From assembly GCA_020847735.1 (NCBI GenBank), contig JADLBL010000012.1, positions 62,001-126,000 on the forward strand: a DNA stretch of 64,000 nucleotides, read 5' to 3'. The DNA is from Candidatus Eisenbacteria bacterium (GTDB lineage Bacteria > Eisenbacteria > RBG-16-71-46). Both the position numbers and the translations under genes were made by a program. The stretch's first letter is position 1; each line of letters opens with the position of its first letter. The notes under the pieces were generated by a model. The model did no database searches, was not told where the DNA came from, and saw only the letters and a program-made list of their open reading frames with translations. Positions 1-64,000 of the stretch are shown here, piece by piece.

Positions 1-2
1 AG

Positions 3-410
3 CTCAGCATCTACGCGTTCGTGGGCGTGATCATGCTCATCGGCCTCGTCAAGAAGAACGCGATCATGATGATCGACTTCGCGCTGGACGCCGAGCGCAA
101 CGAGGGCAGGCCCGCCCGCGAGGCGATCGTCGAGGCGTGCCTCATCCGGTTCCGCCCCATCATGATGACGACCCTCGCCGCGCTGATGGGCACCCTGCCG
201 ATCGCCATCGGCTTCGGCGCGGGCGCCGAATCCAGGCGGCCGCTGGGCCTGGCCGTGGTCGGTGGGCTCGCGTTCTCGCAGGTCGTGACGCTCTACGTGA
301 CGCCGGTCATCTACACCTATCTCGACGCCTTCCAGCAGTGGCTGACCCATCGCCGCGCTTCGCGGACCCGCGTCGGGGCCGCGGGTCCGGCGAAACCCGA
401 GGTCGGCTAG
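3..410 (+). CDS. RND-family efflux transporter, C-terminal fragment
   Basis: This is the last ~135 residues of an inner-membrane RND (AcrB/MexB-like) proton-driven pump; the gene begins outside the window. The fragment shows hydrophobic helices and the family signature [14 protein letters not shown] near its start, where the inner-membrane domain binds the proton-relay region. It then shows a helix-turn stretch [18 protein letters not shown], followed by the typical last helix near [12 protein letters not shown]. The tail after the last helix is basic and short. Substrate cannot be told from this piece. A hairpin follows the stop. Only the family call is secure; whether it is HAE1 (drug) type is an inference from the similarity of the KKNAI motif. 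Confidence 0.9.
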
Positions 411-426
411 GCGATTCCAGAATCCC

Positions 427-445
427 GGCGCCCCGCTGGGGCGCC
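427..445. terminator. Hairpin between convergent genes (RND pump and GH57)
   Basis: Perfect 8-bp inverted repeat ggcgcccc/ggggcgcc with a 3-nt loop, lying between the plus-strand stop at 410 and the minus-strand stop at 460. No strong T-run follows on either side, so it is a likely but unproven bidirectional terminator. Confidence 0.5.
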
Positions 446-459
446 CGTTCCGGGCACGC

Positions 460-2583
460 CTAGACGTTCCAGTTCATCGCTTCCCAGTCCGCACCCGGCA
501 GCACGACGCGCAGCGGCTGGCCCGGAGGAAGCGAGTCGAGCCGCTCGCCGCCCCTGCGAAGATGGATGAACAGTTCGAGTGATTGCCCAGCCGAAACTCC
601 GAGCACGGCGAACGGCAGGGCCAGCTCGAGGATCTCCTCGAGCGCGGCCTCACCCGCGGGCGGCGCAGCCTCCGGCCCGCCCGTGCCGAAACGCCACCGG
701 CCCACGCGCAGGATGCCGACGTCGAGTTGAAGCGGTGCGGGCGAGAGCACCTCGATCTCCGCCGAAACCTCGCCCCCGGGTGCGCCTCCGCCGGAGAAGT
801 CCACGCGCAGGTAGAGCCGCTCGGAGTCGAAGCCGAAATGCAGGCGGGTGGCGAGCGGGGCGCTGACACGATGCATCGAGCCGCCGCCCGCCAGATCCCA
901 CGAACCGGCGCCGTGCCACTCGTAGAAGCGCGTGAGGTGGCCGTCGATCACCGGCCGCACGAGCCCGGTCGGCTCGAGGCGCCCGGCCGCGACCGGCAGG
1001 CGGTTCGCGATCGGGCGCAGCAGGACGTTCGGAACTGGCAGTCCGGCGTGCTCATGCGCCGCCTGAAGATGAGCACGGAAGAGGCTGTCGAACAACGCCT
1101 TGTCCGCCGTGTAATTGTCTTCGCCAAACCACCAGAACCAGTCCGACCCCTCGGCCGCGCCAAGCGACTCCCAGGCGACCGGGTGCGAATCCCGGGTGCG
1201 CCCCTCTCTCACCAGCGCGGCGCGAGAGAGCGCCAGCAGTTCCCAGGCCCGGTTCTTCTCCGGGTGCCCGGCCCAGATATGGAAGTCGGCGTCGATCCAC
1301 GAGCCCGAGTGCAGGAACGCGAGCCTTCCGGGCTCGGGTCCGTCCGCGAGCACCTCCGACGGCGTGCGCGTGCGGATGTCGTCCGCCTCCGCGAGCGCCG
1401 CGTACAGCGCCTCGAGGAACGGCCGGCCATCCTCCGCGTAGTGCTCCCAGCAGTTCTCGCCGTCGAGGATGACGCTGACGACGGGACGGCCGTCCCGTCC
1501 GGCCGCCCGGTGGGCCTCGCCGATCCCCCGAAGGCGCCTCAGGAAGTCTTCGGTCGCCTCCGCGGCATCCCACGTGCTGTAAACGAAGCCGATACGGTCC
1601 GAGAGCTCGTGATCGCGGAAGAAGAGCGCCAGCTCCCCCGCCGGCGTCGGCAGGATCCACGGCCGGTAGAGCGACTCCCTTCCCGGGACGGCGTCCTTCA
1701 CCGATCGCCAGAGCACGAGTTCGTCGGTGGCCGCCCAGCGAACGCCGGCGGCCACGAGGATCTCGGCCGCTTCCGGGCTGACCCCGCCTTCCGAGGGCCA
1801 CATGCCGGTGGGCCGTGCGCCGAACGAGCGCGCCGCGAGATCGAGCCCTCGCTCGACCTGCCAGCGTGCGTCCTCGGGCGCCGCGAACTCCCGGGTCGGC
1901 AGCGGCAGGTCCGGGCGCGAGCGCTTCGCCGTCCGCACGTCCACGAGCAGGGGCAGGATCGGGTGGAAGGCCGGCGAACACGTCAACTCGACCTGGCCCC
2001 GCCCGGCCAGTCGCCGGTAGGCCGGCAGCACGCGGGCGAGCACCTCGGCATGAAGCGCGAGCAGGGCGTCCCGCTCGGCGGTGCCCGCGCGGCCTTCGCG
2101 CAGAGCCGCGTCCGCGGCCGCCGCCGCCGGCTCACCCAGCAGCGTCGGGTCGAGCCAGGCGAGCAGGAAATGCACGCACAGCCGCAGCAGCTCGGCCTCG
2201 CTCGCCACCGCGGGAGCGCGCAGGCGGCGGCACAGCTCCGCGTACTGCGGCCAGCGCACGTGAGCCCAGCGCGGGGCCAGTCGGGTGCGCGCCTGCAGTT
2301 CGGCGCGTGCCGCGGCGTCGAGCGCTCCCGCGGGGGCCGCGAGCAGCTCGAACAGGGCGTCCGCTCCTCCCGAGAGCGCATGTTCGATCTGTTCCAGAAG
2401 CGATGGCGCGAAGTTGAACGTCGCCTTGAGCTTCGGGTGGCGCTCGAGATGGAGCGCCATGTCGAGATAGTCCTTCGTCGCGTGCAGGCGCACCCACGGA
2501 AGCATCGCCCGGCCGTCGCGCGGCCGGCGGTAGTCCGGCTGGTGGTGGTGCCAGACGAAGACGAGGTCGACACCCTGCGACAT
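460..2583 (-). CDS. Glycoside hydrolase family 57 protein (alpha-glucan-active)
   Basis: A 707-residue GH57-type enzyme. Family conserved regions are visible: HHHQPDY at residues 12-18, WPSEGG with the likely nucleophile Glu265, and ILDGENCWEHY with the likely acid/base Asp374. GH57 members are retaining alpha-amylases, 4-alpha-glucanotransferases or branching enzymes with a distorted beta/alpha barrel. The last ~150 residues are beta-rich (for example RLHFGFDSERLYLRVDF) and look like a C-terminal sandwich or carbohydrate-binding domain. No signal peptide is seen, so it is probably cytoplasmic. It may act on glycogen made with the two GlgC proteins encoded further along. It starts 32 nt after the stop of the TPR gene. 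Exact substrate and linkage are not determinable here. Confidence 0.88.
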   Translation of the reverse strand: MSQGVDLVFVWHHHQPDYRRPRDGRAMLPWVRLHATKDYLDMALHLERHPKLKATFNFAPSLLEQIEHALSGGADALFELLAAPAGALDAAARAELQARTRLAPRWAHVRWPQYAELCRRLRAPAVASEAELLRLCVHFLLAWLDPTLLGEPAAAAADAALREGRAGTAERDALLALHAEVLARVLPAYRRLAGRGQVELTCSPAFHPILPLLVDVRTAKRSRPDLPLPTREFAAPEDARWQVERGLDLAARSFGARPTGMWPSEGGVSPEAAEILVAAGVRWAATDELVLWRSVKDAVPGRESLYRPWILPTPAGELALFFRDHELSDRIGFVYSTWDAAEATEDFLRRLRGIGEAHRAAGRDGRPVVSVILDGENCWEHYAEDGRPFLEALYAALAEADDIRTRTPSEVLADGPEPGRLAFLHSGSWIDADFHIWAGHPEKNRAWELLALSRAALVREGRTRDSHPVAWESLGAAEGSDWFWWFGEDNYTADKALFDSLFRAHLQAAHEHAGLPVPNVLLRPIANRLPVAAGRLEPTGLVRPVIDGHLTRFYEWHGAGSWDLAGGGSMHRVSAPLATRLHFGFDSERLYLRVDFSGGGAPGGEVSAEIEVLSPAPLQLDVGILRVGRWRFGTGGPEAAPPAGEAALEEILELALPFAVLGVSAGQSLELFIHLRRGGERLDSLPPGQPLRVVLPGADWEAMNWNV

Positions 2584-2615
2584 GGGTCGTCCCGGCGCGG
2601 CCTCGAGGCCGCGGA

Positions 2616-3287
2616 TCAGTTCGAGGAGAGGGCGCGCAGTTCGGCGAGCTTCACGCGCGCGCGGCTCGCGTAGCTCGTTTCGCCGAACTCGTCGGTCAGG
2701 CGCTGCAGCCGCTGGATCGCCCCGGCCTTGTTGCCGAGCGCCTCCTGGCAGCGGGCCGCTCCGGCGAGAAACTCGCCGCTCGACTCGCGGTCGAACGCGC
2801 CCACGAGACCGTCGTAGAGCTTGGCCGCCTCGGCGTACTGCCGGTCACTCTCGTACGCGTACGCGAGGCTGCGGCGCACGACATTGCCCATCAGGCCCGT
2901 GCCCTTCTTGCCGAGGTAGGCCCTGTACTGGGTGATCGCGTCCTTCCAGTTGCCGCGCCAGTAGGCGTCGTCACCGGAGATGCGCAGCGCGTCGATCCCG
3001 CTCGGGGTGCCGCCGTACTGCCGCGCGACTTCGTCGGCGATGGTCTTGGAGCGGTCGTAGTCGCCCTGCCAGAACAGCGAGTTTGCCTGCGCCAGCTTCT
3101 CGGAAGCGGCGACTTCCTGCGTCTCGTTGGAGCGGATCGTGAAGTACGCGACCGCGGCCACCGCGGCCACCGCGACGAGCGCGCCCAGGATGATGCGGCT
3201 GTAGCGTTCCCACAGCGAGGTCAGCCGATCCAGCATCTCCGCGCCGGGATCCTGCAGCGCGGTCCCCTTCCGAGACTCCAGCGACAA
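2616..3287 (-). CDS. Membrane-anchored tetratricopeptide protein (YfgM-like), TTG start
   Basis: A 223-residue protein with one N-terminal transmembrane helix (IILGALVAVAAVAAVAYFTI) followed by helical TPR-like repeats (for example SLFWQGDYDRSKTIADEVARQ, DDAYWRGNWKDAITQYRAYL). This is the architecture of YfgM-type ancillary proteins that face the periplasm and help protein folding or export. I chose TTG at 3287 because a perfect GGAGG lies 6 nt upstream (3294-3298) and no ATG offers as good a site. A longer reading frame continues upstream but is low quality. A good promoter lies at 3357-3386, so the TSS is about 60 nt upstream. Function is inferred from topology only. Confidence 0.75.
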   Translation of the reverse strand: MSLESRKGTALQDPGAEMLDRLTSLWERYSRIILGALVAVAAVAAVAYFTIRSNETQEVAASEKLAQANSLFWQGDYDRSKTIADEVARQYGGTPSGIDALRISGDDAYWRGNWKDAITQYRAYLGKKGTGLMGNVVRRSLAYAYESDRQYAEAAKLYDGLVGAFDRESSGEFLAGAARCQEALGNKAGAIQRLQRLTDEFGETSYASRARVKLAELRALSSN

Positions 3288-3356
3288 GTGAAACCTCCGT
3301 GAACGCGGCGTACGACGACGGTTCGAGCGGCCACTCACAGGCCGAAAGCGGCGGAA

Positions 3357-3386
3357 ACCTTAACGGCCGGCCGGTCCGCCGGTCAA
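3357..3386 (-). promoter_or_regulatory. Promoter for the TPR gene (TTGACC-18-TAAGGT)
   Basis: Reading the minus strand: -35 TTGACC (3386-3381), 18-nt spacer, -10 TAAGGT (3362-3357). It lies in the gap upstream of the TTG-start TPR gene and shares its form with other promoters in this window. Confidence 0.6.
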
Positions 3387-3450
3387 GCCGACCCGCGCCC
3401 CGCGCGGTCGGACCGCTGCCGCCTTCGCCGCGCCCGCGGCCGTCCTGGTG

Positions 3451-4578
3451 TCAGTCGCCGGTCGCGCACAGGGCGCAGGCCACGTGCCCGCGCGCACGCA
3501 CCAGGATTTCCGCTGTTCGCTCGCACGTCGGGCAGGCGGGCAGCGCCGGACGGCCGCGGGCCACGTCCACCTTCGCCCTGACTTTTACGTGCACCGCCCC
3601 GGAACGGAGCTCCTGCTCGATCTCGGCCACCGGCCACGACCACTCCTCGAGTCCCCAGAGCCTCACCTCGGTGCGCATCTCCCATCGCTGTCGCACCTCG
3701 GCCGCGCGCCGCTCCCACTCGAGCTTGAGCGAGGTGGCGTCGCCGGTGTCCATCTCGTGGTCGTCGCCGCCGGTCCGCCGCCGCAGCCGGTCCTCCTCCT
3801 CCTCGATGCGCGCCGAGAAGAACGCCCCGAGCCGCTCGAGTTCGAGATCGCGAAGCCGCCCCACCGACACCTCCCACTCCCGCTCCCGCTCGCTCGCCAG
3901 TTCCTCGAGGGTTTCCCGGGCGCTCTGCAGCCAGCGCTCGCGCAGGCCGGGTTCGAGCTCCTCGCCCATCTGGTAGAGACCTTCGCGGGGACGGACCTCG
4001 GGCACCTGGGGCGCCTGCGCACGTTCGAGCACTTCGCCGCCGGCGCCGACCAGCACGACCCACTGCTCCTGCCAGGGCAGGCCGCCCCAGCGGGTGATGA
4101 CGGCGTGAAACGCCATCCGCCGTTCGTATCGAACCGGACCGAGGCGCGGCGGCCCCCAGGTGAGTCCGCGCACCTTGCACACCGTCGCGAGCCCGGTGGG
4201 CGGCGCGCCCGGCACCTGCGCGAGCGCCGTGCGCCGCGTGAACATCGGTTCGGCGAGCGCGGCCTCGAGGATGCGCCGGCCCGCCGTGCTGCCGGGCGCG
4301 GTGAACCAGGCGCCACGCGGCACCGTCGGGCGGACCGGATCGAACACGAGCCGCACGCGCTGCCGCCGCCAGCGCTTCTGCAGGCCGGGCGCCAGCTCCA
4401 CCTCCCAGTCGCCGCGCGGCGCCGCTTCGACCCTGCAGCCGGCCGTCTCCAACCAGCTCCCCACGAAGGCGCGCCACTCGGGCTGCTCGGCCGCCGTCTC
4501 GCCCCGAGGCACGCCGGACGCGGGCAGCGACCGGCGCGCCTCGGGCTTCGCGGCACGGGCGCCGCGCCGCGCTTTCAC
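3451..4578 (-). CDS. Unrecognised 375-aa protein with C-terminal zinc ribbon, coupled to SNF2 ATPase
   Basis: I do not recognise this family. The N-terminus is basic. The middle (roughly residues 195-300) is rich in Glu/Arg and Trp and looks helical or coiled-coil (ETLEELASEREREWEVSVGR, RIEEEEDRLRRR). The C-terminus has CPTC at 349-352 and CALC at 368-371, a probable four-Cys zinc site. There is no signal peptide or membrane helix. Its start ATG overlaps the SNF2 stop in ATGA (4575-4578), so translation of the two is probably coupled and the product is a likely partner of the ATPase. It ends the 11413-3451 run. Possible roles are adaptor, DNA/RNA binding or a substrate-recognition subunit; none can be chosen from sequence. 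Confidence 0.8.
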   Translation of the reverse strand: MKARRGARAAKPEARRSLPASGVPRGETAAEQPEWRAFVGSWLETAGCRVEAAPRGDWEVELAPGLQKRWRRQRVRLVFDPVRPTVPRGAWFTAPGSTAGRRILEAALAEPMFTRRTALAQVPGAPPTGLATVCKVRGLTWGPPRLGPVRYERRMAFHAVITRWGGLPWQEQWVVLVGAGGEVLERAQAPQVPEVRPREGLYQMGEELEPGLRERWLQSARETLEELASEREREWEVSVGRLRDLELERLGAFFSARIEEEEDRLRRRTGGDDHEMDTGDATSLKLEWERRAAEVRQRWEMRTEVRLWGLEEWSWPVAEIEQELRSGAVHVKVRAKVDVARGRPALPACPTCERTAEILVRARGHVACALCATGD

Positions 4579-6572
4579 GCGCCGCCCTCCTCATCGTTTT
4601 CCTGCGTGCCGCGGAACAGCCAGCTCTGGTTGTCGCGCTGCTGCTGGTAGAGCTTGCGGGCGGTCACCAGATGCTGCGCCAGCTCGCCGAAGCGGCGCTT
4701 GCGCGATCGCGGGTCCCGCGACTCGATCCAGCGCTTGAACACCTCGTCCTCGAACGAGCCCTGCATCTGCCAGGCGCCGAGAATCTCCTCCATCTCGCCC
4801 ACGACCAGCTCGAACATCCGGATCTTGCGCTCGAGGATCTCGAGCACGTACGCCTCGATGGTTCCGCGCGCCACGAGGTTGACCACCCGGACGGGATACT
4901 CCTGCCCCAGCCGGTGCACCCGGCCGATTCGCTGCTCGACGCGCATCGGGTTCCACGGCAGGTCGTAGTTGATGACGATGCGCGCGAACTGCAGGTTGCG
5001 GCCTTCGCCACCCGCCTCGGTGCTGACCAGCACCTGCTCGCGCTGCCGAAACGCCTCGAGCGCCTCCTCCTTCTCGCGCCAACCCATTTCGCCGTGAAAC
5101 ATGGCGTGCGTGACCCCTTCCTCTCGGAGGGCGTCCAGGATGGCGTCCTGGGTGGCGCGGAACTGCGTGAAAACGATGGCCTTCTCGCCCTTGAGCGAGG
5201 CGATGCAGCGCAACAGCGTTCGCACCTTGCTCGTGTCGTCGCGCAGCTCGGCCGCCCGGTCGGCGAACGCGCGAACCCGCTTCGGATCGAAGCCGTCCGC
5301 GTGAGCCGCAAGCTTGCGCAGCGTGCCGGCGGCCGCCGCCCACGAGGAGCCCATTTCCTTCTGCAGCACCATGAGCGTGAAGTAGTGGGGTTTGCCCGGC
5401 TGGCCATGGTCCCCGCGCACCGCGTCGGCGACGAACTCGCTGATCTGCCGGTAGAGCAGGCGCTCGGCCGCGGGCTGCTGGACCGCCAGCGACTCGACCC
5501 GGCGCGGGGCGAACGTCAGCTTCGTGTCCGCGCGCCTCGTGCGGATCATCACGCTCTGCAGCAGCCGGCGCAGGCGCGGCGTGTTGCGCGGCGTGCGCTT
5601 GTCGTGCCCCGAGAGGAAGTCGCGTCGGAACTGGGAGAAGGTGCCCACCGTCCCGGGGCGCACGAGCGTCACCAGGTTGTACAGCTCGCGCAGGTCGTTC
5701 TGCACCGGCGTCGCGGTGAGCAGCAGCAGGTAGCGCGGGTTCAGGTCGTTGATGAACTTCCAGCCGAGGGTCAGGTGGTTGCGCAGCCGATGCGCCTCGT
5801 CCACGACCACCATGTCGTAGTTGGCCCCCCGCACCCGCCGGCGATGCCGCTCGTGCCGCGCGGTCTCGAGCGACGAAATGACGAGCGGATGGCGCCCCCA
5901 CTGACCGGCCGGGCCGCGCGAGACCACGAAGTCGAGCTCGAACTTCTCCCACAGCTCCGCGCGCCACTGTTCGCAAAGCGAGGCCGGCACGAGCACGAGC
6001 ACGGTGCGAACCGCGCCGCGCAGCAGGTACTCCTTGAGCACGATGCCCGCCTCGACCGTCTTTCCGAGGCCGACCTCGTCCGCGAAGATGCCGCGGCCTC
6101 CGAAGTCGCGCAGCATTCGCAGGCAAGCGTCCACCTGGTGCGGGAAGCGCTCGACGCCGCGCAGGGAATCGAGAGACTGCAGACGGTCGGCGCCCGCCCA
6201 GCCCGCCCACTCCTCCGCCCCTGCGCGCAGGTCGAAGTGCCGCTGCGGCTCGGCCCGGTTCGTGAGCCAGCGGCGCAGCAGTTCCTCGCCCTGCGGGTGC
6301 CAGTGCCGCCGCACCGCCAGCACCGCCCCCGCGGCGACCCGGGCCGCGGCGCCGTTCCCGCTCCCGCCGTCGGTCGCGTCCCCCGCGGCCGCCGGAGCGC
6401 CGACCGGTCCGTCCACGATCACCCACTCGCGCTGCGCCGAAAGCCGGCGCAATTCGCCGCCGAAGACCACCTCGAGCACCTCCCGACCGCGATCGGTGTG
6501 CACCTCGACGATCAGGCCCTCGCCGAACAGCGGATGATGGAGCCGCAGCCCCACCTGGTATCGGCTGCTCAC
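4575..6572 (-). CDS. SNF2-family DEAD/DEAH ATPase with N-terminal Tudor-like domain (RapA-like)
   Basis: A 665-residue Swi2/Snf2 translocase. Residues ~1-50 (VGLRLHHPLFGEGLIVEV, then an F-G-G-E strand) resemble the small Tudor-like fold found at the C-terminus of UvrD/PcrA. The helicase core follows: Walker A DEVGLGKT at 165-172, DEAH at 258-261, LLLTATPVQN near 283-292, then a second RecA lobe with NYDLPWNPMRVEQRIGRVHR. The compact size resembles bacterial RapA/HepA, which recycles stalled RNA polymerase. I chose the GTG at 6572 because it forms GTGA with the stop of the upstream metallo-hydrolase and because homology starts there; a longer frame upstream lies inside that gene. The downstream zinc-ribbon gene overlaps by ATGA. 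Role in transcription recycling versus DNA remodelling is open. Confidence 0.88.
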   Translation of the reverse strand: MSSRYQVGLRLHHPLFGEGLIVEVHTDRGREVLEVVFGGELRRLSAQREWVIVDGPVGAPAAAGDATDGGSGNGAAARVAAGAVLAVRRHWHPQGEELLRRWLTNRAEPQRHFDLRAGAEEWAGWAGADRLQSLDSLRGVERFPHQVDACLRMLRDFGGRGIFADEVGLGKTVEAGIVLKEYLLRGAVRTVLVLVPASLCEQWRAELWEKFELDFVVSRGPAGQWGRHPLVISSLETARHERHRRRVRGANYDMVVVDEAHRLRNHLTLGWKFINDLNPRYLLLLTATPVQNDLRELYNLVTLVRPGTVGTFSQFRRDFLSGHDKRTPRNTPRLRRLLQSVMIRTRRADTKLTFAPRRVESLAVQQPAAERLLYRQISEFVADAVRGDHGQPGKPHYFTLMVLQKEMGSSWAAAAGTLRKLAAHADGFDPKRVRAFADRAAELRDDTSKVRTLLRCIASLKGEKAIVFTQFRATQDAILDALREEGVTHAMFHGEMGWREKEEALEAFRQREQVLVSTEAGGEGRNLQFARIVINYDLPWNPMRVEQRIGRVHRLGQEYPVRVVNLVARGTIEAYVLEILERKIRMFELVVGEMEEILGAWQMQGSFEDEVFKRWIESRDPRSRKRRFGELAQHLVTARKLYQQQRDNQSWLFRGTQENDEEGGA

Positions 6573-7978
6573 GCCCACAGGTCGAACTCCTGCCCCAGTT
6601 CGGGAATGTGCACCTCGGCCCCGATGCGTTCGCGCAGCAGCGCGGCGAGCGTCTCGGCGGGGCGCAGCTCGCCGTGCACGAGAAAGATCGTGCGCGGCGC
6701 CGGCGCGAGCTTCACGACCCACTCGAGCAGTTCGCGCTGGTCCGCGTGCGCGCTGAAGCCGTCGAGCGAGGCGATCTCGGCCCGCACACGCACCGGTTCT
6801 CCGAAGACGTTAACCGTCTCCGCCCCGTCCTTCAGCCGCCGGCCGAGCGTGCCCTCGCCCTGGTAGCCGACGAACAGCACCGTATTGCGCTCGTTACCGA
6901 GCCCGTGCTGCAGATGGTGCAGCACCCGGCCTCCTTCGGCCATGCCGGACGCCGAGATGATCACGCATGGCCCCTCACGATCGTTGAGCGCCCGGGATTC
7001 GTCCGCCGTACCCACGTACCGAAGCCTGGAGAAGCCGAAGGGCGAGCCGTCGCCGGTGGCGAAGCGGGCCGCGGTTTCGGCGTCGAAGCACTCGGGGTGC
7101 TTCACGAAGATGCGCGTGGCGTTGCGCGCCATGGGGCTGTCCACGAACATCGGCACGTCGGGCAGCCGGCCCGCCTCGATCAGGTCGTGGAGCGTCGCGA
7201 CCAGCTCCTGGGTTCGCCCGACCGCGAAGGCCGGGACGATGAGCCGCCCCCCGCGCTCGACCGTCCGTCGGACGATGTCCACCAGCCCGTCGATCGTCGC
7301 GCGATCGTCCCCGTGCAGCCGGTCACCGTAGGTGCTCTCGAGCACGAGCACCTCGGGTCCCACCGGCACCTCGGGGTCGCGCAGGATCTGCCTCCCGGGC
7401 CTGCCGAGGTCACCGCCCATCAACAGCCTGAGCGAGCGGCCGCCCGAGGTGAGTTCGAAGCTGGTGAGCGCCGAGCCGAGAATGTGGCCGGCGTCGTCGT
7501 AACGCACCCGGACGCCAGGGAACAGCTCCCAGTCCCGGTGATAGCCGTGCGTCTCGACTCGTGCCAGCACGGCGTCCACGTCCGCGGGTGAGTAGAGCGG
7601 CGTGCGCGGCGGCCGGCGGCCGGCGGCGTGCTTGTTGACGTGCTCGACATCCTTCTGCATCAGGAACGCGCTGTCGGCGAGCATCACCCGTGAAAGGTCC
7701 GCGGTCGCGGGAGTCATGTGCACGGGCCCGCGAAAACCCTGGGCGGAGAGCGTCGGCAGGTTGCCGGTGTGATCCAGGTGCGCGTGCGAGATCACGACCG
7801 CGTCCACGTCGCCGGGCGCGAAGCGGAACGTGCGGTTCACGCGCTCGGCTTCGTCGCGATGCCCCTGGTAGAGGCCGCAGTCGAAGAGCCAGGTGCGGTC
7901 GCCGAAGCGAAGCAGGTGCCGCGAGCCGGTCACGGTCCGCGCGGCGCCGTGGAACGCGATGCTCGGCCGGTCGCTCAT
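6569..7978 (-). CDS. MBL-fold/beta-CASP RNA-processing exonuclease-like protein
   Basis: A 469-residue metallo-beta-lactamase with beta-CASP insert, the family of CPSF-73, YSH1-like and bacterial RNase J-related nucleases. HAHLDHTG (His65, His67, Asp69, His70) supplies the two-zinc site. Further ligand motifs follow: VLESTYGDRLH, VPAFAVGRTQEL, ISASGMAEGGRVLHHL, and a C-terminal GFSAHADQRELLEW with FLVHGE. All the catalytic motifs I look for are present, so it is expected to be active on RNA (or single-stranded DNA). The start ATG is 3 nt beyond the stop of the barrel gene. Its stop overlaps the SNF2 GTG. Cytoplasmic. Physical coupling to an SNF2 ATPase suggests joint action on transcripts or stalled polymerase, which is inference. 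Confidence 0.92.
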   Translation of the reverse strand: MSDRPSIAFHGAARTVTGSRHLLRFGDRTWLFDCGLYQGHRDEAERVNRTFRFAPGDVDAVVISHAHLDHTGNLPTLSAQGFRGPVHMTPATADLSRVMLADSAFLMQKDVEHVNKHAAGRRPPRTPLYSPADVDAVLARVETHGYHRDWELFPGVRVRYDDAGHILGSALTSFELTSGGRSLRLLMGGDLGRPGRQILRDPEVPVGPEVLVLESTYGDRLHGDDRATIDGLVDIVRRTVERGGRLIVPAFAVGRTQELVATLHDLIEAGRLPDVPMFVDSPMARNATRIFVKHPECFDAETAARFATGDGSPFGFSRLRYVGTADESRALNDREGPCVIISASGMAEGGRVLHHLQHGLGNERNTVLFVGYQGEGTLGRRLKDGAETVNVFGEPVRVRAEIASLDGFSAHADQRELLEWVVKLAPAPRTIFLVHGELRPAETLAALLRERIGAEVHIPELGQEFDLWA

Positions 7979-7981
7979 CGG

Positions 7982-8617
7982 TCAATACGCGGCATAGAAC
8001 AGGACTCCCACCGACACCTGCAGGTCGTGATTCACCGAGGAGTCGAAGAACACGGTCTGGTAGCGGGCGGCGAAGTCCAGCGCCCAGCTGCGATAGACGA
8101 ACCGTTCGACGCCCGCGCCCACCGCCAGGAACGTGCCGTCCCCCGCGAGCGGATACTGGGTCTCGCCGTCGGACAGCCGGGCCGACACCTGCGCGAGGCC
8201 GGCGCCGAGCGAAATCCATTTCACCGACTTCGTCCGGGTGTCGAACATCTGGTAGAAGTCGAAGCCGGTCAGGTTCAGCATCAGCCGGTCGCGGGTCAGC
8301 AGCGAATCCGTCGCCGAACGCGGGCCGAGAAACGCACCCTCGGGAAAGCCGAGCCGGCGCGAGTCGAGCTGGTGCATGTCGAAGCTCAGGCCGATCGCGC
8401 GCTCGTAGCGCATTCGATAGCGCAGCCGCACCCCGAGCCCGAATCCCGAGCCGAACTCCTGGCCGAGCGACCCCGCGTCCGCGAGCGTGCCGAAGTCGCC
8501 ATGGAGTCCGACGCCCACCTGCCCGGCACGCGGCACGACGATACTGGCCGCGCCCGCCGCGCCGGCGGACAGGAGCCCGATCGCCGCGACGATCCCAACG
8601 AGAAGACCCTTCGTCAT
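7982..8617 (-). CDS. Outer-membrane beta-barrel protein, small
   Basis: A 211-residue exported protein. The N-terminus MTKGLLVGIVAAIGLLSAGAA is a signal peptide with cleavage near AAGAA. The rest alternates hydrophobic and polar residues in strands (FGLGVRLRYRMRYERAIGLSF, LDFAARYQTVFFD), as in OmpA/OmpW-type barrels. It ends in LFYAAY, an aromatic C-terminus expected for a barrel. I chose ATG at 8617 because GGAGG sits 5 nt upstream; a GTG four codons earlier would bury that site. It lies 34 nt after xerD and 3 nt before the MBL gene, so it probably shares their transcript by position only. Function unknown. Confidence 0.75.
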   Translation of the reverse strand: MTKGLLVGIVAAIGLLSAGAAGAASIVVPRAGQVGVGLHGDFGTLADAGSLGQEFGSGFGLGVRLRYRMRYERAIGLSFDMHQLDSRRLGFPEGAFLGPRSATDSLLTRDRLMLNLTGFDFYQMFDTRTKSVKWISLGAGLAQVSARLSDGETQYPLAGDGTFLAVGAGVERFVYRSWALDFAARYQTVFFDSSVNHDLQVSVGVLFYAAY

Positions 8618-8651
8618 CGATTCCTCCACGACCCCGGTCGTGCGCCCCGCG

Positions 8652-9593
8652 TCAGGGGCGGGGATGAAATTGGCGATGCACCTCGCGCAGGTAGCCGCGG
8701 TCGAGGTGCGTGTAGATGGCGGTGGTGGTGACCGACGCGTGCCCGAGAAGCTCCTGCACGATGCGCAGGTCCGCTCCTCCCTCCAGCAGGTGCGTCGCGA
8801 AGGAATGCCGGAGCGCGTGCGGATGAACGCGGGTCGCGATCCCCGCCCGCCGCGCGTGACCGCGCAGGATTCGCCACCAGCCCATCCGGCTGAGCGGGCC
8901 CCCGCGCGCGTTGCAGAACACCCGGTCGTGCCGGGCCCGCGCGGCGAGCCGCGGACGTCCGTGCTCGAGCCAGGCCGCCAGCGCCCGGGCGGCGGCCCGT
9001 CCGAACGGCACCAGCCGCTGCTTGTCGCCCTTGCCGGTCACCGTGAGGGAGCGCTCGTGCAGGTCCACGGTCGCCCGCTCGAGGCCCACCAGCTCGGACA
9101 CGCGCAGGCCGCACGCGTAGGCGAGTTCGAGCATCGCCCGGTCGCGCAGCGCGAGCGTCGAATCGCCCCCCGGCTGCGCCAGCAGCCGTTCGATGTCGCC
9201 GAGCGCGAGTGCGTGCGGCAGGCGGCGCTCGCGGCGCGGCGCGGGCAGCACGGCGACCGGGTCGTCCGTGTGCCCGCCGACCCGGGCGAGGAACGAGTGA
9301 AAGCCACGCAGCGTCGATCTCCGGCGCGCGACGGTCGCCGCCGACAGTCCGCGGCGCTGCAGCGAGGCGAAGTAGCCGTCCACGAACGTCACGTTGGCCT
9401 CGCCCCAGCCCGCGAGGTGGTGCGAGCAAGCGAACGTCCGGTAGTCCTCGAGATCCCGACGATAGGCGTCCACGGTGCGCGGGCTCAATCGGCGGCCCTT
9501 TCGCACTTCGTCGAGCCACGCCTCGAGCGCGGGCACGAGCCCGGGCGTCCCCGGCGCGTTCGGGCGACGCGGCGCGTGGGAGGCCGTGTTCAC
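8652..9593 (-). CDS. xerD: Tyrosine recombinase XerD
   Basis: A 313-residue site-specific recombinase that, with XerC, resolves chromosome dimers at dif during division. The N-terminal SAM-like core-binding region covers about residues 1-110. The catalytic domain shows Arg in [10 protein letters not shown], Lys in [27 protein letters not shown] and the nucleophile Tyr in IYTHLDRGYL. The tail LREVHRQFHPR matches the XerD pattern (LRQLHQQHHPRA) better than XerC. The GTG at 9593 overlaps the uvrC stop in GTGA, indicating coupling. A second Xer protein, judged XerC, is at 20122-21063, so the window carries the pair. No dif-like site was located. Confidence 0.9.
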   Translation of the reverse strand: MNTASHAPRRPNAPGTPGLVPALEAWLDEVRKGRRLSPRTVDAYRRDLEDYRTFACSHHLAGWGEANVTFVDGYFASLQRRGLSAATVARRRSTLRGFHSFLARVGGHTDDPVAVLPAPRRERRLPHALALGDIERLLAQPGGDSTLALRDRAMLELAYACGLRVSELVGLERATVDLHERSLTVTGKGDKQRLVPFGRAAARALAAWLEHGRPRLAARARHDRVFCNARGGPLSRMGWWRILRGHARRAGIATRVHPHALRHSFATHLLEGGADLRIVQELLGHASVTTTAIYTHLDRGYLREVHRQFHPRP

Positions 9594-11413
9594 GCCGCGC
9601 CCTCCCGCCCCGCGAGGTGCTCGGCCACCCGCCGGGCGAGCGAGAGCGGCACGTGCGCGCGCACCGCGATGTCGCCGACGGCGGCGCCCCGGAGCGCGGC
9701 GACGGAACCGAATGCCTTGAGCAGCGCGGCCCGGCGGGCCGGCCCGACGCCGGGCACCTGGTCGAGCACGCTCGCGATCCGGGCGCGCGAGCGCAGCGCG
9801 CGGTGGTACTCGAGTCCGAAACGGTGCGCCTCGTCGCGCAGCCGCTGCAGCGAGCGCAGCGAGGGCGAGCGGCGCGACAGGCGCAGGTCGGGCGCGCCCT
9901 CGCGCACCACGAGCTCCTCGCGCTTGGCGAGGCCGATGGCGGCCACCGGACGCGTGGCCACGCGGTCGAGGGCGGCGCGCGCGGCGGAAAGCTGCCCCGC
10001 GCCTCCGTCGATCACGACCAGGTCGGGACGCGGAAGCTCGTCGGACTCGACGCGCGTCCAGTAGCGCTCGACCGCTTCGCCGATCATGGCGAAGTCGTCC
10101 GGGCCCGGCCGGCGCAGGCGCATCCGCCGGTACAGCTTCTTGAGCGGGCGGCCGTCCTCGGAAGCCACCACCGCCGCGACGGCCTGATCGGGCCCGAAGT
10201 TCGAGATGTCGAAGCACACGAGCCGATGCGGCGGAGCCGGCAGCCCGAGGTCGCGTTGCAGGGCCGAAACCGCCGCCGAAAGTCGGACCCTCCGGCCGCT
10301 GCTTCGGGCCGCGAGCTGCTCGAGCGCCGACAGCGCGTTGCGCTCGGCGATCTCCACCAGGCGCCGCGCCCGCCCGCGTGAGGGCGCGAGCAGGCTCACC
10401 GTGCGCCCCGCCCGCGTCGACAGCGCTTCGGCCAGCGCGGCATGGTTCGCGGGCAGCGTCCCGACGAACACGCGGCGCGGAAGGTCCGTGCGCGCGAGCG
10501 CGTGCTGCGTGACCCAGGCCTCGAGGAGCGCACCGTCCTCGGCGCCCGCGACGCGCTCGAGCATCCGCGTCTCCTTGCCGATGACGCGGCCGCCGCGCAC
10601 CAGCAGGGTCGCGATCGCCGCGCGCTCGCCGATGCGAGCCAGCCCGAGCACGTCGGTGTCTCGCGGATCCGAGGTCACCATCGTCTGCGGCACCTGGGCC
10701 CGTTCCAGCAGTCGCAGCTGGTCGCGGCGCTGGGCGGCGATCTCGTAGCGGCGCCCGGCGGACGCTTCGTTCATTTCCCGGCGAAGCTGGCCGAGCAATT
10801 CCTCGTTGCGCCCGGAAAGGAGCATCAGCAGGCCGTCCACGAGGCGGCGGTAGTCCTCGGGCCGGACGCGTGCCCGGGAGTAGCAGGGACCGGCGCAGCG
10901 CTTGATGTGGTAGTACAGGCACGGGCGGTCCTGGCGCCGGTAGTCCTCGAAGTTCCGGCAGGTGCGCAGCGGAAAAACCCGGCGCAGGTCGCGCAGCGTC
11001 CGGCGCAGGTTCTTGACGTCCGTGAACGGGCCCAGGTACCGCGCCCCGTCGTCGCGCACGCGGCGGGTCACGGACAGGCGCGGGAACTCCTCCTGAACCG
11101 AGAGTTTGACGAACGGGAAGCTCTTGTCGTCCTTGAGCAGCACGTTAAAGTGGGGCCTGTGCTGGCGGATGAGGGTGGACTCGAGCAGCAGCGCCTCGGC
11201 TTCGGACGCGGTCACGATCGTGTCCACGTCGGCCGCCCGGCGGATCATCTCCTCCATGCGCGGGCGTTCGGGATCGGGCGCGAGGTAGCTGCGGACGCGG
11301 GCGGCCAGACTGCGCGCCTTGCCGACGTAGAGCACCTCGCCCAGGGCGTCCTTGAAGAGGTAGACCCCCGGAACAGCGGGCAGAATCGCGATTTTCTCAG
11401 CCAGCGCGCCCAC
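9590..11413 (-). CDS. uvrC: Excinuclease ABC subunit C
   Basis: UvrC, 607 residues, makes both incisions in nucleotide-excision repair after UvrAB loads on damage. Near the N-terminus is the GIY-YIG nuclease (AVPGVYLFKDALGEVLYVGKA). A UVR segment lies around residues 200-240. The RNase H-like C-terminal nuclease (VVIDGGAGQLSAARA) is followed by a helix-hairpin-helix (DQVPGVGPARRAALLKAFGS). I set the start at GTG 11413 because GGAGG is 5 nt upstream and homology begins there; 66 more residues upstream are open but uncharacteristic. Length matches the usual ~600. It is the first gene of the uvrC-xerD-barrel-MBL-SNF2 run and diverges from rpsT. Confidence 0.95.
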   Translation of the reverse strand: MGALAEKIAILPAVPGVYLFKDALGEVLYVGKARSLAARVRSYLAPDPERPRMEEMIRRAADVDTIVTASEAEALLLESTLIRQHRPHFNVLLKDDKSFPFVKLSVQEEFPRLSVTRRVRDDGARYLGPFTDVKNLRRTLRDLRRVFPLRTCRNFEDYRRQDRPCLYYHIKRCAGPCYSRARVRPEDYRRLVDGLLMLLSGRNEELLGQLRREMNEASAGRRYEIAAQRRDQLRLLERAQVPQTMVTSDPRDTDVLGLARIGERAAIATLLVRGGRVIGKETRMLERVAGAEDGALLEAWVTQHALARTDLPRRVFVGTLPANHAALAEALSTRAGRTVSLLAPSRGRARRLVEIAERNALSALEQLAARSSGRRVRLSAAVSALQRDLGLPAPPHRLVCFDISNFGPDQAVAAVVASEDGRPLKKLYRRMRLRRPGPDDFAMIGEAVERYWTRVESDELPRPDLVVIDGGAGQLSAARAALDRVATRPVAAIGLAKREELVVREGAPDLRLSRRSPSLRSLQRLRDEAHRFGLEYHRALRSRARIASVLDQVPGVGPARRAALLKAFGSVAALRGAAVGDIAVRAHVPLSLARRVAEHLAGREGAA

Positions 11414-11577
11414 GGACCCCTCCGGAGACACGAGTGGGGGTACTCGAGGCAGGCAGGTTACACGCCCCGGGAACGCCGGCACAACGGGGATTCCCGGGTT
11501 CGCCGGCCGGCCCCGGGCGCGCAGGCGCGCGTCCTTCCGCGCGCACCTTCGCGGAGCATGCGCTCGCGCCGCAGCGC

Positions 11578-11606
11578 TTGACACACGCCGCGCGCACCCG
11601 TACTTT
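11578..11606 (+). promoter_or_regulatory. rpsT promoter (TTGACA-17-TACTTT)
   Basis: Perfect -35 TTGACA at 11578-11583, 17-nt spacer, -10 TACTTT at 11601-11606. This puts a TSS near 11613 and a leader of about 35 nt before rpsT. It is one of the clearest sigma-70-like promoters in the window. Confidence 0.75.
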
Positions 11607-11649
11607 CTCACGGCTTTTTCGCAGCCTGCCTACCTTTCAGGAGGAGTCC

Positions 11650-11907
11650 ATGCCGCATCACAAGTCCGCGATCAAGCGCGTGGGGACCAACGAGAAGAGT
11701 CGCCAGCGCAACATCGCCGCGACCAGCCGACTGCGCAGCGCCCTGAAGGCCGTGCGTTCGGCGACCACGAAGAGCGCCGGCGAAACCGCGCTCAGGAGCA
11801 CCGCCTCGGTGCTCGACCGCACCGCCGCCAAGGGCGTGATCAAGCGCGAGGCCGCGAGCCGCCAGAAGGCGCGCCTCGCGAAGTTCGTCGCCCGGCTCCC
11901 CGCCTGA
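11650..11907 (+). CDS. rpsT: 30S ribosomal protein S20
   Basis: An 85-residue bS20 protein, which binds 16S rRNA in the body of the small subunit. Sequence is typical: MPHHKSAIKRVGTNEKSRQR, then a long amphipathic helix-loop-helix with Lys/Arg/Ala, ending KARLAKFVARLPA. GGAGG lies just upstream of the ATG (about 4-9 nt). A strong TTGACA/TACTTT promoter precedes it. Upstream in-frame codons exist but are not part of the family. The next gene starts 14 nt after the stop, so read-through into a small secreted protein is likely. Confidence 0.95.
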   Translation: MPHHKSAIKRVGTNEKSRQRNIAATSRLRSALKAVRSATTKSAGETALRSTASVLDRTAAKGVIKREAASRQKARLAKFVARLPA

Positions 11908-11920
11908 TCGGAAATCGCTC

Positions 11921-12352
11921 GTGTTTCGCCGGTGGACGGCCGCGCTGCTGCTGGCCGGTACCCTCACCGGGCTGAACGGCGTGGCCGCCCGTGCATTCGC
12001 ACAGGCGGCCGATCCTTTTCCGGTCGTGCCGCGCCCGGCGCCCGAGCGCACGACCCATCGGGCGGCGTGGGCCTGCGCATTCGCGGGAGCGGGACTGATC
12101 GCCGCCTCGTTCCCCATCTCCGAGCTCGCCGACCGGCGCTATGCGGCCTACCTGGCCGAAACCGATCCCACGGCCGTCGGGGCGAGATTCGACGCGACCC
12201 GCAGGGCGGATCAGCTGGCGAGCGCGTCGCTGCTCGCCGGCGAGGGTCTGATCGTGACCGCCATCTGGCTGCGTTTCGTCAGGCGCCCGCACCCGGCGCG
12301 CGCGAGCGTCGCCCTGCTGCCCGGCCGATGCGCCGTCACGCTGCGCTTCTGA
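11921..12352 (+). CDS. Small exported protein with two hydrophobic segments, unknown function
   Basis: A 143-residue protein starting with GTG, 14 nt after rpsT. The N-terminus is a plausible signal peptide (RRWTAALLLAGTLTGLNGVAARAFA). Two further hydrophobic stretches follow: AAWACAFAGAGLIAASFPI, and LLAGEGLIVTAIWLRFV near the C-terminus. They could be membrane helices around a polar loop (ADRRYAAYLAETDPTAVGARF). I recognise no family. Its last 25 nt overlap the start of the next, lipoprotein, gene in another frame, so the two are probably co-translated. Likely envelope protein; function unknown. Confidence 0.65.
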   Translation: MFRRWTAALLLAGTLTGLNGVAARAFAQAADPFPVVPRPAPERTTHRAAWACAFAGAGLIAASFPISELADRRYAAYLAETDPTAVGARFDATRRADQLASASLLAGEGLIVTAIWLRFVRRPHPARASVALLPGRCAVTLRF

Positions 12353-13584
12353 GCGCCGCCCTGGCGCTGCTGCTGACGGCGGGATGCAGCCAGCGCGAGC
12401 GCGCGAATCCCTTCGATCCGCGAAACCCCCAGACGGGCGGCCGGCCGACCGGTTTCAACGCCGTCGCCGGCCTGAGCGTCGTGCAACTGAGCTGGGACAA
12501 GCGCAGCGACCTGGCGATCGACGGTTTCCAGCTCTACCGCCGCACGAGCAGCGACTCCCTGTGGCGGCCGCTCGGGGCACTGCTGCCGCCGGAGGCCGGT
12601 CAGTACCTCGATTCCGCGGTCCGCAACGGCGAACGCATCCGCTACCGGCTCGTTTTCGTGGCGCACGGACAGCCGGTCGGCGGACCCGCCGAGGACGAGG
12701 CGACGCCCGGGCCGCTGCGGCCGTGGATCGCCGATCCCGGCGCCGGCGCCGTGCTCAGGCTCTCCCCTGACGGGCGCGACGTCACGATCCGGGAGACGCG
12801 CTTCGGGGCCGCCGGGCGGATCGCCGTGGATTCCTTCGACGGCTTCCTGTGGGCGTCCTCGAACACGACCGGCCTCGTCTGGGCTTCCGATCCCGGCTCG
12901 CCCTTCCCCATCTCCATCCCCGGAATCTCCTCTCCGGACGCGATCGCGATCCATCCGTTCGACCACAGCGCCTGGGTCTGCGATCGCGCCGGCGCCGTCT
13001 TCCACTTCCGCCGCGATGGCTCGGTCCCCTCGCCGGGCCGCATCACCCCGCTCGACGACCCGGTCGCCATCGCCACCTGCGCCCTCGACGCCTCGCTGTG
13101 GGTGTGCGAGCGGGGCGGAAACCGCGTGCGTCATTTCTCGGCCCTCGGGGTTCCGCTCGGCGCGGCGTTCGTCCGGGCGCCCACGAGGATCGCCGTGGAC
13201 TCGCTCACGCGCGTCGCCTACGTCACCTCGTTCGAGCTCGGGCGCCTCTGGCGCATCGCCGAGAACGGCACGCCCATCGACTCGAGCGCGGCGGCGATCG
13301 CCCCGATCGGCATCGCGATCGATCGCCCGCGCGGGCGGGTCTGGGTCGCGGATGACGGCGGCGCCCGCCTGCTCGGCCTGAGCCTGGAAACGCTCGCGGT
13401 CGAAGTGACGGTCACGAACGCCGGCATCCCCTACGACGTCGCGGTGGACCGTTCCAGCGGTGAGGTGTGGGTCGTCGCACGCTCCGACGGCGCGGTGGTG
13501 CGGCTGGCTCCCGACGGCAGGCGACTCGACGTTCGGACCGGCTTCACCGACCCGGTCGAGGTCCGGCTGGACCCCGGCCAGTGA
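12328..13584 (+). CDS. Lipoprotein with fibronectin-III-like and NHL/SMP-30-type beta-propeller domains
   Basis: A 418-residue exported lipoprotein. MRRHAALLSAALALLLTAGC is a signal peptide with lipobox LTAGC, so Cys20 is the lipidation site. Residues ~45-115 (GLSVVQLSWDKRSDLAIDGF, YRRTSSDSLWRPLG, RIRYRLVFVAHGQPV) are a fibronectin type III domain. The remainder is a series of blades with D-G-x-x-W-V-A/C-D motifs (FDGFLWASS, DHSAWVCDRAGAV, RGRVWVADDGGARLLG), a six-bladed NHL or gluconolactonase-type propeller. It probably sits in the inner leaflet of the outer membrane, facing the periplasm. ATG 12328 is taken because it starts the signal peptide; it overlaps the previous gene by 25 nt. Ligand unknown. 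Confidence 0.82.
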   Translation: MRRHAALLSAALALLLTAGCSQRERANPFDPRNPQTGGRPTGFNAVAGLSVVQLSWDKRSDLAIDGFQLYRRTSSDSLWRPLGALLPPEAGQYLDSAVRNGERIRYRLVFVAHGQPVGGPAEDEATPGPLRPWIADPGAGAVLRLSPDGRDVTIRETRFGAAGRIAVDSFDGFLWASSNTTGLVWASDPGSPFPISIPGISSPDAIAIHPFDHSAWVCDRAGAVFHFRRDGSVPSPGRITPLDDPVAIATCALDASLWVCERGGNRVRHFSALGVPLGAAFVRAPTRIAVDSLTRVAYVTSFELGRLWRIAENGTPIDSSAAAIAPIGIAIDRPRGRVWVADDGGARLLGLSLETLAVEVTVTNAGIPYDVAVDRSSGEVWVVARSDGAVVRLAPDGRRLDVRTGFTDPVEVRLDPGQ

Positions 13585-13591
13585 CGGATCC

Positions 13592-13614
13592 GGACCCGGC
13601 CCGGCGCCCGGTCC
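13592..13614. terminator. Imperfect hairpin between convergent genes
   Basis: Stem ggacccggc/gcccggtcc (one mismatch) with a 5-nt loop, placed exactly between the lipoprotein stop (13584) and the minus-strand protease/barrel stop (13622). It is a plausible two-way terminator without a clear T-run. Confidence 0.4.
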
Positions 13615-13621
13615 CTCCGCT

Positions 13622-16417
13622 TCAGAAATTGTAGGCGATGAAGAACTCGTGGTACGGAGCGCGATTCCGGAAGCGGCGCCAGTCCTCGGTGACCCACATC
13701 CAGTTCCAGCGGATCGCGGGCCAGTACCCGCCCGCCAGGTAAACCCCCCAGCCGGCGACGCCGATGCGCCGTTCGTCCCCGTGGTTGAAGGTCCAGGCCG
13801 CGTCCCCGAACGCGACCCCGCTCACCGTCGGCAGCTGCCAGGGCGACGGAATGCTCAGCACGAGCCCGCGCAGCACGGGGAAGCGTGTCTCGTGCTGGAG
13901 CACGATCGTCTGCAGACCCGAGGCGTAGCGCGCGTCCGGCACGCGCAGCCGCGTCGGCCCGCCGAGGTAGCGCAGGTGCGCGTCGCGGCTGAAGCTCGCC
14001 CAGCCGTTCGCGCGCCAGGCGGTGACGACTCCGGGCAGGGGCTGGCGATAGTGCCGCAGCTCACCGTAGAGCGTGCCGTAATCCGACCGACCGCCCGCCA
14101 TGTCCCGCGTGAAGCCGGCGGTCAGGTTGAGGCGCGTTCCCCCGATCGGTCCGCTCCAGGTCCAGCGGGAGTTGTCGTGGACGAAGCTCACGTAGTTCGA
14201 GACCAGGTCCACCGTCGGCGCCTCGCCGCTGCGCAGCAGGTGGTCCGACGCGTGGCGCACCTCGAGCGAAGCATCCACGCGTTCGAAGCGGCTGAACGGG
14301 TAGCTCGCGAGCGCCACCAGCCCGATGCGCTTCTCGCGGCGCAGCACCTCGAAGTCGGGGTCGTACAGGCTGGTCAACCGGAACACTCCGAGCCCGTAGT
14401 TGAGGCGCTGGGCCTGATTGAGATACGTGACGCCGCCCTCGAAGCCGTCCCAGAAGTCTCCGAAGTGCTCCGAGTCGTTGGCGAGCGTGAGCACGATCTG
14501 CTCGTTGCCGAGCAGGTCGCTGATCGCGACCTGGCCGAAGCTCTGCGTGTAGCCGAACGAGGAGTTCGTGCCGATCATGTTCTGCACGAGGTCGAGCCCG
14601 AGCCGCCGCTGGTAGCGCTCCGCCGGCTCGGAGTGGGACACCGTCGGCAGCACCGCGACGGCCGGGCCGGGATCCTCCGCCTCGACGTCCAGCGACTCGG
14701 GATGGACCGGCAGCTGCCAGGTGTGGAACGTGACCGCGTCCTGCGCCGTGAAGAGCAGCGAGCGGCCGTCCCACGTCCAGTCCGGATCGCTCGCGGGTCC
14801 GAGCAGCCGGGTCAGCCTCCGCGCTTCGCGGGACGGCGTCGCCGATCGCAGCCACAGGTCGCTCGATCCGTCGCGCGTCGAGCGGAACGCGAGCCAGCGG
14901 CCATCGCGGGACCACGCCGGCTGCCGGTCGTCGCCGCGCCCGGAGAAGCTCAGCCTTTCGGGAGCGCCCCCGGCCAGCGACAGCCGGTAGAGCGCGTAGC
15001 GACCGCCCTCGTCGCAGCGGTCGGAGGCGAAGGCGACCCACGCGCCGTCGGGCGAGGTCGCCGGGTCGAGGTCGTCGAAGTCGTCGTTCGTGAGCCGCTC
15101 CAGCTTCACGTCGTCGTCGTGCCAGCTGGCCCGCCACAGGTCGCTCCGCCCGCCGTAGTCCTGCGCGGTGAAGACGATGGCGCTGTCGCCGGGCGCCGGG
15201 CTGGGATCGTGAATCGAGACCAGCTCCGGGAAGCGCAGCTCGCGGCGCACGTCGCCGCTGCGCGGATCGAGGACGAGGATGGCGTCGCGCCCACCTTGCT
15301 GCGCCGAGACCGCCACCAGCCCCGAACGCGAGACCCCGGGACGATTCTGGAACAGGTGGAAGGACTCGAACATCGGCGTCCCGCCGCTGCGCAACAGCCG
15401 GCGCGTCCGGCGCCCGCCGTTCGGCTCCGGCTCGCTCAGCATCAGGTCCACCGCGCCGTCGTTCACCTCGAACCAGCAGAAGCGCGTCGCCGTGTCGGGC
15501 GAGGCCGGCGCGGGCAGCGCGCGCGCGCCGAGGTTGAAGCGGCTGTCCTGCCGGAACGGCCGCGCGATGTCGGAGGGCCGGTCGCGGCTGGCCACGGCCG
15601 GCAGGTAGCGCCGCCGGAGGGTCTCGAACCACTCCTCGTCCGCCTCGGCCAGTTCGCGGCCGTACGTCAGGCGAAAACAGGTTTCGAAATCCTCCGCCCG
15701 CCAGGCGTTGTCCAGCAGTTCGAACACCCCGCGGTCCCCGTGCCGCGCGGCCAGCCACAGCAGGAACGACTGCCCCTCCTTGTACATGAGCACCGAGCCG
15801 GTGATGGCGTCGCTGCGCGTCAGCGGGAGCGCCAGGCGCGAGACCACCAGGTCGCGCAGCAGGCCCTCGGCGTCCGCGTCCCACGTCGTGCCGCAGTACT
15901 CGGCGAGGCCCTCGATGTACCAGAGCGGCGGCAGCCAGCCCGGCGGCTTGCGATGCGCCTTCATGACCTGCGAGAACTTCTCGAGCATGTAGGCGTGCGC
16001 CAGCTCGTGCCGTGTCACCCAGCGCAGCCGCGCCCACGAGCCGTTGTGCGGCACCAGCACGCGGCCCTTGATGAGCTCGGTCAACCCGCCCACCGACTCG
16101 GTCAGCATCTCCGGCGTCGCGTTCGTCTGCTGGAACAGGTGGTGCGTCGAGTACAGGAGCAGCGGCACCTTGCGGCGCGGCTTCATCGCGAAGCGCCGGT
16201 CGTACTCGACCGTCACGCTCTCGGCGAACGCCACCAGCGCCCGCGCCAGGCTTTCCTCCCGCGCGTAGTAGTGGAGCCGGAGGTGCGGCGTCTCGAGCAC
16301 GGCCCATTCGAGGCGCTCATACTGGACCTTGTTCTGGCCGAAGGCCTGGGCGTCGCCCGCCCGCGGCATGGCGGTGACGAGCAGGAACGCGGTGAGGGCC
16401 GCGCAGGCGAGGCGCAT
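13622..16417 (-). CDS. Trimodular envelope protein: gluzincin metalloprotease, beta-propeller, outer-membrane barrel
   Basis: A 931-residue exported protein with signal peptide (to about residue 23, MPRAGDAQA). Residues ~25-290 look like an M1/MA-clan peptidase. HELAH gives His137, Glu138 and His141, and WYIEGLAEY about 28 residues later supplies the third ligand Glu169. Residues ~310-560 carry TolB/PD40-type repeats (DLDPATSPDGAWVAFASD, DRQPAWSRDGRWLAFRS, SDPDWTWDGRSLLFTAQ). The final ~350 residues are strand-rich and end in EFFIAYNF, the terminal Phe typical of outer-membrane barrels such as BamA/Omp85. Similar proteins exist in Gemmatimonadetes and Eisenbacteria as far as I recall. It starts 31 nt after the dapB stop, so it probably ends the secA-dap transcript. 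Cell-surface proteolysis or assembly is an inference. Confidence 0.82.
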   Translation of the reverse strand: MRLACAALTAFLLVTAMPRAGDAQAFGQNKVQYERLEWAVLETPHLRLHYYAREESLARALVAFAESVTVEYDRRFAMKPRRKVPLLLYSTHHLFQQTNATPEMLTESVGGLTELIKGRVLVPHNGSWARLRWVTRHELAHAYMLEKFSQVMKAHRKPPGWLPPLWYIEGLAEYCGTTWDADAEGLLRDLVVSRLALPLTRSDAITGSVLMYKEGQSFLLWLAARHGDRGVFELLDNAWRAEDFETCFRLTYGRELAEADEEWFETLRRRYLPAVASRDRPSDIARPFRQDSRFNLGARALPAPASPDTATRFCWFEVNDGAVDLMLSEPEPNGGRRTRRLLRSGGTPMFESFHLFQNRPGVSRSGLVAVSAQQGGRDAILVLDPRSGDVRRELRFPELVSIHDPSPAPGDSAIVFTAQDYGGRSDLWRASWHDDDVKLERLTNDDFDDLDPATSPDGAWVAFASDRCDEGGRYALYRLSLAGGAPERLSFSGRGDDRQPAWSRDGRWLAFRSTRDGSSDLWLRSATPSREARRLTRLLGPASDPDWTWDGRSLLFTAQDAVTFHTWQLPVHPESLDVEAEDPGPAVAVLPTVSHSEPAERYQRRLGLDLVQNMIGTNSSFGYTQSFGQVAISDLLGNEQIVLTLANDSEHFGDFWDGFEGGVTYLNQAQRLNYGLGVFRLTSLYDPDFEVLRREKRIGLVALASYPFSRFERVDASLEVRHASDHLLRSGEAPTVDLVSNYVSFVHDNSRWTWSGPIGGTRLNLTAGFTRDMAGGRSDYGTLYGELRHYRQPLPGVVTAWRANGWASFSRDAHLRYLGGPTRLRVPDARYASGLQTIVLQHETRFPVLRGLVLSIPSPWQLPTVSGVAFGDAAWTFNHGDERRIGVAGWGVYLAGGYWPAIRWNWMWVTEDWRRFRNRAPYHEFFIAYNF

Positions 16418-16448
16418 GCGGACGCGGGTCTCCGGAAGGGTGATGCGG

Positions 16449-17225
16449 TCAGGACGTCGTTGCCGGCCCGGTCAGGAGCGCGTCAATACCATACCTGCCG
16501 GGCGCGGCGTGCGCGACGAAGCGCGCCGCGAGCAGCGCGCCGTGCGCGAAGGCCGCCCGGTCCTGCGCCACGTGGCGAAGTTCGAGCGACTCGCCCTCGC
16601 CGGCCAGAAGGACGGCGTGGTCGCCGACCCAGGTGCCGCCGCGCACCGAATGCACGCCCACCTCACCGGCGGGTCTCGCCCCCACGGCGCCTTCGCGTCC
16701 GCAGCGCAGCGCCTCGCGGCCCGCCCCGCGCGCGGCGAGCACGTCGTCGGCCAGCGTCAGCGCCGTCCCCGAGGGGGCGTCCTTCTTGAGGCGATGGTGA
16801 CGCTCCACGATCTCCACGTCCCACGAGCCCGGCACGGCCGCGAGCGCGGTCGCCAGCACGCGGCGAAGGGCGGCGACGCCGACGCTGAAGTTGCTGGCCC
16901 GCAGCACCGCCACCCGTTCGCCCGCGCTGCGCATCGCGGACTCCTGTTCCGGCGAGAGCCCGGTCGAGCCCGAGACGAGCGCCGCACCCCGCTCGGCGCA
17001 CAGCGCCGCGGTGCTCGCGGCCATGTCCGCCGAACTGAACTCGACGACGACCATGCCGGGCTCGAGCACGGAGCCGAGGTCGGAGGTCCAGACGCCGTCG
17101 GAGGCGGTGAACGTCTCGGGGCGGTCCACACGCGCAACCACCAGCAGATCCTCCGCGCCTTCGGCCGCGGCCTCGATCGCGCGCCCCATGCGGCCCGCCG
17201 CGCCGACCAGGACGAGACGGATCAC
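16449..17225 (-). CDS. dapB: 4-hydroxy-tetrahydrodipicolinate reductase
   Basis: A 258-residue NAD(P)H-dependent reductase of the diaminopimelate/lysine pathway. It shows the nucleotide-binding GAAGRMG at residues 8-14, VSGSTGLS, ASNFSVG, and the signature ERHHRLKKDAPSGTA, which carries the catalytic His pair and Lys. A late VRGGTWVGDH matches the family. Length fits the usual 250-270. Start ATG 17225 overlaps the dapA stop (ATGA, 17222-17225), so coupling is likely. With dapA and dapF next door it supplies meso-DAP for peptidoglycan and lysine. Very secure. Confidence 0.96.
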   Translation of the reverse strand: MIRLVLVGAAGRMGRAIEAAAEGAEDLLVVARVDRPETFTASDGVWTSDLGSVLEPGMVVVEFSSADMAASTAALCAERGAALVSGSTGLSPEQESAMRSAGERVAVLRASNFSVGVAALRRVLATALAAVPGSWDVEIVERHHRLKKDAPSGTALTLADDVLAARGAGREALRCGREGAVGARPAGEVGVHSVRGGTWVGDHAVLLAGEGESLELRHVAQDRAAFAHGALLAARFVAHAAPGRYGIDALLTGPATTS

Positions 17226-18112
17226 GCGCGCGCGGTCGCGCCGGCCAGCGCGACACCCAGGCCTCGCGCGGCTTCGAGGATCGCGCGCTCGCTCGCCGGC
17301 TCGACGGGCACGAGCGGCAGGCGAAGCTCATTGGCGATCAGCCCCATCTCCGAGAGCAGGAACTTGGCGGGCCCGGGGTTCGATTCGATGAACGCCGCCT
17401 TGAAGATCGGCGCCAGCCGCTCGTGCGCCGCGCGAGCCTCGGCGAAACGTCCGGCCCGCGCGTGATCGGTGAGCGCGCGCATCTCGCGCGGCACGAGCTG
17501 CCCCACGACCGAGATGACGCCCTCGCCGCCGACCGCGATGCTCGGCACCGTCAGCGAGTCGTCGCCCGAGAGCAGCGTGAAGCGCGTGCGCGTCTTCACC
17601 TGCGACATCTGGTCGAGGCTGCCCGAAGCTTCCTTGACGGCGACGATGTTCGGCACGTCCTGCACCATCGCCAGCACGTCGGCCGTCGTGTTCGTGCCGG
17701 TCCGCCCCGGGACGTTGTAGAGGATGACGGGCAGCTTCGTCGCCCGCGCGCAGGCCGTGAAGTGCGCCGCCTGCCCCTTCGGCGTCGGCCGGTTGTAGTA
17801 CGGCGTCACGACCATCGCGCCGTCCATTCCGACCTCTTCGGCGAGCTTCGTAAGCGTGATCGAGTCGGCCGTCGCGTTCGTTCCGGTTCCGGCGACGATC
17901 CAGACACGTCCCCGGGCCCGCTCCTTGACGAACGCCCAGAGCTGGCGCCGCTCCTCGACGGAGCAGGTCGCGGCCTCTCCCGTCGAGCCGCTCACCACCA
18001 GGCCCTGCACACCGCCTTCGATCATCCACTCGACCAGGCGCGCGGTCGCTTCCCGATCGATCCCGCCGCCGCGAAACGGCGTCACCATCGCCACCGAAAG
18101 ACCTTCGAACAT
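17222..18112 (-). CDS. dapA: 4-hydroxy-tetrahydrodipicolinate synthase
   Basis: A 296-residue class I aldolase that condenses pyruvate with aspartate semialdehyde. Visible motifs are SGSTGEAATCS (substrate-binding Thr pair), TPYYNRPTPKG (catalytic Tyr), and VAVKEASG, where Lys forms the Schiff base. GGAGGGG lies 6-12 nt before the ATG. A 110-nt gap separates it from dapF. A TAGGAT box at about 18164-18169 upstream could give an internal promoter, but its -35 is weak. Overlap with dapB is ATGA. The protein is normally a cytoplasmic tetramer and often inhibited by lysine; I see no attenuator or riboswitch here. Confidence 0.96.
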   Translation of the reverse strand: MFEGLSVAMVTPFRGGGIDREATARLVEWMIEGGVQGLVVSGSTGEAATCSVEERRQLWAFVKERARGRVWIVAGTGTNATADSITLTKLAEEVGMDGAMVVTPYYNRPTPKGQAAHFTACARATKLPVILYNVPGRTGTNTTADVLAMVQDVPNIVAVKEASGSLDQMSQVKTRTRFTLLSGDDSLTVPSIAVGGEGVISVVGQLVPREMRALTDHARAGRFAEARAAHERLAPIFKAAFIESNPGPAKFLLSEMGLIANELRLPLVPVEPASERAILEAARGLGVALAGATARA

Positions 18113-18222
18113 CGTCGCTCCCCTCCTGCACGGATCGCGGAGCATCCGCGACGAGGCGCATCCTAGTGCACTTTCGGGGATTCGGCACCGGCGGCGTGCG
18201 GGCCGCCCGCGGCCGGACGCGT

Positions 18223-19038
18223 TCAGCCCCGGGCGTCCGTCCACTCGCCGCGGAAGGCGATCTCGGCCGGCCCGGTGAGCGTGGCCTCGCGGCCACCGGG
18301 GCCGGAGTCGAACCGCACGACCAGGTCGTCGCCGCCGGCGGTGCGCACCGTCACCGGGCTGCGCGCGCCGGCGTCCAGCACCGCCCACAGCGCGCTGGCG
18401 ATCGCGCCGCTGCCGCACGCCAGCGTCTCGCCCTCGACGCCCCTCTCGTAGGTCCGCATCGCGCAGCGTCCGTCGGGCCGCAGCGCGACGAAGTCCACGT
18501 TCGCGCCCGCCGGCGCGAAGCGCGCATGGTGCCGCAGCGGCGGCGCCACCTCGGCGAGGGGCACGCCGGAGACGTCGGCGACGGGCACGACCAGGTGGGG
18601 CACCCCGGCACCGACCAGTCGTCCCTCCACCGTCCGCCCGCCGGATTCGAGCCGCACACGCTCGCCGTCCGAAACACGTCCGAACTCGAGCGCGATGCGG
18701 CCGTCCGGCACCGACCGGGCGCTCTTGACGCCGGCCGCCGTGCGAAACGTCACCGCTCCGTCGCGGCCCAGCCCGAGGTCCAGGGCGAAGCGGGCGATGC
18801 AGCGCGCTCCGTTCCCGCAGAACTCCGCCTCGCCCCCGTCGGCGTTGTGATAGCGCATCGCGAAATCGTGCTCCGGGTCGTTCTCGAGCAGCAGCACGCC
18901 GTCGGCGCCCACGCCCCGGCGCCGGTCGCACAGCCGCGCGAACAGCGCCCGTGCGTCCGCGGGCAGGAAGGGTGCGCGATGGTCGAGCACGACGAAATCG
19001 TTCGCGGCACCGTGCATCTTCACGAAGCGCAGCGTCAC
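18223..19038 (-). CDS. dapF: Diaminopimelate epimerase
   Basis: A 271-residue epimerase converting LL- to meso-diaminopimelate. Two active-site Cys motifs are visible: FCGNGARC (Cys74) and ETLACGSGA (Cys208), in the two-lobed pseudo-symmetric fold typical of the family. It opens [15 protein letters not shown], which matches DapF N-termini. The GTG at 19038 overlaps the stop of the preceding lipoprotein gene in GTGA (19035-19038). The following dapA is 110 nt downstream. Frame and motifs leave little doubt. Confidence 0.96.
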   Translation of the reverse strand: MTLRFVKMHGAANDFVVLDHRAPFLPADARALFARLCDRRRGVGADGVLLLENDPEHDFAMRYHNADGGEAEFCGNGARCIARFALDLGLGRDGAVTFRTAAGVKSARSVPDGRIALEFGRVSDGERVRLESGGRTVEGRLVGAGVPHLVVPVADVSGVPLAEVAPPLRHHARFAPAGANVDFVALRPDGRCAMRTYERGVEGETLACGSGAIASALWAVLDAGARSPVTVRTAGGDDLVVRFDSGPGGREATLTGPAEIAFRGEWTDARG

Positions 19039-20147
19039 GGCCGCTTCTCCGGCGCGGGCTCCGGCTCCGGTTCGGGGGCGGGCTGCGCCTCGCGATGGAG
19101 GAAGAGCACGAACGTGTTGCCGAGCACCTCGCCGCCGGGCGGGATGCGCACCTCCACCTCGATGCTGGCGGGCTCGGTGTCGCGCTTCCAGGCGCGATTC
19201 CGGTCGAGGTCGCGGAACGCGCGGACCCGGTAGAGCCCCGGATCCATGCGCAGGTCGAAGCTGCCCGAGGGCGGTACTTCGTAGAGCAGGCGCCGCGTCG
19301 TGTCGGCAACCGACGTCACGATCAGCCGAAGCGAACCCGCCTGGCTGCTGATGGTGTCCACCACCACGCCCCCGAAGCGGCCCTGCGCGCGCTGGTTGAC
19401 GAGCTTGAAGCGGATCCCGGTCGCCGCGGGGTGTTCGGGAGTCAGCGTGACGACGGTGTCGGCCGGTTCGAGGATGTCGCTGCCGGGCTCGAGCGAGCGG
19501 TTGTGGTTGAGGTCGGCGAACGCCCAGACGCGCCAGGGGACTCCGGTCTCCAGCCCTGCGATCCGGAAGGAACCGGTGCGGTCCACGACGCCCAGCGCGT
19601 CGAAGTCCCGGGCGGTGCTGTCCGGCTGCCGGCCGTCGCGGTAGCACCACAACAGCGTGCCCTGTGCCTGGAAGCCGACCGCCTCGAGCTGGCCCTCGAG
19701 GCTGCCGACGGGAAACGTGGACGCGGTGGTGAAGACGATGGTCCGGGGATCGGCGAGGTTGTTGCCGTGGCGGTCGCGCGCGTTGCCGCCGATGAACAGG
19801 GTGTAGGCGTGATCGGCCCGCAGCGATTCCGCGGGCACGAGCGTGAGCGTGCGCCCGGCCCAGCGGCGCTGCCGGATCTCGAGCGGCGGCGAGAACTCGA
19901 CGGCCTCGCCCGTGCCGCGCGGCTCCATGCCTTCGCTGAACGTGATCGAGACGCGAACGTCGCGTGGCACGCCCGCCGAGCCCGAGTCGGGCGAGACGGA
20001 CACGACGCGCGGCGGCTCGAGGTCCGGCGGCCCGCCCGAAGGCGGCGCCTTCTTCGCGCAGCCCGCCAGGGCCAGGAACGCGAGCAGGGCCGCGATCGCC
20101 GGCGCCCGCGCCGCGGACGCCTCAGGCCCGCGGATGGGCCTGCGCAT
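19035..20147 (-). CDS. Lipoprotein with SbsA/Big_5-type Ig-like domain
   Basis: A 370-residue lipoprotein. A long n-region precedes [13 protein letters not shown], with lipobox ALAGC near residue 31. The next ~100 residues ([57 protein letters not shown]) are the Ig-like domain seen in SbsA/Big_5 proteins. Later segments carry repeated beta-strand blocks of the SdrD/CNA_B kind ([20 protein letters not shown] and [20 protein letters not shown], both with the D-L-N/D-x-N-R motif). The tail is Pro/Glu-rich ([15 protein letters not shown]). ATG 20147 overlaps the xerC 3' end by 26 nt, and the stop overlaps dapF. Anchored on the periplasmic side; function not known. Its placement between xerC and dapF is unusual. 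Confidence 0.8.
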
Positions 20148-21063
20148 ACGCCGCCCGCAGCTTGCGCCGCGAAACGTGGGTGTAGATCTGGGTGCTGGCG
20201 AGCGAGCGGTGGCCGAGCAACTCCTGGATCGCGCGCAGGTCGGCGCCCGCATCGAGCAGGTGGCTCGCGAACGAGTGCCGCAGCGCATGCGGCGTCACGC
20301 CCAGCCCGGCGGCGGCCCGTGACAGCCGGCGCGCCACGACGCGCTGCACGGTGCGCACCGACAGCCGGCCGGCGCGGCCCGCGAACAACGGCTCGCCGGG
20401 AGGGCGCGAGGCCGCTCCCGCCGCCTGATGGTAGCGGTCGAGCGCCGCGAGGGCGCGCTGGCCGAGCGGCGCGATGCGTTCGCGGCGGCCCTTGCCGCGC
20501 ACGCGCAGCAGCCGGCCGGCGCGGTCGAGATCGCCCCGGTTCAGTCCCACCAGTTCCGACACGCGCAGGCCGGCGGAGTAGGCCAGCTCGAGCAACGCGC
20601 CGTCCCGCAACGCGAGCCCGTCGTCGGCGCCGGCCAACCGGTCGAGCGCGTCGTTCAGCTCCACCTGCGGCAGCGTGCGCGGAAGCCGGGCGGGCTTGCG
20701 CGGCGAGGGCAGGGCCTTCGCCGGCTGCGGCGTCGCGCCGTCCCTGCGGGCGAGGAAGCGCTCGAAGGTGCGCCATGCCGCCAGCGCCCGCGCCGTGCTC
20801 GTCGCGGCGTGACCGGTGCGGAAGTGCTCGCGCTGCGCCCGCTCGAGATTCCCGCGATTCCAGCGCTCGCGCGGCACCGGTCGCTCGCGGGACGGAGGAG
20901 TGTCGGCCGCGGCTCCGCCGGCGGACGCCGCGAACGGGCGGCCGTCGCGGGCGAGAAAGTCCAGCAGCCAGTTCAGGTCGCGGCGATAGCCCGCGACGGT
21001 GTGCGGCGAGGCGCGCCGCGCCGCCGAAAGCTCGCGCAGGAAGGCGTCCAGCTCCTCACGCAC
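20122..21063 (-). CDS. xerC: Tyrosine recombinase XerC
   Basis: A 313-residue partner of XerD in chromosome-dimer resolution. Catalytic residues: Arg in [10 protein letters not shown], Lys in [27 protein letters not shown] and Tyr in [11 protein letters not shown]. The tail ([11 protein letters not shown]) matches the XerC pattern (VYDAAHPRA), which is why I name it XerC and its neighbour 11 kb away XerD. The GTG at 21063 overlaps the topA 3' end by 8 nt. A topA-xerC arrangement is also seen in Firmicutes, where hslV and hslU follow; neither is present here. A Pro/Ala-rich insertion lies near residues 45-65. Confidence 0.88.
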
Positions 21064-23680
21064 TCGCGGCCTCGAGCGGGAAGCGGCTCTTGCAGGTCAG
21101 GCACTGCAGGCTCGTTCCGGCCCGGCTCACCTTCTCGACGAGGAACGGCGCGCCGCAGCTCGGGCACGGCGTCGGCCGCGGCCGGTCCCACAGCGCGTAG
21201 TCGCAGGCCGGAAAGCGGGTGCACGAGAAGAACGTCTTGCCCTTCCTCGATCGCTTCTCGGCGATCTCGCCCTCGCCGCACTTCGGGCAGCGCACGCCGA
21301 GCGTGAACGGCTTGGTGAACTTGCACTCGGGGCGGCGGATGCAGTGGATGTACCGCCCGTACGGGCCGTTGCGGGCGACGAGGCTGCTGCCGCACACCGG
21401 ACACTCGCCCTCGACGTGCACCGGCAGCTCCGACTCGTCGAGCGGCTGCGTGTGCTTGCACTCGGGGTAACCCGGGCAGGCGAGGAACGCGCCGTTGCGT
21501 CCGAACTTCTTGACCAGCTTGCGGCCGCACGAGGGGCAGTCGATGTCGGTCGGCTTCTGCAGTCCCGCCTTGATCTCCTTCGTCCGGCCCTTCAGGTGCT
21601 CGAGGTCCCGCGACAGGGGCGTCCACAGGTCGCGTACGACCGACTGCCACTCGCGCTTGCCTTCCTCGACCTCGTCCAGCTCCTCCTCCATCCCGGCCGT
21701 GAAGCGGAGGTTGAAGACGTCGGGGAAGTGCTCGACCAGCAGGTCGGTGACGAGGATGCCGAGATCGGTGGGCTTGAGCGAACGGCCCTCGCGCTCGACG
21801 TAGTCGCGACGCGTGATCGTCGAGACGATCGTGGCGTAGGTGCTCGGCCGGCCGATGTTCTCCTCCTCGAGCGCCTTGACGAGCGAAGCGTCGGTGTAGC
21901 GCGGAGGCGGCTGCGTGAAGTGCTGGTCGGCGCGCACCGGCGACTCCGGCACGGCGTCGGCGTCCGGAGCGAGCGTCCCGCCGGCGGTCGCCTCGCCCGC
22001 GACGTGCAGCGGCGTGCCGGATTCGAGCGCCGGCAGGCGGCCCTCCTCGGCCTCGTCCTCCTCGTCGCGCCCGTAGACCTTGAGCCAGCCCGGAAAGCGC
22101 AGCACGCTGCCCGCGGCGCGCAGGCCGAGACGGCCGGCCTCGATCTCGACGCTGGTCGCGTCGTACTCGGCCGGGGTCGCCTGCGAGGCGACCGCGCGCT
22201 TCCAGATCAGGTCGTAGAGCTTGAACTGCTCGTCGGTGAGGAACGGCCGTAGCGAAGCGGGCGTCCGCTCGATGGACGAGGGGCGGATCGCCTCATGCGC
22301 CTCCTGCGCCCCCTTCTTGCTGCGGTAGAAGTTCGGCTTCGCGGGCACGTACTCCGGGCCGAACTCGCGTCCGAGCCAGCCGCGCGTTTCCGCCAGCGCC
22401 TCGTCGGAGAGCCGGAAGGAGTCGGTGCGCATGTAGGTGATGAGCCCGACGCTCCCCTGCCCCTTCACCTCGATGCCCTCGTACAGCTTCTGCGCGATCT
22501 GCATGGTGCGCTGGCTGGTGAAGCCGTGCCGGTTCGAAGCGGCCTGCTGCAGCGCGCTGGTGTTGAACGGCGGCACCGCGCCCTTGGACCGCGGCTTCGT
22601 CTCGATCCCGGTGATGCGCGCGGCGGCGCCGCGCAGCTCGTCCGCGAGCGCGGCCGCGCGCTCGCCCGCCCCGGCGCCGCGCAGCTGGTCCTTCTCGAGC
22701 TTCTCGCCGTCCACGCGCGTGAGCCGCGCGGTGAAGCGCTCGCCCTGCGGCGTTTCGTAGTCCACGTCGAGGGTCCAGTACTCCTCGGGGACGAACGCCA
22801 GGCGCTCCTTCTCGCGCTCCACGATTAGGCGCAGGGCGACGCTCTGCACGCGGCCGGCCGACAGGCCGTACTTGACCGTGTTCCACACGAACGGGCTGAC
22901 CTTGTAACCCACCAGGCGGTCGAGGACGCGCCGGCCCTGCTGGGCGTTGTACAGGTTCCGGTCGAGATCGCGGGGGTGCGCGAGCGCGTCGGTCACGGCC
23001 CGCTGGGTGATCTCGTTGAACGTCAGCCGCCGGATGGGGCGCTTCGTGCCCTTGAGCAGGTCGGCGAGGTGACACGCGATCGCCTCGCCCTCGCGGTCCG
23101 GGTCGGGCGCGAGATAGATGTTGGCGGCGCGCCGGGCGGCGGCCCTGAGCCGGGCGACGACCTGCCGCTTGCTCGGAATCGGCTCGTACTGCGGGGCGAA
23201 GTCGTTGTCGAGGTCCACGCCCAGCTTGCTCTTGGGCAGGTCCATGACGTGGCCGTTCGAGGCGAGCACGAAGAAGTCGCGGCCGAGAAATTTGTTCAGC
23301 GTCTTCGACTTGGTCGGCGACTCGACGACGACCAGGTTCTTGCCCTCGGCCTTGCTGCCGAATGTCGCCTCGAGCTCGGCCTCGTCGATGGGCGCGTCCG
23401 CTTCGGGCGCGGAGTCCCGACCGGCCGCCTTGCGTCGCACCGCGGCCGGCGCCTTGGCTCGCGTGCGCGGCACCGAACGTTGCCCGGCGGCCGCGCGCTT
23501 CCCGGCGGCCGCGGTTCTCCCGGCGGCCGCGCTCTTCCCGGCGGTGGCGCTCTTGCCGGATGCCGGGCGCTTTTCGGGCTCCGGAGCCGCGGAAGCCGTC
23601 GCAGGCCTGCTCCGCCTGGCCGTGGTCTTCGTGGCGCGCTTGCGGCCGCCGCCGTCAGTGCGCGACTTCGACGTCGCCAT
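21056..23680 (-). CDS. topA: DNA topoisomerase I with Ala/Lys-rich N-terminal extension
   Basis: An 874-residue type IA topoisomerase that relaxes negative supercoils. The Toprim domain starts at about 113 ([11 protein letters not shown], Glu120) with [23 protein letters not shown] holds the active-site Tyr, and [13 protein letters not shown] and [13 protein letters not shown] are family motifs. The C-terminus has four zinc ribbons (CPSC...C, CPVC...C, CPKC...C, CPSC...CLTC). The first ~110 residues are an Ala/Gly/Lys/Arg-rich, probably disordered extension ([15 protein letters not shown]) encoded by an 18-bp tandem repeat; this is unusual. ATG 23680 overlaps the smg-like gene by 26 nt. Confidence 0.93.
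23483..23554 (-). repeat. 18-bp tandem repeat encoding the topA N-terminal extension
   Basis: Four imperfect 18-bp units beginning cccggcgg at 23483, 23501, 23519 and 23537, with a more diverged fifth unit after them. In the minus frame each unit encodes six residues of the AAAGK/R type. Multiples of 18 keep the frame, so copy number could vary between strains without breaking the gene. Confidence 0.75.
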
Positions 23681-24133
23681 GCCCCGTCTCCCCGTTGCCG
23701 CCTGCCGTCGCGTGATCGAGCGCGATACGCGCCGCCACGTCCCGCGCGTGCTCGACGCTGACCGGACGGACTCCGCTGGCCGTCAGCGATTCGAGCACGC
23801 GCTCGAACTGCTCCGAGTCCAGGGTGCCCTGCAGCCGCAGGTCGAGCAGGTAGCCCCACGCCTCGGTGCTCAGCGATTCCCGTTCCTCGGCGTTCAACAC
23901 GCGGGCCGCATGACGTCCGGGCGCGCCGGCGACCCAGCCCGCCGGCTCCCCTCCGTTCACGATGCAGCGGATCGCGAGCACGGCCGACATCACGTCCTCG
24001 GAGCTGAAGCCACCTTCCTCAAGCGCCTCACCCAGCGTCTCCAGCGCCAGATCGTCGCCCTCCAGGTGATCCTCGAGCTTGTCGCACAGCAGGCGCAGCA
24101 GGCGTCCGACGTCGTCCGGTCCGGTGTGTTGGC

Positions 24134-24137
<4 letters not shown>
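23655..24137 (-). CDS. Smg/DUF494-family protein
   Basis: A 160-residue protein of the DUF494 (Smg) type. The sequence LRLLCDKLEDHLEGDDLALE, then AEERESLSTEAWGYLLDL and LDSEQFERVLESLTASG, matches the helical pattern of this family, which sits next to topA or dprA in many proteobacteria. No catalytic motif is visible and the role is unknown. Its ATG overlaps the secA stop (ATGA, 24134-24137) and it shares 26 nt with the topA start, so all three are probably translated from one message. Confidence 0.82.
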
Positions 24138-27106
<2,969 letters not shown>

Positions 27107-27113
27107 GGGCCGG

Positions 27114-27142
27114 AGCATAGAGGCTGCGTCAACCGAGGGCAA
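27114..27142 (-). promoter_or_regulatory. secA promoter (TTGCCC-17-TATGCT), start-proximal
   Basis: Minus strand: -35 TTGCCC at 27142-27137, 17-nt spacer, -10 TATGCT at 27119-27114. The ATG (27106) lies 7 nt downstream of the -10 box, so transcription would begin at or next to the start codon. Confidence 0.6.
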
Positions 27143-27165
27143 AAGCAGCCCCGGGAGCAAACGCG

Positions 27166-27190
27166 CGGCCCGGTGCGTAGCACCGGGCCG
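27166..27190 (-). terminator. Terminator after cspA
   Basis: A perfect 11-bp stem cggcccggtgc/gcaccgggccg with a 3-nt loop, placed 24 nt downstream of the cspA stop on the minus strand. Short T-tracts (GTTTG, CTTTTG) follow but are not adjacent. It separates cspA from the secA promoter. Confidence 0.65.
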
Positions 27191-27214
27191 TGGGGTCAGC
27201 GGGCGGTGAATTTT

Positions 27215-27424
27215 TCAGACTTTGAAGACGTGGGCGGCTTCGACCGTGCTCTGCTTGCCGTGCTTCAACTCGAACTCCACCGTCTCGCCCGGGTGCAGGG
27301 TCTTGAAGCCCTGGCACTCGATGGCCGAGAAGTGGACGAACACCTCGGACTCCTCCGAGCCCTCCGCGGTGATGAACCCGTAGCCCTTCTGGTCACTGAA
27401 CCACTTGACGGTGCCACGCGCCAT
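27215..27424 (-). CDS. Cold-shock-domain protein
   Basis: A 69-residue single-domain cold-shock protein that binds single-stranded RNA or DNA as an RNA chaperone. It has the RNP-1-like KGYGFI and RNP-2 VFVHF, and begins [11 protein letters not shown] as expected. AGGAGG lies 9 nt before the ATG. The 5' region (27425-27505) could hold a regulatory leader as in CspA. A TTGACC at 27504-27509 is a candidate -35, but no convincing -10 follows at the right distance. A strong hairpin follows the stop. CspA-type, but which paralogue is unclear. Confidence 0.93.
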
Positions 27425-27505
27425 GTGGGGGACCCTCCTGTGCGGAAAATCGACGGGAGTTCGCCCGGACCCGAGACGCAGGGTGCTCCTCGCGGAGCGG
27501 CAGGG

Positions 27506-28444
27506 TCAAGACCGTTCGGAGGCGGACTCGGCGCGGGCGCGGGCGTTCGGTCGCCGGGACGTCAACTGATCGTGAAGCTGGCGCGCCGCGGAGTGGGTCG
27601 GCTCGCACTCCAGCACCAGGGCGATCTGGTCGAGCGCCTGCGGGGTCTGGCCCACCGCCTCGAGGGCACGGGCCAGCTCGATGCGTGCCGCGTGGAACGA
27701 CGGGTTCAGCTCCAGCGCCCGGGCCAGCGACTCGATCGCGTCGTCGAGTGCTCCCTGCTGCAGTTCGTGCGCGCCGAGGAGCAGGTGCAGGTCCGGGTAG
27801 TTGGGCCGCTCGAGCGCCGCCGTACGGAGTTGTTCCAGCGCACGTGCCGGGTCCGGGAGCAGCAGCAGTTCCTGATAGCGCTGCATCTGCGCGTCGAGCC
27901 AGCGGTCCCCCGCGTCCAGAGCCTCGTGCAGCAGCGGCGCCGCGTCGTCGAAGTCGGCGCGGCCGAGCCGCTCGAGACCCTGCTGGAAGGTCCCCGGTTC
28001 GGCGACCCTGCCTTCGCCGGCAAGCACCCGCAGCGTTTCGAGCGCCTCGCCGATCCGTCCCTCGCGCGCGTCGAGCAGCGCGCGCTCGACGGCGGCGCGC
28101 CGGTAGCGCGGGTTGATGGCGAGGGCGCGCTCGAACGCCCTTCGCGCCTCGGCCCGCCGCCCGCGCTGCATTCGCAGGCAGCCGAGCTGGCACCAGTAGT
28201 CCGCCCATTCGACGACCTGGGTCGCGATTTCGAGCGCCCGCAGGGCGACCTCCGGGTGTCCGGCGGTCTCCGAAGCGCCGGCGAGCTCGCCGAGCGCGGT
28301 GGCGTAGCGCTGCACCTCGTCCGGTCCTCCCACCGCCTCGAGCCCGCGGGCGAGGCACTCGACGGCCTCGGCGAAACGGCCCTGGTCGGAAAGCTGCAGG
28401 GCGCGCGCGATCGGCGCGATCGGCGAAGCGTCGGATGGGGACAT
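27506..28444 (-). CDS. Tetratricopeptide-repeat protein
   Basis: A 312-residue cytoplasmic-looking protein made of TPR helices. Repeats read as ALQLSDQGRFAEAVECLARG, RRAEARRAFERALAINPRYR and GALDDAIESLARALELNPSF, the last two with the classic Ala/Pro spacing. No signal peptide or membrane helix is seen. It ends with a basic, Arg/Ala-rich tail (RRPNARARAESASERS). It lies 57 nt downstream of the polyprenol-kinase-like gene. TPRs are protein-binding scaffolds; the partner is unknown. Confidence 0.78.
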   Translation of the reverse strand: MSPSDASPIAPIARALQLSDQGRFAEAVECLARGLEAVGGPDEVQRYATALGELAGASETAGHPEVALRALEIATQVVEWADYWCQLGCLRMQRGRRAEARRAFERALAINPRYRRAAVERALLDAREGRIGEALETLRVLAGEGRVAEPGTFQQGLERLGRADFDDAAPLLHEALDAGDRWLDAQMQRYQELLLLPDPARALEQLRTAALERPNYPDLHLLLGAHELQQGALDDAIESLARALELNPSFHAARIELARALEAVGQTPQALDQIALVLECEPTHSAARQLHDQLTSRRPNARARAESASERS

Positions 28445-28501
28445 TTCGGCCGGGTTATCGGCCCCCGCGGCGCCGGACTTGCGGGCCTTTCCGGCGGCCC
28501 T

Positions 28502-29149
28502 TCAGCCGGCCATGAGCTTCATGGTGTAGCCGGCCGCGAGGGTGATGCCGAGGTTGTCGTCCAGCGGGATCGGCAGGATCTCGACGAGGGTCGCCGCGAG
28601 CGCGCCCGCCACCAGCACCGGAAGCGTGAGCGGCGAGACCGCGCTGACGTAGCCGGCCCACGCGAGGCACGCGAGAAAGCAGCCCGCCGCTCCCTCGAGC
28701 GTCTTGTTGAAGACGCGGTGGCGTCCCCAGCCGCGCCCGACGAGCGCGCCCATCGCGTCGCCGAGCACGGTGAATCCGAGCGCAGCCGCGGCGACCGGCT
28801 GGGAGAAGATTTCGATCGCCAGCAACGAGGCGAGCAGCAGGTAGGTCGAACCGAGAAGGCTGAAGCGCTCGTGCTCGCGGATCAGCTCCCCGAGGAACTG
28901 ACGGAAGAACCGGCGCACGCGATCCTCGTGCAGGCGCAGCAGGTCGAGCGCCACCGCGCCGGCGGTGAGCGCGATGAACAGCAGTTCGAACTGCTTGCGC
29001 CCGCGCGGCCACGGCAGCACCTCGTGCAGCAGGTCGAGCGGCAGGACCAGGAAGCAGAGGTGGATCGCCTTGCGGCGCGCCTCGGAGAGCCACTGCGGTG
29101 AACGCAGAGGCCCGAGCGGTCCGACGGGGGCGGGCGTGGGCTCGTGCAC
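28502..29149 (-). CDS. Polyprenol/diacylglycerol kinase-like membrane protein (SEC59/CdsA superfamily)
   Basis: A 215-residue multi-pass membrane protein. The pattern fits the CTP-dependent dolichol/polyprenol kinase family: a cytosolic start with ARRKAIHLCFLVLPL, several helices, LGDAMGALVGRGWGR followed by KTLEG (the GDA...GR-x(n)-KTLEG signature), and PLDDNLGITLAAG near the C-terminus. These enzymes phosphorylate lipid alcohols used as glycan carriers. The start is GTG 29149. A TAAGGT lies 6 nt upstream, so this could be another leaderless gene, although the -35 is weak. Substrate (undecaprenol, diacylglycerol or phytol) cannot be told. Confidence 0.8.
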   Translation of the reverse strand: MHEPTPAPVGPLGPLRSPQWLSEARRKAIHLCFLVLPLDLLHEVLPWPRGRKQFELLFIALTAGAVALDLLRLHEDRVRRFFRQFLGELIREHERFSLLGSTYLLLASLLAIEIFSQPVAAAALGFTVLGDAMGALVGRGWGRHRVFNKTLEGAAGCFLACLAWAGYVSAVSPLTLPVLVAGALAATLVEILPIPLDDNLGITLAAGYTMKLMAG

Positions 29150-29155
29150 GCCGGA

Positions 29156-29161
29156 ACCTTA
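29156..29161 (-). promoter_or_regulatory. Start-proximal -10 box of the polyprenol-kinase-like gene (TAAGGT)
   Basis: TAAGGT on the minus strand ends 6 nt before the GTG start at 29149. The expected -35 region reads TGGCGG or CTGGCG, which is weak. Its geometry is the same as at secA, purN and the SpoIIE-type gene. A small inverted repeat (ccgcca/tggcgg) lies upstream and may instead end the transglycosylase transcript. Confidence 0.4.
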
Positions 29162-29287
29162 GCCCGTCGCAATCCCGCACCGCCAGCGGTGGCGGGATCC
29201 GCGCGGCGCGCGGGCGAACGGGCGCGTCCGCGCCGCGCCGCCGAGGTGCGCTCTCGGGGCGTGCGTCCGCCGGACCGGCGGGCATCC

Positions 29288-31360
29288 TTAAGGAGCGGAC
29301 GTCGGGCGAAGTTCGCGGTAGGCCTGGCGGAAGCCGAGGATGCGGCGCGCGTAGTCCTGGGAGTCCGAGTTCGAAGCGAACTCCGCGAACAGCGCCTCGC
29401 CCCCGCGTTCGATCAGTTCGCGCCAGTCGCGCCGGATCGTGGAGGGACCGGCGTTGTAGGCGGCGAGCGCGACCGCGTCCCGGTCGCCGAAGCGTTCGCG
29501 CAGGCGCGCCAGATAGCGCGCGCCGAAGCGAATCGAGGTGTCCGGCGCGAACAGGCCGGCTTCGGTCGGCTGCGGCTCCCGGAGCCAGCGTGCGACGTCC
29601 CCCGCGGTCGAGAGCTTGAGCTGCGCCAGGCCCAGCGCGTCGCTTCGCGAGCGGGCGCGCGGGTCGAAGCGGCTCTCCTGCCGCAGCAGCGCCCAGAGCA
29701 GCGCGCGCTCGATGCCGAGCGACTCCGCGGCGGCGACCTCGGATTCGAACGCCGGTGGATAGGCCCACGGCGCGATGGCCCACGCGAGGCTGTCGTCGCG
29801 CGACTCGCTCGCGGCCGTGAACGCGCGTTCCGCCCAGCGGGTGCCCTGCGCGGTTCGTCCGAGACGGAAGGCGCGACCGGCGGCGTCCAGCCACTCCGCG
29901 GGCGCCGGTTCGTGGCCGGCGAGCTTGGCCGCCAGCTCGCGCATCTCGTCGTCGCCGAGGCCCCAGGCGTCGTCCCAGCGCACGAGCCCGGCCCCCGAAT
30001 CCGCCGCCACCGGCTCCGCCACGGTGTGCCTCCAGCCGGTGACCCCGAGGGTCTCGCGAGCCGCGGAGCGGTAGAACGAGTAACCCGGCAGGATCGCCAC
30101 GGTCGCCAGCAGGGAATCGCCGGTCGTGCGCTCGTCACTCCGCAGGGCCACGCCGAGCCAGAACCGCGCCGCTTCCGAGCGCGAGCGGCGCCACCAGCTG
30201 CGCGCCGAGTCCCGCTCGCCGCGTGCGAACTCCGCAAGGCCGGCGCGCACGCAGGCCTCGTCCGCGCGCGAACCGCCGAGCCGTGCCACCTCGCGCAGCC
30301 CCGCCAGGGCCACGGTCCAGCGGCTTTGGTCCTCGGCTTCCCTCGCCGCCTCCCACCAGGCGGTGGATCGCAGCCCGTCCGGTCCGTCCGATCGGCCGAT
30401 GGACGCGAACGCCGAGAGCGCCGAGTCGGTCGCCCCCGCGTCGCGCAGGGCGCGCGCGCGCTCGAGCGCGACGCGCAGGCGCGGCAGGCCAGGCGGCGCG
30501 TGCGCCGCGGCGCTCTCGGCGGCGGCGAACGCGCTCCGCGGCTGCCGCGCGCCGCGCAGCACTTCGGCCAGCCGCAGCGTCGTCTGCCAGCGTTCGGCCG
30601 GCTCGACTCGCGCCCGCAGGTGGCGCAGGCGCCGGAGGGCCGAGCCGCGCGCGCCACGCAGCACCTCGGACTCGGCGCCGGCGCGTTCGTCGGCGACGGC
30701 GAGCGACTCGCCGCGTGAGCGGGCGAGGGAGTCGAGCAGGGCGAGCGCACCGCCGGAGGGTCCCAGCGCCGGGTACCGCCGAAGCGTGGCCCGGGCGATG
30801 TCCGCGGCGCGTTCGGGGTCTCCGCGCGCCGCCGAGAGCCGTGCCCGCGACAGCGACAGGGCCGCGCGCTCGCCATCGGGCCAGAGAGCCGTCGCCGCAC
30901 TCGAAAGCAGCGAGTCCGCAAGCACCGTGTCGCCTCTCGCGACGGCCAGCTCGGCGCGTGCCCGCACGGCGTCCCAGGCCCACGGTGAGGCGGCCAGCCG
31001 GGGCGAAGCGAGCACCGAGTCGGCGCGCGCCTCGAGGCCGCGCGCGAGGCAGGCGCGCGCGTACTCGCGCAGCGCGACCGCGGGAACGAGCGCATCGGCG
31101 GCCCGCGCGGCCCAGGCACCGAGCGTGTCCCCCGAGGCGGCCAGCACGCGGCCCGGGTCGTGGGCGAGCGTGTCGCGAGGGGACCCGGTGCCGCCGCCGG
31201 GCGACGGGTCGGGCAGGCAGGCCCGCTCGCACCAGCGCACCCGGCCGCCTTCGAGCCGCGGCCACCACGCCGCCGCTCCCGCATCCGGGGCGGCTGTCAG
31301 CGCCAGCAACGCGACCCACAACACGCCGCGCGTGGTGCGAACCCGGGCCCCCCGGTTCAC
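29288..31360 (-). CDS. Soluble lytic murein transglycosylase (Slt70-like)
   Basis: A 690-residue exported enzyme that cleaves peptidoglycan between MurNAc and GlcNAc. The N-terminus (RTTRGVLWVALLALTAAPDAGA) is a signal peptide. The central ~450 residues are Ala/Arg-rich helical repeats like the Slt70 U-domain. The C-terminal SLT domain has RALLWALLRQESRFDP with the catalytic Glu, DALGLAQLKLSTA, and NAGPSTIRRDW. GTG 31360 is preferred because it makes GTGA with the guaA stop, the pattern used often here; GTG at 31366 two codons earlier is also possible. No Shine-Dalgarno is clear. It is one of two transglycosylases in the window. Confidence 0.85.
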   Translation of the reverse strand: MNRGARVRTTRGVLWVALLALTAAPDAGAAAWWPRLEGGRVRWCERACLPDPSPGGGTGSPRDTLAHDPGRVLAASGDTLGAWAARAADALVPAVALREYARACLARGLEARADSVLASPRLAASPWAWDAVRARAELAVARGDTVLADSLLSSAATALWPDGERAALSLSRARLSAARGDPERAADIARATLRRYPALGPSGGALALLDSLARSRGESLAVADERAGAESEVLRGARGSALRRLRHLRARVEPAERWQTTLRLAEVLRGARQPRSAFAAAESAAAHAPPGLPRLRVALERARALRDAGATDSALSAFASIGRSDGPDGLRSTAWWEAAREAEDQSRWTVALAGLREVARLGGSRADEACVRAGLAEFARGERDSARSWWRRSRSEAARFWLGVALRSDERTTGDSLLATVAILPGYSFYRSAARETLGVTGWRHTVAEPVAADSGAGLVRWDDAWGLGDDEMRELAAKLAGHEPAPAEWLDAAGRAFRLGRTAQGTRWAERAFTAASESRDDSLAWAIAPWAYPPAFESEVAAAESLGIERALLWALLRQESRFDPRARSRSDALGLAQLKLSTAGDVARWLREPQPTEAGLFAPDTSIRFGARYLARLRERFGDRDAVALAAYNAGPSTIRRDWRELIERGGEALFAEFASNSDSQDYARRILGFRQAYRELRPTSAP

Positions 31361-32895
31361 TCCCACTCGATCGTCGCCGGCGGCTTGCTGGTCACGTCGA
31401 AGACGACGCGGTTGACGCCGCGCACCTCGTTGGCGATGCGGCTGGCGATGCGCGCGAGCAGTGCGGGCGGCAGGCGCGTCCAGTCGGCGGTCATGCCGTC
31501 CACGCTGTTCACCGCGCGCAGCGCGATCACCTTCTCGTAGGAGCGCTCGTCACCCTTGACGCCGACGGTCGAGACCGGCAGGAGCACGGCGAACGCCTGC
31601 CAGGTGCGGGCGTACCACTTCGCGCGCCGCAGTTCCTCCATATAGATGGCGTCGGCCCGGCGCACGATCTCGAGGTCGGCCCCGTTCACCGGACCGAGGA
31701 TGCGCACCGCGAGTCCGGGCCCCGGGAACGGGTGGCGGTCCACGAGGTGCGCGGGCAGTCCCAGCTCGCGGCCCAGCGCGCGGACCTCGTCCTTGAACAG
31801 CCACTTGAGCGGCTCCACCAGCTCGAGCGTCATCCACTCCGGCAGGCCGCCGACGTTGTGGTGCGACTTGATGACCTGCGAGCCGTGCCCCGCCGAGGCG
31901 GACTCGATGACGTCCGGGTAGAGCGTGCCCTGGGCGAGGAAGTTCACCTCGCCGATACGCTTCGATTCCTCCTCGAAGACGGCCACGAACTCGTTGCCGA
32001 TGATCTTGCGCTTGCGCTCGGGATCGGCGACACCGGCGAGCTTGTCGAGGAACCGCGCCTGCGCATTCACGACCCGCAGGTTCAGGTGGCGCTTCTCCCC
32101 CAGTTCGCGCCACACCTCGGCGGCTTCGTCCTCGCGCATCAGCCCGTGGTCCACGAGCACGCACGTCAGCCGGTCGCCGATCGCGCGGTGAATGAGCGTC
32201 GCGGCGACGGTGGAGTCCACGCCGCCCGAAAGGCCGCACAGGACCCGTCCCCCTCCCACCTGCGCGCGGACGTCGCGGACCGCCTCGCGCACGAAGTTCT
32301 TCATGGACCAGCCACCCTTCAGGCGCGCCACTCTGAAGAGGAAGTTCTGCAGCACCCGTTTCCCATAGGGCGAGTGCACCACCTCGGGGTGGAACTGGAT
32401 GAGGTGGAACGGCAGCTTCTCGTGGCGCGCCGCCGCGAAGGCGCAGTTCGAGGTGTGCGCCACCTTCTGCCAGCGCGGCCCGAGCGACTTCACCTCGTCG
32501 CCGTGGCTCATCCACGCCCGGAAACGCTTCGGCACGCCGGCGAAGAGCGGCGAGCTCCGGTCCAGGACGAACGTCGCGACGCCGTACTCGGCGTGTTTCG
32601 CCTTCGCGACCTCACCTCCCATGAGCTGCTGCGTCACCTGGAAGCCGTAGCAGATGCCGAGCAGCGGCTTGCCGAGCGCGAAGATTCCGGCGTCCGGCAT
32701 GGGCGCCTCGGCGCGGTAGCCGCTCGCGGGTGAACCCGAGAGGACGATCGCCGAGGGCCGCTTCGCGCGGATGGCCCCGAGCGGCGTGGTGCCGGGCACG
32801 ATCTCCGAGTAGACGCCCAGTTCGCGCACGCGCCGGGCGATGAGCTGGGTGTACTGCGAACCGAAATCGAGGATCAGAACGATTTCCCGACTCAT
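31357..32895 (-). CDS. guaA: GMP synthase (glutamine-hydrolysing)
   Basis: A 512-residue enzyme that aminates XMP to GMP. The class I glutaminase domain has GICYGFQ with catalytic Cys82 and FHPEV for the His/Glu partners. The ATP-pyrophosphatase loop GLSGGVDSTVA lies near residue 225. The C-terminal dimerisation domain ends PPATIEWE, the conserved GuaA tail. Length and motifs are complete. It follows purH with only a tiny open frame between, and overlaps the transglycosylase start. Cytoplasmic. The Shine-Dalgarno is weak (GAGG about 13 nt upstream), so translation may depend on coupling to upstream reading. Confidence 0.96.
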   Translation of the reverse strand: MSREIVLILDFGSQYTQLIARRVRELGVYSEIVPGTTPLGAIRAKRPSAIVLSGSPASGYRAEAPMPDAGIFALGKPLLGICYGFQVTQQLMGGEVAKAKHAEYGVATFVLDRSSPLFAGVPKRFRAWMSHGDEVKSLGPRWQKVAHTSNCAFAAARHEKLPFHLIQFHPEVVHSPYGKRVLQNFLFRVARLKGGWSMKNFVREAVRDVRAQVGGGRVLCGLSGGVDSTVAATLIHRAIGDRLTCVLVDHGLMREDEAAEVWRELGEKRHLNLRVVNAQARFLDKLAGVADPERKRKIIGNEFVAVFEEESKRIGEVNFLAQGTLYPDVIESASAGHGSQVIKSHHNVGGLPEWMTLELVEPLKWLFKDEVRALGRELGLPAHLVDRHPFPGPGLAVRILGPVNGADLEIVRRADAIYMEELRRAKWYARTWQAFAVLLPVSTVGVKGDERSYEKVIALRAVNSVDGMTADWTRLPPALLARIASRIANEVRGVNRVVFDVTSKPPATIEWE

Positions 32896-32899
32896 CGGC

Positions 32900-32986
32900 T
32901 CAGGCCTTCCTCGCGGGGCCCGTGCGCTTCGCGGCGGCGGGCTTCCGGGTCGTCTGCTTGGCCGCCACCCGGGCGCGGCCGCTCAA
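32900..32986 (-). CDS. Putative 28-aa basic mini-protein between purH and guaA
   Basis: A TTG start at 32986 overlaps the purH stop (TTGA, 32986-32983) and the frame runs 28 codons to TGA at 32900, 4 nt before guaA. The peptide is Lys/Arg/Ala/Pro-rich (AAKQTTRKPAAAKRTGPARK), a composition like histone H1 tails and like the TopA extension in this window. No Shine-Dalgarno is visible other than coupling. It may instead be a fortuitous frame, or a re-initiation leader that carries ribosomes to guaA. Not recognised; low confidence. Confidence 0.3.
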   Translation of the reverse strand: MSGRARVAAKQTTRKPAAAKRTGPARKA

Positions 32987-34560
32987 TGGCGGAACGTCCT
33001 GCGATCGGTGAACACCATGGCCACGCCGAGCCGGTCGGCTTCGGCGATCACCTCGGCGTCGCGCACCGAACCGCCCGGCTGGACGATCGCGAGAATCCCC
33101 GCCTCGGCCGCATGCGTGACGCTGTCCGCGAACGGGAAGAAGCCGTCGCTCGCCAGCACCACGCCGTGCACGTCGTGCCCGGCGCGGCGCGCCTTCATGA
33201 GCGCGACGTCCACCGCATCCACGCGCGAGGTCTGGCCGCTGCCGAGGCCGATGAGCTCCTCGCCGCGCGCCAGCACGACGGCGTTCGAACGCGCCGCGGC
33301 GCACACTTCCCAGGCGAACCGCAGCGACTCCGACTCCTCGCGGTCCGGAGCGCGCCGCGTGACCGTGCGCCACGGAGGCGGCGCGCCGGGTTCGCCCCGC
33401 TGGAGCAGGGCCCACGGGCCGACGAGCCGCACGGCCCATGGATCGGCGCAGGCCAGGTCTGCCGCCGTCAGACGCAGCAGGCGGGCGTTCTTCTTGCCGC
33501 GCAGCGCCGCGTCGGCCGCGGGCTCGATCCCGGGGAAGGCGATACACTCGACGAACTGGTCGTGCAGCGCCCGCGCCGTCGCCTCGTCGAGCGTGCGGTT
33601 GAAGGCCACGATGCCGCCGAACGACGACAGGGAGTCCGCGTCGCGGGCCAGCGAATAGGCGTCCTCGAGCGTGTCGGCGCACGCCACGCCGCAGGGCTGG
33701 TTGTGCTTGACGATCACGCAGGCGGGGCGTTCGAAGCGCCAGACGAGGGAGACCGCCGCCTCCAGGTCGAGCAGGTTGTTGTACGAGAGTTCCTTGCCTT
33801 CGCGCCAGGCGGACAGCTCGTGCAACGTGCCGCCGCGCGCGTACAGCGCCGCGACCTGGTGCGGATTCTCGCCGTAGCGAAGCGTCCGCGCGCGCTCGAG
33901 CACGAGTGCGTGCGTCGCCGGGGGTTCGCCGGGCGGTCCGAGGCGGCGCGCGAGCTCGGCGGCGATCGCGCCGTCGTAGCGGGCCGTCCGCGTGAACCCG
34001 CCGAGCGCCCAGCGGCGGCGGTCCTCCGCGGTCACGCCGCGCGCGAGCGACTCCAGCACCTCGGTGTACTGCGCGACGTCGTGGACCACGATCACTCCCT
34101 CGTGGTTCTTGGCCGCGGCACGCAGCAGCGCCACGCCCCCGATGTCGATTTCCTCGATCATGCCGGCGTCCTCGAGCGGCGCGGCGCGTTCCTCGAAGGG
34201 GTACAGGGTCACCGCCACGAGGTCGATGGGTTCGAGCCCGCGCGCCGCCAGCGCCGCGAGATCCTCCGGCCGATCGCGCCGCGCCAGGATCGGCGCGTGG
34301 ACGTGAGGGTGCAGGGTCTTCACCCGCCCGCCGAGCATCTCCGGAAAACCGGTCCACTGCTCCACCGCGGTGACTTCGACGCCCGCCTCCCGCAGATGCG
34401 CCGCGGTGCCGTCGCTCGCGAGCAGACGGGTGCCTCCCCCGGCCAGTGCGCGCGCGAACGCCACGGCCCCCGACTTGTCCGACAGCGACAGCAGCGCCGC
34501 GCGCGGCCATCCCGGCGTCGCGGTCCGCGGCGCGGCCGGCCGCGGCGACGGACCGTTCAT
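32983..34560 (-). CDS. purH: Bifunctional AICAR formyltransferase/IMP cyclohydrolase
   Basis: A 525-residue enzyme for the last two steps of IMP synthesis. The N-terminal MGS-like IMP cyclohydrolase has ALLSLSDKSGAVAFARAL and GRVKTLHPHVHAPILARRD. The C-terminal transformylase shows LRYGENPHQVAALY, ELSYNNLLDLEAA, KHNQPCG (catalytic Lys-His) and SDGFFPFADSV. It ends in TDRRTFRH, as PurH proteins do. GGGAGG lies 6 nt before the ATG, and the ATG also overlaps the purC stop (ATGA, 34557-34560). A Pro/Ala-rich N-terminal addition of about 20 residues precedes the conserved start. Confidence 0.95.
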   Translation of the reverse strand: MNGPSPRPAAPRTATPGWPRAALLSLSDKSGAVAFARALAGGGTRLLASDGTAAHLREAGVEVTAVEQWTGFPEMLGGRVKTLHPHVHAPILARRDRPEDLAALAARGLEPIDLVAVTLYPFEERAAPLEDAGMIEEIDIGGVALLRAAAKNHEGVIVVHDVAQYTEVLESLARGVTAEDRRRWALGGFTRTARYDGAIAAELARRLGPPGEPPATHALVLERARTLRYGENPHQVAALYARGGTLHELSAWREGKELSYNNLLDLEAAVSLVWRFERPACVIVKHNQPCGVACADTLEDAYSLARDADSLSSFGGIVAFNRTLDEATARALHDQFVECIAFPGIEPAADAALRGKKNARLLRLTAADLACADPWAVRLVGPWALLQRGEPGAPPPWRTVTRRAPDREESESLRFAWEVCAAARSNAVVLARGEELIGLGSGQTSRVDAVDVALMKARRAGHDVHGVVLASDGFFPFADSVTHAAEAGILAIVQPGGSVRDAEVIAEADRLGVAMVFTDRRTFRH

Positions 34561-35489
34561 CGAGGCCCTCCCGACAACCTGCGAATCGCCTCGAGGTAGC
34601 GTTCCTGCGTCTTCTCCACCACTTCGGCGGGCAGCACGGGAGCCGGCGGCTCGTGATTCCAGCCGCTGCGGTCGAGCCAGTCGCGCACGTACTGCTTGTC
34701 GAAGCTCAGGAGCTGGCCGGCCTCGTACTCCGTCCGGTCCCAGTAGCGCGACGAGTCGGGCGAGAGCGCTTCGTCGATCAGGGTCAGCTGCCCGTCCACG
34801 CGGCCGAACTCGAACTTGGTGTCGGCGAGCACCAGGCCCCGGTCCCACGCCCAGCGCCGCGCTTCCTCGTAGAGGGCCAGGCTTCGCGTGCGCAGCGCTT
34901 CGGCGGTCGCGCGACCGGTGATCCCGCACAGGGTCTCGAACGAAATGTTCTCGTCGTGGCCGGTGTCGTTCTTGGTCGCCGGCGTGAAGATCGCCGGTTC
35001 GAGCTTCGCGCCGTCGCGCAGGCCCGCGGGCAGCGCGATTCCGCAGACGCTTCGGGAACGCTGGTACTCCTTCCAGCCGCTGCCCGTCAGGTAGCCGCGA
35101 ACCACGCACTCGATGTCGATGCGCTGGGCGCGCCGCACGAGCTGGCCGCGCCCCTGCAGCCGCGCGGCGTGCTCGCGAAAGGGGGACGGAAACATCGCCG
35201 CGTCGTCCGAGACCAGGTGATGGGGCCGGGCGCTGGCGAGATGCTTCATCCAGAACGCGCTGATGAGCGAGAGAATCGCGCCCTTGCCCGGAATGGGCGT
35301 CGGCAGGATCGAGTCGTACGCCGACAGGCGGTCGCTCGCCACGATCACGAAGTGGTCGGGTCCCGCCTCGTAGACGGTCCGGACCTTGCCGCGCCGGAAA
35401 AGCTTCGCGCCGGGAACCTCGACGTCCGGCACGGCATTGCGGACTTCGAGGACTTCGGGGGCAACGGCGATGGGGGCGATGTCGTTCAC
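34557..35489 (-). CDS. purC: Phosphoribosylaminoimidazole-succinocarboxamide synthase
   Basis: A 310-residue SAICAR synthetase of de novo purine synthesis. Conserved features: RRGKVRTVYEAG (ATP site), VASDRLSAYDSILPTPIPGKG, VVRGYLTGSGWKEYQ and DTKFEFGRVDGQLTLIDE. The length is like the yeast/long bacterial form. Start is GTG 35489 with GGAGG 5 nt upstream. The next gene, purH, overlaps by four bases. It lies 49 nt after the HAD gene and belongs with the purine genes downstream. No purine riboswitch-like fold was found in the short leader. Confidence 0.95.
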   Translation of the reverse strand: MNDIAPIAVAPEVLEVRNAVPDVEVPGAKLFRRGKVRTVYEAGPDHFVIVASDRLSAYDSILPTPIPGKGAILSLISAFWMKHLASARPHHLVSDDAAMFPSPFREHAARLQGRGQLVRRAQRIDIECVVRGYLTGSGWKEYQRSRSVCGIALPAGLRDGAKLEPAIFTPATKNDTGHDENISFETLCGITGRATAEALRTRSLALYEEARRWAWDRGLVLADTKFEFGRVDGQLTLIDEALSPDSSRYWDRTEYEAGQLLSFDKQYVRDWLDRSGWNHEPPAPVLPAEVVEKTQERYLEAIRRLSGGPR

Positions 35490-35538
35490 GTTCTCCTCCC
35501 GCCGCCTCGCGGGACGGCCGTTCAGGTGATCGCGCTGC

Positions 35539-36312
35539 TCAGGGAACCGGGTCGCTGCCGGCAGGTGTGGCGAAACGTTCGCTCAGGTGTCGCGGCAGCC
35601 GGCCGATCGACGGGATGCTCGGGACCGAACCACCGGCATAATCGCCGAACGGGTCGAGAAGTACGAAGTGCATTCCGGCCGCGCGGGCGCCCGCCTCGTC
35701 CACCGAGCGGAGATCGCCCACGTACAGCGCCCGCTCCGCGGGGACGCCCATGCGCGCGAGGCCGATCCGGAAGATCTCCGGATCCGGCTTCTCGACACCC
35801 ACGATCTGCGAGTCCACCACGAACTCGAGCCCGGTCCGCGTCCCGCTCTCGACGAGGTGCTCCTCGGCGCGTCCGTCGGAGTTGCTGATGCACGCGGCAC
35901 GCAGGCCCAGTGCGAGCACCCCGGCGATCGCGTCGCTCGCGCCTTCGTTGGCCCGCGACCACAATTTCGCGTCCGAAGCCTGGCGCGCGTGCACCGCGGC
36001 GAGCGCCTCCTCGAGCAACGGATGCCGGCAGCCCGCCCCCTCCAGCATGCCGGCGTAGTACGCCTCGAGCGCATCCAGCGTGGCGGCGTTCGGCGGCACG
36101 TCACCCGCCCGCGGCCGGCGTCGGGCGGCGGATTCGTCGTACATGCGCCGCCCGCGAACTTCCGCCCGGCGCACGGCTTCGGCGTCCGCCTCGACGCCCA
36201 GCCCGCGAAGCATTTCGCCGATCCACTCGAAATCGATGCGCACGAGCGTGCCGCCGGCATCGAAGAAGACCGCTTCAAGCGCTGGAGCCAAACCCCTGTC
36301 CGACTCACTCAT
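35539..36312 (-). CDS. HAD-superfamily hydrolase (class I, phosphoglycolate-phosphatase-like)
   Basis: A 257-residue HAD phosphatase. Motif I FFDAGGTL, motif II ISNSDGR, motif III Lys in GVEKPDPEIFRIGL and motif IV YVGDLRSVDEAGA are all present. The first motif reads D-x-G rather than D-x-D, so hydrolytic activity without the usual second Asp must be judged with care; several HAD proteins with DAGGTL are active. A helical cap lies between motifs I and II, as in subclass IA. It overlaps purN by 8 nt and precedes purC, suggesting a housekeeping or nucleotide-damage role. Substrate unknown. Confidence 0.85.
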   Translation of the reverse strand: MSESDRGLAPALEAVFFDAGGTLVRIDFEWIGEMLRGLGVEADAEAVRRAEVRGRRMYDESAARRRPRAGDVPPNAATLDALEAYYAGMLEGAGCRHPLLEEALAAVHARQASDAKLWSRANEGASDAIAGVLALGLRAACISNSDGRAEEHLVESGTRTGLEFVVDSQIVGVEKPDPEIFRIGLARMGVPAERALYVGDLRSVDEAGARAAGMHFVLLDPFGDYAGGSVPSIPSIGRLPRHLSERFATPAGSDPVP

Positions 36313-36943
36313 GCGCCGCTTCCTTCGCGTGAAAGACGAGCCGGCCGTCGGCGACGGTCCACGGTTCGCCGAGAAACCGGCGCACGGCCCGCGGGTACAG
36401 GGAGTGCTCCGCCTCGTGAATCCGGGCCTCCAGCGATTCGAGGCTCTCCCCCTGGACCACCGCGACCTTCGCCTGCGCCACGATCGGGCCGGCGTCGAGC
36501 GCGTCCTCGACCAGGTGCACCGTGCAGCCCGTCACGCTGACGCCCTGGCGCCACGCACGGCCGATCGCGTCCAACCCCGGAAACGCCGGCAGCAGCGAAG
36601 GGTGAATGTTGAGCAACCGTCGGGCGTACGCCGTGAGCATCGGCGCGTGCAGGCGCCGCATGAAACCCGCGAGCAGCACGAGGCTGATGTCGCGCTGCGC
36701 GAGCGCTTCGAGCCACGGGCGTTCGTCCTCGAGACGCGTGCGGAAGGACCCCGTGGGCGGCGTCAGCGCCTCGATGCCCAGGCGCCGGGCGCGCTCGAGG
36801 ACCGGCGCGTGGGCGTTGTCGCTGAGCAGCGCCACGATCGTGCCGCCCAGTTCGCCGCGCCGGGCGGCGGCGGCGAGGGCCTCGAAGTTGGAGCCGTTGC
36901 CGGAAGCGAAAACGGCGATGCGGACCGGGCTGGAGGCGGGCAC
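36305..36943 (-). CDS. purN: Phosphoribosylglycinamide formyltransferase
   Basis: A 212-residue GAR transformylase using 10-formyl-THF. It shows FASGNGSNFEAL, LLAGFMRRL, the catalytic NIHPSLLPAFPG, and GCTVHLVEDALDAGPIVAQ, with the key Asn, His and Asp. I chose GTG 36943 because it starts just before VRIAVFASGNG and because a -10 TAGATT lies 5 nt upstream; no Shine-Dalgarno is visible, so the message is probably leaderless. The stop overlaps the HAD start by 8 nt. Length is the usual ~200. Confidence 0.92.
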   Translation of the reverse strand: MPASSPVRIAVFASGNGSNFEALAAAARRGELGGTIVALLSDNAHAPVLERARRLGIEALTPPTGSFRTRLEDERPWLEALAQRDISLVLLAGFMRRLHAPMLTAYARRLLNIHPSLLPAFPGLDAIGRAWRQGVSVTGCTVHLVEDALDAGPIVAQAKVAVVQGESLESLEARIHEAEHSLYPRAVRRFLGEPWTVADGRLVFHAKEAAHE

Positions 36944-36948
36944 GCCGC

Positions 36949-36978
36949 AATCTAGCGTGACGGCGCTCGCACCGGCAA
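36949..36978 (-). promoter_or_regulatory. purN promoter (TTGCCG-18-TAGATT), start-proximal
   Basis: Minus strand: -35 TTGCCG at 36978-36973, 18-nt spacer, -10 TAGATT at 36954-36949. The GTG of purN is 5 nt downstream, so the transcript would start at about the first codon. It lies in the 55-nt gap after comEC. Confidence 0.55.
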
Positions 36979-36998
36979 GGAGGGCCGCGTGCGCACGC

Positions 36999-39404
36999 TC
37001 ATCGCCGCGGATCGGGACGGACCGCGACCCGCCGTGCGGGATCGGGTGCGCCACGAGCCGGCGCGCCCTGTCGCCAGTCGAGCCTGCGCACGCCCGCCGC
37101 CGAGAGTTCGTACCAGACCGCGCCGCCGCGATCAGTCCGGTCCACCACGGCTCCGATCCGCGCGAGGCGCGCCAGCACCCCGGCATCCGGGTGACCGTAG
37201 GCATTTCTTCGACCGACCGAGAGCAGCGCGCGCGCCGGCCGAATCCGCGAGAGAAGCGCGGAACCGGTGGAGCTGCCCGAGCCGTGGTGCCCCGCCTTGA
37301 GCACCGCCACCACGGGGACGCAGGCGAGCACCGTCTCGACCAGGCTGTCGGCATCGGACGCCAGCAGCGCACGACCACGCCCCTCGCCGATCTCGAGGAC
37401 GAGCGCGGCCGCGTTGTCGCCGCGACGCGCGAGGGCTTCGTCCGCCGCCCCGGCTCGCGGCGGCCAGAGCACGCGGAAGGCCGGCGTCCCGGGCAGTTCG
37501 TCGCCGCGCGCCAGCGTGCGCGCCGCGAAGCGCCATGCCGGACCGCGCACCCCGGGTCGCTCGCAGGGCGCCAGCGTTTCCTTCACGAGCAGCGATCGCC
37601 TCACGGCCGGTGCGCCGCCGGTGTGATCCCCGTCGTCGTGGGTCACGACCAGTCGCTCCAGTCTTCGCACACCCGCCCAGCGCAGGAAGGGCAGCACGCT
37701 CCCCTCGCCCGCGTCCCAGCGCGCCGTCCTCGGCCCGGCATCCACGAGCCACCAGCGACCCTCCGAGGCGATCGCCAGCGCGTCGCCCTGCCCCACATCC
37801 ACCGCGACCAGCCACCAGCGGCCGGGCGGCGGCGCAAGCGGCGCCGCGAACAACCAGCCCGTCAGCGCCACGGCCAGCAGCAGCGCGCCGAGACGCGCCA
37901 CGACGCTGCGCGCGTGCGAACGCCCCCGGAGCCCGGCGTCCAGCGGGCGTGCGGCCGGCAACGCGAGGGCGAGCAGGGCCACCGACGCGGCCGCGAGCGG
38001 CGGCAACGCGGGGTTCCCTCCGCAGGGAAGCAGCGCGAGCCTCGGCGAGGAAGCGAACGCCGCGATCGCCTGCAGGGCGCCGGCGAGCGGCTCGCACGCG
38101 CGCAGGAAGATCGTCCCCGTTCCCGGCAGCGCAGCCTCGAGCGCTCCACCGAGCCAGGCCGCGGCGAGCAGCAGCTCCGAAACGGGCACCGCGGCGAGAT
38201 TCGCGGCGACGCCCGTCCAGGGCAGCGCGTGAAAGCGCGAGACGAGCAGCGGCAGCGCGGCCAGCTGCGCGGCCAGCGTCGTCGCGACCGGCACGGCCAG
38301 CGCCCGGGCGCGCGGCCGGCGCTCGAGCGGCGCGAGCAGCGGATCGGAGAACGTGACGAGCCCGAGCGTCGCCGCGCACGAGAGCTGGAAGCCGAGATCG
38401 TCGGCCCAGCCGGGCCGCATCGCGAGCAGGGCGAAGGCCGAAAGGGACAACGCCTGCAGCGGATCGAGCGCGCGCTGCGTCAGCCGCGCCGCCGCCGCCG
38501 CGCACTCGCCGGCGCAGGCGCGCAGCAGCGACGGCAGCGGGCCGGCGAGCAGCGCGTAGCCGAGCGCGCACGCCGCGCCCGCGAGGGCCCGGGCGGCCAG
38601 GCCCCCACGCAGCGCGGCGACGCCACCGCGCACCACCGCGGCCAGCCAGACGACGTGCAGTCCCGAGAGCGCCAGCAGGTGGACGAGTCCCGCGCCGCGC
38701 AGGCGTGCGTCCGTCTCCGGCGTCATCGCGCTGCGATCGCCGAAGAGGAGTGGAGCCGCCAGTTCCCGGGCGCCGGCGCTCGCGCCCTTCTCCAGCGCCG
38801 CTTCGATCGCGCGACGAACGCGCATGGCCAGCCGAATCGGCACGCTCACGAGGCCGCGGGCCGGACGCACGAGCGCTCCGTAGGCGCTCCCGAGCGCGAC
38901 CGCTCCCGCCGAGGCCGCCGCGCGACCCGCGTCGAAGCCGCCGGGATTGCGCTGGCCCGCGAAGCGCTCGAGCCGCACCAGCGCGTGCACGGTGTCGCCC
39001 CAGTCGGCGGAGCAGCCGTGCGGCAGCCGCAGGCGCACCCGCGCCCCGAGCGGCAGGGACGGCGCCGAGGCGACGATGCGGGCCAGCGCGACCGGTTCAC
39101 CCGCCTCGCGCCGCGCCGGCTCCTCGAGCACGAACACACCGCGCGCGAACACCGCCGCGGCCGGCAGGCCCGCGAGCTGCGCTTCGAGTCGCGCCTGCCT
39201 TGCCGCCCCGCGCGCGCCGCCCACGAGCAGCGCGACGATCGCCACGATCAGCGCGCCGGTGCGCGGCGGCGCCCGCAGCGCGAGCGCGGCGAGCGCCGCC
39301 GCGGCGACCAGCAGGAGGAGCGCTCCGCCGGCACCGGCGCCGCGGGCGAGCACGAGGCCGCTCCAGAGCGCCACCGCCAGCGGAACGAAGGTTCGCCCTC
39401 CCAT
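36999..39404 (-). CDS. comEC: ComEC/Rec2-family DNA uptake channel
   Basis: An 801-residue polytopic membrane protein for DNA transport in natural transformation. The N-terminal part has several helices and an OB-like DUF4131 segment. The Competence domain contains LLALSGLHVVWLAAVV, the family signature, and many hydrophobic helices. The C-terminal ~250 residues are a metallo-beta-lactamase domain (VDVGQGDALAIASEGRWWLVDAG, VTHDDGDHTGGAP, KAGHHGSGSSTG), whose nuclease-like site has a variant HDDGDH. It lies 55 nt upstream of purN. Other competence genes are not in the window. The start at ATG 39404 is by hydrophobic N-terminus; the ATG GGA GGG context is ambiguous. Confidence 0.92.
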   Translation of the reverse strand: MGGRTFVPLAVALWSGLVLARGAGAGGALLLLVAAAALAALALRAPPRTGALIVAIVALLVGGARGAARQARLEAQLAGLPAAAVFARGVFVLEEPARREAGEPVALARIVASAPSLPLGARVRLRLPHGCSADWGDTVHALVRLERFAGQRNPGGFDAGRAAASAGAVALGSAYGALVRPARGLVSVPIRLAMRVRRAIEAALEKGASAGARELAAPLLFGDRSAMTPETDARLRGAGLVHLLALSGLHVVWLAAVVRGGVAALRGGLAARALAGAACALGYALLAGPLPSLLRACAGECAAAAARLTQRALDPLQALSLSAFALLAMRPGWADDLGFQLSCAATLGLVTFSDPLLAPLERRPRARALAVPVATTLAAQLAALPLLVSRFHALPWTGVAANLAAVPVSELLLAAAWLGGALEAALPGTGTIFLRACEPLAGALQAIAAFASSPRLALLPCGGNPALPPLAAASVALLALALPAARPLDAGLRGRSHARSVVARLGALLLAVALTGWLFAAPLAPPPGRWWLVAVDVGQGDALAIASEGRWWLVDAGPRTARWDAGEGSVLPFLRWAGVRRLERLVVTHDDGDHTGGAPAVRRSLLVKETLAPCERPGVRGPAWRFAARTLARGDELPGTPAFRVLWPPRAGAADEALARRGDNAAALVLEIGEGRGRALLASDADSLVETVLACVPVVAVLKAGHHGSGSSTGSALLSRIRPARALLSVGRRNAYGHPDAGVLARLARIGAVVDRTDRGGAVWYELSAAGVRRLDWRQGAPARGAPDPARRVAVRPDPRR

Positions 39405-39465
39405 CGCCGCGCGCGCTGGCGAGGAGCGTGCCGTCGTGCCGGCGCGCCCCGCGCTTGAATGAAGC

Positions 39466-39492
39466 GCGCCGCCCGCGGGACGCGGGCGGCGC
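39466..39492 (-). terminator. Terminator after the PEGA protein gene
   Basis: Perfect 12-bp stem gcgccgcccgcg/cgcgggcggcgc with a 3-nt loop, 27 nt past the stop of the 1087-residue PEGA gene on the minus strand. Only weak T's follow, so the call rests on the stem and on position before comEC. Confidence 0.6.
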
Positions 39493-39518
39493 AGGTGGTG
39501 ACGGCGTGGACGAAGGCG

Positions 39519-42500
39519 TCAGGGTTGTGATCGCGACGACGTCCCGCCTGCCGGCGCGAGACTGGAGCGCTGCACTTCGGAGAAGACTTCGTCGCCCTGC
39601 TGCGAGACGACGCGCAGGTACCAGCGGGTCGTCCCCTGCTTGTCGAAGACGTTGTCGGGGAAGACCGAGGTCACGACCAGTCCGGCGCCGCTGCGCAGCA
39701 GCGTCATCTCGTATCGCCGCCACAGGCCCTCGGGAGTCCGCACGTGCAGCCAGGCTTCGTGGATGTCGGACGCCGCCAGCCCCTCGACCGCCGCCGAAAC
39801 GACCTTCGGCTGGCCGGCCGGGAAGGTTCGCGTGTTGCCGATCGGGGTCAGTCGCGCCGCGTCGAGATCGAGCCCGAAGTTGAACGCGGCGAAGCGCTGG
39901 TTGCCGCCCGGCAGGTCGATCACCTGGATCGGCGCGGTCTCGCCCCGCCAGGTCACGCGCAGGCTGTGCGGGCCGCGCGGCAGCTCGACGGACAGCGGCG
40001 TCACGCCCTTGAGGTCGCCGTCCACGTACACCTGCGCGCCGGACAGCGGCGAGGCGCCGCGCTCGTCGTTGAGCGTCGCCTGCACCTGGATCACGCCATT
40101 GGCCGGGGCGGTCATGGGCCGGGCGATCATCTGCGCGCCGGAGCGCACGCCGACCTGGACCGTCTGGGCCCAGGCGGGCATGCCGGGTCCCGTGAACCCG
40201 ACTTCGTGCAGGCCGGGCGCGATGCTCTCGACCCGCAGCGGCGCGTACCCCGCGCTCTTGCCGTCAATGGAGACCGCGATCGGCACGTTGGCGTCGGTAT
40301 CGAGAATCTCGAGGCTGCCGTTGAGCGACTCGTCAATGGAGAGCTTTTCGCCGCGGCGGCCCTTGACGGGCACCTCGACCGCACCCAGGCCCGGCATGAC
40401 GAGACGGACGACGTGCTCGCCCGGGGGCAGTTCGATCGTCGCCGGGGTGAGCGACGTCTGTGGCTTGCCGTCCACTTCGATCTGTACGCCTCCCGGCGAA
40501 CTGTTCACGGACACGCTGTAGTGCGCGCCGCCGATGCCGAGAGCCCGCAGCGCCGCCATCACCGGTCCGCCGCGGTCCGCGCCGGGGCTCGCGAAACCAC
40601 CGACCAGCCAGCCGACGAGGAAGACCGTGACGATGCCGGCAGCCCAGAGACCCGAATGCGGAGGCATCCCGAACTTCGCCGTCGCGACGGGCTGAGGGCC
40701 TTCGAGCGAGCGGGCGCGGCGCGTGACCACGGGGAAGGGCGCTTCCGGTTCGACCCCTTCCGCCGGCGCGGCCGGCGCGGGCGGACCGACGAACGAGGGA
40801 TCGAAGCTCCCGGGCCCCGCCCAGTCCGTCGCCTGCGGCGGGCCCTCGGGCGGTGCCGTGCGTTCGAGGACGATGGGTTCAAAGGCACCCGTCTCGCGCC
40901 CGGGCAATGTGACGTTCAGACCCGGCGGTGAGCCGGCGGCAGCGGCGGACGGTGCGCCCTGCGGAACCTCGCCCGGCGTGGGCTCGAACGAAGGCGCGTG
41001 TGCGGCAGGTTGAGGTGGAGCGACCGGGACGGGTCGCGGCGGCGGATAGGTGACCACCCGCCCGATCGGAAGCGGCGGGATCGCCGTGATGCGATCCTCC
41101 TCGGGCGGGCCGACGGCGAGTGCGGACGGCAGCGGCGGAATCCCGAACGACTCGTCGGCGCCGACCGGTTCATGGTCGATCTCCAGCGGACTCGCCGCCC
41201 GATCGGCCGGGATCTCGGGCGAAAGCTGCGGCATGGCGCCTGACTCGGCCGCTTCGATTTCGCGCAGAAGCGCCTGCAGCTTCTCGTTGATCGCGATCGA
41301 GCCCGAGGGCGGACTCGCCGGCGCTTGCGCGGCCGGGGCCGCGGGCGCTTCGCGCCACGCTGGCGACGCGCTGCCGGCGGATGCGGCGTGCGAACCGAGC
41401 ACGTCGGAGAGGCCCGCGGGACGCAATCCGGCGCGCGCGGTCGGGGACGCCGGCGGCGAAACCGGCGAGGGTGCGAACTCGATCGCCGATTGCTCGGCGG
41501 GCGTCGGGGGCACGGACTCGGAAAGCAGGGCATCGTAGGCGGAAACCGGAGGGGCATCGCCGCCGACCGACGGTTGCTCCGTCCCGGCCTCGGGCACGAC
41601 GCGATCCGGCTTTCCCCACTTCATCACACGCGCGAGCCAGCGAGCGACGGGATGCGCGGCTTTCGGCGCGGCCGACTCTCGTGCAGCCTCGAACCGCTCC
41701 ACGGGTGCCGGGGCAGGCTCCGCTGGCGCGGAATGGAAAGGCGCGCGCGCGGCCAGTGACGGGGAAGCGGAGGACGAGGCCGGCCGGGAATCCGCCGGTG
41801 CGGGCGTGTTCGGCGCCTCGGGCGCGTACGATTCGAACTCGTCGCCGGCCGGCGGCGAGGCGTACTCCACGCCCGGCGTCTCCGGCCGGGTGGGCATCGG
41901 CACCACCAGTTCCGGAACGCCCGAAGACGGCCACACGGACGGCGTGGACTGGCGCTGGTCGAAATCATGCGCCGAAAGACCGGGCTGCTGCGTCGGCAGC
42001 GACTCGGGCAGTTCGTGATAGGGCGCGAACAAGGCCGGAGCGGGAGCTTCGGTCTGCGCCGGCGTGCCGGCCGACGGCGCGGCTTCGGGAGCGGTCGGAC
42101 GAGAAGGCCGGCCTCCCGCCGTCTCCTCGGCCGCGGAGGCGAACCAGGCGGGCGTCACCTCGGCGCGCGTCGCGGCTCCATCCTGCTCGGCGGGTGCGGA
42201 CGCGAGCCATTCATGATCCGGCCCGTCGTCCTCCGCCGCGTTCGTCCACTCGGCTTCCAGGGACGCGGGGGCGACGCCGCCGTCCTCGCCGCCGGGCCAG
42301 TACTCGAGCGTCACCAGCACGTCCACACCGGGAGCGAAGACCGCAGCCTTCGCTTCCCTGCCGGCCTCGTCCCGCACACGGACCCATTTCGGTTCGACCG
42401 GTTCGCCGTCCACCAGCACGTGGACTCTCGCTTCTCCGCACCAGCCGAAGGCGGCGCCATCGGGCAGGTCCACGAATGCGCTCGAGCAGGGACGCGGTGC

Positions 42501-42782
42501 TTCCAGCTTGTCCCAGAGCTCGGCGTGCGAAAAAAGCAGTCCGGTCAGCGCGTGGTGGATGAGCGCCGGAATGGCCCGCGTGCGCGCGTCGGCTCGCGAA
42601 GTCTCGACGGCGACCCCGGCCAGGTCGTGGAGCCAGCCCTCGATCTCGAGCGGGCTGAAGCCCGAGGGGATCCCGAGGACCATGAGCTCGAGCTCGGACC
42701 GGCCGATGCCGGCGGTCAGAACTTCACCGTTGGTGCGGGCGGAAACCGCCCACCTCGATGCCGGTCTGCTGGCGAGACTCAT
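39519..42782 (-). CDS. Large membrane-tethered PEGA-domain protein
   Basis: A 1087-residue protein. Residues ~1-150 are a folded-looking N-terminal domain (GRSELELMVLGIPSGFSPLE, DGAAFGWCGEARVHVLVDGE) that I do not recognise. The next ~550 residues are Pro/Ala/Glu-rich and probably disordered. One transmembrane helix (LWAAGIVTVFLVGWLVGGF) sits near residues 705-725, with the N-terminal part probably cytoplasmic. After it come at least three PEGA repeats (SSPGGVQIEVDGKPQTSLTP, VPIAVSIDGKSAGYAPLRV, SGAQVYVDGDLKGVTPLSVE). A C-terminal beta-rich domain follows (LHVRTPEGLWRRYEMTLLR, WYLRVVSQQGDEVFSEVQ). PEGA domains often bind envelope or surface glycans. It has a good promoter and a GGAGGG 9 nt before ATG. 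Confidence 0.8.
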   Translation of the reverse strand: MSLASRPASRWAVSARTNGEVLTAGIGRSELELMVLGIPSGFSPLEIEGWLHDLAGVAVETSRADARTRAIPALIHHALTGLLFSHAELWDKLEAPRPCSSAFVDLPDGAAFGWCGEARVHVLVDGEPVEPKWVRVRDEAGREAKAAVFAPGVDVLVTLEYWPGGEDGGVAPASLEAEWTNAAEDDGPDHEWLASAPAEQDGAATRAEVTPAWFASAAEETAGGRPSRPTAPEAAPSAGTPAQTEAPAPALFAPYHELPESLPTQQPGLSAHDFDQRQSTPSVWPSSGVPELVVPMPTRPETPGVEYASPPAGDEFESYAPEAPNTPAPADSRPASSSASPSLAARAPFHSAPAEPAPAPVERFEAARESAAPKAAHPVARWLARVMKWGKPDRVVPEAGTEQPSVGGDAPPVSAYDALLSESVPPTPAEQSAIEFAPSPVSPPASPTARAGLRPAGLSDVLGSHAASAGSASPAWREAPAAPAAQAPASPPSGSIAINEKLQALLREIEAAESGAMPQLSPEIPADRAASPLEIDHEPVGADESFGIPPLPSALAVGPPEEDRITAIPPLPIGRVVTYPPPRPVPVAPPQPAAHAPSFEPTPGEVPQGAPSAAAAGSPPGLNVTLPGRETGAFEPIVLERTAPPEGPPQATDWAGPGSFDPSFVGPPAPAAPAEGVEPEAPFPVVTRRARSLEGPQPVATAKFGMPPHSGLWAAGIVTVFLVGWLVGGFASPGADRGGPVMAALRALGIGGAHYSVSVNSSPGGVQIEVDGKPQTSLTPATIELPPGEHVVRLVMPGLGAVEVPVKGRRGEKLSIDESLNGSLEILDTDANVPIAVSIDGKSAGYAPLRVESIAPGLHEVGFTGPGMPAWAQTVQVGVRSGAQMIARPMTAPANGVIQVQATLNDERGASPLSGAQVYVDGDLKGVTPLSVELPRGPHSLRVTWRGETAPIQVIDLPGGNQRFAAFNFGLDLDAARLTPIGNTRTFPAGQPKVVSAAVEGLAASDIHEAWLHVRTPEGLWRRYEMTLLRSGAGLVVTSVFPDNVFDKQGTTRWYLRVVSQQGDEVFSEVQRSSLAPAGGTSSRSQP

Positions 42783-42845
42783 CCTGGGGTTCCCTCCCCG
42801 TTGGCGTTTGCCGCACGCTCGGGCGCGTGCGCGAACCGCTGGCGC

Positions 42846-42874
42846 AAGCTAGCCAACGCCCGTGCAAGTGTCAA
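42846..42874 (-). promoter_or_regulatory. Promoter of the PEGA protein gene (TTGACA-17-TAGCTT)
   Basis: Minus strand: TTGACA at 42874-42869, 17-nt spacer, TAGCTT at 42851-42846. Leader to the ATG is about 57 nt. Near-consensus. Confidence 0.7.
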
Positions 42875-42988
42875 CGGCAGGCGAGGTTGTGGCATAGGAC
42901 TTGCCGAGTTGAGCGCGGCTGCCGGGCTTTCTTCCCGGCAATCCGTCGCGATCCGGTGCCGCGGAGTGCAAGTTGACGCTTCCTTGCG

Positions 42989-43018
42989 TTGCGAGATGCA
43001 TGCCGCGGGGGCTAGGTT
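42989..43018 (+). promoter_or_regulatory. Candidate promoter of the MltD-type gene (TTGCGA-18-TAGGTT)
   Basis: -35 TTGCGA at 42989-42994, 18-nt spacer, -10 TAGGTT at 43013-43018. A nearby TTGACG at 42973 has no good -10 at 17-18 nt. The rest of the 287-nt divergent gap shows nothing else clear. Confidence 0.4.
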
Positions 43019-43069
43019 TCGCGAGTATTTGCCGCCGAGCGGATGGAACTGCAGACGGAGACCCTTTTC

Positions 43070-44740
43070 ATGACCGACCGCAAGACCCTCCGGCGGGCCC
43101 TTCTGGCCGCCGTCCTGATGACGGGGATCCTGCCGGCCAGCCTGCGGGCCGCCGAAAGCTCCGCTCCCCTCCCCGACACGAATCGTCCCGACAGTGCGAG
43201 TGTCGCGCGCAGCGAGCCGGTCGTTCCCCTGCCCGACGTCGAGCCGAGCGTCCCCGGGCCCTTCCAGGCCGATTCCGAGCTCGCCGACAGCGTCATGCTG
43301 GACCAGCCGGCGATCGAGGACGTTCCGCTGCAGGTCAACGCCGACGTCCTCAAGTGGATCGAGTTCTTCACCGGCGCCGGCCGCAGCACCTTCGAGCGCT
43401 GGCTCAAGCGCTCCGGCCGCTACATGGAGCTGTTCCGCACCGTGCTCCAGAAGGAAGGCCTGCCGCCCGACCTGGTGCACCTCGTGTTCGTGGAGAGCGG
43501 CTTCAACATGAACGCGCGCTCCTACGCCGCCGCCGTGGGACCCTGGCAGTTCCTGCGATCCACCTCGCGGCTCTTCGGGCTCAACGTCAACCAGTGGGTG
43601 GACGAGCGCAAGGATCCCGAAAAGGCGACCGTGGCCGCGGCCCGCTACCTCAAGCACCTGTACGGCATTTTCGGCGACTGGCCACTCGCGCTGGCCTCGT
43701 ACAACGCCGGCGAAGGCACGGTCCTGCGCGCGATCAAGTCGCAGGGCACGACGAACTACTGGGACCTCAAGCTGCCCCGGCAGACCGAGCAGTACGTTCC
43801 GCAGTTCATGGCCGCGCTCGCGATCACCCGCAACCCGGTCAAGTACGGGTTCACCGAGGTCGAGTTCGACGACCCGATGCGTTTCGACGAGGTCGCCTTC
43901 AAGGGCGCCGTGGACCTGCGCTCGATCGCGAAGCTCGCCGACTGCTCGATCGAGGACCTGAAGGACCTGAACCCGGCGGCGCGCACCACGCGCCTGTCCG
44001 GCGCCAGCGGCGTCACCACGCTGCGCGTCCCGGAGGGCAGGAGCGGGCTCATCCAGAAGCGGCTTGCCGAGGGCGCGAAGCTGCCGGCGGTGAGTCTCAC
44101 CGTGCGCCACAGCGTGCGCCGGGGCGAAACGCTCGGCGGGATCGCCCACGACTACTCCGTGAGCGCCACGAAACTCGCCGCCGTGAACGGCTTGTCGCGC
44201 AAGAAGCCGCTCCGCCGCGGAATGATGCTGACGATCCCGGCTTCCGCGCAGGCGCCGACTCCTTCGGTCATCGATCCGGACGATCCGCGCGCCTCCACCG
44301 ACTACGTGCCCAGCCGAAAGATCGGTCTGCCCGTCCGGCTCGACGGCAACAGCGACGCCTCCGACCGCGTCAACCACATCGTTCGCAAGGGCGAGACGCT
44401 CGAAGGCATCGCCGCCCAGTACGGCGTGAGCGCGGACGACATCCGCACCTGGAACAACCTGGACTCCGGCAAACTTCGGGTGCGCCAGCGGCTGCGGGTC
44501 CATTCCCCGGAGGACGCGGCGCTGGCCAACGCCGCCGCCGACAGCGCGAGCATCGCCGCGCTGAAGATCAAGGTCCGGAAGCACTCCGGCTCCTCCCGCG
44601 GCAGCCACATCGTGCGCGCGGGCGAGACCCTGTCCTCGATCGCGAAACGGCACGGCACGACGGTTCACGCGCTCAAGCGTGCGAACGGACTTTCCAGCTC
44701 GTTCGTCCGTGCCGGTCAGCGCCTGCGGCTGCCGGCCTGA
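43070..44740 (+). CDS. MltD-type membrane-bound lytic transglycosylase with three LysM repeats
   Basis: A 556-residue exported murein hydrolase. The N-terminus (KTLRRALLAAVLMTGILPA) is a signal peptide. A long linker precedes the SLT domain: HLVFVESGFN with catalytic Glu142, AAVGPWQFLRSTSRLFGL, and LASYNAGEGTV. Three LysM domains bind glycan at the C-terminus: VRRGETLGGIAHDYSVSATK, VRKGETLEGIAAQYGVSADD and VRAGETLSSIAKRHGTTVHA. ATG 43070 is chosen over 43043 because it starts the signal peptide and has GGAG upstream. MltD-like enzymes cleave glycan strands during growth. A strong hairpin follows the stop. Confidence 0.93.
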   Translation: MTDRKTLRRALLAAVLMTGILPASLRAAESSAPLPDTNRPDSASVARSEPVVPLPDVEPSVPGPFQADSELADSVMLDQPAIEDVPLQVNADVLKWIEFFTGAGRSTFERWLKRSGRYMELFRTVLQKEGLPPDLVHLVFVESGFNMNARSYAAAVGPWQFLRSTSRLFGLNVNQWVDERKDPEKATVAAARYLKHLYGIFGDWPLALASYNAGEGTVLRAIKSQGTTNYWDLKLPRQTEQYVPQFMAALAITRNPVKYGFTEVEFDDPMRFDEVAFKGAVDLRSIAKLADCSIEDLKDLNPAARTTRLSGASGVTTLRVPEGRSGLIQKRLAEGAKLPAVSLTVRHSVRRGETLGGIAHDYSVSATKLAAVNGLSRKKPLRRGMMLTIPASAQAPTPSVIDPDDPRASTDYVPSRKIGLPVRLDGNSDASDRVNHIVRKGETLEGIAAQYGVSADDIRTWNNLDSGKLRVRQRLRVHSPEDAALANAAADSASIAALKIKVRKHSGSSRGSHIVRAGETLSSIAKRHGTTVHALKRANGLSSSFVRAGQRLRLPA

Positions 44741-44757
44741 CGCGACCGCCGGACACG

Positions 44758-44792
44758 AGAGCCCCGCGTGCGGCCACCGCACGCGGGGCTCT
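44758..44792. terminator. Strong bidirectional terminator
   Basis: A perfect 16-bp stem (agagccccgcgtgcgg/ccgcacgcggggctct) with a 3-nt loop, in the 75-nt gap between the MltD-type gene (plus) and the GlgC gene (minus). Plus-strand T's follow (TTCGCGTTC). This is the best terminator in the window. Confidence 0.8.
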
Positions 44793-44815
44793 TCGCGTTC
44801 TCCGGGCGCCGCCCG

Positions 44816-46096
44816 TCAGTGCATGGACTCCGGACCGTCCACCACGCCGCCCGAGGGCACCGGCGCGGAGAAGTCCTGTTCGCTGACCGAAGCGCCGATC
44901 CGCGCGTTCTGGCCGATGGTGATGCCGCCGGGAATCCGCGCACGCTTGCCGACGATCACCAGTCCGCTCGACAGGTGCTCCGGGCAGGCGCGATTGGGCG
45001 CCCGCTCCTCGCCGTGACCGAGCTGCGCGCCGGGCCCGATCTCGACCTCCTTGTCCACGATGCAGCGACGCAGTTCCGCGCGCGGGCCGACGACGGAATC
45101 GTGCATGACGATGCTGTCTCGGATGACCGCCCCGGGCGCGACGTCCACGCCCGGGAAGAGCATCGAGTTCACGACCTGGCCGGCCACGCGGCAGCCGTTG
45201 GCGATCATGCTGTGCGCGATCTTCGCGCCGTGCTCGATGCGCACCGGAGGGCGGTCCGCGCTCTGCGTGTGGATGACCCAGGAGCTGTCGTGCAGGTCGA
45301 GCGGCGGCCGGTCCGAGAGGAACGCGAGGCTCGCTTCGTAGTACGAGTCGAGCGTTCCGACGTCCTGCCAGTAGCGCGGAAAGCGATACGCGTAGACGCC
45401 CTCGTCGCGGGCGATCATGCGCGGCAGGATGTCCTTGCCGAAGTCGTGCGAGGAATCCGCGATCGCCGCGTCCTCGACGAGCAGGCGGATCAGCGCCTCC
45501 CGGTCGAACAGATAGACGCCCATCGAAGCCAGGCGTGAACTCACCGGCCCCCTGGGCTTTTCCTTGAACGCGGTGACGCGACCGCCCGCCTCGGCCTCGA
45601 GGATGCCGAACTGGCTGACGTCCTTCTCCGGCACCTCGGTCACGGCGACGGTCATGAGCGCGCGATTCGCTCGATGAAACGCGTACAGGACGTTGTAGTC
45701 CATCTTGTACACGTGGTCCCCCGACAGGATCAGCACCTCGTCCACGCGCCGGCGCTTGAGATGCTGGAGGTTCTGGTAGATCGCGTCGGCGGTGCCCTTG
45801 TACCAGTCGCTCTGGAACGCGCCCGGCGCGGGCTGAAGCAGCTGGATGCCGCCGCGTGAACGGTCGAGGTCCCAGGGCCGGCCGATTCCGATGTGCAGAT
45901 TGAGCGACGTGGGGCGGTACTGGGTCAGCACGCCGATGTCGTAGATGCCGGAGTTGACGCAGTTCGAAAGCGTGAAGTCGATGATCCGGTACTTGCCGCC
46001 GAACGGCACCGCCGGCTTGGCGCGCCTTTCGGACAGCAGGCAGAGCCGGCTGCCGACTCCGCCGGCGAGAATGAAGGCGTAGCGCGCCTGGTTCAT
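44816..46096 (-). CDS. glgC: Glucose-1-phosphate adenylyltransferase (first of a pair)
   Basis: A 426-residue ADP-glucose pyrophosphorylase for glycogen synthesis. It shows [10 protein letters not shown] (nucleotide site), [18 protein letters not shown] with Lys27 in the activator-binding motif, [17 protein letters not shown] with catalytic Asp127, and EKPRGP. The C-terminal beta-helix carries [10 protein letters not shown] and the hexapeptide-like turns ([22 protein letters not shown]). GAGGAG precedes the ATG, which also overlaps the upstream paralogue stop (ATGA, 46093-46096). All substrate motifs look intact, so this is probably the active subunit. Confidence 0.93.
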
Positions 46097-47352
46097 CGGA
46101 TCTCCTCGAACCAGAGCCGGTTCGGAATCATCACGCCCGACGGAATCCTGCCGTCCTGGAAATCCTCGTAGCGGCCGCCGACGCCGATGGACGCCGGGCG
46201 CTCGACGTGGCCGCCGGGCGGGATCCACGCGTCCTTGCCCACCAGCACGAGCCCGCCCAGCCACGCCAGCTCGGCGGGGCCGGCGTGCGTGCCCTCGCCC
46301 ACCACCGCACCCGCCCCCACGCGCACGTACTTGTCGAGGATCGCGCCGTCCACGCGAGCGCCCTCCTCGATCCGGGTGTCCGGCAACACCACGGAATCGG
46401 TGACCTCGGCTTCCCGTGCGACGTGGACGCCCGGGAACAGGATCGAGCGCCGGACGCGCCCTTCGATGCGGCTGCCGTTCGCGATCAGGCTGTCCTCGAT
46501 CTCGGCGGACCCGGAGACGATCATCGGCGGACGCTCCTCGTCACGGGTCAGGATCGGCCAGCGCGCGTCGTGAAGCTGGAAGCGCGGCTGTGGCTGAACC
46601 AGCTCGAGGTTCGCGCGGTAGTACGAGGCCACCGTGCCGACGTCCTCCCAGAAGCCGGTGAACTCGTTCGCGTAGACACGCTCGCCCGCCTCGACGAGCG
46701 GACGCAGCACGTCGAGCACCAGGTCCACCGGACGCGTGCGCAGCATCTCGCCGAGCACGCCGAACTCGAAGACGTAGACGCCCATGTTGGCGAACGGCGA
46801 CGCGCTTCGCTCGGGCTTCTCCTCGATTCCGCGCACGCGCCCCGCGCGATCGCTCGTGACCATGCCGAAGCGCTGCGTCTGGTCCGCCGCCACCCTCGTG
46901 ACCGCCATCGTCACCGAAGCGCCCCGCTGCTCGTGCGCCAGCAGCAGCGCGCGATAGTCCATGCGGTACACGTGGTCGCCCGACAGCACCAGCACGCGCT
47001 CCGGCCGGAGCTCGTCGAGGAGACTCCAGTTCTGCGCGATCGCGTCCGCCGTTCCGCGGTACCAGCCGGCGTGGCTGCGCGTCTGGAACGGCTGCAGGAT
47101 CACGACGCCGCGCTGTCGGCGGTCGAGGTCCCACGGCCGCCCGGCGCCGATGTGGTCGTTGAGCGAGGCGGGCGCGTGCTGCGCCAGCACGCCGACGTGC
47201 TCGATTCCCGAGTGGCAGCAGTTGCTCAGAGAGAAGTCGATGACGCGGTACTTGCCGCCGAACGGCAGCGCGCTCACCGCACGCTCGGCCGAAAGCACGC
47301 CGAGCCGCTCGCCGCCACCGCCCGACAGGATCAGCGCCATGATGTTGCGCAT
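46093..47352 (-). CDS. GlgC/GlgD-like paralogue lacking the activator motif
   Basis: A 419-residue paralogue of the adjacent GlgC. It keeps [36 protein letters not shown] (Asp126) and EKPERS, but the RAKPAV motif reads RAVSALPF, so the activator-site Lys is missing. The nucleotide loop reads ILSGGGGERL instead of AGGxGxRL. This resembles the Firmicutes GlgC/GlgD and plant catalytic/regulatory subunit pairs, with this one as the modulatory partner, though the catalytic Asp is present. ATG 47352 is chosen because the conserved MRNIMALIL begins there. The upstream promoter is at 47457-47486, with a leader of ~100 nt. The start codon could also be the later Met (codon 5). Confidence 0.85.
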   Translation of the reverse strand: MRNIMALILSGGGGERLGVLSAERAVSALPFGGKYRVIDFSLSNCCHSGIEHVGVLAQHAPASLNDHIGAGRPWDLDRRQRGVVILQPFQTRSHAGWYRGTADAIAQNWSLLDELRPERVLVLSGDHVYRMDYRALLLAHEQRGASVTMAVTRVAADQTQRFGMVTSDRAGRVRGIEEKPERSASPFANMGVYVFEFGVLGEMLRTRPVDLVLDVLRPLVEAGERVYANEFTGFWEDVGTVASYYRANLELVQPQPRFQLHDARWPILTRDEERPPMIVSGSAEIEDSLIANGSRIEGRVRRSILFPGVHVAREAEVTDSVVLPDTRIEEGARVDGAILDKYVRVGAGAVVGEGTHAGPAELAWLGGLVLVGKDAWIPPGGHVERPASIGVGGRYEDFQDGRIPSGVMIPNRLWFEEIR

Positions 47353-47456
47353 CGCATGTCCCCCGCCGAGCCGCGCACCACGCGCGGGCGCACGGATCGG
47401 AGCCTCCGGCAACGCTGTCTTCCCTGCCCGTGCGACCACACGACGATTCGGAGCGG

Positions 47457-47486
47457 AGCCTAGTCACGCCCGCTCGCGCGGGTCAA
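47457..47486 (-). promoter_or_regulatory. Promoter of the glgC pair (TTGACC-18-TAGGCT)
   Basis: Minus strand: -35 TTGACC at 47486-47481, 18-nt spacer, -10 TAGGCT at 47462-47457. Same -10 sequence as the porV promoter. Confidence 0.65.
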
Positions 47487-47510
47487 CCTGCGGCGCGGCC
47501 GAAAACGATT

Positions 47511-47539
47511 CGCCCGCGCGGCTCGGAGCCGCGCGGGCG
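47511..47539 (-). terminator. Terminator after porV
   Basis: Perfect 13-bp stem cgcccgcgcggct/agccgcgcgggcg with a 3-nt loop, 20 nt past the porV stop. On the minus strand it is followed by AATCGTTTTC, a short T-run. Confidence 0.7.
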
Positions 47540-47559
47540 TCGCCACCAGGGGATGCGGG

Positions 47560-48675
47560 TCACCAGCTGTAGGACAGGCTCACGAGGTGCGTCGCGTCGA
47601 GCCCCGTGTCGTCCGGGAACGCGGGGTCGTCGGCCGCGAAGAAGCGGCTCAGGGCCGCGGCGTAGTCGGCGCCGAAGTGCCGGTAGCGCAGGCCGAGCCC
47701 GAAATCGAGATCCTTGCCGCCGATTCCCGAACGCAGCGCCACGGTGTTGCGGTACCAGTACTCGAGCCCGGTGCGCAGCTCCGCGGTCGTCCTGCCGAGC
47801 TTGAGCTGCGAATCGTACGTGCGGTTCTCGAAGTTCCAGCCGAGGTCCACCGCCCACGTCAGGGCGTGCCCCCGGGCCGGATAGAAGTTGAACCCGGCCG
47901 CGGTGGTGATCGAGGGCGCGACCGACTCCCGGACGCCGTTGTTCCAGCTGATGAAGGTCGTGGTCAGGTCGTGCACGACCGCCGCGATCGTCACCGCGTC
48001 GCTCGGCATGTAGGTCAGCCCGGCGTCGAGCCCGGCGCCGAAGGAGGTCGCGTGCTCGCCCGGAATCGTGTCGGGAATGCTCTGGCGGACGAACTTCACC
48101 GTGCCCCCGAAGCACCAGCGCTGGCCCTGCTGGCGCGCGTACGACAGCCCGACCGCGATGTCGTTGCTGCTCGCCATGAACAGATCCTCGGAGCGCAGCA
48201 GCAGCCGCTCGCCCGGATCCCACTGGCCATTGCCCTGTCCGTTGCCGGGAGTGAGCGGGTCGTTGTCGGTGCCGTAGTCGAGCCACTGTCCCGGCTGCAG
48301 CCCTCCCGGCCGGGGCGTGATGGGGATGTCGTTGACCCCCACCCACGTCATCGTGACACCCAGCGCGGCGCGCCGGTCCTGTCCCGCCTTGAGCGGCATC
48401 GCGAGCCCGCCGAAGTTGTGGTTGACGAGGCTGCCGAACTGCTCGGCGTGCTGCAGGAAGCCCTCGCGGTACGGCAGGTACACGAGGCCCGCCGGGTTCC
48501 AGTAGGGCGCCGTCGCGTCGTCAGCGACGGCGGCGAAGGCGCCGCCCATGCCGACGGCGCGCGCGCCGACCGGGATCTTGAGGAACTCCGCGGCGTACTT
48601 GGTGGCCGACGCCGGCACGGCGAGGAGCGCGGTGAGAGCGGCGGCAAGAGCCAGGCGGGCGAACGCGCGGGTCAT
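47560..48675 (-). CDS. PorV/PorQ-family outer-membrane protein
   Basis: A 371-residue outer-membrane barrel with signal peptide (MTRAFARLALAAALTALLAVPASA). The segment AEFLKIPVGARAVGMGGAFA, followed by ADDATAPYWNPAGL, is the PorV/PorQ (UPF0164) signature seen in type IX secretion systems and in related FadL-like barrels. Strands alternate through the C-terminus, which ends LVSLSYSW. No other Por/Gld gene is in the window, so a T9SS link is only suggested. Its promoter is at 48751-48780 and overlaps the 3' end of the upstream gene. A hairpin terminator follows. Confidence 0.85.
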   Translation of the reverse strand: MTRAFARLALAAALTALLAVPASATKYAAEFLKIPVGARAVGMGGAFAAVADDATAPYWNPAGLVYLPYREGFLQHAEQFGSLVNHNFGGLAMPLKAGQDRRAALGVTMTWVGVNDIPITPRPGGLQPGQWLDYGTDNDPLTPGNGQGNGQWDPGERLLLRSEDLFMASSNDIAVGLSYARQQGQRWCFGGTVKFVRQSIPDTIPGEHATSFGAGLDAGLTYMPSDAVTIAAVVHDLTTTFISWNNGVRESVAPSITTAAGFNFYPARGHALTWAVDLGWNFENRTYDSQLKLGRTTAELRTGLEYWYRNTVALRSGIGGKDLDFGLGLRYRHFGADYAAALSRFFAADDPAFPDDTGLDATHLVSLSYSW

Positions 48676-48750
48676 TCTGTTCCTCGGGTGACGCGGCCAC
48701 TGAAGGACGTTTCCCGCGGCCCTGCAGGCTCGCGAAGACGGCGACAGGGC

Positions 48751-48780
48751 AGCCTAGGAGGCCGCCGGATTACATGTCAA
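48751..48780 (-). promoter_or_regulatory. Promoter of porV (TTGACA-18-TAGGCT)
   Basis: Minus strand: TTGACA at 48780-48775, 18-nt spacer, TAGGCT at 48756-48751. The -35 overlaps the last codons of the upstream small membrane protein, giving porV its own transcription. Confidence 0.7.
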
Positions 48781-49213
48781 CCGGTCCGGGAACCGGCTTC
48801 CATTCGGGCATGCTCGCCTCGCCGATCGGACGCGCGATGCGCCATTCCCCGCGCAGGCGAACCAGCTCGCTGCCGGTCTGGAACATCCGCTCCTCGCCCG
48901 TCCCCGTCGGCCGGTAATGCACTTCGTAGGTCACCAGCACCCGCCCGCTCGTCACGGGCAGGGACCGGAAGCCGTCCAGCCACAACTCGTCGGTCGGAGG
49001 CAGGAACCACAGCGCGCCCGGCATGGGCAGGTCGTCACGCAGCTCGGCCTGGCATTCGAGCACCTCGTCGCAGTCGCCGCCCGCGAGCGCGCCCCAGTAG
49101 CTGAGCAGCGTGCTGCTCGGCGAACGGAAACGCGGATCGAGGCTGTAGCGCTCGCCCTGCCCGAGCAGCGAAAGGGCGAGAATCACGATGAGGGCCAGGC
49201 TCGAGGGCCGCAC
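48770..49213 (-). CDS. Small membrane-anchored protein, unrecognised
   Basis: A 147-residue protein beginning GTG 49213. VRPSSLALIVILALSLLGQG is an N-terminal membrane anchor or uncleaved signal. The rest is compact: STLLSYWGALAGGDCDEVLE, then SLPVTSGRVLVTYEVHYRP and GSELVRLRGEWRIARPI, the last two like strands of an NTF2-like fold. That fold is a guess. No lipobox. The start is uncertain, since an open frame runs upstream to 49501 without coding character. It is separated from the RluB-type gene by 324 nt and from porV by 94 nt. Function unknown. Confidence 0.5.
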   Translation of the reverse strand: MRPSSLALIVILALSLLGQGERYSLDPRFRSPSSTLLSYWGALAGGDCDEVLECQAELRDDLPMPGALWFLPPTDELWLDGFRSLPVTSGRVLVTYEVHYRPTGTGEERMFQTGSELVRLRGEWRIARPIGEASMPEWKPVPGPVDM

Positions 49214-49537
49214 CCCACGCCGCGCGGGCGCCACGGATTCGGACCCCGCACCGACGCCGTCTACTACCCCGGCAAGGGCGTGGTCCGTTCCGGATTTCTC
49301 GGGCGCTCTCGGGTGCAGCAGATCGAGTCGCACGTGCGCTCGCTGTCGCCGGCTCTGCATCCCTGCGCGGCTGGCACGCTGTGGGGGGAAGACTTTGGAA
49401 CGCGTTCCGGCGCGGTCCTCGAGCTCACGCGGCGCGCACAACCAGCGCACGATTCGTTCCCGGGCGCCACGCGGCCGTCGGCAGGCTCGGCGGCACTTCA
49501 ACCTCCGCTGGAAGCAACCGCCACAGACTATGGTAGA
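49214..49537 (-). other. 324-nt stretch without a convincing gene
   Basis: This gap lies between the pseudouridine-synthase stop and the small membrane protein. On the minus strand a GGAGG at about 49502-49506 lies 5 nt before a GTG at 49496. That GTG opens only a 23-codon frame, ending in a GTGA overlap with another short frame. A TACCAT box sits at about 49531-49536. Nothing in it has the look of a known RNA gene. It could be a leader region or the remnant of a longer N-terminus of the membrane protein. Confidence 0.35.
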
Positions 49538-50854
49538 TCAGCGGTTACGCGGGCGTCTCGTGCGATCTTCGGGTCTGCTTCGGCGTCCGTCCGACTTGCG
49601 CGGAGGCGCTTCGCGGCGTGGGCGCGCGCGTTCCGGCCCACTCCTGCGTTCGCTTCGGGGTGAAATGGCCCGCGCGGGCCCGCGTCCCTGGCCCGTGCCG
49701 CGGTCTGCTCGGGAAGCGCGCGCGTCGCCGCCGCGCGCCTCGCCACGTCGGGGCTTACCGTCCTCCCGGCGTCGTCGTCCTGGCCCGGCGCCGCTGCGCG
49801 GACCATTCGACTCCCGGAACCCGGCCTTCGCGGGTCCGCGCCGGAACCCGGGTGCGTGCCAGGGCGGCGACTCGCCGCGGCCTGCCACGTTCGGACGCCG
49901 CGAGCGGAATGCTTCGTCGCCGCGGTCCCGGCTCGCGCGCGCGGGCCATTCCTCCGCCCCGCCGGCATCCCCGGCTTCCGGTGCGAAGCCGCCTCCCGGA
50001 ATCCATCGGTCCTCCACCTCGGCCGCCTCGTCCCGCCGCGCGCCCCTCGCGGCGCGCCCCGCGGCCGGCGGCGTTCGGCGGGCCACCCGGGCGGGCCGCT
50101 CCGGCGCCGAAGCGGGTGCGCCGCGGCGTCGCGGCTCCGACGAGGCGGCTCGCAGGCGCTCGACCTCGGAGTCCGCAAGCTCGCGCCACATGCCGCGCGC
50201 GAGCGGTCCCAGCCGGACGGGCCCGTAGCCCACGCGGTGAAGGCCCGTGACGTTGAGACCGACGGCTTCGCACATGCGCCGCACCTGCCGGAAGCGACCC
50301 TCGTGGATCGCGATTTCGATCATGATCGCGTCGAAGCCCGGATCGATGCGCCGCACGCGAGCCGGCGCGCTCGTCACGCCGCGCTCGAACTCGACGCCGC
50401 GCGCGAGCCGCTCCAGCTGCCGCGGGCCGGGCTCGCGGTCGAGGCGCACGCGGTACACCTTCACGACCCCGTAGCGCGGGTGCATGAGGCGATGGGCCAG
50501 GTCGCCGTCGTTCGTCAGCAGCAGCAGTCCGCTCGTGTCGGCGTCGAGCCGCCCGACCGGAAACAGCCTCTGCCCGCGCGGCAGGAACTCCGCGATGGTC
50601 CGCCGGCCCTGCGGATCGTCGAGCGTGGTGATGACCCCGACCGGCTTGTTGATCACGAAGTAGGAGTGCTTCTGCGATTTCGGCAGCGGGCGGCCGTCCA
50701 CTTCCACGCGATCCCGCCGCTCGTCGATCATCGTTCCGGGCGCCAGGACGACGCGCCCGTTCACGCGCACGCGACCCTCGGCGACGATCGCGTCGCACTT
50801 GCGTCGCGCGCCGATCCCGCGGCTCGAGAGCAGCTTGTTCAGGCGAATCGTCAT
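49538..50854 (-). CDS. RsuA/RluB-family rRNA pseudouridine synthase with long Arg-rich tail
   Basis: A 438-residue enzyme. The N-terminal S4 domain (RLNKLLSSRGIGARRKCDAI) precedes the catalytic domain with VGRLDADTSGLLLLTNDGDL, whose Asp is the catalytic residue, and EGRFRQVRRMCEAVGL. The fold ends at about residue 245. The remaining ~190 residues are Arg/Ala/Gly/Pro-rich and low complexity (RRREDGKPRRGEARGGDA), likely disordered and RNA-binding. E. coli RluB also has a basic tail, but shorter. ATG 50854 starts 10 nt after the cupin gene. Target probably 23S helix 80 (RluB) or 16S 516 (RsuA); not decided. Confidence 0.88.
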   Translation of the reverse strand: MTIRLNKLLSSRGIGARRKCDAIVAEGRVRVNGRVVLAPGTMIDERRDRVEVDGRPLPKSQKHSYFVINKPVGVITTLDDPQGRRTIAEFLPRGQRLFPVGRLDADTSGLLLLTNDGDLAHRLMHPRYGVVKVYRVRLDREPGPRQLERLARGVEFERGVTSAPARVRRIDPGFDAIMIEIAIHEGRFRQVRRMCEAVGLNVTGLHRVGYGPVRLGPLARGMWRELADSEVERLRAASSEPRRRGAPASAPERPARVARRTPPAAGRAARGARRDEAAEVEDRWIPGGGFAPEAGDAGGAEEWPARASRDRGDEAFRSRRPNVAGRGESPPWHAPGFRRGPAKAGFRESNGPRSGAGPGRRRREDGKPRRGEARGGDARASRADRGTGQGRGPARAISPRSERRSGPERARPRREAPPRKSDGRRSRPEDRTRRPRNR

Positions 50855-50864
50855 GTCCGTCCCC

Positions 50865-51359
50865 TCAATCGGTCAGCCGCTCGATCACGGCGCGCTCGTT
50901 CGGAAACTCCGCCAGCAGCGGGGCCCGGCGGCCCGGCTCGAAGTCACCGTACTCGAATCCCGGCGCGCACGTGCAGCTCACCAGCGCGAAATCGGCCGAC
51001 GCGGCCAGCTCGGCGCCGAACCAGCAGCCGGCCGGCACGAGCCCCTGCAGCGCCTCGCCCCGCGCGGCGTCGCGGCCGAGCACGATCCGCCGGTGGCCCC
51101 CGGGGCCGAGCAGGTGCAGGTGAAGCGGCCCGCCGTCGTGAAAGAGCCAGAGTTCGTCCGCGCGCAGGCGGTGAAGGCGCGAACGCTCACCGGCGCGCAG
51201 CAGGTAATGGATGGCGGTGGCGATGGAGCGCGGACCGGCGAAGCGGTCCGGCAGGCCGCCCGCGGTCTCGGCCGAACGATACGTCTCGCGGAACACCCCG
51301 CCCTCCGGATGCGGCACGAGGTCGAGCGTGCGCACCCAGAACTCGGCGTCGGCGTTCAT
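50865..51359 (-). CDS. Cupin, DUF985 family
   Basis: A 164-residue single-domain cupin of the DUF985 type. Opening NADAEFWVRTLDLVPHPEGGVFRETYRS and following AIHYLLRAGERSRLHRLRADELW (metal-binding His/Glu spacing), LHLHLLGPGG and APGFEYGDFE are family features. Role unknown. ATG 51359 is the likely start; GTG two codons earlier is possible. Cytoplasmic. It lies 10 nt upstream of the pseudouridine synthase and 23 nt after scpB, in the same direction. Confidence 0.88.
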   Translation of the reverse strand: MNADAEFWVRTLDLVPHPEGGVFRETYRSAETAGGLPDRFAGPRSIATAIHYLLRAGERSRLHRLRADELWLFHDGGPLHLHLLGPGGHRRIVLGRDAARGEALQGLVPAGCWFGAELAASADFALVSCTCAPGFEYGDFEPGRRAPLLAEFPNERAVIERLTD

Positions 51360-51382
51360 GGGCACCGGGACGGCGGCGCCCG

Positions 51383-52360
51383 CTACCGGCCGGAGTCGTC
51401 GCCCGACAGGCGGGCGGTCAGACGGTCGCCCTCGCCGACTTCTTCATCGTCCTCGTCGTCGGCGTCATCCTCGTCGTCGTCGTATTCGTCATCGTCGTCC
51501 TCGTCGTCGTCGTATTCGTCCTCTTCCTCTTCCTCTTCCTCTTCGTCCGACGACTCGGCAAGGTCGCCCGCGCCGGCGAACATGGACTCCACCGCCCCGG
51601 CCGGCTCCGCGACCCGCGCCATGGCGAGGGCCGCCTCCGCCCGCGCGGACTTGGCCGCGGCGATCGCCGCGTCGGCGTCCTCGAGCGAGAAGGCGTCCGA
51701 CGGCGCGGCCTCCGAATCCGACGGAGGCGCCTCGAGCGGGACCGCGACGCCTGCCGCCGCGCCGGCGGAGAGCGCGAGCGGCATGCCGTTCGCCGGGTCC
51801 ATTTCGAGCATCTCGAGCTGTTCCGGCTCGCGGGCGGCGACCAGCGCGCGCAACTCCTCCGGGCGTGGAAGTTCCGTGAGGTCGCGCAGCCCGAAGTAGT
51901 TGAGGAACTCGGGCGTCGTCCCGTACAGCAGCGGGCGGCCGACCACGGTCGAGCGGCCCTTGATGGTCACGAGGTTGCGCTCCAGCAACGTCGCCAGCAC
52001 GCCGCTCGCGTCCACGCCGCGAATCGCCTCGATCTCGCTCTTCGTGACCGGCTGCTTGTAGGCGATGATCGCCATCGTCTCGAGCGCGGCGCGCGACAGC
52101 CGCATGCGGCGCTTGCCGCGCAGCATGCGCGTCACCCACTCGGTCTGGCCGGCGGCCGTCGTGAACAACCAGCCGCCCGCCATCTCGCGCAACTCGACGC
52201 CGGCGTCGCGCGAGGCGTACTCCTCGCCGAGGTCCTTCAGGGCCACGGCCACTTCCCCGGCGTCGGACTCGAGCGCCTCCGCCAGCAGCATCAAGGACAG
52301 CGGCTGGTCCGAGGAAAAGAGCAGCGCTTCAACCGCCGAGCGCAGGTTCGATGGAGGCAT
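51383..52360 (-). CDS. scpB: Segregation and condensation protein B with acidic tail
   Basis: A 325-residue ScpB, a winged-helix kleisin-interacting subunit of the SMC condensin. The core (residues ~1-175) has LRSAVEALLFSSDQPLS, RRMRLSRAALETMAIIAYKQ, then PVTKSEIEAIRGVDASGV and GRPLLYGTT. The rest is an Ala-rich linker and a run of Glu then Asp (SSDEEEEEEEEDEYDDDED and on), coded by simple trinucleotide repeats at about 51440-51550. Such acidic tails are rare in ScpB, which normally ends near residue 190-200. It overlaps the scpA stop by 32 nt. Confidence 0.9.
   Translation of the reverse strand: MPPSNLRSAVEALLFSSDQPLSLMLLAEALESDAGEVAVALKDLGEEYASRDAGVELREMAGGWLFTTAAGQTEWVTRMLRGKRRMRLSRAALETMAIIAYKQPVTKSEIEAIRGVDASGVLATLLERNLVTIKGRSTVVGRPLLYGTTPEFLNYFGLRDLTELPRPEELRALVAAREPEQLEMLEMDPANGMPLALSAGAAAGVAVPLEAPPSDSEAAPSDAFSLEDADAAIAAAKSARAEAALAMARVAEPAGAVESMFAGAGDLAESSDEEEEEEEEDEYDDDEDDDDEYDDDEDDADDEDDEEVGEGDRLTARLSGDDSGR
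51440..51550 (-). repeat. GAC/GAG/GAA trinucleotide-rich tract coding the ScpB acidic tail
   Basis: On the plus strand the sequence is an alternation of tcg, tcc and ttc triplets (minus: GAC, GAG, GAA, GAT). It is a simple-sequence tract, likely prone to slippage by whole codons, which would change tail length without losing frame. Confidence 0.7.
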
Positions 52361-53264
52361 GGGTGTCGTTTCCTTCCGGCAGCTTCGGGAGGATCAGGAT
52401 TTCGGCGAAGTTCGCCTCCTGCACCACCACGATCGTGCCCAGCTTGACGAGTTCGAGGAGCGCCATGAACGAGACCACGATTTCCATGCGGGCCCGGGCG
52501 CTCGACATCAGATCGGAAAAACGCAGCCGGCCGTCCTCGGCGACGGTCCGGGCGATGAACGACATCTTGTCCTCGATGTCGTAGACGTCGGTGCGGACTT
52601 CGTAGACGACCCTCTCGGGACGCCGCGCGAGCACGCGATTCAGCGCCTCGAGCAGGTCGAAGAGCGTCGCCGACGCGAGCGGCAGCGGCCCGGCGTCGTC
52701 CTCGGTGGGCACCATGCCGCGCTCGAACAGCCCGCGCCGCTCGCCTTCCTGGGACTTGAGCGACTCGGAGGCCTCCTTGTAGAGGCGGTATTCCAGCAGG
52801 CGCTGCACCAGCTCCTCGCGCGGGTCGCCCTCGTCCTCCTCCTCGTCCGACCGGGGCAGCGGCAGCAGCATCTTGGCCTTGATCCGCATGAGCGTGGCGG
52901 CCATGACCAGGAACTCGCCCGCGACGTCGAGGTCGAGCGCGCGCATCAGCTCGAGCGTCTCGAGATATTGCTTCGTGATGTGCGCGATCGGGATGTCGTA
53001 GATGTCAATCTCGTCGCGCTTGATCAGGTGCAGCAGCAGATCGAGCGGCCCCTCGAAACGCGGCAGCTTGAACGTCACCGTCGGCCGCGGGGCGCGCACG
53101 AGCGGCCCGCCTTCGCGATTGCGAACCGCCGGGCTTTCGACCTGAAGGTCGTGGGGCACATCGGATCCGGCCGGCCGCCCGCCGTTGCCGCCACCGTCCG
53201 CCGCCGTGGCGGTCGCGTCGGCCGGACCGGCTCCGGGCGGAAGGTCGTCGCGCTCCTCGATCAC
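52329..53264 (-). CDS. scpA: Segregation and condensation protein A
   Basis: A 311-residue kleisin that bridges SMC heads with ScpB. After an ~80-residue disordered N-terminal region, the core has FEGPLDLLLHLIKRDEIDIYD, TKQYLETLELMRALDLDVAGEFLVMAATLM and RIKAKMLLPLP. The C-terminal winged helix reads RIEVVSFMALLELVKLGTIVV in essence (VSFMALLELVKLGT). The GTG at 53264 overlaps the trpS stop in GTGA (53261-53264). ScpB follows with a 32-nt overlap. Motifs are complete. Confidence 0.93.
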   Translation of the reverse strand: MIEERDDLPPGAGPADATATAADGGGNGGRPAGSDVPHDLQVESPAVRNREGGPLVRAPRPTVTFKLPRFEGPLDLLLHLIKRDEIDIYDIPIAHITKQYLETLELMRALDLDVAGEFLVMAATLMRIKAKMLLPLPRSDEEEDEGDPREELVQRLLEYRLYKEASESLKSQEGERRGLFERGMVPTEDDAGPLPLASATLFDLLEALNRVLARRPERVVYEVRTDVYDIEDKMSFIARTVAEDGRLRFSDLMSSARARMEIVVSFMALLELVKLGTIVVVQEANFAEILILPKLPEGNDTHASIEPALGG

Positions 53265-54340
53265 TCGGGCTCCACGACGGACTTGACGCCCATCGCGCTC
53301 CGCACCTGCTCCATGGTTTCGCGCGCCGTCTCGCGGGCGCGCCGGGTGCCCTCGTTCAGAACGTCGCGCACGGCGTCGGGGTCCTTCGCCCAGCGCTCCC
53401 GGCGTTCGCGGATCGGCCGCAGGGCCTCGGTCAGAACTTCCGTCAGCCGCTTCTTGTCGGCGACGCAACCCAGGCGCCCGGCGCGGCACGCGATCGCGAT
53501 GGACTCCGCTTCGGACGGATTGAACTTGCGGTGATACTCCCACACGACGCAGCCGGCATGCACCGGTTTTCCCTCGGCGTCGAGCTCCGAATAGTCGGCC
53601 TCGGGCCGGCCCGGGCTGTCGCGATGGATCTTCTTCGGGTCGGTGTAGGCCTCGCGGATCTTCTTCGCCAGGACCTCGGGCTCGTCGGCGAGCAGGATCG
53701 TGTTGCCGACCGACTTGCTCATGCGCCTGCCGTCCAGGCCACGCAGGCGCGCGAACTCGGTCAGGACCGCCTCCGGCTCGGTCAGGACCGGCTCGCGTTC
53801 CCGGCAATAGACGTGGTTGAAGCGTCGAGCCAGCTCGCGGGTCAGCTCGACGTGCGGCACCTGGTCCTCGCCCACCGGCACGTGCGTCGCGCGGTAGAGC
53901 AGGATGTCCGCCGCCTGCAGGACGGAGTAGCCGAGATGACCGTACGAGATCGTCTGCTCGTCCAGGTGCAGGTCGCGGATCTGCTCCTTGAGCGTCGGGA
54001 TGCGCTCCAGGCGCGCCTTGCTCACCAGCATGCCGAGCAGCAGGTGCAGTTCGGCGTGCTCCTTCACCGCCGACTGGACGAAGATCACGCTGCGGGCGGG
54101 ATCGAGCCCCGCGGCCAGCCAGTCGAGGACCATGTCCCAGGTGTTCTGCTGCAGCCGGCTCGTGTCCTCGTAGCCGGTGGTGAGCATGTGCCAGTCCGCG
54201 ACCATGTGGTAGTTGGTCCAGCCGGCATCCTGCAGGCGCACCCAGTTTTCGAGCGCGCCCACGTAGTTGCCGAGGTGCAGACGGCCCGTGGGGCGCATGC
54301 CCGAGAGGATGCGGCCCGTTCGGGCGGCGGACGCGGTCAA
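53261..54340 (-). CDS. trpS: Tryptophanyl-tRNA synthetase, TTG start
   Basis: A 359-residue class I synthetase. HIGN-type GRLHLGNYVGAL and KMSKS-type RMSKSVGNTI are present, with QAADILLY and GEDQVPHVELTRE as in the family. I set the start at TTG 54340 because GGAAGGAG lies 6 nt upstream and homology begins at SGMRPTGRLH soon after; no ATG or GTG fits. A promoter lies at 54384-54410. It heads trpS-scpA-scpB-cupin-pseudouridine synthase, in that order, by overlaps and short gaps. Confidence 0.94.
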   Translation of the reverse strand: MTASAARTGRILSGMRPTGRLHLGNYVGALENWVRLQDAGWTNYHMVADWHMLTTGYEDTSRLQQNTWDMVLDWLAAGLDPARSVIFVQSAVKEHAELHLLLGMLVSKARLERIPTLKEQIRDLHLDEQTISYGHLGYSVLQAADILLYRATHVPVGEDQVPHVELTRELARRFNHVYCREREPVLTEPEAVLTEFARLRGLDGRRMSKSVGNTILLADEPEVLAKKIREAYTDPKKIHRDSPGRPEADYSELDAEGKPVHAGCVVWEYHRKFNPSEAESIAIACRAGRLGCVADKKRLTEVLTEALRPIRERRERWAKDPDAVRDVLNEGTRRARETARETMEQVRSAMGVKSVVEPE

Positions 54341-54383
54341 CGGGGACTCCTTCCTTGGCTTGGCCGGACTTCGTGCGCGGCAG

Positions 54384-54410
54384 ACTATAAGACGGTCCCG
54401 GCAGGGTCAA
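54384..54410 (-). promoter_or_regulatory. Promoter of trpS operon (TTGACC-15-TATAGT)
   Basis: Minus strand: -35 TTGACC at 54410-54405, -10 TATAGT at 54389-54384. Spacer is 15 nt, shorter than usual, but both boxes are strong and AT-rich against this background. Confidence 0.55.
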
Positions 54411-54507
54411 TACCCGCGGCCTTCAAGTAACGCGTGAACCTCGCGCCCGATCTCCGTGCGGGGCGAGGCCGCGTCGCCCGGGTCGTCGCGCGATCGGCCG
54501 ACGCCGC

Positions 54508-56274
54508 TCAGCCGAGCCGTCGGACGACGATCAACGTCACGTCGTCGTTGGCGCCCTTCTCGCCCGCCCACTCGGTCACCGCCGCGACGATGCGGTCGAG
54601 GATCTCGGCGGCTGGCGCGTCCGAGTGACGGCGCACCAGATCCTCGAGCCGGAGCTCGCCCCAGAGCTCGCCGTGCTCGTTCTCGGCCTCGCTCACGCCG
54701 TCGGTGTACAGCACCAGCACGTCGCCGGGCTGAACGACGATGGGCCGCTCCTCGTACAGGGCGTCCGGCAGCACCCCCAGCGCGACGCCGCCCTCGACGA
54801 GCTTCTCGCAACCGCCGTCACGGTGAATGAGCAGCGGCGGATTGTGGCCCGCGTTGCTGAAGATGAACACCCCCGTCTTCCAGTCGAGCACGCCGTAGAA
54901 CGCGGTCACGAACTTGTTGCGCTCCGTGCTCTCGTGCAGCAGCAGGCTGGCCTTGCGCATCACCGCGCGAATCGCGAACTCGTTGCGGATCTCGGCGAGC
55001 AGGCTCATGCGGAAGCCGGCCATGATGAGCGCCGCCGGAATGCCCTTGCCGGAGACGTCGGCGATCGCCAGCCCGAGGCGCGACTGGCTGACCGGGATGA
55101 AGTCGTAGTAGTCGCCGCCCACCTCGTCGTGCGAGATCGAGGTGCCGGCGAGATCGAATCCCGGCACGTCGGGCGCCGCCGACGGCAGGAACGAGCGCTG
55201 GATGTCGCGCGCGATCGCCAGCTCGCGCTCCAGGCGACGTCGCTCCAGCAGGTCGCGCCCGATGCGCGCGCGCTGCAGCGCGACCGCCGCCTGCGAGGCG
55301 AACGCCGAGAGCAGCTCCAGATGCCCTTCGTGATAGGCGTCGCCGATGTCGCTCTCGAGGTTGAAGACGCCGATCAGCTGACCCTCGACCACCATCGGCG
55401 CCGCGAGCTCGCTGCGCGTTTCTGGCCTGGCGGTCACGTAGCGCGGATCGCTGCGCACGTCCGGCACGATCACCGCCTCGCCCGTCTTGGCCACCCAACC
55501 GACGATGCCCTGCCCGATCTGCAGGCCGAAAGCTTCCTCGGAGCCTTCCGGGTAGCCCGATTCGCTCACCACCTCCAGGGACCGCGTCTTGCGGTCCACG
55601 AGGTAGACGGCGGCCGCGTCGTAGTCCACGACCTGCCGCAGCGACTGCATGATCGCCTCGATGACCTCCTCGAGGTCGAACGGCGCCGCGAGGGCGCGCG
55701 TGATGTCGAGCAGCACGCCCTTCTCCAGCGCGCGGCGTTCGATCTGCTGGTAGAGCAGCGCGTAGTCGAGCGCGAACGAGACGCTTTCCGCCGCGACCTC
55801 GAGGCGGTCGAAATCCGCGTCGGTGAAGTCGCCGGCACGCTTGTCCAGGCACTCGATCGCGCCGAAGGCTTCGCCGCGACGCAGCAGCGGGACGACGAGC
55901 GCCGAGCGGAACGGCGCGCGCGGGCCGCGCAGCCCCTCGGGAGGGGCCTCCCCCTCGGCGAGACGGAGCGGCCGGCCGCGCTCGATCACCCAGCCGGCGA
56001 GGCCTTCGCCCGCGCCCTGGCGCCGCTCCTGCGGGGCGCCGGCGCCGTCGGGGAAGTCGCGCGCGACCAGCCGCCGCCCGCCGCGGCGCGCGACCCAGAT
56101 GCGCGCCTGTTCGCAGTCCACGAGCTTGCCGCACAGCAGCGTGGCCGCACGGAGCAGATCGAGCAGGTGATGCGGGCCGCTGATTCCCTCCGGGCCGATG
56201 AGGGACTGCGCCGAGATGCGCGGCAGTGCCGCGTCGGCCGGCCCGGACAGGGACGTCGAGGTGGGTTCGCTCAC
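54508..56274 (-). CDS. GAF-GAF-SpoIIE (PP2C) serine phosphatase, RsbU-like
   Basis: A 588-residue cytoplasmic signalling phosphatase. Two GAF-type sensor domains lie at about residues 30-180 (FRSALVVPLLRRGEAFGAIECL) and 185-345 (VVPLV-like LAAPMVVEGQLIGVFNLES). The C-terminal SpoIIE domain has DEVGGDYYDF, IADVSGKGIPAAL, LYTDGVSEAEN and GANDDVTLIVV, with the metal-binding Asp residues intact. Such proteins dephosphorylate anti-anti-sigma factors, as RsbU does in Bacillus. No anti-sigma gene is in view. Start is GTG 56274, with the -10 TAGCGT only 6 nt upstream and no Shine-Dalgarno, so probably leaderless. Confidence 0.92.
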   Translation of the reverse strand: MSEPTSTSLSGPADAALPRISAQSLIGPEGISGPHHLLDLLRAATLLCGKLVDCEQARIWVARRGGRRLVARDFPDGAGAPQERRQGAGEGLAGWVIERGRPLRLAEGEAPPEGLRGPRAPFRSALVVPLLRRGEAFGAIECLDKRAGDFTDADFDRLEVAAESVSFALDYALLYQQIERRALEKGVLLDITRALAAPFDLEEVIEAIMQSLRQVVDYDAAAVYLVDRKTRSLEVVSESGYPEGSEEAFGLQIGQGIVGWVAKTGEAVIVPDVRSDPRYVTARPETRSELAAPMVVEGQLIGVFNLESDIGDAYHEGHLELLSAFASQAAVALQRARIGRDLLERRRLERELAIARDIQRSFLPSAAPDVPGFDLAGTSISHDEVGGDYYDFIPVSQSRLGLAIADVSGKGIPAALIMAGFRMSLLAEIRNEFAIRAVMRKASLLLHESTERNKFVTAFYGVLDWKTGVFIFSNAGHNPPLLIHRDGGCEKLVEGGVALGVLPDALYEERPIVVQPGDVLVLYTDGVSEAENEHGELWGELRLEDLVRRHSDAPAAEILDRIVAAVTEWAGEKGANDDVTLIVVRRLG

Positions 56275-56280
56275 GCACGC

Positions 56281-56309
56281 ACGCTAGCAGGGAGGCCGGC
56301 GCGGGCCAA
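56281..56309 (-). promoter_or_regulatory. Promoter of the SpoIIE-type gene (TTGGCC-17-TAGCGT), start-proximal
   Basis: Minus strand: -35 TTGGCC at 56309-56304, 17-nt spacer, -10 TAGCGT at 56286-56281. The GTG at 56274 begins 6 nt after the -10 box, so the transcript begins at about the first codon. Confidence 0.55.
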
Positions 56310-56422
56310 GCCTGGCGCGGCGGCGCGACGGGCCCGTTTCGCGCGCTCAATCCGCGTGCCCGCCGGGCCGATACCCCCGGGGCGAACGGCCGGCGACCCC
56401 AACCTTCACCGTGGACCCAGGG

Positions 56423-58375
56423 ATGGCGAACGACCACAAGCGTCTCGGCGAGATGCTGACCGAGGCGGGACTCGTCGACGAGCAGCAGCTCGCGCGGGCG
56501 ATCGAGGAGCACAAGCGCACCGGCGTGATGCTCGGCGCCGCGCTGCTGTCGCTCGGGTTCGTTCGCGAACCCGACCTGGTCGCGCTGCTCCAGAAGCAGC
56601 TCCGTCTCCCGGTCGTGGACCTCGAGGAGACCGTCCCCGACGAGCACGCGCTGGCGAAGATCGCCGAGGAGCTCGCACGCAAGTACGTCGCCATCCCCGT
56701 CGAGGTCGGCAAGAAGGCGCTGACCGTGGCGATGGCCGACCCGCTCAACGTCGCCGCGCTCGAGGACCTGCGCTTCCATGCCGGCATGTTCATCCAGCCG
56801 GTGCTCGCGGGCGCCTCGCAGATCCTCGACGCGATCGAGCGCTACTACCACCTCGACAACTCCATGAACGAGGTGATCCGGAGCATCATCCAGCGCGACG
56901 ACGACATCGTGGTCAACGCCGTGCAGGAGGACGACGAGCGCGAGGCCGTGGACTCGCTGCTCAAGGAGGCCGAGGGCCGCCCGATCGTCCGGCTCACGAA
57001 CTGGCTTCTGCACCGCGCCGTCGAGGAGCGCGCCAGCGACATCCACATCGAGCCGCAGGCGAACGAGCTCGTCGTCCGTCTGCGGGTGGACGGCCTGCTT
57101 CGCGAGGAGCAGCGCCTACCGAAATGGACACAGAGCGCGATCGTCTCGCGCCTCAAGGTGATCGCGAATCTCGACATCGCCGAAAAGCGCCAGCCGCAGG
57201 ACGGCCGCCTGGTCGTCGAGATCGGCGACCGCCGCGTGGACATGCGCGTCTCGACGCTGCCGCTCACGAACGGCGAGAAGGTCGTGATGCGCGTCGTGGA
57301 CCAGGGCGGCGGGCGCGTTTCGCTCGACTCCATCGGACTGGACGAGCGCGAGCTCGGCCGGCTCAAGGGCTTCCTGGAGCGGCCGCAGGGCATCGTGCTG
57401 GTCACCGGCCCGACCGGCTCCGGCAAGTCCACGCTGTTGTACGCCGCGCTGCGCCACGTCCAGGACGTGACGCGCAACATCACCACCGTCGAGGACCCGG
57501 TCGAGTTCCAGTTGCCGGGGATCAACCAGGTGCAGGTGGACGAGAAGGCCAAGAAGACGTTCGCCGCGGCGCTGCGCTCGATCCTCCGCCAGGATCCCGA
57601 CGTCATCATGATCGGCGAGATCCGCGATCACGAGACCGCGCAGATCGCGTTCCGCGCGTCGGTCACCGGCCACCTCGTGCTCAGCACCGTGCACACGAAC
57701 GACGCCGCCGGCGCGGTCACGCGGCTGGTGGACCTCGGGCTCGAGTCGTTCATGGTCGCCTCCTCGCTGCTCGGCGTGGTCAGCATCCGCCTGGTGCGCA
57801 CCATCTGCCCCCGCTGCACGACGGCCTACGAGGTCGAGGCTTCGGAGCTCAACCGCGTCGCCGGCAACCTTGCGGCGGCGACCGGCAAGATCCAGCTCCA
57901 TCGCGGCGCCGGCTGCCCGCACTGCCGCGAGACCGGCTACTCCGGCCGCACCGGCATCGTCGAGATCCTCGAGGTGGACGACAGCGTCCGCTCGCTCATC
58001 ATGCGCGGCGCGCCCGACGCCGACATCCGCAAGGGCGCGATCGAGGCGGGCATGCGACCGATCGGCGAGGACGGCCTCGGCAAGATCCTCTCGGGCCGCA
58101 CGACGCTCGAAGAGGTCTCGCGTGTCGTCTACCTGCCCGAGCAGGGCGTGCGCGTCTGCCCTCACTGCACCGGCGTCGTTTCGAAGGACTACGAGTACTG
58201 CCCGTCCTGCGGAACGTTCGTGGGCGAACACTGCGAGCGCTGCCACAAGCGGCTCGACGGCGAGTGGCGCTTCTGCCCGTCGTGCGGACTCGAGAACCGC
58301 GCACGCACCGGAGCCCACCGGCCGAGCGATTCGCGCTTCACGCACCTGCCGCCGGGACTGCGCAAGGCCGGGTAG
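56423..58375 (+). CDS. Type II/IV secretion-pilus ATPase (GspE/PilB) with extra C-terminal zinc ribbons
   Basis: A 650-residue extension ATPase that powers pilus or pseudopilus assembly. Residues ~8-140 are the MshEN N-domain (RLGEMLTEAGLVDEQQL). Then ASDIHIEP, GPTGSGKST (Walker A, 329-337), EDPVEFQLPG, GEIRDHETAQIAFRAS and CPRC...CPHC (the usual C4 zinc site). After the normal end, ~60 more residues hold CPHC, CPSC, CERC and CPSC, a double zinc ribbon not normal for this family. ATG 56423 is preferred by homology; GTG 56411 is also open. No pilin or GspF gene is next to it. Confidence 0.92.
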   Translation: MANDHKRLGEMLTEAGLVDEQQLARAIEEHKRTGVMLGAALLSLGFVREPDLVALLQKQLRLPVVDLEETVPDEHALAKIAEELARKYVAIPVEVGKKALTVAMADPLNVAALEDLRFHAGMFIQPVLAGASQILDAIERYYHLDNSMNEVIRSIIQRDDDIVVNAVQEDDEREAVDSLLKEAEGRPIVRLTNWLLHRAVEERASDIHIEPQANELVVRLRVDGLLREEQRLPKWTQSAIVSRLKVIANLDIAEKRQPQDGRLVVEIGDRRVDMRVSTLPLTNGEKVVMRVVDQGGGRVSLDSIGLDERELGRLKGFLERPQGIVLVTGPTGSGKSTLLYAALRHVQDVTRNITTVEDPVEFQLPGINQVQVDEKAKKTFAAALRSILRQDPDVIMIGEIRDHETAQIAFRASVTGHLVLSTVHTNDAAGAVTRLVDLGLESFMVASSLLGVVSIRLVRTICPRCTTAYEVEASELNRVAGNLAAATGKIQLHRGAGCPHCRETGYSGRTGIVEILEVDDSVRSLIMRGAPDADIRKGAIEAGMRPIGEDGLGKILSGRTTLEEVSRVVYLPEQGVRVCPHCTGVVSKDYEYCPSCGTFVGEHCERCHKRLDGEWRFCPSCGLENRARTGAHRPSDSRFTHLPPGLRKAG

Positions 58376-58422
58376 CCGGCGATCCGCGCGGCGACGGCGC
58401 GCGAGCGAGGCGCACGCGCGCG

Positions 58423-58452
58423 TTGAATCCACCTCCGCCGAGTGCCTAGACT
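58423..58452 (+). promoter_or_regulatory. Candidate promoter for small ORF and thioredoxin-like gene (TTGAAT-18-TAGACT)
   Basis: -35 TTGAAT at 58423-58428, 18-nt spacer, -10 TAGACT at 58447-58452, leading to a leader of about 28 nt before the GTG at 58487. Confidence 0.55.
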
Positions 58453-58486
58453 GCGGGCGCCCTCACGCCACTCCCGGAGGCTCCGC

Positions 58487-58651
58487 GTGTTCCGTCGCCC
58501 TCGCGTCGCGATCTCGTCCGCTTCACGCGTGCCGCATGTCCGGCGCGACGCCCGCCACGCGGCGCACACGCGCCGCGCCGGGAGTCTCCTCGCGCCGGCG
58601 TGGAGCGCGGGGCCTCACGAGACAGGCCGCTTCGCGAAGGCGGCAGCGTGA
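58487..58651 (+). CDS. Putative 54-aa small protein coupled to the thioredoxin-like gene
   Basis: GTG at 58487 has GGAGG exactly 6 nt upstream, and the frame ends in TGA at 58649-58651, which overlaps the GTG of the next gene (GTGA). A promoter lies 35 nt upstream. The peptide is Arg/Ala/His-rich (MFRRPRVAISSASRVPHVRR) and matches no family I know. The arrangement supports translation, while the composition is what random GC-rich sequence would give. It could be a real small protein, a translational leader, or a chance frame. Confidence 0.35.
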   Translation: MFRRPRVAISSASRVPHVRRDARHAAHTRRAGSLLAPAWSAGPHETGRFAKAAA

Positions 58652-59244
58652 GGTACCGCGCGCTCGCCGCCGTCGCCCTCGCGGTCGTCGCGTCGCTCGC
58701 GGTCTGGCGCGGCGAGCTGTTCACGGTCCAGAAGCCGGGCGCGAAGGCGCTGCCGCTGTCGCTCGGAGCAGGCCCGCGGCCGGCGGCGGACTTCGACGCG
58801 TGGCTCGCGGCCGTGCCCGCGGGCAGCGAACACCTCGCGCCGGGGGAGGGCGTCCTGCTCGTCCACTACTGGGCGCCGTGGGAACGCCGCGGCGCGGAGC
58901 AGGCGCGCGGGCTGGATTCCCTGCGCCGCGCGCTGCCGCCGGGGAGCGTGCGCGTCCTGGTGGTCTGCTTCGACCCCTACCCTTCCGTCGCCCGCTACGT
59001 CGCCCGCCTGCGCCTGCGCCTGCCCGTCCTGCTCGATCCCCGCCACGAGCTCGAGCGGCAACTTCCCTGCCCGAGCATTCCGTTCACCTACGTCGTGGAC
59101 CGCGGCGGCCGGATCGCGGTCGCGCAGGCCGGCGAGGTGGACTGGCTGTCGCCCGCGACCCGCGGCGTGATCGAGACGCTGGTCGCGGCGCCCGCGCTTC
59201 CTCACGAGCCCGGGCCGACCCCCGCGCCGCGCTCGGACTCCTGA
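58648..59244 (+). CDS. Exported thioredoxin-fold protein lacking the CXXC motif
   Basis: A 198-residue protein with an N-terminal hydrophobic segment (ALAAVALAVVASLAVW) acting as a signal or anchor. The thioredoxin/TlpA fold shows GVLLVHYWAPWERRG, VLVVCFDPYPSVARYVARL, and SIPFTYVVDRGGRIAVAQAG with the cis-Pro. The usual CXXC is replaced by W-E-R-R, so it should not be a thiol oxidoreductase; a redox-inert or chaperone-like role is plausible. Start GTG 58648 overlaps the preceding small frame. The C-terminus is Pro-rich (HEPGPTPAPRS). A hairpin follows. Confidence 0.7.
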   Translation: MRYRALAAVALAVVASLAVWRGELFTVQKPGAKALPLSLGAGPRPAADFDAWLAAVPAGSEHLAPGEGVLLVHYWAPWERRGAEQARGLDSLRRALPPGSVRVLVVCFDPYPSVARYVARLRLRLPVLLDPRHELERQLPCPSIPFTYVVDRGGRIAVAQAGEVDWLSPATRGVIETLVAAPALPHEPGPTPAPRSDS

Positions 59245-59260
59245 AGCGCACCGCACGCGA

Positions 59261-59288
59261 ACGCCCCGGCCGCGCGCGGCCGGGGCGT
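59261..59288. terminator. Bidirectional terminator
   Basis: An 11-bp perfect stem acgccccggcc/ggccggggcgt with a 6-nt loop (gcgcgc), between the convergent thioredoxin-like gene (stop 59244) and the minus-strand membrane protein (stop 59312). Confidence 0.65.
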
Positions 59289-59311
59289 CGCACTTCAGAT
59301 GGCGGGAGCGG

Positions 59312-59818
59312 TCAGGCGCGAGCGGCGTCCTGGGAGCGTCGCTCCAGCGCGCCGCGCAGCAGCGCCCAGCCGCCGAACAGCGCCGCGGTGTAGAGCACGT
59401 CGGACGCGAACGTGTTGCGCAGGAACGGCAGCGCGGCGACGTAGCATTCGACCAGGCCCGCTCCGGTGCGCGGATAGTAGCCGCTCGCCCACATGCCGAA
59501 ATTCGACAGCGCGAAGAACGCCAGCGAGCTCGTGAGCGTCGCTCCGGCGAAGCGCGGCAGCGAGCGCGCCCGGCCGAGGATCGCCGAGCCGAGGAACAGG
59601 CAGGCGGCCAGCCCGGCGTAGTTCCAGAACATGCTGACCGGGTGGTAGAAGCCGATGATCGCGTCGCTCAGCAGCACGGCCGCGAACGGCACCAGCCAGG
59701 CGGCCCGGCGGTCGAGCGTGGCGCCGGCGAACAGCCCGATGGCGGCGACCGGTGCGAAGTTCGGCGGGTGCGGCAGCAGGCGTGACGCGGCCGCCAGCAG
59801 GATCAGGACGTAGACCAT
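59312..59818 (-). CDS. Small integral membrane protein (DUF6580-like)
   Basis: A 168-residue protein with four to five membrane helices (VYVLILLAAASRLLP, LVPFAAVLLSDAIIGFY, WNYAGLAACLFLGSAI, LTSSLAFFALSNFGMWASG). The N-terminal PHPPNFAPVAAIGLFAG and the later SNFGMWASGYYPRT are characteristic of a small conserved family sometimes annotated DUF6580, of unknown transport or structural role. GGGAGG lies 7 nt before the ATG at 59818. An apparent longer N-terminus is the tRNA gene read as protein, so it is rejected. Follows tRNA-Ala by 38 nt. Confidence 0.72.
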   Translation of the reverse strand: MVYVLILLAAASRLLPHPPNFAPVAAIGLFAGATLDRRAAWLVPFAAVLLSDAIIGFYHPVSMFWNYAGLAACLFLGSAILGRARSLPRFAGATLTSSLAFFALSNFGMWASGYYPRTGAGLVECYVAALPFLRNTFASDVLYTAALFGGWALLRGALERRSQDAARA

Positions 59819-59856
59819 CGGCAAACCTCCCCGGGTTCGGCGCGGCCGGAAGAAAG

Positions 59857-59932
59857 TGGTGGAGCTGAACGGGATCGAACCGTCGACCTCTTGACTGCCA
59901 GTCAAGCGCTCTCCCAGCTGAGCTACAGCCCC
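59857..59932 (-). tRNA. tRNA-Ala (GGC)
   Basis: A complete 76-nt cloverleaf including encoded CCA. Acceptor stem GGGGCTG pairs with CAGCTCC and contains the G3:U70 pair that marks alanine tRNAs. The D-arm reads AGCTCAGCTGGGAGAGC, the anticodon loop is CTGGCAG with GGC, and the T-arm includes GGTTCGATCC. The anticodon GGC reads GCC and GCU, frequent codons here. Its own promoter is at 59955-59984. Confidence 0.96.
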
Positions 59933-59954
59933 ACCTGGAGTTTCGGGCCGCAAT

Positions 59955-59984
59955 CTATTACCCCAGCGGCCCTTCACGCGTCAA
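59955..59984 (-). promoter_or_regulatory. tRNA-Ala promoter (TTGACG-18-TAATAG)
   Basis: Minus strand: TTGACG at 59984-59979, 18-nt spacer, TAATAG at 59960-59955. The TSS would lie near 59948, about 15 nt before the mature 5' end (59932). Confidence 0.65.
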
Positions 59985-60006
59985 CTTCGGACCGTGTCGG
60001 AACCGC

Positions 60007-62181
60007 TCAGGGCAGCGCGATGTCGCCCTTCATCGCCCGCTGCGCGCCAACGCCTCCGGGCATCAGCGCTTTCAGCTCCTCCCTCCAGCGCACCGCCTCG
60101 GCGTCCTCGCGGACGGCCGTCGGGTCGAGCTCGAAGTAGCGCTCGAGCGAGCCCAGCGCTTCGGGGTAGTAGCCGAACTGCCTCTGCACCAGGCTCCAGT
60201 TGCGCCAGGCGCCCGCGTACCCGGGCGCGAACGCCACCGCTGCGCGCGCCTCGAGGACGGCGCCCGCGCGGCGTTCCTCGTGCGGGGCGTAGAGCCGGCT
60301 GAGCACGATGTGCGGCACGGGATCGTAGGGCGCGAGCGCGGCGGCCACCTGCGCGAAGCGCAGGGCGTTGACCGAATCGCCCGCCTCGAAGGCGCGCCTC
60401 GCCCCTTCCCCGGCGCGTCCGGCGTCGCGGCCGAGAGCGAACCGCAGTGCCAGCAGGTCCGCGCGCGCGCCCGCGGTGTCGCCCGTGGCCGTGCGCGCGA
60501 TGGCGAGCGCGAAGCGCGAAAGCGGCGGAGCCTGCGCGGAGGCGAGGTCCTGCTCGAACGCGTCCACCGCCGCCTCCGGGTGCCCGCCCAGCAGGTAGCC
60601 GATGCCCAGGTTGAACCACAGTGCGTCCTCCTGGGTGCGGTCCACGAGCCGGCGCTCGCGCGCGTCCCATGTAAAGGTGTACACGGCGCCGCGGCCGAGC
60701 ACCTCGCGCCGGAACGCCGAACCGTAGTAGGAGCGCAGCGTCGTGTCGCGATAGACGCCGCGCACGAGCGGCCCGTCGCCGACCTGCACCGCCGCGAACG
60801 CCGGCACGCCGAAGAAGAAGAACCGGCTGCCGGAGGGAACCGTGGCGTGCGCCGCGCGCAGGTCCGAGACGCACTGCGCCGTCACGGCCATGCCGCGCTC
60901 GAGGTAGAAACGGCTGACGTGCGACTGGCCGCTCCAGGACGAGGGCGCGGTCGCGAACTCGTCGAGCGCGCGCGCCTGCTGCGCGGCGAAGCCCGCCAGC
61001 AGCACGACCGCGGCGGCGACGCCCGCCGGCGCGCGCCTCGTCGCCAGTGCCGCGGCCAGCGCGACCCCCGCCATCGCGAACAGGAAGTAGTACGAGCTCC
61101 AGAGCGGCGCCACCAGCGCCACCGGCAGCGCTCCGGCGACGATCCAGACGGCCACCGTCTTCCACGGCGACACGCCGGGTCCGTCCGCGGCGTTCGACGT
61201 CCCCGCGCCGGAGGCCGCGGTTCCGCGCGCCTGCGCGCCGCGCGCCGGCGCGCCGCCCACCGGCGCGGGCCCGCCTGCGCGGTTCGTCCCGGCGCGCGGG
61301 ACGAGCGCCGCGCCGAGCCCCGCCAGGACGAGCGCCGCGAGCGTCGCCCCTCCGGGCAGCGCTGGCGGAATCCACGGCGCGCCGCCGGCGCGCCACTCGA
61401 GTCCGAGCGCGACGCGCACGACGCCGGCCAGCGCCGCGACCGGACCCCATGGCGAGAGCGCCAGCGCCGAGCCGGGATCGTGGCGCCGCGACAGAACCGC
61501 GAGCGCGAGCGCCGCCCACGCGAGCGTCGCCGCGATCAGCGGCCAGCACCGGCCGAGCGCCGTCGCGGCGCGTTCGCCGGGACAGCGCGCCAGCAGCAGG
61601 GCGGGCGCCAGCGCCACCGCGGCCGATTCCTTGGCGAGCGGCGCGGCGAACAGCAGCAGCGCCGCGGTCACGATGCGGCCGCGCGCCGCCGCGAGCAGGC
61701 CGCCGAGCGCGAGCGCCAGCGCGAGCAGATCCTGCGCGCCCGAGGCCCACATCACCGGCACGTCCGCCGCGTAGGTCAGCGCGAAGATCCCGGCGGAGAC
61801 CGCCGCCACGCGCGCGCCCCCGAGCCGGCGCGCAAGAGCCCACAGCAGCGCGATCGAAACCAGCCAGAGCAGCAGGTTCGCGACGTGAAAGACGAGCGGC
61901 GACTCGCCGCCCGCGCGGCCGACGAACCAGAACCACGACACCCGGCCGAGCGGACGGAAGTAGTTGCCGATCGGGTCGGGCGACGTGAGCGCCGCCGGCA
62001 GCGACTTCAGCCGCGCCTGATCGAGGAACAGCCAGTCGTCGGCGAAGAACGGCTTCGTGAGCGCGGGCCACTGCAGCAGCGTCGCCGCCAGCAGCGCCAG
62101 CCCCAGCGGCGCCCATGTCGCACCCCCGCCGGTTCCGCGGGCGCGAGCGGCGACCGCCGCGGGCCGGCGGCGCGCGCGCAT
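60007..62181 (-). CDS. GT-C-like polytopic membrane protein with C-terminal TPR-like region
   Basis: A 724-residue protein. The first ~430 residues have about ten membrane helices. LTKPFFADDWLFLDQ soon after the first helix resembles the DD motif of GT-C glycosyltransferases (PMT/ArnT-like families). LLFAAPLAKESAAVALAPALLLA is another conserved patch. The last ~290 residues are soluble and helical with TPR-like pairs (LWFNLGIGYLLGGHPEAAVDAFEQDL, VLSRLYAPHEERRAGAVLEARAAVAF). ATG 62181 overlaps the HerA-like stop (ATGA). Lipid-linked sugar transfer to envelope glycans or proteins is an inference; no partner gene is close. Confidence 0.8.
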   Translation of the reverse strand: MRARRRPAAVAARARGTGGGATWAPLGLALLAATLLQWPALTKPFFADDWLFLDQARLKSLPAALTSPDPIGNYFRPLGRVSWFWFVGRAGGESPLVFHVANLLLWLVSIALLWALARRLGGARVAAVSAGIFALTYAADVPVMWASGAQDLLALALALGGLLAAARGRIVTAALLLFAAPLAKESAAVALAPALLLARCPGERAATALGRCWPLIAATLAWAALALAVLSRRHDPGSALALSPWGPVAALAGVVRVALGLEWRAGGAPWIPPALPGGATLAALVLAGLGAALVPRAGTNRAGGPAPVGGAPARGAQARGTAASGAGTSNAADGPGVSPWKTVAVWIVAGALPVALVAPLWSSYYFLFAMAGVALAAALATRRAPAGVAAAVVLLAGFAAQQARALDEFATAPSSWSGQSHVSRFYLERGMAVTAQCVSDLRAAHATVPSGSRFFFFGVPAFAAVQVGDGPLVRGVYRDTTLRSYYGSAFRREVLGRGAVYTFTWDARERRLVDRTQEDALWFNLGIGYLLGGHPEAAVDAFEQDLASAQAPPLSRFALAIARTATGDTAGARADLLALRFALGRDAGRAGEGARRAFEAGDSVNALRFAQVAAALAPYDPVPHIVLSRLYAPHEERRAGAVLEARAAVAFAPGYAGAWRNWSLVQRQFGYYPEALGSLERYFELDPTAVREDAEAVRWREELKALMPGGVGAQRAMKGDIALP

Positions 62182-63797
62182 CAGCGGATCAGGTTGCGCA
62201 GCAGCGAACCCGCCAGGCTCGCCGTCGTCCGCCGCCGCGTCGTGCGCCGCCGCGGCGGAGCGCCGAGCAGCGCGCCGAGCGCGCCGCGGGCCACTTCGCG
62301 CGTCGCGGTGCGCGCGACGTCGCGCACCAGACGCGAGCCGAACAGCGCGCCCGCGAGCGCCGCCGCGCCGCCGATCACCTCGGCGGCCTTCTCGCCCGCG
62401 CCACCGCCCTGCGCCGGCGCGGAGTCCGGCGCCGAAGCCGCCGCCGTGTCCGCGCCCGCCATGCGCGCGGCCAGCATCTCGCGTGCGCTCTCGCGGTCCA
62501 CCGGCGCCGAATACTCCTTCACCTGCGCCGAGGCCGTGAGCGAGGCCTTCATCTCGTCGGGCGTCAGCGGCCCCATGCGCGCCGCCGGCGGGATCATGCG
62601 CACCGCGAAGGGCGGCGTCGGAGCGCCGTTCGGCGTCAGCACGGTGACGAACGCCTCGCCGGTTCCGAGCGTCGTCAGCGTCTCTTCGACGTCGTAGTGC
62701 GCCGTCTTGGGAAACGTGCGTGCCGCCGCCTTGAGCGCCTTGTCGTCGTCCGGCGTGAAGGCGCGCAGCGCGTGCTGGACGCGGTTGCCGAGCTGGCCGA
62801 GCACCTCGCCCGGCACGTCCTTGGGGCTCTGCGTGACGAACCACACGCCGATGCCCTTGGAGCGGATGAGCCGCACGACCTGCTGCACCTGGTCGAGGAA
62901 CCCCTTGCTCGCGTCGTCGAACAGCAGATGCGCCTCGTCGAAGAAGAACACGAGCTTGGGCTTCTCGACGTCGCCCACCTCGGGCAGATCGCCGTAGAGT
63001 CGCGCCAGCATCCACATCATGAAGGTCGAGAACAGCGCCGGACGGTCCTGCAGGTCGGACAGTTCGAGGACGCTGATGACCCCGCGGCCATCGGGTTCGA
63101 GCTGCAGCAGGTCGTCGAGTTCGAACTCCGGCTCGCCGAAGAACCGCGCCGCGCCCTGCTGCTCGAGCTCGACCAGCTCGCGCAGCAGCACGCCGACCGT
63201 GGCCTTGCTCATGCCGCCGTAGGACTCGAGCTCGGCGGCGCCGTCGCCGGTCAGGTACTGGAGCACCGCGCGCAGGTCGGACAGATCGAGGAGCGGCAGG
63301 TGCCGGTCGTCGGCGAACTTGAAGACCATCGAGAGCACGCTGGACTGCGTGTCGTTGAGTCCGAGCACGCGCGCGAGCAGCAGCGGACCGAACGACGAAA
63401 CCGTCGCGCGCAGTTGCGCGCCGCCGACTCCGGTCAGGCTCAGGAACTCGACCGGAAAGCCGGCCGCCTTCCACGCCCAGCCGGTTTCCGCCGCGCGCTT
63501 CGCCACCCGCTCGCCACCGGGGCCGGGCTGCTCGATGCCCGAGACGTCGCCCTTCATGTCGGCGAGGAACACCGGCACGCCCGCGGCCGAGAACTGCTCG
63601 GCGAGCAGTTGCAGCGTGCGCGTCTTGCCCGTTCCGGTCGCGCCCGCGACCAGGCCGTGACGATTGGCCATCGCCAGCGGCAGCGTGGCGAGGGGTTCGG
63701 GGTGGCACTCGCCGCCGTGCAGGATGGCGCCGAGCGCGACCGTGCCGGCGCCCGACGGAAAGGCGGCGCGCGCGTCTTCGATGACCTTCGGGTCCAT
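62181..63797 (-). CDS. HerA-like/DUF853 (YjgR) ATPase
   Basis: A 538-residue FtsK/HerA-superfamily ATPase of the YjgR type. Walker A GATGTGKTRTLQLLAE lies near residues 51-65 and Walker B VFFFDEAHLLFD near 258-270, with QSPKDVPGEVLGQLGNRVQH as in the family. The C-terminal ~100 residues are Ala/Arg-rich, including APPRRRTTRRRTTASLAGSL, and probably disordered. GGAGG is 8 nt before the ATG at 63797, which is why I reject a longer N-terminus. A TAGCAT box at 63826-63831 may be its -10. It overlaps the GT-C gene by ATGA. HerA-type proteins pump DNA; a role for YjgR is not established. Confidence 0.85.
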   Translation of the reverse strand: MDPKVIEDARAAFPSGAGTVALGAILHGGECHPEPLATLPLAMANRHGLVAGATGTGKTRTLQLLAEQFSAAGVPVFLADMKGDVSGIEQPGPGGERVAKRAAETGWAWKAAGFPVEFLSLTGVGGAQLRATVSSFGPLLLARVLGLNDTQSSVLSMVFKFADDRHLPLLDLSDLRAVLQYLTGDGAAELESYGGMSKATVGVLLRELVELEQQGAARFFGEPEFELDDLLQLEPDGRGVISVLELSDLQDRPALFSTFMMWMLARLYGDLPEVGDVEKPKLVFFFDEAHLLFDDASKGFLDQVQQVVRLIRSKGIGVWFVTQSPKDVPGEVLGQLGNRVQHALRAFTPDDDKALKAAARTFPKTAHYDVEETLTTLGTGEAFVTVLTPNGAPTPPFAVRMIPPAARMGPLTPDEMKASLTASAQVKEYSAPVDRESAREMLAARMAGADTAAASAPDSAPAQGGGAGEKAAEVIGGAAALAGALFGSRLVRDVARTATREVARGALGALLGAPPRRRTTRRRTTASLAGSLLRNLIR

Positions 63798-63931
63798 GCG
63801 GTGATCCTCCGTGGGCGGAATCGCCATGCTAGAGGATATCCCGCGAATCGGCACCCGGGGCGACGGCGAGCCCGTGCGGCTTCACGCGCGGCTGACGCCG
63901 CGCTTCGCGGACGATGTAGGGTGGGCGCCGC

Positions 63932-64000
63932 ATGAAGGCCGACACCCGACCCGTCTTCCACGATCCGACCGGCCGCCGGCGCCGCTGGACGCTGCGCGTC
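63932..64000 (+). CDS. N-terminal fragment of a gene running off the window
   Basis: ATG 63932 opens MKADTRPVFHDPTGRRRRWT before the window ends (23 codons seen). The VF-x-DPTGRR-x-RW start resembles fusion proteins with polysaccharide deacetylase and family 2 glycosyltransferase domains, but too little is present to claim it. A TAGGGT box at 63917-63922 lies 9 nt upstream, with a CTGACG -35 at 19 nt; no Shine-Dalgarno is clear, so a near-leaderless start is possible. It diverges from the HerA-like gene. Confidence 0.45.
   Translation, partial: MKADTRPVFHDPTGRRRRWTLRV

Follow-up and report, generated by a model that had tools for sequence, protein, structure and literature searches.

A probable split RapA-type enzyme encoded by a coupled gene pair in Candidatus Eisenbacteria

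Background

The RNA polymerase recycling ATPase RapA (HepA) of E. coli is a single chain of 968 amino acids, with tandem Tudor domains in its N-terminal part, an SNF2 motor, and a C-terminal part that has no zinc ribbon. RapA sits at the RNA exit channel of the polymerase, with its N-terminal domain on the beta' zinc-binding domain and the lobes of its motor on the beta flap tip (PMC8666675; PMC8501970). The C-terminal domain is built on an antiparallel sheet of five strands, the fourth and fifth of which are separated by two long inserted helices, and has been called unique to the RapA/BrxHII helicases, and the BrxHII helicases of BREX-related (DUF499) systems likewise combine a Tudor domain, an SNF2 motor, a degenerate nuclease-like domain and a beta sheet with a long helical insert (PMC12839542). 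The Pfam model for the C-terminal region, RapA_C (PF12137), spans residues 605-965 of E. coli RapA.

In Bacillus, a short SNF2 protein of the RapA/HepA type, YqhH, is encoded in what we take to be a gene pair, yqhH-yqhG, with the same order as the two genes that are the main subject of this report. The B. subtilis protein has been named HepA/RapA and is listed as RNA polymerase interacting (PMC7385302), loss of yqhH renders B. thuringiensis UV-sensitive (PMC10054049), and insertions in yqhG and mfd came up in the same transposon screen (PMC3487849). The PcrA/UvrD-type Tudor fold of PcrA was shown to bind RNA polymerase (PMC5397179), and the archaeal beta-CASP ribonuclease FttA (aCPSF1) takes RNA directly from the polymerase exit channel (PMC11616081).

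Here we describe a computational analysis of three genes in a 64,000-nucleotide stretch of the metagenome-assembled genome of a Candidatus Eisenbacteria bacterium (contig JADLBL010000012.1, positions 62,001 to 126,000; hereafter the window). We propose that two of these genes, which are separate and translationally coupled, each encode one half of a RapA-type machine, a reading to which we assign a probability of about 0.68; binding and recycling of the polymerase by such a machine are what we infer from its likeness to RapA.

Organization of the locus

Three intact open reading frames run along the minus strand of the window from position 7978 down to 3451. They encode a beta-CASP metallo-beta-lactamase ribonuclease of the TTHA0252 type (469 aa, 6569-7978), a short SNF2 ATPase (665 aa when counted from the overlapping GTG, 4575-6572) and a protein of 375 aa (3451-4578). 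The stop codon of the ribonuclease gene and the start codon of the SNF2 gene share a GTGA overlap at 6569-6572, and a second GTGA at 4575-4578 joins the SNF2 gene to the gene for the 375-aa protein. The original prediction had recognized these genes and the first overlap correctly, but had given the second as ATGA; the motifs that it called intact (HAHLDH in the ribonuclease, Walker A and DEAH in the SNF2 protein, and CxxC...CxxC in the 375-aa protein) are all present in the sequence.

The overlap between the SNF2 and 375-aa genes is kept in distant relatives. Since 32 of 63 loci drawn from several bacterial phyla and archaea have the downstream start codon placed precisely within a four-base overlap, and many of the remaining loci have overlaps of 8-17 bases, this junction is more than a matter of chance. 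In the family to which the window belongs (f1), the genes follow a constant order of OMP barrel, beta-CASP, SNF2, 375-aa protein, TPR protein and glycosidase, and the succession of ribonuclease, SNF2 and 375-aa genes is kept in 17 of its 20 genomes; the corresponding block of other families in the class consists of the OMP, SNF2, 375-aa homologue, TPR and glycosidase genes, without a beta-CASP gene. The pair itself belongs to an old syntenic block, together with uvrC, a XerC/D-type recombinase, the OMP barrel, the TPR protein and a glycosidase-like gene; this block extends over positions 460-11611 of the window and recurs in several families of the class (loci L042, L043 and L044 among them).

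The motor protein

The SNF2 protein matches the Pfam models SNF2-rel_dom (3e-35) and Helicase_C (5e-26), and in a search of PDB sequences its best five matches are all RapA (1e-38). Its ATPase core is closest to that of RapA and has intact motifs: the Walker A sequence DEVGLGKT at 6057-6080, of which GLGKT is invariant in our SNF2 alignment (A1), and the DEAH box at 5790-5801, which is invariant in the same alignment (both on the minus strand). The tandem N-terminal Tudor domains of E. coli RapA (PF18339 and PF18337) are both absent from the SNF2 protein of the window, which has instead a single Tudor domain of the PcrA/UvrD type (PF21196; 6456-6554, minus strand), a predicted contact to RNA polymerase. 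The match to PF21196 is weak in this copy (E=0.05), and it lies above the cut-off in the relatives L042 (1.2e-6), L044 (1e-6) and L184 (1.2e-7).

The Tudor region varies among more distant motors. Those of haloarchaea and cyanobacteria are shorter and are without it in alignment A1, and a partnered SNF2 gene of Pseudomonadota (L191, 7516-9858) specifies, instead of a Tudor domain, an N-terminus with weak likeness to TPR (ANAPC3, 4e-5).

The 375-aa protein and its kinship with RapA

None of the Pfam, NCBIfam or PADLOC models matches the 375-aa protein, RapA_C gives no match to it even at E=10, and searches of PDB sequences with the protein or its alignment return chance matches only. Its predicted structure, in an AlphaFold2 model of medium confidence (pLDDT 71), begins with an alpha/beta domain (aa 33-110; 4249-4482), which aligns in hhalign to RapA from about residue 711. 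It continues with an antiparallel beta domain (aa 145-338; 3565-4146) that is broken by a long and mostly well predicted helical hairpin (aa 210-298; 3685-3951), and ends with a zinc ribbon, C349xxC352...C368xxC371 (CPTC...CALC; 3466-3534), all of these features being on the minus strand. This predicted layout matches that published for the C-terminal domain of the RapA/BrxHII helicases (PMC12839542).

The original prediction had proposed a search for homologues together with a structural comparison by Foldseek. Against 350,542 PDB chains, the model of the 375-aa protein finds RapA as its best match (8spg, E=1.9e-3, probability 0.97, over ~310 columns) and again as its second (8t0l, E=8e-3, probability 0.91), the next match having a probability of 0.3. 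For the model of a homologue from locus L060, which is 22% identical to the 375-aa protein (pLDDT 62, also of medium confidence), the first three matches are RapA as well (6bog, E=3.7e-4, and 8spg, 8e-4, each with probability 1.00, followed by 4s20). As both AlphaFold2 models were built from one set of 15 sequences, differently ordered in each run, they are of supportive value without being fully independent. TM-scores against RapA are low (0.18-0.22), probably as a result of domain orientation.

Comparison of profiles points in the same direction. The merged profile of the 375-aa family matches that of the RapA C-terminal region over residues ~711-924 with a score of 46.4 (E=2.5e-5 as a single comparison), as against at most 23.1 for 60 column-shuffled controls and 17.8 for a reversed one; when more sequences were included, the match stood at E 1e-4. 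Only the merged family reaches RapA, none of the profiles of single subgroups giving a significant match, and identity to RapA is low, at 10%. The first ~100 residues of RapA_C, which form the start of the RapA Spacer (605-710), are without a counterpart in the family. In our judgement, based on these profiles and predicted folds, the kinship of the 375-aa family with the C-terminal part of RapA appears to be real but distant, and a C-terminal region of RapA fold, as found by Foldseek and by profile-profile comparison, would thus be present in the two-gene system.

A natural fusion occurs in the same genome from which the window is derived (G000). A protein of 1,781 aa (L178, 5053-10398; G000:C20:209053-214398) consists of an SNF2 domain, a region that matches the 375-aa family at 8.6e-10 and a cysteine-rich repeat tail, so that both halves are found in one chain and in the order that they have in RapA. 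The tail contains 49 Cys and about 28 motifs of the type C-x2-[ST]G ... KRVLP.

What had been described as an unknown zinc-ribbon protein is better characterized by its likeness to the C-terminal part of RapA. The first two cysteines of the ribbon are invariant in alignment A3, and the ribbon as a whole is an add-on to the family, missing from some relatives such as L044 and the cyanobacterial partners. Taken as a pair, the proteins of the window resemble E. coli RapA in the SNF2 motor, in a Tudor-type domain at the N-terminus and in the order of folds within the C-terminal part; they differ from it in being specified by two genes, with the region related to RapA_C encoded separately from the motor, and in having one PcrA-type Tudor domain, an added zinc ribbon and no first part of the Spacer. 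The RapA-type, polymerase-directed role foreseen in the original prediction gains from both halves, since the 375-aa protein resembles the C-terminal half of RapA and the SNF2 protein carries a Tudor domain of a polymerase-binding fold; the role itself is still one that we infer.

Distribution of the pair

Profile searches of 47 Eisenbacteria genomes detected the 375-aa family in all 47 and the SNF2 protein of the pair in 46. The two genes adjoin each other in 44 of these genomes, and the three exceptions look like contig breaks, because the matches are positioned at contig edges. The SNF2 and 375-aa genes are obligate neighbours, and the core unit of the locus is this pair. Conservation of the neighbourhood, for which the original prediction had proposed a test on all three genes, thus holds for these two, but not for the ribonuclease gene, which is adjacent in only 25 of the 47 genomes.

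Outside of the Eisenbacteria, the pair was found in 7 of 398 sampled Pseudomonadota genomes, six of which have an exact ATGA overlap. Searches of plasmids detected SNF2 proteins with 37-42% identity in haloarchaea, cyanobacteria and the alphaproteobacterial Rhodovastum, and most of their genes have a gene for a hypothetical protein of 340-390 aa next downstream. The archaeal genome L061 keeps the order of the two genes with one small gene between them, the pair being rare in its phylum (1 of 148 genomes). In profile-profile comparisons with the Eisenbacteria 375-aa family, the partners of haloarchaea (E=1.5e-10 and 1.5e-21), of cyanobacteria and Rhodovastum (3e-13) and of L061 (6e-11) match over nearly their full length; by this measure of their sequences, all of these SNF2 partners form one superfamily with the Eisenbacteria proteins. 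Canonical RapA_C (PF12137) was detected in none of 30 pair-bearing genomes that were checked for it, which is consistent with replacement of RapA by the pair. In viral contigs and phages, SNF2 homologues are present, and the 375-aa partner was found in none of 57 viral loci.

The YqhG protein of Bacillus could be another version of the detached half, the sequence evidence for this being a weak and collinear match, confined to the N-terminus, of the L060 partner to the YqhG model PF11079 (13.6 bits against a threshold of 25, E=0.033). Among 21 partners only two match this model at all, with 0.033 as the best E-value; it is found in none of the 47 Eisenbacteria genomes, and nothing beyond E=0.033 was seen in the selected genomes.

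Two further observations concern variation among the relatives. In some genomes of the window's family the pair is present in an additional, divergent copy (L180, 6602-9986, G005:C98; also L179, L181 and L182). In G005, the second SNF2 copy groups with the cyanobacterial and Pseudomonadota copies and apart from the core Eisenbacteria copy, which suggests that it was gained horizontally. The haloarchaeal partners can have very long cysteine-rich tails made of tandem CxxC...CxxH units, bringing the proteins to a total of 676 to ~1,250 aa (L067, after 7620; L077, 5959-7989; L078, 5698-8985); the Haloferax gene is absent from the listed annotation.

The ribonuclease, the adaptor and the defence readings

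The protein encoded upstream has the metallo-beta-lactamase, beta-CASP and RMMBL parts of a TTHA0252-type ribonuclease (Pfam Beta-Casp 5e-42, RMMBL 2e-20), with intact metal-binding motifs that include an HAHLDH (7769-7786, minus strand) aligned with that of TTHA0252. TTHA0252 is its closest PDB match (2e-85), and it resembles FttA (9bct, 7e-57) and CPSF73 more distantly. It shares its beta-CASP core with TTHA0252 and FttA/aCPSF1. One alternative is a three-part machine at the exit channel, in which the split RapA would remove RNA polymerase while the ribonuclease cut the RNA being made, as a bacterial analogue of archaeal FttA. In the window's family (f1) the gene order is strict, with GTGA coupling, and the ribonuclease gene is linked in 17 of 20 genomes, as it is in 8 of 9 of a second family (f5); these features, the handling of RNA from the exit channel by the homologous FttA (PMC11616081) and the binding of RapA at the same channel (PMC8666675) would all fit such an arrangement. 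However, the ribonuclease has none of the KH domains of FttA, being closest to the general RNase TTHA0252, and it is a neighbour to the core pair rather than a part of it. A homologue is found by profile search in 41 of the 47 genomes and is undetected in 6, with the gene adjoining SNF2 in 25 and residing elsewhere in 16; genome G013 keeps the pair with no detectable beta-CASP homologue. Because the SNF2 tree groups f1 with the unlinked f2, and f5 with other unlinked families, the linkage is patchy, with either two gains or several losses behind it. The single complex of all three proteins originally envisaged is consequently not borne out as an obligate one, adjacency being limited to 25 of 47 genomes and two families that are not sisters. 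The ribonuclease is an ordinary RNA-decay enzyme that belongs to the operon in some lineages only, and any link between it and the pair at the exit channel would be at most lineage-specific. We regard the three-part machine as unlikely, and it is slightly more doubtful still that, in the one-operon lineages, the polymerase is stripped off by the motor as the ribonuclease cleaves the RNA that emerges, in an FttA-like form of factor-dependent termination and recycling.

The two remaining alternatives concern the nature of the pair. If the 375-aa protein were an unrelated zinc-ribbon adaptor, obligately partnered with SNF2, its likeness to RapA would be confined to a shared coiled-coil hairpin; the missing direct match to RapA_C, the 10% identity and the modest quality of the models could be cited for this, but the same domain order extends over ~310 columns, RapA provides the only convincing PDB matches, the alignment covers the alpha/beta domain besides the hairpin, the shuffled controls fail and the fused form has its 375-like region exactly at the C-terminal position of RapA. 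We consider such an adaptor to be very improbable. Hardly any more credit, and if anything a little less, is due to an anti-phage module of the DISARM or BREX kind in which SNF2 would translocate DNA and the 375-aa protein would act as a sensor. The SNF2 protein does score 243 bits against the DISARM DrmD model and 247 against BrxH models, some pairs are plasmid-borne, and haloarchaeal pairs adjoin genes for DUF499, DUF1156 and DUF262 proteins, which are parts of BREX-related systems (PMC12839542). These scores are nevertheless far under the cut-offs (243.5 against 610 bits for DrmD), and at the window locus methyltransferase, PglZ and DUF499 genes are all absent. Moreover, essentially all Eisenbacteria genomes have the pair, which according to the tree is inherited vertically and is syntenic with the uvrC, xerC/D, TPR and glycosidase genes. 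As a core gene that is passed on vertically and has no mobile context, the window copy is unlikely to serve in defence; the role in defence that had been held possible for it loses ground, and the accompanying remark that methyltransferase and mobile context are lacking was accurate.

Assignment of the SNF2 protein to DISARM was rejected on its DrmD score of 243.5 bits and the absence of methyltransferase and DrmABC genes at the locus. A BREX assignment was rejected as well, the BrxC/DUF499 ATPase and adenine methyltransferase being absent around the window copy and found near haloarchaeal pairs only; BrxHII, which is a single chain encoded in a defence locus with a methyltransferase and an ATPase, differs in this respect from the window locus, which has neither. 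On haloarchaeal plasmids (L064, L070, L072, L073 and L075) the pair lies beside DUF499 ATPase, DUF1156 methyltransferase or DUF262 genes, and from this handful of plasmids the haloarchaeal pair may be the split helicase of a BREX-related system. When the partner was compared directly, by profile, with the C-termini of single BrxHII or 987-aa plasmid SNF2 proteins, no signal was obtained, single sequences being too weak for this purpose.

Proposed mechanism and implications

According to the split RapA-type enzyme that we favor, the SNF2 half would supply the ATPase motor and dock on RNA polymerase through its N-terminal Tudor domain, and the 375-aa half, as the counterpart of the RapA C-terminus, would contribute the alpha/beta domain and the beta sheet with its long helical hairpin. 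The zinc ribbon might add a further contact to nucleic acid or to the polymerase. The two proteins would form a physical complex that binds the polymerase near the RNA exit channel, hydrolyses ATP and frees polymerase that has stalled or that remains after termination, and the upstream ribonuclease would act as a separate RNA-decay enzyme that has joined the operon in some lineages.

This reading offers an identity for a protein family that has no Pfam or NCBIfam model, that occurs in both bacteria and archaea and that one phylum has universally. Polymerase recycling of the RapA type may accordingly extend far beyond the single-chain RapA of proteobacteria, with the C-terminal half as a module in its own right, open to exchange between housekeeping and defence contexts. 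In this system, in which the C-terminal domain is naturally detached from the motor, the role of this poorly understood part of RapA would become directly testable.
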